IMG/VR virus record: IMGVR_UViG_3300022916_000072
Span: 1-27,574 of that record
Reading direction: 5' to 3' (one strand)
DNA length: 27,574 nucleotides
From: a virus
The notes below the pieces were generated by a model that saw only the letters and a list, made by a program, of their open reading frames with translations, was not told the origin of the DNA and did not search any database. Shown in pieces: positions 1 to 27,574 of the stretch (position 1 is its first letter; the number at the start of each line of letters is the position of its first letter). The position numbers were made by a program, and so were the translations under genes.

Positions 1-3
1 AAA

Positions 4-222
4 GTGACCGGTAGAATCACGCGCAAAGTGGATGCAAAATTAGTACAAGAACTTGCAGCAGAAAATGGGCTGTCAGACCATCTATCTTATTTATTAAAGT
101 GGACGCCCACTATTGATATGAAAGCATGGATGAATAGCTCAGAAGAGATAACCGGCCCGCTTTTAGATGCAGTGACATCTAAGCCAGGCAGACCCTCATT
201 TAAAATAACCAAGGAAATATAA
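4..222 (+). CDS. Hypothetical protein, possibly cut at its 5' end
   Basis: A 72-aa open frame if started at the GTG at position 4. No ribosome-binding site can be seen because the window begins three bases earlier, and the frame is open to the edge, so the true start may lie outside. The C-terminus is basic (TSKPGRPSFKITKEI). I do not recognise the family. Its TAA stop shares one base with the ATG of the DUF669-like gene (TAATG), so it is probably the upstream member of the same replication/recombination operon. Confidence 0.55.
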   Translation: MTGRITRKVDAKLVQELAAENGLSDHLSYLLKWTPTIDMKAWMNSSEEITGPLLDAVTSKPGRPSFKITKEI

Positions 223-686
223 TGTCATTCTTAGAAATAGAAATTAACTTAGACGAACTGCCTGTTGAAACGAATAACTTTGAGCCTCTGCCTGTCGGAT
301 GGTATACAGCCCATATCTCCGGTGCAGAAGTACGTCAGACAAAAGCAGGGACAGGCGAATACATCGCTATTAAGTACGAAATCACCGGCCCATCACATCA
401 AGGACGGACTGTTTTTGGTAATCTAAATATCAAGAACCCTAATCCGAAAGCAGAAGAAATAGGCCGGCAGCAACTAGGTAATGTCATGCGCGCCATTGGA
501 TTAACTAAAGTAAGCGATACTGACCAGCTTATCGGAGGCGATTTATCTATTAAATTAAAACTTAATCCTGGCACAGACCAGTATGCGCCATCAAACGATG
601 TTAATGGCTTTAAAGCTATTGCAGGTTCGATGCCGGTATTACCTAAAGCTGCAACAGCAGAAGCACCACCGTGGGCAAATGGCTAA
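222..686 (+). CDS. DUF669 family phage protein, possible ssDNA-binding role
   Basis: This 154-aa protein has the layout of the DUF669 phage family: a hydrophobic LPVGWYTAHI strand near residue 25, then the signatures TKAGTGEY, GRTVFGNLNIKNPNPKAEEIGRQQ and a PSNDVNGFK segment near the end. DUF669 proteins usually sit next to phage helicase and nuclease genes. They are often suggested to act as single-strand-binding or recombination accessory proteins, but the biochemical role is not firmly established. The C-terminus, APPWANG, resembles an acidic/aromatic SSB tail only loosely. An AAGGA ribosome-binding site lies about 7 nt before the ATG, which overlaps the previous stop by one base. Family confidence is high and functional confidence low. 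Confidence 0.8.
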   Translation: MSFLEIEINLDELPVETNNFEPLPVGWYTAHISGAEVRQTKAGTGEYIAIKYEITGPSHQGRTVFGNLNIKNPNPKAEEIGRQQLGNVMRAIGLTKVSDTDQLIGGDLSIKLKLNPGTDQYAPSNDVNGFKAIAGSMPVLPKAATAEAPPWANG

Positions 687-699
687 GTAAGGAAGTTGT

Positions 700-734
700 G
701 TGAGGGGGGGAAATCCCCTCACCTTTATTATTTT
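700..734 (+). terminator. Hairpin followed by T-rich tract between two early genes
   Basis: Perfect 8-bp inverted repeat: gtgagggg at 700-707 and cccctcac at 715-722 enclose a 7-nt loop, and the T-rich run ctttattatttt follows (723-734). It sits just after the DUF669-like stop and before the nuclease start, so it looks like a Rho-independent or attenuating terminator on the + strand. The T tract is interrupted, so termination may be partial. The hairpin also argues that the nuclease starts downstream at 745 rather than at an in-frame GTG at 700. Confidence 0.55.
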
Positions 735-744
735 GGGGCATGAT

Positions 745-1761
745 ATGAAAATACCAGAGATGGATAATAGCGTTGAAGCTTCTATTGACGCAGCACACGA
801 AGCAAGAAAAGAAAAACCTAGACCCCATATGGGTGTTTCAGGACTGGGGCATAATTGCGAGCGATACTTATGGCTTGGCTTTCGCTGGGCGGTACAGGAG
901 CAGTTCCCAGGCAGGATACTAAGACTGTTCAGGCGTGGTCATAACGAAGAAAAAACGATTGTTTCTGACTTAAGAGCGATGGGTGTGCATATAGATAACA
1001 CCACATCTAACCAGATGAGAGTTGACTTCGGTTTCCACGTTTCAGGTAGTATGGACGGGGTTATTTCTTTCGGTGTACCGGGGGCAATGAATACCAAGCA
1101 CATACTAGAAGCAAAGACACACGCGCTGAAATCTTTTAACGATGTACTCAAAGACGGGGTACAGAAATCTAAACCGCTGCATTATGTTCAAATGCAGGTA
1201 TATATGTTGGGTGCTGAAGTAGATAGAGCATTATATTATGCAGTCTGCAAGAATGATGATCGTATCTATACTGAACGGATAAAATTAGACAAAGAATTTG
1301 CACAGAAATATATAGATCGTGGACATAGAATTGTTGGTCTGGATAGGATGCCCGAGCCTTTAAGTTCAGACCCTAGCTGGTATGAGTGCAAGTTCTGTTC
1401 CGCTCATGAGTTTTGTCACAAAACCAAAACAACAAAGCATGTTAATTGTAGAACCTGCGCTCATTCAACGCCAATGCAGGATAGTACTTGGCGGTGCGAG
1501 CTGCATAAAGTAGATAAAATTCCTGTTGATTACCAGCATACCGGCTGTGATTCACATGTGCTACATCCTGATCTTGTCCCGTACCAGAGAAAAGACGGGA
1601 CTGATAGCAGTGCTATTTATGTGATTGAAGGGGCTGATGTCATTAATGGCGAGGCAGGATACAGGTCCTCAGAGATACTAGCGAACCCACATTATTGCGC
1701 TCACCCCGAGGATGGATTTGAAGAATTGAGGGAAACATTTAAGGGAAAGGTGGCGGGATGA
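745..1761 (+). CDS. Cas4/RecB-like PD-(D/E)XK nuclease with Fe-S cysteine pattern
   Basis: I start this gene at ATG 745 (338 aa), because the longer GTG frame begins inside a terminator-like hairpin and a GGGG ribosome-binding site lies before 745. PD-(D/E)XK hallmarks are GHNEE near residue 65, the GSMDG aspartate (D104), the E122-A-K124 catalytic strand and HYVQMQVYM near residue 150. C38 together with C215, C218 and C224 reproduces the Cas4/AddB spacing (one N-terminal Cys, then C-x2-C-x5-C) that normally binds a 4Fe-4S cluster. A further set, C235, C238, C251 and C268, may bind zinc. The likely role is a DNA end-processing exonuclease in phage replication or recombination. Its stop overlaps the helicase start by ATGA, so the two are probably translated together. 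It is not a CRISPR component; no cas genes or arrays are nearby. Confidence 0.8.
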   Translation: MKIPEMDNSVEASIDAAHEARKEKPRPHMGVSGLGHNCERYLWLGFRWAVQEQFPGRILRLFRRGHNEEKTIVSDLRAMGVHIDNTTSNQMRVDFGFHVSGSMDGVISFGVPGAMNTKHILEAKTHALKSFNDVLKDGVQKSKPLHYVQMQVYMLGAEVDRALYYAVCKNDDRIYTERIKLDKEFAQKYIDRGHRIVGLDRMPEPLSSDPSWYECKFCSAHEFCHKTKTTKHVNCRTCAHSTPMQDSTWRCELHKVDKIPVDYQHTGCDSHVLHPDLVPYQRKDGTDSSAIYVIEGADVINGEAGYRSSEILANPHYCAHPEDGFEELRETFKGKVAG

Positions 1762-3356
1762 AATTAAGAGAGTATCAACAGCGCGCTATTGATGATTTAT
1801 ATAAATGGTTCGGTGCGGGAAATGAAGGGAATCCCTGCTTGGTGTTACCTACGGGATCAGGCAAAAGCCATATAGTTGCCGCTCTATGTAATGATGCACT
1901 CCATAGCTGGCCTGAAACCCGTGTATTAATGTTGACCCATGTAAAGGAATTAATATCTCAAAATGCAGAGAAAATGAGGGAGCACTGGCCAGGTGCGCCC
2001 TTGGGGATTTACTCAGCTAGTCTCAAAAAGAAGCAGCTCGGAGAGCCTATCACTTTTGCAGGCATTCAATCTGTTAGAAATAAAGCAGAACAGATAGGGC
2101 ATATTGATCTGGTTATTATTGATGAGTGCCACCTTGTCAGCCATAAGAATGAAGGGGGATACAGGGCGTTATTAAATGATTTACTCGCTATCAATCCATC
2201 ATTGAGAGTTATTGGGCTGACTGCTACACCTTTTAGACTGGGGCATGGATTGATTACAGATAAACCCGCTTTATTTGATGCCTTGATTGATCCTGTCAGC
2301 ATTGAACAGTTGATATTTAAAGGGTTTTTATCAACGCTGAGATCAAAGACAACAAGTACCAAGCTCGATACAAGTCAGGTTCATAAAAGAGGCGGTGAGT
2401 TTATAGAGTCTGAACTTCATGCGGCAGTTGATAATGACCAGACTAATAACGAGGTGGTGCAGGAAGTGATTAGACTTGCACAGACAAGAAAAGCTTGGTT
2501 GTTTTTCTGCTCTGGGGTGGACCATGCCCGACATATAAGAGATATATTGATTGATAATGGCGTTATTGCTGAGTGTATTACTGGAGAGACAAAGCAGAAA
2601 GAAAGAGCGCAAATCATTGAGGATTTTAAAACAGGTAAGATACAAGCGTTAACGAATGCAAATGTTTTAACGACAGGCTTTGATTACCCAGATATAGACC
2701 TTATCGCTATGCTCAGGCCAACAATGTCAGCTAGCCTGTATGTTCAGATGGCAGGCAGGGGAATGCGCCCTAAATCGCACACAGACCATTGCCTAGTTCT
2801 GGACTTTGCCGGTGTGGTTGAAACGCATGGGCCGATAACTAATATCAGGCCGCCGAACAAGAAAGGTGAAGGTACGGGCGAAGCACCGGTAAAAATATGT
2901 GAGAATTGCGGAGAGATTGTACATTTATCTGCGCGTGTTTGTCCAAACTGTTTGCAGGGATTCCCAGAGCCAGAAGCACCCGGACTAAACCTGAGAAATG
3001 ATGATATCATGGGGATAGAAGGTACAGAGATAGAGGTCACCAGTTGGACATGGAGGAAGCATATATCAAAAGCATCCGGCAAGGAAATGCTGGCAGTCAC
3101 TTATTATGGTGTGCTATCTGACGAACCTGTCACTGAGTATCTATGCGTTACCCATGATGGTTATGCCGGATCAAAAGCGAGGCAATTACTTCAAGAAATT
3201 TCTTTTAAATCTGGCACGTATAACGATAGTGATTTTTCATCACTTGATTATATTGCAATAGGCTTGCAAGAATCAGGACAACATCCATCATCAATAGAAT
3301 ATAGGAAAGATGGCCGGTTTAACAGGGTATTAACTAGGAGTTGGAGCGATGTATAA
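1758..3356 (+). CDS. DEAD/DEAH-box superfamily 2 helicase
   Basis: A 532-aa SF2 helicase. Motif I is PTGSGKS (residues 31-37), motif II is DECH (122-125), motif III is TATP (155-158) and motif VI is QMAGRGMRP (330-338). After the second RecA-like domain comes a four-cysteine zinc ribbon (C381, C384, C395, C398), then about 130 residues of unassigned C-terminus. It should be an ATP-dependent DNA (or R-loop) unwinding or remodelling enzyme used in phage replication or recombination. It follows the Cas4-like nuclease with a 4-nt ATGA overlap and precedes a VRR-NUC gene, a common phage replication neighbourhood. The precise substrate cannot be told from sequence. Confidence 0.9.
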   Translation: MKLREYQQRAIDDLYKWFGAGNEGNPCLVLPTGSGKSHIVAALCNDALHSWPETRVLMLTHVKELISQNAEKMREHWPGAPLGIYSASLKKKQLGEPITFAGIQSVRNKAEQIGHIDLVIIDECHLVSHKNEGGYRALLNDLLAINPSLRVIGLTATPFRLGHGLITDKPALFDALIDPVSIEQLIFKGFLSTLRSKTTSTKLDTSQVHKRGGEFIESELHAAVDNDQTNNEVVQEVIRLAQTRKAWLFFCSGVDHARHIRDILIDNGVIAECITGETKQKERAQIIEDFKTGKIQALTNANVLTTGFDYPDIDLIAMLRPTMSASLYVQMAGRGMRPKSHTDHCLVLDFAGVVETHGPITNIRPPNKKGEGTGEAPVKICENCGEIVHLSARVCPNCLQGFPEPEAPGLNLRNDDIMGIEGTEIEVTSWTWRKHISKASGKEMLAVTYYGVLSDEPVTEYLCVTHDGYAGSKARQLLQEISFKSGTYNDSDFSSLDYIAIGLQESGQHPSSIEYRKDGRFNRVLTRSWSDV

Positions 3357-3540
3357 AGAACCAGATTTTGTCACCAAATATTGGGATTCACTATCAGTAC
3401 GGATGCCTAAGTGCTGTCATACCTGTTCTTATTTCGACAAGGATGATTCATTCTGTACGCATTTTAAATCCACACCACCCGAAGAATTTGCAGCAACGGT
3501 GAATTCTTGCCCGAGATATTTTAATGAAATACCATTTTAG
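3349..3540 (+). CDS. Small cysteine-rich (zinc-finger-like) protein
   Basis: A 63-aa protein that begins 8 nt inside the helicase gene, with AGGAG placed 8 nt before the ATG. Cysteines at CCHTC, SFCTH and NSCPRYF could form one zinc-binding knuckle. The type resembles small phage proteins encoded between helicase and nuclease genes, but I cannot assign a family or function. Tight overlap and a good ribosome-binding site support it as a real gene. Confidence 0.7.
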   Translation: MYKEPDFVTKYWDSLSVRMPKCCHTCSYFDKDDSFCTHFKSTPPEEFAATVNSCPRYFNEIPF

Positions 3541-3548
3541 GAGAAATT

Positions 3549-3899
3549 ATGATAAAAAAACCAGAGAGAATACCCACTGAATCGTGGGAACAAGCGATGT
3601 TTGTCCAATGGTTCAGACGCGCTCATCCAGGGGTTTTAATCCATTCCATACCCAATGGAGGAAAACGGAGTAAATCAACGGCTATGGCATTAAAAGTGGA
3701 AGGCACAGTGAAAGGCATCCCTGATCTGTTTATACCTGAGTGGAGAGTTTGGGTTGAGATGAAAAGAACAAAAGGTGGATCACTATCACCAGATCAGAAA
3801 ACAATCGTCTCTTATTTAAAAAATGTGGGTTATACAGTCCTGGTCTGCAAAGGTTTTGAAGCAGCAAAAGAACAAATATTATCATTAAATAAAAAATAG
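3549..3899 (+). CDS. VRR-NUC domain nuclease
   Basis: A 116-aa protein matching the VRR-NUC family (stand-alone virus-type replication/repair nuclease). It shows an N-terminal glutamate in ESWEQ (E14), PNGG (35-38), KGIPDLF with the catalytic Asp (55-61), the VEMKR strand with E70 and K72, and SPDQ near residue 82. This arrangement is a PD-(D/E)XK fold that acts on branched or flap DNA; phage members often act as Holliday-junction resolvase-like enzymes. AGGAG lies 7 nt upstream. It closes the recombination block, and a promoter begins directly after its stop. Confidence 0.88.
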   Translation: MIKKPERIPTESWEQAMFVQWFRRAHPGVLIHSIPNGGKRSKSTAMALKVEGTVKGIPDLFIPEWRVWVEMKRTKGGSLSPDQKTIVSYLKNVGYTVLVCKGFEAAKEQILSLNKK

Positions 3900-3900
3900 C

Positions 3901-3929
3901 TTTACCTTTTTAAGTTTTAAATATATAAT
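3901..3929 (+). promoter_or_regulatory. Predicted sigma70-type promoter for the small-gene cluster
   Basis: A consensus -10 box TATAAT at 3924-3929 lies 17 bp from TTTACC at 3901-3906 (4 of 6 matches to TTGACA). The spacer and flanks are very AT-rich. It sits in the 64-nt gap after the VRR-NUC gene and points at the 125-aa gene, whose ribosome-binding site GAGGAG is at about 3950. This suggests that the four small downstream genes are expressed from their own early promoter. Confidence 0.6.
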
Positions 3930-3963
3930 TTAGCCTCATTAATAACAAAAGAGGAGTAAGAAA

Positions 3964-4341
3964 ATGAAAGATTTTGACTTAGAAACCGCAGTTGATAATC
4001 CAGATCGTGTGGTATTCAGTGATCGAGGTGGGCTTGTTGAGGTACATGATTTTATATATCTCGAAGATGCGAATAAAAATGAGCAGCCTATTGTGGTAGT
4101 TGATAGTTTAGGCAGGGTAACAAGACATTGCGCTGATGGATCATATCTAGAAGGCGATGAAGAATCCGGTTTAGATCTTATGCTAAGTATAGAAACGCAT
4201 TCGCGTTGGGCTAACGTGTACAAAGACAAATACGGCCAGATAAGAATCGGTGGTGTATACGTAAGTAGGCATGAAGCAAAAGGGGTCGCGTATGATAGCG
4301 ATGATTATATTGATACAATTTTAATCGAATGGGAAGAATAA
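3964..4341 (+). CDS. Hypothetical protein, acidic, 125 aa
   Basis: An unrecognised acidic protein with no membrane segment or signal peptide. It contains several short beta-like stretches (PIVVVDSLGRVTRHC, IRIGGVYVSRHEA). A strong GAGGAG ribosome-binding site and a clear promoter upstream make it the lead gene of a small-gene cluster. Position and size resemble early phage host-modulation genes, but that is inference only. Confidence 0.7.
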   Translation: MKDFDLETAVDNPDRVVFSDRGGLVEVHDFIYLEDANKNEQPIVVVDSLGRVTRHCADGSYLEGDEESGLDLMLSIETHSRWANVYKDKYGQIRIGGVYVSRHEAKGVAYDSDDYIDTILIEWEE

Positions 4342-4342
4342 A

Positions 4343-4501
4343 ATGAATGAGAAAATAGAAACTAAACAAGTCGCAGTTGGTAAAGAGCTGATGCGTAATG
4401 TGAATATATACTGTGCAACAAAAGACATAAGAACCAAGGCTTTTATCGCTGAAGCAATTAAAAAGGCTCTGACCTCTGGCGGCCATAAGTTCATCGAATA
4501 G
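4343..4501 (+). CDS. Small hypothetical protein, possible ribbon-helix-helix type
   Basis: A 52-aa open frame one base after the previous stop, preceded by GGAAG about 6 nt upstream. The segment NVNIYCATKDIRTKAF followed by IAEAIKKAL could be a short strand plus two helices, as in MetJ/Arc DNA-binding proteins, but this is a weak structural guess. Close packing with its neighbours supports expression. Confidence 0.5.
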   Translation: MNEKIETKQVAVGKELMRNVNIYCATKDIRTKAFIAEAIKKALTSGGHKFIE

Positions 4502-4512
4502 GAGCGGTTAAA

Positions 4513-4695
4513 ATGGTATCAGAAGATGACTTTAGAAAAGATATGGACAAACTACTGAAGCGCAGGAAGATATTGAAAACACAGAGAAATTCAATTATTT
4601 CTAATTATATAGCTCACATGTCTGCGTACGGGTTAGACGCTATCTTAGAGCAAGAAATTCGTACAACGATGGCTTACGAAAAGAGGAATAAATGA
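4513..4695 (+). CDS. Small hypothetical helical protein, 60 aa
   Basis: A 60-aa, highly charged, probably all-helical protein (KDMDKLLKRRKILKTQR near the N-terminus). GGAG lies about 9 nt before the ATG. Its stop overlaps the next ATG as ATGA. The C-terminal half (IISN, then GLDAILEQEIR) loosely resembles the next gene product, so the two may be diverged tandem copies. No known function. Confidence 0.6.
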   Translation: MVSEDDFRKDMDKLLKRRKILKTQRNSIISNYIAHMSAYGLDAILEQEIRTTMAYEKRNK

Positions 4696-4850
4696 ACGAT
4701 AAACAGCGCAAGGCAATAATATCAAATGCTCGACTCAATTATTTAGTTGATAGGGGGATTGACCCAATAATCATCAAAGAAGAAATGCGGCACTTAAAAC
4801 TATCGTTCATAGAAAATATAGCAGAGAAACGGAAATGGGCTAAATACTAA
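4692..4850 (+). CDS. Small hypothetical protein, 52 aa, last gene of the + strand operon
   Basis: A 52-aa basic helical protein. Its ATG overlaps the preceding stop by 4 nt, and AAGAGG lies just upstream inside the previous gene. It contains IISN and GIDPIIIKEEMR, similar in order to segments of the 60-aa protein before it. Its stop is 7 nt from the stop of the convergent tail gene. Function unknown. Confidence 0.5.
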   Translation: MNDKQRKAIISNARLNYLVDRGIDPIIIKEEMRHLKLSFIENIAEKRKWAKY

Positions 4851-4857
4851 TGATTAG

Positions 4858-5091
4858 CTAAACATCTAAACTGAACAAGGTGAGAGACTGGCTCTCACCT
4901 ACGATTACCTGATCTTTAATATAAGCAACTTTACCCACTGCAACAGTAACACCCAGAGCTATCAAAGTACCTCCGCCTGTCATTGTGATAGTGCTAGTGC
5001 CATCTGTATTAATGGCTGTGACTGTACCTGTTAGCGTCGGTGCTTCAGCTAAAATTTCCTTTAGTTGTCGCGATACATTTATAATAGCCAT
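4858..5091 (-). CDS. Small tail-associated beta-rich protein, 77 aa
   Basis: The last gene of the - strand structural operon, 77 aa. Most of it alternates short strands with Gly/Thr turns (TGTVTAINTDGTSTITMTGG, then VAVGKVAYIKDQVIVGES), compatible with a small OB- or SH3-like barrel such as those in baseplate or tail-tip proteins. That fold is a guess. Its ATG shares one base with the stop of the preceding tail gene, so it belongs to the distal tail block. A 9-bp hairpin lies in the codons just before its stop. Confidence 0.65.
   Translation of the reverse strand: MAIINVSRQLKEILAEAPTLTGTVTAINTDGTSTITMTGGGTLIALGVTVAVGKVAYIKDQVIVGESQSLTLFSLDV
4878..4900. terminator. Perfect 9-bp hairpin at the convergent gene junction
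   Basis: aggtgagag at 4878-4886 and ctctcacct at 4892-4900 form a perfect 9-bp stem with a 5-nt loop. It lies inside the 3' end of the last - strand gene, about 20 nt before its stop, and 28 nt beyond the last + strand stop. The tract following it on the - strand is only moderately T-rich. A bidirectional terminator separating the two converging operons is the natural reading, but a chance coding hairpin is possible. Confidence 0.4.
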
Positions 5092-6665
5092 TAGATATTT
5101 CCGTAATGCTTTTCAATTGAAAGCGTTTGTGTTGCTGTAATCGCTCCGCCATTTGCGCTTGCACTAATGCTCGTACCAAGCACTATGCCCCGCCATACGC
5201 CTAATGCGCCTTCGTCAATCTCTAATAAATCACCGCATTTATAAACTGCTGGCGTTTGTCCTACCGGCAGCATCGGTAGCTCAATCGTTATTACTTCTTG
5301 CTTGCCACGATTGGAGATAATGTTGCGGCCTTTCTCTCTGCCCGCATCTTGATGTGTGATTAAATTATCAATGAATTGTGCGCCAAGATCAGCCCCTGCT
5401 GTACCCGTTCTTTTTACAAAACACTCAACGCCTGTTGTATTACCGCTCACATACACACCGGTAATATCCGGTCTAGGTCGCCAGTTTCCTGACATTTTAA
5501 TAATAACGTCACTGGTTAAGATTGCTTCTGGTATTGCTGTTAGCCAATCCCAGGGGGACGACTGGTAGCGAGGGTTAATGATAATGCTATTTGATGTCTG
5601 GTGTGGCAAGATAACGCCACCCACAGCATCGGCGACACGCTTTATAGCCTGCATTGACGTTAAGTTTTGATAGCTAAATGCGTTAGCACTAACTAACCAA
5701 TCCACTGTGTCATAAGATGCCGTAAATCCTGACCCGACAAGCTCTGTATCAATGATTTGAGCAGCATTAAGCGCACTGGTGTAAGTTGTGCTGACGGGTA
5801 GTTTATAAGGAGTAGTCAGGTAGGCTGTTTTAGATCGCCCTGTCACCGTCCATGAATTATCACCGAACTCTTTATTTTCCGTGTAGCTTTCAATGATAAA
5901 TTCCCAAACATAACCATCAACATTTATTTCAACTTCTTTATTACCATTAATGTCTGGTCGTATTAATTCAATGCCATCTGCAACTTGCATATTCAAAAGC
6001 CATGCAAAAGCATCAATATCAATAGATACACTAAGCCCTGTCACATCAATCTGTGTACGTGCTGGTAGAACGACAATCGCTAAACTGTGCATAATAAAAT
6101 AAACCTGCTGGATTAAGTTTGATGGGGGGGGTATTGGCGGAATGATAACGACAGGATTAGTATCAATTACTATACCGCGCCTGGCTGTAAAGTTTTTATC
6201 CCATGCTATTGATGAATGTATTTGCTGGGGTGCTGGCATTCCCCATGATGATTCCGTTAAATTATCGTAGTTCAATAATTTACCGATAACGCCTCTTTTG
6301 CTTATGTCTTTATACAATAAGACGGGTCTGTATTGTATACGCTTTGACTTATCTAGCTGCTCAGCAAAGTCAGCAAATACGTAAGAGTTAATATTATCAA
6401 CGCTAAATAAGCCGCCATTCTTAATAGCAATTATATTATCTAATGGCTGATTATTATTACTCCAGATAACTTTTAAATGATTATCTTTATCAGGTACTTT
6501 AGAAAACAGCACTGATATTTGATAATCAACCAGTAGTGTTTTATCATAAATGATACTTATATTATTGGTTTTTCTAGGCGCGCTAACCCAGTCAATCGTT
6601 TTTTTACTATCGACTGAATGGGCGTTTTTATGAACCGATGAAAAGCTACCAACAATTAAAACCAC
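5091..6665 (-). CDS. Tail hub/baseplate-like protein, 524 aa
   Basis: A 524-aa structural protein between the giant tail protein and the small last tail gene, joined to both by one-base TAATG overlaps. Residues about 190-500 resemble phage tail hub (gp27/gpD-like) organisation: a beta-rich half with VNVDGYVWEF-type strands, a SALNAAQIIDTEL helix, a SMQAIKRVADAVGGVIL helix typical of hub domains, and strands ending in DLLEIDEGALGVWRG. A proline-rich linker (VVIIPPIPPPS, about 173-183) separates an N-terminal domain of unknown type. The likely role is the central hub at the tail tip. The assignment rests on position and pattern, not on a diagnostic motif. Confidence 0.65.
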   Translation of the reverse strand: MVLIVGSFSSVHKNAHSVDSKKTIDWVSAPRKTNNISIIYDKTLLVDYQISVLFSKVPDKDNHLKVIWSNNNQPLDNIIAIKNGGLFSVDNINSYVFADFAEQLDKSKRIQYRPVLLYKDISKRGVIGKLLNYDNLTESSWGMPAPQQIHSSIAWDKNFTARRGIVIDTNPVVIIPPIPPPSNLIQQVYFIMHSLAIVVLPARTQIDVTGLSVSIDIDAFAWLLNMQVADGIELIRPDINGNKEVEINVDGYVWEFIIESYTENKEFGDNSWTVTGRSKTAYLTTPYKLPVSTTYTSALNAAQIIDTELVGSGFTASYDTVDWLVSANAFSYQNLTSMQAIKRVADAVGGVILPHQTSNSIIINPRYQSSPWDWLTAIPEAILTSDVIIKMSGNWRPRPDITGVYVSGNTTGVECFVKRTGTAGADLGAQFIDNLITHQDAGREKGRNIISNRGKQEVITIELPMLPVGQTPAVYKCGDLLEIDEGALGVWRGIVLGTSISASANGGAITATQTLSIEKHYGNI

Positions 6666-9600
6666 TAGCTCGCATCGCCGCGAATCTGGACTATGAAATC
6701 ATCGGTGGGGTCTAATGTATCATTGCTCGGCATGGTGGTTCTATTAAACCAGATCGGAGAATTGGCAGCAGTGGTATTAAATCGAATTGCATTACCCGTA
6801 CTCCAACCTGCTCCGAAGCCGTTAAAGTCAAGCGTAAAATATGGCAGTCCTGAAATAATGTTAATTGGCGCGACATTACTTGCTATTGTACCCGTGCCGA
6901 TGATCCCCACTTTTTCACCAATGATATTGAACCCGGTTGAGCTTGTAAATTGTAACGCCCAACGCTCTTTAATCGCAGAATCATTCTGTATTAAAAGCGG
7001 AAATGATAAGTCATTGTATGTGCCGTTGGCTTGTGTACCAATAAGTTCATCAGAGAAAACACCTGTCCACGTTGCTTGATCGAATAATGTATTATAACGA
7101 CTTGCTAGGTCGCCGAATAACAATGCGCTAGAAACAAAGGCCGCTGGAGTATAGGCATTTGAAAGCTGTGAAGTAAGCGATAACTCACCATTAATCTGCA
7201 CATCAGAAAGCACTTTCATATCTTCTAAACGCTTATAAGCAACAAGCGGCTCAGAATATGCGGATAAATCAAGGGGACTAGCCATAGTGACTGTACTTGT
7301 TGCTAAGTCCACTGTGTAAAGTAGAAAATCTACCTGTTTTTTATCTTGATCGTAAAGCTCAATTAATGAATAATCTGTGTTAGTTAAAACGACTGACTGT
7401 GCTGCGATTAAACCGACCGGCATCGACTCAGATTCAGTTTCATGGATAACCACTACGCCACCCTTGTTAAAGATAGGTACGCGACCATCTGACGGCAAAC
7501 GCGCTGGGTTAATCCCCACAATCGAAGCGTCAACAGGGATGGATGAGAAGATAACTGCGTTATAGATTGATGAATTAGGTACAACGTACTCAGGCTGCCA
7601 AACTTCACCCGTTAATGCACCATACTCGTCATATTCTAAATTTAAAATATCGTACCAGTCTTGTGTTTCATTCCCTGCTGCTGTTACCAAGCGACCATAT
7701 CTAATACGTGCAATACCATTGTTAACATCAATCGTACCAGCTAAATCCGCAGTATATAAAATGCCATTTTGATCTGCACTATCACTCATTAGAGTACCAT
7801 CGCTGGCTTTATTTGCACTAACAAAAAATGATGCTGGTCTAAGTGGGGCGCCCGCAGTCCTAAAGAGTGTTTCGTAGTTTGTCCAGTCGCCATATTGAGT
7901 CAATAGAGACTGCACGGCAATCGTTGATGTACCTGGCTGTGGAGTCCCCCAGCCATTGACATATATCCCCCAATCCGTGAGCGTGACTAATGAAGATGCA
8001 TAGTCAATCGTTCCAGATAATGTACCTGCGCCTGATGTGTCAGAGGTAGGGTATCTATAAACGCTTCCTAGTCTATCAATATATGTATGTTCCGATAGCG
8101 TAAAGCGCATTGACTTTGGGATCACTTTATTTTCAACCGTCGGACAAAGATAAATCAATAACGATGGAGATGGTATTGTACTTTGTGCTGTTGTTGGTGT
8201 TGCGCTATCAAGAATATAATTTACTGTTACTGTTGATGCGTCTACGAAATAATCAAGTGTGCTTGATGTGGACCAGTTTTTATAACTAGGAAGGGGGCTG
8301 TATGAAGTATGATTAATATTAAGCTGTGGAGATATAATAATAACCCCATTCGCTGTATAGGTTATTGATGATGAAGTATCATAACCAAAACTTCCTGCGC
8401 CATCATCAATAATACTGACATTTGCTCTTGTTGTGGATGCTGATGATGTCCTGTCGATGTCATATCTAGAAATACCCTCGCTGACATCCCATCTGACTTT
8501 GACTATATTTGTATGCGTTCTATCGACTGTAGTTAAATCAAACGTAACCTCAACGCTGTTGGGCTTTATAGCACTGGCGTTAGTCATGTTGAGCGTAATA
8601 TTTCCAGCGCCATCTCTTGTTGGTGTAAACACCTCCTGCTCAACAACCCCGTAATCGTAATCATAGGTAATCGTTGCGTTTGGGTCTGGTAATGTTGCAG
8701 GTAAGAAACCTACCTCGCCTGTCGAGTAAATAACTCCGCCAGTTGCATCTCCACTAATGGCCCCTAACCCATCATCCGTTGCTGTTTTAGTAACGCCACC
8801 GGACATCCATGTGATTGTTAATGATAATGGGACAATAGCTGCTTCAGGTACAGTATGCTCTATGTATGATTCTTTAACTTCCGCATCACTTCTAATCTCA
8901 TAATGCTGAGTACCGCCCCATCCGAATAATATTTTACTTCCCACATCAGGCAATGCCCCTAGCGTTACTGATACCGTGCCGGTAGTGAAGTTTACAGTAC
9001 CAGCACCAACGCCAGTGGTTTCAGACCCTAGAATGCCGTCGCCGTTAATATCAGATAGCCTAATCCAATTACCCTGCGCCATGTAATCAATATATAGCGT
9101 AAATGGCGCTGGGATAGGATTCAGTGTTTTAACGTAGTTTAATGCTCTTGTGCCTGTTGTTACATCAATAGCGGCTGTATCTGATACATCTGAGATGGCG
9201 GTAGCTGGTTTAAATGTAAATGTAGCGTAAAGCTGGCTAGCAAGGGTGATTGTTGTATTTCCTACTAAGCTAACTACGCCAGCCACGTAATCTATAGTTA
9301 TAGACCTAACCCAGTTGCCCGTGTTGGATGTTATTGAGAAAGTACCATCATCGTTCTCTGTGGCCGAAACATGCCCACTCACTACAACGCTTCCCTTGAT
9401 AACTCCAGAGCCTAAAGAAAACTGCGTAACACCATCTGCAATTAGGTCATAGTTAATTCTCACTCCGAAAGCAGTATTTCCACTCTGAACCGGCCTGACT
9501 AATTCACCACCCACTATCGCATCAGCTAAGATACTTTCACTTTGTGCCGCTGGTGTTACTTGGGCAAATATCGAATTGACATTAATAGTAGTGTCAAGAG

Positions 9601-10324
9601 CCGCACTAGACGCGCTGACTGGTCTAATACCGTAATATCTAGATGCTGCGCTGGATGTTGTGCTAAATACAGTCGTACTTGCATCTCTGTATACAGTGTA
9701 TCTATCCTGTACTCCGCCATGAAACGTAGAAAGTAACGGCTCAGTAATATCAAGCACGATTAAATCAAGCGAGTACGAACCTAACGAATCAGTGAATACA
9801 GTAGTAGTAATAGTAATGCCTGAAATTTTAACAAACTGACCAAACTCGCCTGCTAACTCAAAATCTTCAACAAGTTTATAGGTTTCTCCAATAATCAACT
9901 TTGATTGACCAACAATACTGATTAATGTTATTTGTGAGATTCCAGCAGGGTGAACTCCGAATAGGTTCTGCTGGATAGCTGTGCTTTGGATTACATAACT
10001 TTCAATCTCAGCTTGTGCGCTGGGTCTTTTGTCCGTATCGTCACTGGTTGAAAACATGGTGACATCAACAGCAGCGTCGGTTGCTGGTGCAGCTATGATG
10101 GCATGAGAGCCGAAATATTCAGCGCTGTCGGCTGTTTGCACCGCAGCAAAGGCTTTACGCAATGATACACGCCCTGTCGTCCTGTCAAGTCGCGAAATAT
10201 CTGCAAAGAGATTGTTAATTGAACCATCAACAACTTCATTTTGCGTCATTAGCCCGCCACCTGTAATTGCATCGGACAGCTCTTGAGACTCTAATAACTT
10301 AATGTCACTTTTAGTAATTGCCAT
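6665..10324 (-). CDS. Giant distal tail protein with repeated beta domains, 1219 aa
   Basis: The largest gene in the window. The N-terminal 100 residues contain NEVVDGSINNLFADISRLDR and GRVSLRKAFAAV, which I associate with long phage tail proteins of unknown fold. From about residue 300 to 800 there are degenerate repeats of a pattern 'D-G-x-G ... G-x-I-x-Y/F-x-x-G-x-V', for example GTVNFTTGTVSVTL, GGVIYSTGEVGFL and GTIDYASSLVTL. These look like a chain of beta-sandwich modules. The C-terminal 150 residues hold WTGVFSDEL and an aromatic-rich stretch. It probably forms the tail-tip shaft or central fibre between tape measure and hub. GGAAG lies about 7 nt upstream of its start. Confidence 0.7.
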   Translation of the reverse strand: MAITKSDIKLLESQELSDAITGGGLMTQNEVVDGSINNLFADISRLDRTTGRVSLRKAFAAVQTADSAEYFGSHAIIAAPATDAAVDVTMFSTSDDTDKRPSAQAEIESYVIQSTAIQQNLFGVHPAGISQITLISIVGQSKLIIGETYKLVEDFELAGEFGQFVKISGITITTTVFTDSLGSYSLDLIVLDITEPLLSTFHGGVQDRYTVYRDASTTVFSTTSSAASRYYGIRPVSASSAALDTTINVNSIFAQVTPAAQSESILADAIVGGELVRPVQSGNTAFGVRINYDLIADGVTQFSLGSGVIKGSVVVSGHVSATENDDGTFSITSNTGNWVRSITIDYVAGVVSLVGNTTITLASQLYATFTFKPATAISDVSDTAAIDVTTGTRALNYVKTLNPIPAPFTLYIDYMAQGNWIRLSDINGDGILGSETTGVGAGTVNFTTGTVSVTLGALPDVGSKILFGWGGTQHYEIRSDAEVKESYIEHTVPEAAIVPLSLTITWMSGGVTKTATDDGLGAISGDATGGVIYSTGEVGFLPATLPDPNATITYDYDYGVVEQEVFTPTRDGAGNITLNMTNASAIKPNSVEVTFDLTTVDRTHTNIVKVRWDVSEGISRYDIDRTSSASTTRANVSIIDDGAGSFGYDTSSSITYTANGVIIISPQLNINHTSYSPLPSYKNWSTSSTLDYFVDASTVTVNYILDSATPTTAQSTIPSPSLLIYLCPTVENKVIPKSMRFTLSEHTYIDRLGSVYRYPTSDTSGAGTLSGTIDYASSLVTLTDWGIYVNGWGTPQPGTSTIAVQSLLTQYGDWTNYETLFRTAGAPLRPASFFVSANKASDGTLMSDSADQNGILYTADLAGTIDVNNGIARIRYGRLVTAAGNETQDWYDILNLEYDEYGALTGEVWQPEYVVPNSSIYNAVIFSSIPVDASIVGINPARLPSDGRVPIFNKGGVVVIHETESESMPVGLIAAQSVVLTNTDYSLIELYDQDKKQVDFLLYTVDLATSTVTMASPLDLSAYSEPLVAYKRLEDMKVLSDVQINGELSLTSQLSNAYTPAAFVSSALLFGDLASRYNTLFDQATWTGVFSDELIGTQANGTYNDLSFPLLIQNDSAIKERWALQFTSSTGFNIIGEKVGIIGTGTIASNVAPINIISGLPYFTLDFNGFGAGWSTGNAIRFNTTAANSPIWFNRTTMPSNDTLDPTDDFIVQIRGDAS

Positions 10325-10326
10325 AT

Positions 10327-10707
10327 TTAAACTTCCATTAATTTTATGTTTAGCGTGTAAAAGTCAGCGCTGATGGGTAAGTTGTAATCAATAACGGGTT
10401 TAGCCTGTAGTGGATTTGATTTGTTATCAAAAACTACTTGGTATGATGCACCGTCATTAGTTGTTAAAGTCATTATAGCATTAGCTGTAACCAATGCGTT
10501 TAATGCTAACAGAGTAGCTCTATCAATCCATGCTGCACCGTCATCACCATCAAGAGTAATTGGCCTTCCTTTTAATTTAGTTCCTGACTCGATAATCAAT
10601 GCGCCTGTGAGCGTATATTTCTCAGCACTATTGATTGGAGACCACGTAAACTCATCAGTCCAAATTAAATCATCCGGTAATGTTACTGCGTCTAAAGTGA
10701 TTGCCAT
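10327..10707 (-). CDS. Tail-tip protein following tape measure, 126 aa
   Basis: A 126-aa protein whose ATG shares one base with the tape-measure stop (TAATG). It opens with MAITLDAVTLPDDLIWTDEF and later has KLKGRPITLDGDDGAAWIDR, a layout seen in small phage proteins encoded directly after tape measure genes. By position it should be a distal-tail or tail-tip component. No catalytic motif is visible. Confidence 0.7.
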   Translation of the reverse strand: MAITLDAVTLPDDLIWTDEFTWSPINSAEKYTLTGALIIESGTKLKGRPITLDGDDGAAWIDRATLLALNALVTANAIMTLTTNDGASYQVVFDNKSNPLQAKPVIDYNLPISADFYTLNIKLMEV

Positions 10708-13019
10708 TAGCTCACGCTCCCTGCCGTTTTAAGTATGTTCATAAAATTATCAGCTTCGTTTTGATCGCCAAAATTAGCTGTTGCGGTGGTGTTGTTAGCT
10801 TTAAAATTAACATTAACCGATCTCGCTTGTGCTGCTCCGGCATTGGCTTTGATATAAGATTGAATGTCAAATGCCATCCCGCCACCAGTTGGTGAGTTTG
10901 CTATGTTAGCTGCTTCCGTAAGGATTCTTTGCTGCTCTTCCTGGGAAAGCCCGGACAGCGCTGCTTTCGTATCGTCTGAATGAGGGCTAAAAGTTGAGGC
11001 TGTTCGGCGACTTTCTTTTTCTTCCCATGCAGCTCTATCCGCTTCGGCCTTCCGATTAACTGAGGCGATGTACGCGGCTTCTTGATTTGCTATATTTTGT
11101 CGGGCGTTAGCATGCCACGCATTATCTCTTGCTTCCAATTGGTCAATTAAGCTAATCTGAGTTCCCATTGACTCTTTCGCAGCCCCTGTAATATCCCTCC
11201 ACTTTTTCGGAATATCATCTAACGACCCGCCCATCTGGACATACTTATCAATGATATTTTGCAGCAATATAGGATGCTTTTCAACCTCAACTCCAACTTT
11301 TTCAAATGACTGCTTTAATAGATCAATATCGCCTTTTGTTTTTGCAAATTCTAGAGTTTTCAATGCAAGCAAACTTATCTGATCTTTAGTTAACCCTGCG
11401 CTTGCGGCAATATCTGAGAATGCTTTTGATGAGTCAATACCTGTTTTTGTTGCAATACCTCTGATTTCATCTAAATCTATCTTTAAGGCTCCCGATGCAC
11501 TTAATAATAATGCTGCTGAGTCGGCTGCTTTTTTATTTCCATCAATAATGCTTTTTGATACTTCTTTAGCGGTGCCGGCTTTTTCGTTTTCACTATCAAC
11601 GACACCCGCATTTGCTGTTATTATCTTTTCTGCTGCATTGGCTGATGATGTTGATGTTATATCAAAAGAGGTCGTTAGATCGCTGTATGCGCTACCGATG
11701 TCACTTATGTCTTCAGCTAAGCCGATCTTTAAAGCATCACTGACGGCACTTAACTCAGCCGACATATCGGCGGCTCTTTGCGAAACATCGCCGAAAGTTA
11801 CCGATGCAATGGCCTTATTTAAAAGCGCAAACGAATCCAAGAACGCAATGGCCAGCACTTCAACGGCTGCCTGTAGACTATTAAATATTAATCTAACGCC
11901 TGCGCTTGTAGTCTTTAGCGTTATGTATACAGTATTTAGGGTTAGTACGATGTTATTGGCAAACTCGTCTAATCCGCCGCTAGCACCAAACTCTTTAAAT
12001 TTTGCGCTTACTTCATTAATGATATTTGTGAGCGGTTCTAATACTGGCGTGGCTAGTTTTAACCTTAATGAATCCCACGAACTGCCCAGCGTTTTAATTG
12101 CACCGTCAAAGTTACCGCTCATAATAGCTGCGGCTTTCTCTGCTGCACCTGCTGAGCCTTCTAACTGCCCAGTGAGTGCCGTTAATGCTGGAACACCCTG
12201 ATTTAACAATGCGGTTAAGGCTGGGCCTGCCTCGCTACCTAATGCTAATATTGCTGTTTTACCGGCATCGCCCTTTGCTGCTAACTCAACTAAAGCAACA
12301 TTGAAGTCAGTGGTGTTAATTCCTAGGTTTGATAATTCTTTGTTAAATTTTGATGCAGGGTCGCTAAACTGAATCATCATTGTATTCAATGATGTACCTG
12401 CCCTGCTTGCATCTATACCCGCGTTCGCGAGCTGTGCCATGATAGCAACAGTTTGTTCTAGGGTTAGTCCTAAGCTTTGTGCTACAGGAGCGGCGTAAGC
12501 TAGACCAACACCCAATCCCTCAACGCTTGTGTTAGCACTGGCGGCGGCTTTAGTTAAAACGTCAGCAACACGCGCTGCATCGCTAAACTCCAGACCCATA
12601 CCCGCCACGGCTTTAGTGATAAAGCTAGCTGCCTGGCCAAGTTCAATCCCATTCGCTTGCGCTAATTGTAGGACTGATGGAAGTGCCTCTGCTTGTTGTG
12701 CTGCTGATAAACCGGCTCTACCTAATGACTCCAGAGCTTGTGCCGCTTCAATTGCTGTGAATTGGGTTGTTGCGCCCATCTCCTTAGCAATTTCTGTGAG
12801 TGATAATAACGCATCACCCGTTGCGCCAGATACAGCAGCGACCGTATCCATCTGCTTTTCAAAAGCTGCTGCGTCTTCAACGGCACTTTTAAAAAATTGA
12901 AAACTAAAATAGCCAGCGATTAATCCAGCTACTTTTTTTGCATTATTGCCGAGTGAATTAAAAGACTTAGACGCTTTATCCTGAGCGCGTATTAAAATAT
13001 TAACTACTGGATTTGCCAT
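10707..13019 (-). CDS. Tail tape measure protein, 770 aa
   Basis: A 770-aa protein with the conserved N-terminal TMP core (TIGR01760-like): KQMDTVAAVSGAT, LTEIAKEMGATTQFTA, EAAQALESLGRAGLS and LGLTLEQTVAIMAQLANAGID. Long Ala-rich helices follow. It sets tail length and may be ejected with the DNA. By the usual rule of about 0.15 nm per residue, 770 residues suggest a fairly short tail of roughly 110-120 nm. It directly follows the tail tube gene with only 58 nt between them, so the usual tail-assembly chaperone pair is absent at this place. No strong ribosome-binding site precedes the ATG. Confidence 0.92.
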   Translation of the reverse strand: MANPVVNILIRAQDKASKSFNSLGNNAKKVAGLIAGYFSFQFFKSAVEDAAAFEKQMDTVAAVSGATGDALLSLTEIAKEMGATTQFTAIEAAQALESLGRAGLSAAQQAEALPSVLQLAQANGIELGQAASFITKAVAGMGLEFSDAARVADVLTKAAASANTSVEGLGVGLAYAAPVAQSLGLTLEQTVAIMAQLANAGIDASRAGTSLNTMMIQFSDPASKFNKELSNLGINTTDFNVALVELAAKGDAGKTAILALGSEAGPALTALLNQGVPALTALTGQLEGSAGAAEKAAAIMSGNFDGAIKTLGSSWDSLRLKLATPVLEPLTNIINEVSAKFKEFGASGGLDEFANNIVLTLNTVYITLKTTSAGVRLIFNSLQAAVEVLAIAFLDSFALLNKAIASVTFGDVSQRAADMSAELSAVSDALKIGLAEDISDIGSAYSDLTTSFDITSTSSANAAEKIITANAGVVDSENEKAGTAKEVSKSIIDGNKKAADSAALLLSASGALKIDLDEIRGIATKTGIDSSKAFSDIAASAGLTKDQISLLALKTLEFAKTKGDIDLLKQSFEKVGVEVEKHPILLQNIIDKYVQMGGSLDDIPKKWRDITGAAKESMGTQISLIDQLEARDNAWHANARQNIANQEAAYIASVNRKAEADRAAWEEKESRRTASTFSPHSDDTKAALSGLSQEEQQRILTEAANIANSPTGGGMAFDIQSYIKANAGAAQARSVNVNFKANNTTATANFGDQNEADNFMNILKTAGSVS

Positions 13020-13077
13020 TTAACTACTCGATAATTTTAGAATAAATGCGCCATCCATAGCGCGTGTCTGTTTCTTG

Positions 13078-13830
13078 TTATGCGTAAACTACGTCTAACT
13101 CAACTTCATAAGCTGCTGTCCCGCCAGCTGGTACGTTTGCAACGCCCGCCAATTCAAGTGACGTAAAATCATCACTTAAAAAGTCAACACCCGTAGTGGG
13201 TGATAAAACAGCTTCAAAAACATTGGCGACCGCCTTGCTTTGATCTGCCTGGTTCAAGCCATCAAACAAAACTTTAACAATGATATTTGAGTTAGTACCA
13301 CCCTCAACTTTATTGCTCGTCATACTGCCGTAAGTATAATCAACCAATAACGCCAAGCCATCAGTAATAAGCCCGCCAGTAAGCACTTTAATTAATCCAA
13401 GATCAGCATCAATAATAGAATAATCAGTGTCCAGCACATACGTTACCGTTGCTCCGGCATTTGTTAAAACAACCGAGCTGATATTGCGCTGGGAAGTCTT
13501 AAAAATACTACCAATATAACCTGTCACTGCCTCATCAGTGATGGATGCACCAGTCACGTTTGGGTTTGACGTGTTACCGAGAAACACTAAAGCTAAATTA
13601 TCTTTGTCTAAATCATCAAGCGTTAAATTTACTTCTGCCGGCTTCTTTACAAAAACCGTGTCTAATGCAGAACCGTAATTTGTTCTACCTTTGCTGATTC
13701 TCTCCTTTTTTTCTGAATTTTCTTTTATCTCAAACTTAGTGGCGTTGCCAATAAATTTTAGACCTTGAAAAACACCGCCAACCTTTCGATCAACATAAAC
13801 TTTACCTGAACCTAAAAAACCACCTGCCAT
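13078..13830 (-). CDS. Major tail tube protein, 250 aa
   Basis: A 250-aa beta-rich protein starting MAGGFLGSGKVYVDR, with GLKFIGNATKFEIKENSEKK, a form typical of phage tail tube subunits. The centre (ISSVVLTNAGATVTYVLDTDYSIIDADLGLIKVL) resembles the insert seen in many tube proteins. Placement between the tail terminator and the tape measure supports the call. AGGAG lies upstream of the ATG. It polymerises into the hollow tail tube; no sheath protein accompanies it, implying a non-contractile tail. Confidence 0.85.
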   Translation of the reverse strand: MAGGFLGSGKVYVDRKVGGVFQGLKFIGNATKFEIKENSEKKERISKGRTNYGSALDTVFVKKPAEVNLTLDDLDKDNLALVFLGNTSNPNVTGASITDEAVTGYIGSIFKTSQRNISSVVLTNAGATVTYVLDTDYSIIDADLGLIKVLTGGLITDGLALLVDYTYGSMTSNKVEGGTNSNIIVKVLFDGLNQADQSKAVANVFEAVLSPTTGVDFLSDDFTSLELAGVANVPAGGTAAYEVELDVVYA

Positions 13831-13859
13831 TTTCGTTACTCCTAAATAATATTAAAAAA

Positions 13860-14300
13860 CTACGCTGCGCCATTAACAATCATATTTGTAGAAAACTGAA
13901 ACGGGAAATATGAAAACCCATGTCTATACGCTGGTGAGCTTGAAGCGTCAATACGTTGAAGCGGTGAAAACTCATTGCTCGGCTTCCATCCTTGCAGTGC
14001 TTTTAACATCTGCATAATAACTTCACCGGAGTCGACTAATGCACTATTCTCGCCCGCTACTCGCATATTTCTAGTGACTACAATAATCAGCCACTTTTGT
14101 TCAAACTTTTGAGTCATTTTATTACACGCTGATGTCGTTACATTATCACCATTGTATAAAATATGAATCGCTGGATTGACTTGAGATTGCTCATTAACAT
14201 TAACTAAATCATACGATGAAACAACGTGACCCGCAGGTAATGCGTTAACAGTTTCATTTAACCTAGCTTTTATTAACGGCTCAATATCAAAATAATTCAT
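13860..14300 (-). CDS. Tail terminator-like protein, 146 aa
   Basis: A 146-aa protein resembling the Gp37/DUF1834-type tail terminators: an N-terminal helix (IEPLIKARLNETVNAL), central strands (AIHILYNGDN, QKWLIIVVTRN) and a helix with QMLKALQGWKP. Such proteins cap the tube and connect it to the head. Its ATG shares one base with the stop of the tail-completion gene. The order completion, terminator, tube is the standard siphovirus order and supports the assignment. Confidence 0.72.
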   Translation of the reverse strand: MNYFDIEPLIKARLNETVNALPAGHVVSSYDLVNVNEQSQVNPAIHILYNGDNVTTSACNKMTQKFEQKWLIIVVTRNMRVAGENSALVDSGEVIMQMLKALQGWKPSNEFSPLQRIDASSSPAYRHGFSYFPFQFSTNMIVNGAA

Positions 14301-14755
14301 TATAAGCTTCCTAGAAATTGCCGAATATCACTGATTGCTATATCATAAACCTCTGCTTCATCATCAGAATTAACGCCAAAAAACTCACGCTTTGGCATTC
14401 CGTTAATCCCACTATTATGCACTAATGCTTTTTCGCTATTCTCGGCATCAGCAAAAAATAACATAGAGCTATTATCATTAGCTGATACCTGTATAGAAGC
14501 AAGCATCCTATTAGAGTTCTGAAGGTTTACAGTAGTATCGGTATGAGTAACTGACTTTTGGATAAAATAAGACGGCGAATAAGGTTTAAAAGCAGTCTTA
14601 TTTATATCTACACCGTCTTTCGTGCGTCTTAAAATATTCTGCTTAACTTTTAAACCTAACCGACTAAAATTAATAGCATCGCTAGCGATATGACCCATGC
14701 TTTCCAGTGTATCAATAAGCTGCTTATCATCAATAGTGACGCTAATATCAGTCAT
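14300..14755 (-). CDS. Virion morphogenesis / tail completion protein, 151 aa
   Basis: A 151-aa protein similar to phage virion morphogenesis (gpG/HK97 gp10-like) proteins. It has a helical N-terminus (LGLKVKQNILRRTKDGVDI), then FKPYSPSYFIQK, the strand HNSGINGMPKREFFGV, and a C-terminal DEAEVYDIAISDIRQFL helix. The 'PKREFFG' segment is a characteristic end motif of this family. It overlaps the upstream connector gene by ATGA and the terminator gene by one base, as expected for head-tail joining proteins. Confidence 0.78.
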   Translation of the reverse strand: MTDISVTIDDKQLIDTLESMGHIASDAINFSRLGLKVKQNILRRTKDGVDINKTAFKPYSPSYFIQKSVTHTDTTVNLQNSNRMLASIQVSANDNSSMLFFADAENSEKALVHNSGINGMPKREFFGVNSDDEAEVYDIAISDIRQFLGSL

Positions 14756-15219
14756 CGCATTATCACACGGGGGGCACGTTGTATATTAGTTTCTACTTGG
14801 TCTTCATCGCCCGAACCATCCCAATCATAAGTGATGCCAGCTTGTAAAACTGCCACTAACTCAATATCGTAAAGCTCTTTAAACATTTCCATTTTCATTT
14901 TAAACGGATTGTTTTCAGTGCTATCCATCATTACTGATAAATAAGATAATTCTAGCGTCTTATAAACTGAGAGCCGTTTTAGCTGTAATAAATCCAGCAA
15001 CTTTTCAGGGTCGAATTGTTCATAAGTAAAGCCACCGCTAACCGCTAGGCCAGAACTATCATCACGAGGATAACGTGCTAACGGCTCATACCATTGCACA
15101 CGCAAAGCTCTGTCAATAATCAAAGCAGCTTCCGAATGCTGCGCCTCCCAGCTCAATACACCTAAAGACATTATGTCTTTTTGTGCTTTTATTAGGTCGG
15201 CATCAGACGAATAAGCCAT
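14752..15219 (-). CDS. Head-tail connector/adaptor-like protein, 155 aa
   Basis: A 155-aa, mostly helical protein: helices near residues 6-18, 24-40, 75-95 and 104-124 (MKMEMFKELYDIELVAVLQAG), with an acidic, Asp-rich C-terminus. Position between capsid and tail-completion genes fits a head-tail adaptor. It starts within the stop codon of the 55-aa gene (TAATG). I see no motif that identifies a specific connector family, so the name rests on gene order. Confidence 0.65.
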   Translation of the reverse strand: MAYSSDADLIKAQKDIMSLGVLSWEAQHSEAALIIDRALRVQWYEPLARYPRDDSSGLAVSGGFTYEQFDPEKLLDLLQLKRLSVYKTLELSYLSVMMDSTENNPFKMKMEMFKELYDIELVAVLQAGITYDWDGSGDEDQVETNIQRAPRVIMR

Positions 15220-15386
15220 TAGATAATTACCACGCGTCCAGCATCAGCCATCTCTTTAGCTTCTTTGCTGCCTAACTCTGCAACCAGTCTTTTGCCATCG
15301 CGAACAAATATAACGCCCCAGAGTATCACTGTATCGCCATCTTGGTCGGAATTAGCCTTTACTTTCACTTTCTTTTCTACAGCCAT
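15219..15386 (-). CDS. Small protein after major capsid gene, 55 aa
   Basis: A 55-aa open frame with GGAG 8 nt before its ATG; its TAA shares one base with the next ATG. It starts MAVEKKVKVKANSDQDGDTV and ends in an AKEMADAGRVVII segment, a form seen in small phage proteins encoded between capsid and adaptor genes. Function is unknown; it may be a minor head or connector component. It lies directly after the predicted post-capsid terminator. Confidence 0.65.
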   Translation of the reverse strand: MAVEKKVKVKANSDQDGDTVILWGVIFVRDGKRLVAELGSKEAKEMADAGRVVII

Positions 15387-15399
15387 TTTTATGCTCCAT

Positions 15400-15438
15400 A
15401 AAATAATTAAAGACTAAGCGGATTTTACACCGCTTAGT
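15400..15438 (-). terminator. Rho-independent terminator downstream of the major capsid gene
   Basis: A perfect 9-bp stem (actaagcgg at 15413-15421, ccgcttagt at 15430-15438) with an 8-nt loop. On the - strand it is followed by ctttaattatttt (down to about 15400). It lies 15 nt beyond the capsid stop. A partial terminator here would let capsid mRNA accumulate above the downstream connector and tail messages, fitting the high copy number of capsid protein. Confidence 0.72.
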
Positions 15439-15452
15439 AATTATAATTTCAA

Positions 15453-16391
15453 TTAGTTGCTAATTGAAGTTAGACGTGCGATACCACGACGGTTGAAAGA
15501 TGCAAAGTTAGCATACTGCTTAATACGAACGATTTGCTCATCTTTGCTGTCAGAGTTACCGATGTTCTCAACAACAATACCCGCTGGGACAGCCACTGGG
15601 TGAATACCTGCAACACCAACCTTCTCTGTGCCGTCATCGAAAACACCCGCATAAACCGAAGTTAATGCACCAGTAGTTAGTGCTGCACCGTTAGCTGTCT
15701 CAGCAACAGAAAGATAGTCATTCTGGAAGATAGGGATACCTTCATACACAGAAACGTTACGAGTAGTGCCGTTCGGCATAGTGAACGCCATTACTTCATT
15801 TACGCCACCTAATGCTCTAATCAGAGTCTTATAGCTGCGTAAAGTACGACCGTTCATGCTGATAAAATCAACTTCGCCATCTTTTGCTTTTACTAAGTCC
15901 AGCAATTCATCAAGCAATGCCAATGATAATACCTGGCCTGCTGAAGCTGTTGTGTACTGAGCTGCATCAACAAGCGTATGAAATGAGTTCATCTCAGGTG
16001 ATGTGCCTGTACCGGTTGCCATTCCAGTTTGGAATAAACGCCCGATTGATTTTGCTTTGCTTCCGATCTCTAAAGCCAACTGATCTACGCCTGCACCCAT
16101 AGACTGTGCTTGTACTAAGCCATCCATTTCAGCATCGCCGATTAGTTTAGTTGCTTTAAAAATAGCAGTCGTGTAAGTAGCTGCTGCTTTATCAGTGATA
16201 GTTGCGCCAACTGCATAAACGCCGGCATTACCTAGCGCGTTTTCGCGATTTACGATCATTCCTTGACCTGCATAGCCGATGAATGGCAATACAGCTAGCA
16301 TGGGGTTAGTCGTAATTATATCTTCGGCTACGCCTTGGACAATTTCATCGCTAATTAATTTTGCTGCTTCCGCTAAAGTTTGAGTAGACAT
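15453..16391 (-). CDS. Major capsid protein, 312 aa
   Basis: A 312-aa protein located after a scaffold gene and before connector genes. The sequence has HK97-fold-like capsid features: an N-terminal helix (LAEAAKLISDEIVQGVAEDI), then FIGYAGQGMIVNRENALGNAG, a long spine-like segment LALLDELLDLVKAKDGEVDFISMNGRTLRSY (in part), and a P-domain strand GVFDDGTEKVGVAGIHP. The C-terminus, FASFNRRGIARLTSISN, is typical of phage capsid ends. It assembles into the icosahedral shell. No maturation protease gene is present nearby, so the shell probably assembles on the separate scaffold. Confidence 0.87.
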   Translation of the reverse strand: MSTQTLAEAAKLISDEIVQGVAEDIITTNPMLAVLPFIGYAGQGMIVNRENALGNAGVYAVGATITDKAAATYTTAIFKATKLIGDAEMDGLVQAQSMGAGVDQLALEIGSKAKSIGRLFQTGMATGTGTSPEMNSFHTLVDAAQYTTASAGQVLSLALLDELLDLVKAKDGEVDFISMNGRTLRSYKTLIRALGGVNEVMAFTMPNGTTRNVSVYEGIPIFQNDYLSVAETANGAALTTGALTSVYAGVFDDGTEKVGVAGIHPVAVPAGIVVENIGNSDSKDEQIVRIKQYANFASFNRRGIARLTSISN

Positions 16392-16407
16392 TTATTAACC
16401 TATTATG

Positions 16408-17142
16408 TTATTTCATTAATTTTTCCAACCCAGAGGTATATTTCTGCTGAGTTGTTCTTGGCGATTCTTGACCACCACCGTTGTTGTTTCCACCGCCAGC
16501 ACCAGAGCCACCGTTATTAGGGGACTTTAAGATACTGTCCTTATTAGCATATCCGCCAATCAGGATTGTAATACCTTCTTCAAAAGTAGCATTTTCACCC
16601 GCCCTATCTTGCGATAAGATACGGTTGCCATTCAAATACGGTACTAAATCACCATCTTCGATTTTGAAGTTATGGCCGAATGTTGCTAATGCAATATCCG
16701 CCGGCAGTGTTGTTTTATCTTTAATGAAATTAGAATTTGCGAATGCTGAGCCAAGCGTTTTTATACGATTGTCTTCGATTAGTTTTGAAACTTCTAATCT
16801 GCTAGCATCCAATTTAGCCTGAAAAACATTAGCTTGATTCTGAAACTCGGCTTTATGCCTTTCGCTGATTTCTGTAGCATCAACTAAAACACCGTCTTTC
16901 ATATTCTTAACCATCTCCAATGCTTTTGCTGCATCTTCGGGGTTAATATCACCATAAGCTGTAAACTTTGCCGTTGCTTCACTAACACTTGTTTTAAGAG
17001 TGTCTACTTCGCCTTTCAGCTCAGCAATCTTTGAAACATTAGCCATATAATCGAAAGCCACTTCTGACCCGTCGTCTTTTACAACAACTGGCTTGCCATC
17101 AATTACAAAAGCTCTTCCATTTTCATCTAATTTTAATTTCAT
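16408..17142 (-). CDS. Head scaffolding protein, 244 aa
   Basis: A 244-aa charged, mainly helical protein directly before the major capsid gene. Residues 35-135 are predicted coiled-coil-rich (KIAELKGEVDTLKTSVSEATA; NVFQAKLDASRLEVSKLIED). The C-terminal 45 residues include a Gly/Asn-rich, flexible linker (GGSGAGGGNNNGGGQ) and a short basic tail. This layout matches phage scaffolding proteins, which form an internal core and leave before DNA packaging. The start has AAGAGAT upstream, and a promoter candidate lies in the preceding 106-nt gap. Confidence 0.78.
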   Translation of the reverse strand: MKLKLDENGRAFVIDGKPVVVKDDGSEVAFDYMANVSKIAELKGEVDTLKTSVSEATAKFTAYGDINPEDAAKALEMVKNMKDGVLVDATEISERHKAEFQNQANVFQAKLDASRLEVSKLIEDNRIKTLGSAFANSNFIKDKTTLPADIALATFGHNFKIEDGDLVPYLNGNRILSQDRAGENATFEEGITILIGGYANKDSILKSPNNGGSGAGGGNNNGGGQESPRTTQQKYTSGLEKLMK

Positions 17143-17202
17143 TTTTATCTCTTTTAGTAAACAGCTCTACGCTGACCAGCTTTACGCTGGGTTTCTGGAG
17201 TG

Positions 17203-17230
17203 AGTATAACATTAAATAACAACCGAGCAA
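17203..17230 (-). promoter_or_regulatory. Candidate extended -10 promoter before scaffold and capsid genes
   Basis: On the - strand, tatact (17203-17208) carries a TG one base upstream, giving an extended -10 element. TTGCTC (17225-17230, a weak -35) sits 16 bp away. This lies in the 106-nt gap between the MuF-like and scaffold genes, the widest non-coding gap in the packaging-to-tail block and free of any convincing ORF. Together with the terminator after the capsid gene, it could create a separate high-level scaffold-capsid transcript. Confidence 0.42.
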
Positions 17231-17248
17231 CTAAGTGTGACATGGCTT

Positions 17249-18013
17249 TTAAACCACTGCGACCCAAAAGTGCCGGCAATTATATCCACCACGGTTAACA
17301 AAAGTTGAGCCAGCTTTTTTACCTGCCCAACTATCATCATCAAAAGCATCAATCTCAGCCCGCGTGTATACTTCTCCGACATGATCGGAACACCACGGGC
17401 GCGAGTCTTTTATTAGGCTGCCATAATATTCAAACGTATCAACGCCCGCTTGCTTTGCCACGGCATTGTTAGATTGCTGATAATAAGTCATCAGCCCATC
17501 TTGGGCTATTGTGCGAGAATGCGATTCCATTGCCCTGCCTGCGCCTTCAACACCGCCTGTCAATGCACCGCGTATTGAGTCAATAAGCGTATTTTTATCG
17601 CCACCAGTAATAGCATGATCTATAAAGATTGCGCTTAATTTATCAATAGTTTGGTCTGAAAGCGACGCATGAAAAGATTTATTGAGGGTAATGAGTGATG
17701 TTAATGTTTCCAATGTTACTGCTTGATATGTCGCCACGCCAAAATGATCGAGTACAAGCGCGTCTGTCTGCTTAAAATTAGACAGCACATTATTAACCGC
17801 ATGGCCGTATATTTTAGTAAATTCAGCGCGTGTTTCTTTTAGTATTTTTCGTGTCGCTGCCAATTTTCGCGATGTTCCGCCCTTTGCAGGTAGATCAGAA
17901 GATAGCTCTATAACCCTATTTTCAAGCTTTTTGATAGCATGGACTAATGCAGCTTCATTGCTCGCGCTCTGCTTGTCTAGCGATTTCTCTATGCGTGACG
18001 GGGTTGTTTTCAT
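17249..18013 (-). CDS. MuF-like minor head protein, 254 aa
   Basis: A 254-aa protein of the phage Mu F / SPP1 gp7 type. The C-terminal third carries the diagnostic arrangement: a helix AQDGLMTYYQQSNNAVAKQAG, then SRPWCSDHVGEVYT, and the terminal RGGYNCRHFWVAVV. The first 150 residues are helical. Such proteins are minor capsid components that bind near the portal and may act in head assembly or DNA ejection. It follows the portal gene by 3 nt, the expected order. Confidence 0.85.
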   Translation of the reverse strand: MKTTPSRIEKSLDKQSASNEAALVHAIKKLENRVIELSSDLPAKGGTSRKLAATRKILKETRAEFTKIYGHAVNNVLSNFKQTDALVLDHFGVATYQAVTLETLTSLITLNKSFHASLSDQTIDKLSAIFIDHAITGGDKNTLIDSIRGALTGGVEGAGRAMESHSRTIAQDGLMTYYQQSNNAVAKQAGVDTFEYYGSLIKDSRPWCSDHVGEVYTRAEIDAFDDDSWAGKKAGSTFVNRGGYNCRHFWVAVV

Positions 18014-18016
18014 ACC

Positions 18017-19441
18017 CTATGCGGTATCGTTATTAATATCGACATTAACATCAGCCCCATCGCCTGAATCGAATGCCACTGCACCCGCATCTATCTCATC
18101 ATTTATGGTGACCTCATCAATCGCGGTTGAATTAGCCAGAACTTTTCTAGCGATAACCTTTTGCAATGCTTTGTCGAATGTTGGGCTGTTGACTAATGTC
18201 TTAGCTACTGCAAAATTATCCAGCTCATCAACCAGCGCGCTAATATCGAATTGTAGAGGCCTGTCTATTGTAACGCCTTCGTAAAGCTCGTCTTGTCCTT
18301 GCCATTTAAGCCAGAAATACAGTACACTTTCTTCGGTATTTATGATTGACAGCTTGGTTTTCTTGGCTAAGAAAGCATTAAGCGTTTGGAATTCACGTGC
18401 TAATGATTCGCCACTTTTTACCTGTCCATTCGCATTTAAACCGCCTGCGTGTACTGATTTATACATTTCAGTGATAAGGTTATTAATCCACATCATCACT
18501 GCGTTGATTGGCTCTGCTATCTCAGTGCGTAACCATTCGGGCTTGCTATCTGGATTTTTAGGGTCAAATTCAATAACATTGGCCGCTCCAATAATATTCT
18601 CATCTTTAACCCCAGGCGGCAGGTACGGTTTCATTAGCATAGGGAATGACGCAAGGCTAAAAACCTCGTCACTGCCCGATAATAAGCGCAAAATAGCAAT
18701 ATCAATACGGCTGATTTCTTTTACATCTGATTGACCAATATATTTACAGCCCGATGTTTTGTTATACATAAAAATAAAAGGAATCTCGCCTAGAGCGTTC
18801 GCTCCGCTACTTAATAAGATTGGCGTTTTTGTTTTTCCATCAATGCCCCATACTTCAAAGCTTTTACGCGTCCATACCCTGTAGTTGTTGTCATCGTCAC
18901 GCAGTTTTAAATATGATAAAACAGGGCGACCATTGACCCTACCGCTTTTCCAATCTAGTATATTCAACGGAGTGAATGACGTGATAAACGGATACGTATT
19001 ATCAGCCTTATCTTGTGCAATAGTCCTTACTGCGTCAGCCCCGTCAATTTGCGGCTTATCTATTAATATACCTACATGTCCAAACACACTTGCCCATAAT
19101 TGCAGGTCATTTATAGTGCGCTCAAAGCTATGTCCGCAAAGGTCTGAGTCATCTAGAAACAATTGAAAAAAGTCATCGCTCCCTAGTTCGCCATAATCAT
19201 TATTGCTTGGCTTCTGGAAAATATAAGCATTCAATAATTCAACGATTCTAGCTGTATAGTTAAAGCCGTAAGCATTTTCTTTTCGTGCAATCCATGACTT
19301 TTCACTCTCGCGAGTGTTGCGCGGTAACGCCCCGTATTCAACTAAATCATTAGTCCCCGCATAAGCCGCTTTATATTTCAGCCACTCTGACAAGTTCTTT
19401 TTATATTCGTAATGCGTTGCTTCAAGTTCGCTTAAGTTCAT
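18017..19441 (-). CDS. Portal protein, 474 aa
   Basis: A 474-aa protein between terminase and MuF-like genes. The N-terminal part (YKKNLSEWLKYKAAYAG; GFNYTARIVELLNAYIFQKP) and the central segment (GEIPFIFMYNKTSG; DIAILRLLSGSDEV) are typical of SPP1/DUF4055-like phage portals. The C-terminus is very acidic. Twelve copies should form the ring through which TerL loads DNA. The start is 3 nt beyond the terminase stop. Confidence 0.85.
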   Translation of the reverse strand: MNLSELEATHYEYKKNLSEWLKYKAAYAGTNDLVEYGALPRNTRESEKSWIARKENAYGFNYTARIVELLNAYIFQKPSNNDYGELGSDDFFQLFLDDSDLCGHSFERTINDLQLWASVFGHVGILIDKPQIDGADAVRTIAQDKADNTYPFITSFTPLNILDWKSGRVNGRPVLSYLKLRDDDNNYRVWTRKSFEVWGIDGKTKTPILLSSGANALGEIPFIFMYNKTSGCKYIGQSDVKEISRIDIAILRLLSGSDEVFSLASFPMLMKPYLPPGVKDENIIGAANVIEFDPKNPDSKPEWLRTEIAEPINAVMMWINNLITEMYKSVHAGGLNANGQVKSGESLAREFQTLNAFLAKKTKLSIINTEESVLYFWLKWQGQDELYEGVTIDRPLQFDISALVDELDNFAVAKTLVNSPTFDKALQKVIARKVLANSTAIDEVTINDEIDAGAVAFDSGDGADVNVDINNDTA

Positions 19442-19444
19442 AGT

Positions 19445-20683
19445 TTAATAATATCCGTTTGCTGATGCTGGTCTGCTTTTATTGACTGCCCATTTCCCAT
19501 AGATTAAATAACCACAGCAGTCATTCCAGTCATCAATCGCTGGATGATCAGTGTATTTTTCTGGGCTGCCTTTTTTATCATATCCCTGGGTTTCCAGAGA
19601 ATGTGCTAAATTCGGGCATGTATCTGAGTTAATCCGTAGTTTATCATGCGATAGTAACGCATTTATACTATTTATCCTATCTCGCACCGCTGGGTTTGTA
19701 TTACCAAAGTCACAATAATACCCAGCATTCTCGATAATAGAAACATCTGATTGCGTTGCGTTAGTGCTACGCGAGGCTCCACTAGCGTCTGGATATATAA
19801 TAATTTTATGGTTATCCCCATAGCGTGCCGCTAAATTATTGACAAAGTCGTAGGTATCGTGAGACACGAATTCATCAGTAATAATCGGTAACCCTGCCTC
19901 AATCAATGCGACAACTGCACAGCATCCGCCAATATTAAAATCTATTCCAATATGTAAATATGTATCGCTTGGCTCAATCTTTCGGTCAGTGTGCATTTCT
20001 GTACGCTTGTAGAAATGATAGACTTTATTTTGCGTGAGTGATACAAACTCTCCGTTGATATATAAGTCAGCAAGAACAGGGTCGTAGTTATCCCTGATTT
20101 GCTGAATATATCCATCAGGTAAAAAAAGATTACTAGCTGTTGGGGCTTTTATTAGCTCATAGCCTGACTGTTGTTTCTTGACCCACTTCTCATACACGAA
20201 TCCATTAACGCCGTTATCCGGCGTTGTCACGCACCCGATAGTATTCGGCTCATCGCATTTCTGCCTATTCCTTTCTGATACTTTTCGCCACACGAAAGCC
20301 GCCTTTTCTTTCGGCAAGGTGTCCAATTCATCGACAATAGAATGAGCCACCTCATAAGCTACAATCCTCTCTGGCCGATCATAAGAACGGAAAATAATAC
20401 TTCCATAGCCTTCGACTTTTATTGTATATTCAGAGCGGTTTGTTGTGAACTCAAGCCCGATAGACCTTAAGTCGTCCTCAACGCCAGGAATCGCACGTAG
20501 ACGTAACAAATCATAGGTCGGCAGGTAGTAAGCTATGCTGCACCCCTTATTCCTTATGAGCTTTATTACAGCCCTTATTGTGCCACCTCGCGTCTTGCCG
20601 CTACCCAACCCACCTATGATTGCCGGAAACTGACTTTCACTAAAAACAAAGTCATCTTGCGGCTCTGTTAGCTGTAGTTTCAT
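19445..20683 (-). CDS. terL: Terminase large subunit
   Basis: A 412-aa packaging motor. Walker A is GGLGSGKT (residues 24-31), Walker B is IVDELD with D118 and E119, and CVTTPDNG near residue 152 is a likely coupling motif. The C-terminal nuclease begins at HIGIDFNIGGC and includes a YPDASGASR segment, both typical of terminase RNase-H-like nucleases. It cuts concatemers and pumps DNA into the prohead with ATP. It overlaps the small subunit gene by 4 nt (ATGA). Confidence 0.95.
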   Translation of the reverse strand: MKLQLTEPQDDFVFSESQFPAIIGGLGSGKTRGGTIRAVIKLIRNKGCSIAYYLPTYDLLRLRAIPGVEDDLRSIGLEFTTNRSEYTIKVEGYGSIIFRSYDRPERIVAYEVAHSIVDELDTLPKEKAAFVWRKVSERNRQKCDEPNTIGCVTTPDNGVNGFVYEKWVKKQQSGYELIKAPTASNLFLPDGYIQQIRDNYDPVLADLYINGEFVSLTQNKVYHFYKRTEMHTDRKIEPSDTYLHIGIDFNIGGCCAVVALIEAGLPIITDEFVSHDTYDFVNNLAARYGDNHKIIIYPDASGASRSTNATQSDVSIIENAGYYCDFGNTNPAVRDRINSINALLSHDKLRINSDTCPNLAHSLETQGYDKKGSPEKYTDHPAIDDWNDCCGYLIYGKWAVNKSRPASANGYY

Positions 20684-21168
20684 TGCTGTTTTAGCCGCTC
20701 AATTATCAATGTATTATCTGATTTCTGTGCGTTTGTGTTATTGATTACAGTGCCGGCGAATTTTTGCTGCGTACCGATTCCAACACGGATATTATTTTGC
20801 GCTTTGCTAAATTGCTCAATTTCAATCATTGATAAGTTTGGGTTATTCAAAATTTCAACGCCTTTCTTAGCGGCTAATCCTGCCGCGTTATCTAAATAAT
20901 CATCAAGCTTTTCTGCTTTTATCCGCTTCTCTTCGATCCGCGTAATAACTTCTCGGACAGCTTGTCCATCTTTGTCCGATAATTCTCTAACCGCCTGATT
21001 AGCAGTTATTTTATTGTCTACTATTGTCCGGTTTTCCTTGTCTATACCCTTTACTATCGCCCCTACTGTAGCCCTTCCTATGCTGTGCCTGGCAGCTAAT
21101 TCTCTTATTGTATAGCCACCAGTACGCCAGTCGGATAATACTCGTTCTTTATCATAGTCTTTAGCCAT
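20680..21168 (-). CDS. terS: Terminase small subunit-like DNA-binding protein
   Basis: A 162-aa protein with an N-terminal helix-turn-helix: DWRTGGYTIRELAARHSIGR followed by ATVGAIVKGI. The helical middle (EVITRIEEKRIKAEKLDDYL) is suitable for oligomerisation. It is encoded immediately before terL with an ATGA overlap, the standard place for TerS. It should recognise the packaging start site on phage DNA. Confidence 0.85.
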   Translation of the reverse strand: MAKDYDKERVLSDWRTGGYTIRELAARHSIGRATVGAIVKGIDKENRTIVDNKITANQAVRELSDKDGQAVREVITRIEEKRIKAEKLDDYLDNAAGLAAKKGVEILNNPNLSMIEIEQFSKAQNNIRVGIGTQQKFAGTVINNTNAQKSDNTLIIERLKQQ

Positions 21169-21217
21169 TCAAGGTCTCGTAAGTTTCGCCAGTGCTTTCA
21201 AGTGTTGCATCAAACAT

Positions 21218-21559
21218 TCACCATCTCGCCCTGTACGATCTAACATCAATATGAACAAAGCTATCATATAGCCCAATTCCATATTTGCCAGGGTACATTG
21301 AATCTAACTTTTCATATAAAGACTTTGGGTCTTTAGTAGGCACATCACAGGCTTTAGCTTTTACATGCTGTGAAGTGTCATTAGAGCCAACATTTCTATT
21401 ATGTTGTATGCAGCGACATACACTACTAGGCTGATAAGGGCCTATAATATCGCGTATTTTTTCCATCACATCTAGTAACTCAGCATCAACCGTATCAAAG
21501 CCACATTGACAATTACAAGAAATTTCTTCACGGCTAAAATGGCTATCTAAGATGTTCAT
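21218..21559 (-). CDS. Peptidase M15-type endolysin, 113 aa
   Basis: A 113-aa protein of the M15_3 (D,D- or L,D-carboxypeptidase/endopeptidase) family. The zinc ligands are visible as SQHVKAKACDV (H65, D72) and FVHIDV (H103). It opens with HFSREEISCNCQCG, the usual start of these phage lysins. It should cut peptide cross-links in peptidoglycan at lysis. No signal peptide is present, so it would need the holin. The six cysteines (15, 17, 19, 48, 50, 71) are more than usual. It sits 2 nt after a small membrane protein gene, making a lysis pair. Confidence 0.88.
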   Translation of the reverse strand: MNILDSHFSREEISCNCQCGFDTVDAELLDVMEKIRDIIGPYQPSSVCRCIQHNRNVGSNDTSQHVKAKACDVPTKDPKSLYEKLDSMYPGKYGIGLYDSFVHIDVRSYRARW

Positions 21560-21561
21560 AA

Positions 21562-21762
21562 TTACTTAGCGTCAGTAACTTTAGCTATCTCTTCGATATT
21601 AGCTTTACCAACTTTCTCTACTTTACGTCCTATACCCAGCATACCTACTGAGCCAGTAACGAACCCCATCATGACATCCATTCCATGGAGTTGCGCGAAG
21701 TAACCACCTATGCCATAGATAAGTGATACTGCAATGCCTAGCCATGTAATAAAACCTTTCAT
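21562..21762 (-). CDS. Small two-TM membrane protein, holin-like
   Basis: A 66-aa protein with two hydrophobic stretches (about residues 5-23 and 29-46) and a charged C-terminal tail (KVEKVGKANIEEIAKVTDAK). Its size and place directly before the endolysin suggest a holin or antiholin. A second, three-TM holin-type gene exists at 27189-27569, so one of the two may regulate the other. The family is not recognised with certainty. Confidence 0.68.
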   Translation of the reverse strand: MKGFITWLGIAVSLIYGIGGYFAQLHGMDVMMGFVTGSVGMLGIGRKVEKVGKANIEEIAKVTDAK

Positions 21763-21786
21763 AATAATGTCCTATGTTGTTAAAAA

Positions 21787-22179
21787 TTAATCAGCTGTTA
21801 TACAGCCAACGATTGGTGGTGCAAACCCGTCACAGTATACTGGAGGTAACTGTCTAAAGTATACAGCTGGTGAGGGGTCAGTCAGCTCTAGTGTTGTATC
21901 TACTAGACCTTGTACACCCTTAGCATCTAATGATTCATCTATCAGAACCATCAAGGCACACTCATCAAGTAAGTGTACTCGATTAGTATCTATCTCACTT
22001 TCTAGGGGTGTAAAGTAAACACCTGTCAATCCAGCTACGCTGTCACAGCGGTATTCCCAAAAGTATTTAGACTCTGAGATGTCATTCAAGAAACCTGAAC
22101 CTGTTGCGTAGTTATCTACCTTGACATGGTCAGCATGCGCTGTTGCTATTGATAGTGCTAATAATAGTATTGTTTTCAT
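21787..22179 (-). CDS. Secreted hypothetical protein with four cysteines, 130 aa
   Basis: A 130-aa protein with a clear signal peptide: MKT, then the hydrophobic ILLLALSIATAHA with a likely cleavage after AHA (residue 16). The mature part carries four cysteines (YRCDS, LDECAL, VYCDGF, VGCITAD), which could form two disulfides in the periplasm. I do not recognise the family. It sits between the DGR-linked gene and the lysis pair, a spot where phages often place lysis accessories or surface-exclusion proteins. It could be either; nothing in the sequence decides. Confidence 0.65.
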   Translation of the reverse strand: MKTILLLALSIATAHADHVKVDNYATGSGFLNDISESKYFWEYRCDSVAGLTGVYFTPLESEIDTNRVHLLDECALMVLIDESLDAKGVQGLVDTTLELTDPSPAVYFRQLPPVYCDGFAPPIVGCITAD

Positions 22180-22193
22180 AATGTCATCTTTAG

Positions 22194-22499
22194 TTAATTT
22201 AGGATGCTCTCGACTTCTGCCGCATTGGAATACCCTAGGCGATATAGCTCACCATTCGGGTCTTCCATGAATTCGTACTGATACCGCTCTGACACTACAT
22301 CGCTCTCATCTGTAAGCTCTTCTACTTTGTGAGTAGCATCAGTAATGCCTACATCTCCGTCAGCAAGCTTAGAGGTCATTAGCCATTGGTCTTTAGTATC
22401 TAAGACTATCTGTAGGTAGGCTTTAGTTTCAACAGGATATTCAGCCATCAGGTTAGTAATGTCTTGCTTGTTATTAATTGTGTTTGGGAAGTTTCTCAT
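22194..22499 (-). CDS. Hypothetical acidic phage protein coupled to the DGR reverse transcriptase
   Basis: A 101-aa acidic protein whose ATG overlaps the RT stop (ATGA), so it is translationally coupled to the RT. The sequence (MRNFPNTINNKQDITNLMAE near the start, YQYEFMEDPNGELYRLGYS near the end) recalls a small uncharacterised phage family often found next to tail-fibre genes. It is unlike Avd, the basic four-helix DGR accessory protein: it is acidic and lacks long amphipathic helices. A tail-fibre-associated role is as likely as any DGR role. Confidence 0.7.
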   Translation of the reverse strand: MRNFPNTINNKQDITNLMAEYPVETKAYLQIVLDTKDQWLMTSKLADGDVGITDATHKVEELTDESDVVSERYQYEFMEDPNGELYRLGYSNAAEVESILN

Positions 22500-23503
22500 G
22501 CTATTAAAGCCTCTTTAAGTTTGTTTAAATTTAAACTGGTTTTTAGATTGTAGGTACTAGCCCATTTTATCCAGCCTTCTGTTGAAGCAATGGATGACCT
22601 ATATTGCTCTAGTGATATTTTACCTTTGTTGAGCAGCTCTGGCAGTGCCTTTAATCTCTTAGCCACTCGTTTAGCTGTACTTTTACGCAGCAGTATTTTA
22701 CCGGGGAAGTGTCGGTATCCCAAGAAGTCTACCCCTTGAACCACTGGGGATATTGACCATCTTGAAAACTTAAGCTGTAACTTCTCCATTAAAAACAGTT
22801 CAATACTTTTCTTTAGTTGATGTAGCTCTGCTTTGTTGTCTGAGAAGATAACAAAGTCATCACAGTATCTAATAAGGGTTTTCTCTTTATATTTATGCTT
22901 AAGTTCCATATCTAGCTCATTCATATAGAGATTGCCAAACCACTGTGAGGTATAGTTGCCTATAGGTGTATTTTTATCACCCTCAAAGGAGCGAATAATG
23001 TTTTCTAATAACACTAAGGTAGGTTTACACTTAATCTTCTTTTCAACAATACGCATTAAAATAGTATGGTCGATTGAAGGGTAGAATTTACTAATATCAC
23101 ACTTCAGGCAATACTTATACTTCCTGACTTGGTTCATTGTCTTTCTACTAGCTTCGTGCATTCCTTTACCTTCTCTGCAAGCATAAGAGTCATACATCAT
23201 TAAGCCATCCCATATCGGAGCAACAACCTGAAGCAAAGCATGCTGAATGATTCGATCAGGGTAAAAAGGTAGGATATATATCTCTCGCTTCTTAGGCTCA
23301 TGTATCGTCTTAGAGTGATACTCTGAGGTACTGAATTCTCCTGTACAGAGTAGTTTCTGAAGGCTTAGTAAGTTACCTTCAATATCTTCCTCAAAACTAA
23401 GTATGCCCTTCTGTTGTGCTTTGCCCTTACGGGCTTTACGATAAGCCTTATATAGGTTCTCTGGGTCGGTTATCCTATCCCAGAGGTTGCCATGTCGCTT
23501 CAT
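22496..23503 (-). CDS. DGR reverse transcriptase, 335 aa
   Basis: A 335-aa retron/group II-like RT. The catalytic residues are D136 in KCDISKFYPSIDH and the YCDD box (213-216). IGNYTSQWFGN (181-191) carries the SQ pair that marks DGR RTs in place of the QG found in group II intron RTs. The thumb-side basic region includes GVDFLGYRHFPGKI. No maturase or endonuclease domain is attached. It should reverse-transcribe TR RNA with adenine-specific errors. AGGAG lies 7 nt before the ATG, and the ATG overlaps the end of the open frame through the TR (ATGA). Length is in the usual range for DGR RTs. Confidence 0.96.
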   Translation of the reverse strand: MKRHGNLWDRITDPENLYKAYRKARKGKAQQKGILSFEEDIEGNLLSLQKLLCTGEFSTSEYHSKTIHEPKKREIYILPFYPDRIIQHALLQVVAPIWDGLMMYDSYACREGKGMHEASRKTMNQVRKYKYCLKCDISKFYPSIDHTILMRIVEKKIKCKPTLVLLENIIRSFEGDKNTPIGNYTSQWFGNLYMNELDMELKHKYKEKTLIRYCDDFVIFSDNKAELHQLKKSIELFLMEKLQLKFSRWSISPVVQGVDFLGYRHFPGKILLRKSTAKRVAKRLKALPELLNKGKISLEQYRSSIASTEGWIKWASTYNLKTSLNLNKLKEALIA

Positions 23504-23795
23504 AATGAATCTCCTACAAGGACGTTCGGTTTCCCTACTAGGCCAAGAGGAGCGGCCGCTGTGTATTTTGCTATCAACTTTTTACAGTATCGTAACAGGG
23601 TGAAGAAGTCAGCCAACAGACCGTTTAGCCCCGCAACAAGGAGTATATGTTTATTGTCTGCTGTAGCCGTACAGGCACGAGTGGAATTGTTCGAATTCAG
23701 ATTGAGTGGAGAATTATTCCATTTCGAATAGCGTGAACTGCATTTAACACTATTATTCCAATTACCACCTAGTTTCGCACGATACCTCTTCACCT
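23504..23795 (-). ncRNA. Predicted DGR template RNA: TR plus downstream spacer
   Basis: The template transcript is expected to include the TR (23784-23667) and the spacer to the RT start (23666-23504, 163 nt). In BPP-1 the comparable spacer of about 140 nt is needed for cDNA priming. The spacer holds a 10-bp palindrome, agcggccgct at 23551-23560, and a GC-rich patch around it. The ends of the RNA cannot be read from sequence, and no separate promoter is clear, so it may be cut from the operon message. This is the only stretch of about 300 nt in the window without an accepted protein gene. Confidence 0.7.
23667..23784 (-). repeat. DGR template repeat (TR)
   Basis: A 118-nt repeat aligned without gaps to VR (23839-23956) at an offset of 172 nt. 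On the coding strand it has 36 adenines, of which 25 are changed in VR; the other 82 bases are all identical. It is rich in AAT/AAC codons (nine Asn when read in the VR frame), as expected of a DGR template tuned for diversity. Three Lys codons are AAA. Past 23667 the match fails at non-adenine positions, and past 23784 it ends abruptly. Confidence 0.97.
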
Positions 23796-23813
23796 TATTC
23801 ATCGTAATGAATA
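23796..23813 (-). other. DGR hairpin/cruciform between VR and TR
   Basis: A perfect 7-bp inverted repeat, tattcat (23796-23802) and atgaata (23807-23813), with a 4-nt loop (TACG on the coding strand). It starts 3 nt beyond the last base of the variable gene's stop codon and ends 11 nt before TR. In several phage DGRs a hairpin or cruciform of about 8 bp with a 4-nt loop lies just after VR and raises retrohoming efficiency; size and place match. A chance origin is unlikely but not excluded. Confidence 0.8.
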
Positions 23814-23815
23814 CT

Positions 23816-25027
23816 TTATAATCTATTAGAAGCAGGCTCCGCACAGGCACGAGCGGAAAAGTCCGAACTCAGATAGAGAGGAGAAAAAATCCAGAACGAA
23901 AAGCGCGAACCGCAGTAAACACCATCATTCCAAGTACCACCCAGTCCCGCACGATAAGGAGCATTATAATGCTGTCCTGCTACTCCAGAGTCATTAGCAT
24001 CAAAGGCATTTGCCCAAGATGCGCCAGAACTGTAAACACCACCAGTATCTCTTGACCACTGATATAATGCCCCAGCCATATCTTCACAACCAATATCTGA
24101 AATTATCCTACGTCCAGCAGTATCCGAGTGGCCTCCTGTTGTTACGGGGTCTGCTGACCCTGAGATGTTAGTTCCTTGATTAGAACCAATACTTGCTGTC
24201 ACAAACTCAACTTGACTAATTAGCTTCTGCTTAATATCCCCAAACCACTGCTCAAACTTATATCCGTGCCAGCCATTACTACCGTCAGCTATAGTTCCAC
24301 CATAGACCGATTTAAGAAGCGTGCCTACATAACTAGGTAAGTAAATACCAATCCAGTTACCATCGTTGCTTAATGTCATGCCTTCGGGAGCAGAGTTAGG
24401 TCTATTAAATCTATCCCATACTGAACGCGGGAGAATATCACCTGTCAGATAGCCAGTTAAAGCGTGTCCCGATATAGTCCCTACCGATACGCATAGACAA
24501 TGAAACCCCGCTATCTTACGAGAGTTTGTTGTAGTGTACCCCGTTGGAAATGTTGAGTTATTACTAAGAATAACACCACCCGCTTCAAGTAGATAAACAT
24601 AGAAATCTTTACCCGCTCTATTCGCTGCTGTAGCGTATGTAGCCGCGTCCCAATTGCCTGCGGTATTAATGTCTTTAGTAGTAGCCGCTACTTCAACTAA
24701 TGTACCATTCACCATCCCCCCAAGATCAGGGACGGTGAGCGTGTTAGTTGCTGCACTAAACAGAGTGCCTTGATCTAAGAACGTTGAGGATGTGAATCCT
24801 GAGGAGGGTAGGTTAGTTAAGCCTGAAGCATCACCCGTAGGAGATAATACAGTAACACCAATATCAGCATCTTTAAGTATAGTTGCATCAGCAGGTTCTT
24901 TAGTAGCAATAGCCGTATCTGTCTCTGTCTTTGTGTATGTTGTTGCTTGAAGCGCAGCACCCGCAGCAGCAAAGTCAAACGCCCCACCTGCGCTATTTAA
25001 TAATGTATTTACTTTAATTGTACTCAT
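23816..25027 (-). CDS. DGR variable protein: tail-fibre tip with C-type-lectin-like domain
   Basis: A 403-aa protein, the target of the DGR. Residues 1-110 are fibre-like (TYTKTETDTAIATKEPADAT, then GDASGLTNLPSSG). Residues 190-403 form a C-type-lectin/formylglycine-enzyme-like fold of the Mtd kind: WFGDIKQKL, SDIGCEDMAGALYQWSRD, SGASWANAF, and the terminal GGTWNDGVYCGSR followed by SARACAEPASNRL. The VR covers residues 358-396. Sixteen residues there differ from the template (361, 365, 368, 369, 371, 373, 376, 378, 380, 381, 385, 387, 389, 390, 392, 396), most being aromatic or small in VR. It should bind the host receptor. AAGGA lies 5 nt before the ATG. Confidence 0.95.
   Translation of the reverse strand: MSTIKVNTLLNSAGGAFDFAAAGAALQATTYTKTETDTAIATKEPADATILKDADIGVTVLSPTGDASGLTNLPSSGFTSSTFLDQGTLFSAATNTLTVPDLGGMVNGTLVEVAATTKDINTAGNWDAATYATAANRAGKDFYVYLLEAGGVILSNNSTFPTGYTTTNSRKIAGFHCLCVSVGTISGHALTGYLTGDILPRSVWDRFNRPNSAPEGMTLSNDGNWIGIYLPSYVGTLLKSVYGGTIADGSNGWHGYKFEQWFGDIKQKLISQVEFVTASIGSNQGTNISGSADPVTTGGHSDTAGRRIISDIGCEDMAGALYQWSRDTGGVYSSGASWANAFDANDSGVAGQHYNAPYRAGLGGTWNDGVYCGSRFSFWIFSPLYLSSDFSARACAEPASNRL
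23839..23956 (-). repeat. DGR variable repeat (VR) with candidate IMH end
   Basis: The 118-nt 3' coding block of the fibre gene that matches TR. Changes include Asn-to-Phe, Asn-to-Tyr, Asn-to-Asp, Lys-to-Phe and Lys-to-Tyr; three of the 19 altered codons are silent. The invariant frame (GG, W, C, SR, W, SP, RAC) is the structural scaffold. The last 13 nt (23839-23851) are G/C-rich and differ from TR at one adenine. Beyond them TR and VR part at non-adenine bases, as expected for the initiation-of-mutagenic-homing (IMH) end. The IMH probably covers about 23826-23851. Confidence 0.96.
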
Positions 25028-25035
25028 ATATATCC

Positions 25036-25590
25036 TTAAACTATTGTCCAGCTACTGCCGGAGGGGACTGATACAACTATACCAGAATTAATTGTTAGTG
25101 GGCCGCCTGATACGGCATTGTTACCTGCTGTTATCGAGTAGTTAGCACTAATTGTATTGTTATTTTCATACAGTGCTTTAGTTGTGGTGTTAGCATCTGT
25201 GTCTAGTGTTGCCCAGGAGGCATTAGTCGCATCGGTTGTTAAGAACTTTCCTGCATTACCTGTTTGCAGAGGAAGCGCATCAACATTATCAATGGCTGTC
25301 TGCGTTGCGGTACTCACAGGCTTATTAATATCGCTTGTGTTATCTGCGTTCGCTAGGCCTACCATTGCTTTAGAAACACCCGACACAGTACCAGTGAAAG
25401 TGGGACTAGCCAACGTAGCTAAATCACCACGCGGGACAATAATATTAACATTACCCGTCCCGTCTTCTGCTGCTAGAGTGACTGTTCCGTTCAGAGTGTT
25501 CAACGCTAGCTCATTAGACAGTAATGCGTCTACGCTGGATAGCTCTTCAGTCTGCCCGCTTGATAATACTAATGGCCTGCGCTGTGACAT
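25036..25590 (-). CDS. Tail fibre/collar-like protein, 184 aa
   Basis: A 184-aa protein with the phage tail-fibre repeat pattern: LATLASPTFTGTVSGVSKAMVGLAN, followed by NTSDINKPVSTATQTAID. These are typical of fibre shafts (trimeric). The C-terminal 60 residues are beta-rich with Asn/Gly turns. AAGGA lies 6 nt before the ATG. It directly precedes the DGR variable protein and may form the shaft or base that carries it. Confidence 0.78.
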   Translation of the reverse strand: MSQRRPLVLSSGQTEELSSVDALLSNELALNTLNGTVTLAAEDGTGNVNIIVPRGDLATLASPTFTGTVSGVSKAMVGLANADNTSDINKPVSTATQTAIDNVDALPLQTGNAGKFLTTDATNASWATLDTDANTTTKALYENNNTISANYSITAGNNAVSGGPLTINSGIVVSVPSGSSWTIV

Positions 25591-25599
25591 CTCTTTTCC

Positions 25600-26106
25600 T
25601 TATGCTAGAACAATAGGTTGAGCAGGCTCAAAACTTAGCTCTGTTGCGCTAATTGCTACACCAATTCTCTGAACAATTGCACCTGATGTGGAAGGGGCAA
25701 CCGCTGTGACTGCACCCGCAGACTCACTTAAGTAATACTCTGCGCCAATGGTTAGCCCACTTAGCCCGGTGATAACGCCCTCAAAATAAACTGTAGCAGT
25801 TGTGGGGTGAGTAAACCCAGCAATGACGAAACCTACGCCTTTGAACTTGTTAGCTGCTGTTGCGTCTGCTTTTCTAACGCCTGTTGCATCAATGTTAATA
25901 ATATTGCCTAACGTAATTGTTTCAAGAGTAGCAAAATCCTTTGTATCTGGAACAATACCTGTTGGCATCATGTTCTGTGCTAATCTCCCAGACGCATCTA
26001 GTCTGGGTATTTTGTTAGCATCGCCAGCACCAGAACTTGAAACTGTTGCTGACTGCTGAGTTGGAATTCCGTTTTCAAGGTCTAAATAAGTCGTACTTGT
26101 AGTCAT
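25600..26106 (-). CDS. Fibre- or decoration-type virion protein, 168 aa
   Basis: A 168-aa protein. The first 50 residues (GIPTQQSATVSSSGAGDANKI, then PRLDASGRLAQNMMPTGI) look like an attachment segment seen at the start of phage fibre proteins. Residues about 55-165 resemble the small beta domain shared by many phage decoration or fibre proteins: AANKFKGVGFVIAG, GLTIGAEYYLSESAGAVT, IVQRIGVAISATELSF. It belongs to a row of similar short virion genes upstream of the DGR. Exact role unknown. Confidence 0.68.
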   Translation of the reverse strand: MTTSTTYLDLENGIPTQQSATVSSSGAGDANKIPRLDASGRLAQNMMPTGIVPDTKDFATLETITLGNIINIDATGVRKADATAANKFKGVGFVIAGFTHPTTATVYFEGVITGLSGLTIGAEYYLSESAGAVTAVAPSTSGAIVQRIGVAISATELSFEPAQPIVLA

Positions 26107-26110
26107 TGGG

Positions 26111-26578
26111 TTATCTCGCTATAGGTAGTTGTACGTTGATGATTATTTCTGTTGCAGATAGAGCAATAGCAACTATCTGTATAAATCCCGATGCTGGAAT
26201 AGTTTGCGTTAAAGCACCTGCTCCTACATAAATAGGGCCTGCGCTCCATGTCCATGAATTATTTGCTATTTTCCCAATTTGAGCAACGGAAATAGCTGCC
26301 GTAATTAGTGCTGAGCTTAATGATACGCCCGTGACTCGCCCTAAGTGCGCTGGATTTGTGTTATCAGCTAAAAACGCATTGTTTAAGCCGTCAATGACTA
26401 TAGGCAAGGTTGCATTTAAGTTTTCACCCGCATTGAGCGACATAAACCCACTTCCACCACTGCCGGGCAATCCCTGGATTCCTTGTGGCCCTTGCGTACC
26501 AGCAGTAATAACACTAACCGATTCACTACCTATCGTGATAGTCTCGCGATTAGCTGCCGTAAGTGTTGTTATGCTCAT
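26111..26578 (-). CDS. Virion protein with short collagen-like stretch, 155 aa
   Basis: A 155-aa protein with a short collagen-like Gly-X-Y run (GPQGIQGLPGSGG near residues 30-42), which commonly promotes trimer formation in phage fibres. The C-terminal domain (VGAGALTQTIPASGFIQIVAIALSATEIIINVQLP) is beta-rich and resembles the end of the next gene's domain, suggesting related modules. Its start overlaps the stop of the previous gene by 4 nt (ATGA). Confidence 0.7.
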   Translation of the reverse strand: MSITTLTAANRETITIGSESVSVITAGTQGPQGIQGLPGSGGSGFMSLNAGENLNATLPIVIDGLNNAFLADNTNPAHLGRVTGVSLSSALITAAISVAQIGKIANNSWTWSAGPIYVGAGALTQTIPASGFIQIVAIALSATEIIINVQLPIAR

Positions 26579-26937
26579 TTCGTTACCGATTCTTTAAGGG
26601 TTATTTTCCCAGCAATCAGAGTATTTACATCGCCATTTCCATCGGTTAGTTCAATGTCATAAACAAATTTACCTTTGCCTATAGTGCTAGTTTGAGACGC
26701 TGTTATCTGCGCTAATATATTACTAGCCGCATTCCCTAGCGTTATACCTAATGAATTTGTTAACGTCACTAAGGCCGCGTCATCGCCAGCCTTTGCCCGC
26801 ACTTCCATTTTTGCTGTATGCGATGTCAGGTCAATAAATGCGCCTGCGGAATCCTGCCACGTGAAGTCCATCTTGAGAGTATCACCTTCGTACTCTTCGT
26901 AGTCAACAATAGCTGTTTCTGATGTGATTGTAGTCAT
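26575..26937 (-). CDS. BppU-like/Ig-type baseplate-associated protein, 120 aa
   Basis: A 120-aa protein with the N-terminal pattern of phage baseplate upper (BppU-like) domains: YEGDTLKMDFTWQDSAGAFIDL, then SHTAKMEVRAKAG, a GKGKFVYDIELTDGNG strand pair and KITLKESVTK at the end. It probably links fibres to the tail tip. It lies at the head of the fibre block, overlapping the next gene by ATGA. Confidence 0.7.
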   Translation of the reverse strand: MTTITSETAIVDYEEYEGDTLKMDFTWQDSAGAFIDLTSHTAKMEVRAKAGDDAALVTLTNSLGITLGNAASNILAQITASQTSTIGKGKFVYDIELTDGNGDVNTLIAGKITLKESVTK

Positions 26938-26946
26938 TTGTTATTC

Positions 26947-27192
26947 CTAAGATCGTCTTGGCAAATAAAAGTCTTTTCTAAAATCGTCTTGATTCTCTTT
27001 GATCTCATGTATTGACTTCCTGATCGAATCAAGCTCAACCATAATACTTTTCTGCGCACCGTACATGACCATTAACCCCGTGACAGCAGCAATAATGAGT
27101 GCCTGTATGATTCCTTTAATATCCACCCTGTAATCCCCTTTTGTTGATTCTCTCGAATAGACGAAAGGAACATAATCCAGTACGCACATCAT
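26947..27192 (-). CDS. Small single-TM protein with periplasmic helix, lysis-associated
   Basis: An 81-aa frame whose ATG overlaps the holin-like gene stop (ATGA) and is preceded by AAGGA. A hydrophobic helix (IIQALIIAAVTGLMVMYGA, about residues 28-46) is followed by a charged, coiled-coil-like segment (ELDSIRKSIHEIKENQDDFRKD). The first 22 residues look unlike a normal N-terminus; an in-frame GTG at 27126 with AGGGG upstream would give a 59-aa protein that begins just before the membrane helix. The form suggests a spanin-like or holin-accessory protein; unproven. Confidence 0.62.
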   Translation of the reverse strand: MMCVLDYVPFVYSRESTKGDYRVDIKGIIQALIIAAVTGLMVMYGAQKSIMVELDSIRKSIHEIKENQDDFRKDFYLPRRS

Positions 27193-27569
27193 TTATTCCT
27201 TGATACATGTTTCGACTTTTCAAAAGACCGCATTCCTGCTAGTCCTAGCATCCCCAATAAAACTTGGAGGGTTATATCTGTGTCAACAACCGGGAATTCC
27301 CCAGCGTATCCGAAACCTACTAATGCAATGAACTTCGCGATGGGCTCAATGATTGATATATAAAGCAGTCCAACCCCGCACCCCCAACCGACAAATGGTC
27401 TCCATCCTGACACGAAGATACTGGCATGTTTTGCTTCTTGCAAGTTAATGTCGTTCTGAGCCTGTGCTACCGCCAGCTCAGTAGCAAGCTCAGTTTTGAA
27501 TCTTTCCAGTTTGTTATTATCTATCTGTGTCTTGTCTGGCCAAATACGGCTGACAATACCATCAATCAT
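27189..27569 (-). CDS. Three-TM holin-type protein, 126 aa
   Basis: A 126-aa protein of the GTA/phage 3TM-holin type. The amphipathic N-terminal helix (residues about 18-48) is followed by the characteristic SGWRPFVGWGCG turn (54-65), then hydrophobic segments at about 64-90 and 101-115 and a basic tail. It should form membrane holes or release the endolysin. The start lies 5 nt from the window edge, so its ribosome-binding site is not visible. The separate M15 lysin lies about 6 kb downstream. Confidence 0.78.
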   Translation of the reverse strand: MIDGIVSRIWPDKTQIDNNKLERFKTELATELAVAQAQNDINLQEAKHASIFVSGWRPFVGWGCGVGLLYISIIEPIAKFIALVGFGYAGEFPVVDTDITLQVLLGMLGLAGMRSFEKSKHVSRNK

Positions 27570-27574
27570 ACTGC

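Follow-up and report, generated by a model that had tools for sequence, protein, structure and literature searches.

The window, a stretch of 27,574 nucleotides from a record that holds a linear fragment (27.6 kb) of a virus, very probably carries a phage diversity-generating retroelement (DGR) that diversifies the receptor-binding tip of an Mtd-type tail fibre. This is what a first-pass annotation had proposed, and the statistics of the template repeat (TR) and variable repeat (VR), the family of the reverse transcriptase (RT), the RT tree and the fold of the target all agree with it. The anatomy of the cassette, its RT family, the target fold, covariation in the spacer RNA and adenine-only VR differences between relatives are demonstrated below. 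The cassette type is already known, this being one further phage DGR among tens of thousands (Roux et al., 2021; PMC8144416). The clade of the window offers two testable points: DGRs without a recognisable Avd, the protein that is essential in BPP-1, and a distinction between random and programmed template adenines. In the surviving VRs of this clade, template adenines fall into two classes: contexts of the AAY, GAA and TAA type are randomised, and C[A]G or C[A]C adenines are converted to G in about 95% of cases.

Architecture of the cassette

The RT, TR, hairpin, VR and fibre gene form a single cassette on the - strand. The TR (positions 23667–23784, - strand; 118 nt, 36 adenines), delimited with a repeat finder and an ungapped alignment, is not itself a gene and lies 163 nt upstream of the RT on the same strand. 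It is separated by 54 nt from the VR (23839–23956, - strand; 118 nt), which supplies 39 complete codons near the C-terminus of the fibre protein and is followed by EPASNRL and the stop. When the two repeats are aligned on the - strand over their 118 nt without gaps, all 25 mismatches fall at template adenines (G in 11 cases, T in 11 and C in 3), and 82/82 non-adenine TR positions are the same in the VR. Were 25 differences placed at random, all of them would land on these 36 of the 118 sites with a probability of 2e-17. An independent repeat finder returned this same pair of repeats. Both the repeat coordinates and the adenine-only pattern first reported were exact. At VR position 23842, the site of the 3'-most difference (A>G), the relatives that were read also have G, and the difference looks like an IMH/IMH* mismatch and not a mutagenesis event.

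A perfect hairpin of 7 bp with a TACG loop (TATTCAT-TACG-ATGAATA; 23796–23813, - strand) lies between VR and TR, just past the fibre stop and 25 nt past the VR. The hairpin is weak, and its loop is off the BPP-1 GRNA consensus; 1.75% of shuffled sequences match it. Similar stems are present in some relatives only: at least 6 bp are reached in 26% of the loci of the clade, compared with 4% of shuffles and 79% of the BPP-1 clade. A near-identity search of phage records with the window gave no match, a TR-tolerant DNA pattern matched only two already-known contigs among viral contigs, and genome contigs scanned with the RT, for hosts, contained no relative.

The reverse transcriptase and its target

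The RT gene (22496–23503, - strand) encodes 335 residues matching PHROG 1423 with an E-value of 6e-117, with motif 4 reading PIGNYTSQ and an active site of YCDD. Within motif 4, IGNYTSQ fits the DGR pattern (I/V/L)GxxxSQ. The best match in the PDB is the BPP-1 DGR RT (8ub7, E 5e-63), followed by a group II RT at 1e-21. In a maximum-likelihood tree, the DGR RTs part from three group II RTs with 100/100 support, on long branches, and the RT of the window sits in a 100/99 clade inside the DGR RTs, as anticipated in the first-pass annotation. Assignment to the group II intron RTs was rejected (group_II_RT_mat, 130.9 bits against a cut-off of 300), as was assignment to the retron or DRT/Abi RTs, whose models score far under the curated family cut-offs. 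The YCDD motif is unchanged in 15/15 aligned RTs of the window clade; an apparent D or N at the variable position in some of them, obtained from a regular-expression count, is an artefact of an SRFDDD stretch, and the alignment shows YCDD.

The target gene (23816–25027, - strand), whose open reading frame, like that of the RT, has the coordinates originally claimed for it, encodes a Mtd-type receptor-binding protein of the tail fibre with 403 residues and the VR at its C-terminus. Profile searches match it to Pfam mtd_2nd (4e-16) and to PHROG 11262, a tail protein, and a sequence search of the PDB to 2iou (Mtd-P1; 1e-17). An AlphaFold2 model built from 31 relatives has a pLDDT of 78.6; an earlier fold from 4 sequences, with a pLDDT of 29.8, was discarded. 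The model can be superposed with VIA-align onto all five Mtd variant structures (1yu0–1yu4) with Z about 31 over 293–296 residues. Together with the profiles, the modelled structure identifies the protein as an Mtd homologue with a predicted Mtd fold, in which residues 358–396, encoded by the VR, make up the C-terminal C-type-lectin part. Upstream of the target is a further tail-fibre gene (25036–25590, - strand; PHROG 35419, tail fiber protein, 5e-15), whose product probably carries the Mtd-like tip. On the other side of the cassette, a gene for a 101-residue protein (22194–22499, - strand) overlaps the RT stop by 4 nt. Homologues of this protein also occur in loci without a detected RT (for example L034, L041 and L052), and it is probably a gene of the tail module and not part of the DGR.

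A structured RNA between TR and RT

The spacer between TR and RT (23504–23666, - strand) is a conserved, covarying structured RNA. Across 33 relatives, 17/21 base pairs have substitutions in both partners, and compensatory cells number 170, compared with 57.8 for shuffled alignments; the signal is lost when the partner strand is slid, and these slid controls are low. One helix, 23663–23656 with 23621–23614 (in the window CAGCAGAC pairs with GTCTGTTG), joins the 3' edge of the TR to the spacer, and a terminal hairpin occupies about 23552–23511. An Rfam scan of the window matched no family. In the model for BPP-1, recruitment of the RT complex and priming of the cDNA are both tasks of the spacer (PMC12875486), and a helix joining the TR edge to the spacer fits that model. 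By analogy with BPP-1, the TR and the downstream spacer would be transcribed into a structured template RNA, from which the RT would copy the TR with misincorporation opposite adenines. By homing, the resulting cDNA would then take the place of the VR, at the 3' end of the gene for the Mtd-type fibre, and thereby alter the receptor-binding face of the fibre.

Variation at template adenines in close relatives

A prediction made from the window alone was that natural VR variants would differ at template adenines, and comparison of close relatives bears this out. The viral contigs L007 and L008 differ at 1/1517 and 0/482 flanking positions and nowhere in the TR, and have 10 VR differences, 10/10 of them at template adenines. 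Differences are likewise confined to template adenines for L017 and L018 (15/15), and nearly so for L017 and L019 (16/17); L037 and L040, whose upstream flanks diverge, give 18/18. In the two nearly identical pairs with 10/10 and 15/15, the TRs are identical and the flanks about 99.9% identical. Binomial probabilities for the adenine-only pattern in the three pairs L007/L008, L017/L018 and L037/L040 range from 2e-5 to 7e-10. Because relatives that are nearly identical outside the VR differ at template adenines within it, the type of DGR found in the window is active, as judged from these genome comparisons. Within the exact phage of the window the picture is suggestive only. One contig of this phage (L003) has the same VR as the window, and a second (L002), 100% identical over 7,360 nt, starts inside the VR and has four differences in its first 6 nt, 4/4 of them at template adenines; any variation within this phage would thus be read from a single contig end. 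Contig ends also pile up in the VR zone (9/34 against 1.7 expected), which is what hypervariable sites would cause.

The alternative that the repeats arose by an ancient tandem duplication, or belong to a dead DGR, with differences that reflect drift, finds some encouragement in a decayed sister (L005) that has lost the first ~218 residues of its RT and has kept TR and VR. It is, however, scarcely credible for the window, where the RT is intact and 25/25 differences lie at adenines, and near-identical relatives vary in the VR only. The broken-RT sister shows non-adenine differences (3 among 27), as expected for a decaying DGR. For the clade, drift is refuted by genomes that nearly match outside the VR and differ within it at adenines only, and the original attribution of the differences to adenine mutagenesis and not to duplication drift holds.

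A cassette without a recognisable Avd

The cassette had been described as complete, a description that does not survive the BPP-1 definition, since Avd was not found in the 27.6-kb fragment record. Searches with PF22296, phrog_3206 and NF033474 returned no Avd in the window, and none in the complete genome of vir525 (60 kb) or the further contigs of the clade that were searched, and NF033474 had no match in the complete 98-kb cr55_1 genome. All three models detect the Avd of BPP-1, and NF033474 detects it in VP58.5 as well and has two matches in Ideonella. The three models were used in place of PF05635, which was silent everywhere, including the controls, and is uninformative. In BPP-1 the avd gene occupies the interval between VR and TR, and the VR-to-TR offset is 522–585 nt in most BPP-1-type loci, compared with 143–256 nt in the 57 unique pairs newly found with the clade RT alignment.

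One paper describes Avd as essential and as present in most, though not all, DGRs (PMC10053308), so its absence here makes the cassette a variant and not a contradiction. As no Avd was found in any examined genome of the clade, the RT and spacer RNA probably work without it, or with an unrecognised partner. A possible but less favoured account is that Avd or an equivalent lies outside the record or acts in trans: the window record is a fragment, the protein may be host-encoded or too divergent for the profiles, and a DGR on an Ideonella plasmid has another Avd gene immediately after the RT, the position taken here by the 101-residue gene. The 101-residue protein was rejected as an Avd substitute, having no match to the Avd models and occurring where no RT is detected nearby. 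The lack of an NF033474 match in complete vir525 and cr55_1 and in other clade contigs, with BPP-1, VP58.5 and Ideonella positive as controls, also argues against an Avd elsewhere and for the Avd-free reading.

A context rule for template adenines

We next consider the VR base opposite each TR adenine, counted in 68 pairs of the window clade with the last 25 nt excluded, since a fixed A>G at the 3' edge should not count as mutagenesis. Adenines in the TR contexts C[A]G or C[A]C (together CAS) are almost always G in the VR: 135/140 for C[A]G and 40/45 for C[A]C, together 175/185, against 376/1491 in other contexts. The same code applied to the BPP-1 clade gives G at 5/11 C[A]G and 5/27 C[A]C sites (10/38, from 6 TR families), a difference between the clades with a Fisher probability of 4e-19. 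When each TR family contributes one value, the mean G fraction in the window clade is 0.92 at CAS sites against 0.27 outside them, and that of BPP-1 at CAS sites is 0.26; a family-level Fisher test of the window clade against BPP-1 gives 0.002. In groups with the same TR and different VRs, 26/27 CAS sites are G in all members, whereas other adenines vary in 141/206 cases, which indicates that copying passes over the CAS sites. The uniform randomness over all 36 adenines implied by the first-pass annotation finds no support in the clade. The window itself has G at three of its four CAS sites and T at one.

The rule extends to the crAss-like cr55 clade, where CAG becomes G in 90/90 cases, including 34/34 at synonymous sites, and C[A]C follows it more weakly (16/25). 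The VP58.5 clade resembles BPP-1 at CAG (2/4) and is intermediate overall, with a family mean of 0.64. Ratios of CAS to CGS in the TR are 184:273 and 113:110 in the two rule-following clades and 38:279 and 23:210 in the others; silent G-to-A changes at these sites would be expected to make CAS relatively common in rule-following TRs. The variable residue of YXDD is Cys or Ala in the rule-following clades and Met, rarely Val, in the others, an association over four clades that we regard as a lead only.

The pattern is read from surviving VRs and not from cDNA, and of the causes considered one at the level of the RT is the likeliest; it is unproven, and we put it at about even. The RT would insert dC almost deterministically at C[A]G and C[A]C, in which case G-to-A changes at CGS in the TR would be neutral. 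The fuller proposal, which we hold with equal reserve, is that the RTs of the window clade and of its crAss-like relatives have a built-in, near-deterministic C[A]G/C[A]C-to-G recoding that is independent of Avd and tracks the small Cys or Ala residue of YXDD.

Selection on the fibre protein could instead hold G at CAS sites, many of which are non-synonymous and yield Gly or Arg at conserved spots (the conserved CGSR and the Gly/Arg positions). However, 51/56 fourfold-synonymous CAS sites in the window clade are also G, and third bases of NCN codons outside the VR (A 1867, G 1730, T 1646, C 2195) have no bias towards G, making this explanation improbable. Synonymous sites would be accounted for if CAS adenines were copied faithfully as T and the ensuing G:T mismatch were repaired towards the G already in the VR, and the sites do match the context of a deaminated-CpG mismatch, by our inference. 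Such retention calls for faithful copying at CAS alone and for a G:T repair bias common to the very unlike hosts that crAss-like phages and a Methanosarcinales virus infect, and it sits poorly with the A kept at CAG in 4/140 cases and the T or C at some CAC sites; we consider it unlikely, if less so than protein-level selection. A near-deterministic, motif-bound A-to-G change would also arise if C[A]G and C[A]C adenines of the template RNA underwent A-to-I editing and the inosine were then taken for G. Editing is the most doubtful of these explanations, as the cassette genes examined include no recognised deaminase and a single enzyme would be needed across widely differing hosts. If the context rule that we favour attributing to the RT is real, the repertoires predicted for the receptor-binding tips of many phages will have to be corrected, and a comparison of YCDD or YADD with YMDD enzymes would tie RT structure to error spectrum.

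Comparison with known systems

More than 30,000 DGRs have been catalogued; phage lineages target tail proteins, the VR lies at the C-terminus of C-type-lectin targets, and the elements are broadly active (Roux et al., 2021; PMC8144416). The searched text of PMC8144416 yielded no analysis of template adenines by context and none of Avd content. A 2012 survey described the substitutions as 'essentially random' and argued against a strong enzymatic bias (PMC3521204). A 2026 study of the BPP-1 RT in E. coli reported context effects, among them more frequent misincorporation of G (A to C) in NAC (PMC12875486), a profile unlike the A-to-G of the window clade. Our literature search found no other systematic context study and nowhere met the C[A]G/C[A]C rule; few subscription papers were covered, and the novelty of the rule is provisional.

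The cassette resembles the BPP-1 DGR (mtd-avd-TR-brt) in its Mtd-type target with the VR in the C-terminal C-type-lectin part, in the order target-VR-TR-RT, in adenine-only mutagenesis, in the xGxxxSQ motif of the RT and in the RNA spacer between TR and RT. It differs in that BPP-1 has avd between VR and TR and none was found in the window, and in that the active site is YMDD in BPP-1 and YCDD here. The hairpin after the IMH has 8 bp and a GRNA loop in BPP-1, whereas that of the window is weaker, with 7 bp and a TACG loop. C[A]G and C[A]C adenines become G in 26% of cases in the BPP-1 clade, compared with about 95% in the window clade.

A second related cassette is that of vir525 (Caudoviricetes sp., BK063673, Methanosarcinales), which has, in the gene order of the window, a PHROG 11262 tail protein, a TR, a PHROG 1423 RT that is 56% identical to that of the window and a small downstream gene, and likewise no Avd found in its complete 60-kb record. 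It differs in the domain of its host, as annotated, and in that its TR and VR align over their full length only with a gap. The crAss-like cr55_1 and its relatives resemble the window in having a cassette that in many members leaves no room for avd, and in the conversion of CAG to G (90/90); their RT is about 43% identical to that of the window and has YADD as its active site.

Genes around the retroelement and in related loci

The 101-aa gene (22194-22499, - strand) overlaps the stop codon of the DGR reverse transcriptase (RT; 22496-23503, - strand) and is conserved throughout the clade. Homologues also occur in some loci in which RT went undetected, and it is probably a gene of the tail module. 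Four fetched loci (L034, L041, L042 and L052) retain an Mtd-like fibre gene and the small downstream gene with no RT detected within the fetched locus, and here the DGR was possibly lost or never acquired. In a sister phage (L005, the same contig as L013; 4986-5680), TR and VR are retained beside an RT that lacks its first ~218 residues; this DGR looks recently dead.

In an Ideonella dechloratans plasmid (L334, 2382-4406), two genes for the helper protein Avd flank a DGR-type RT, one immediately downstream and overlapping the RT stop. Across the cr55-like set (L209-L288), the VR-to-TR offset falls mostly into two classes, 161-355 and 534-615 nt, with three at ~1 kb; a search with the BPP-1 sequence recognised no Avd in the insert of the long-offset loci.

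On the opposite strand of the window to the DGR cassette, a replication/recombination module (222-3899, + strand) encodes an SSB-like protein, a Cas4-domain exonuclease, a RadD-like helicase and a further protein with weak matches to Holliday-junction resolvases.

Variable repeat edges and adenine context

Several contigs start or stop in VR or at its edge (L002, from the window's own phage, at 1-6; L009, L010, L011 and L021), as expected if VR heterogeneity broke the assembly. The 3'-most A>G difference between TR and VR, at 23842, is probably a fixed IMH/IMH* mismatch, because the VRs of the relatives read also carry G there.

Template adenines preceded by C and followed by G or C follow a strong rule in the window RT clade, with G in VR opposite 175 of 185 such sites (68 TR/VR pairs). 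The window's own four, within TGCAGT, TTCACG, CTCCACTC and TTCCACTC, read G at three and T at one. In the BPP-1 clade, by contrast, G stands opposite just 10/38.
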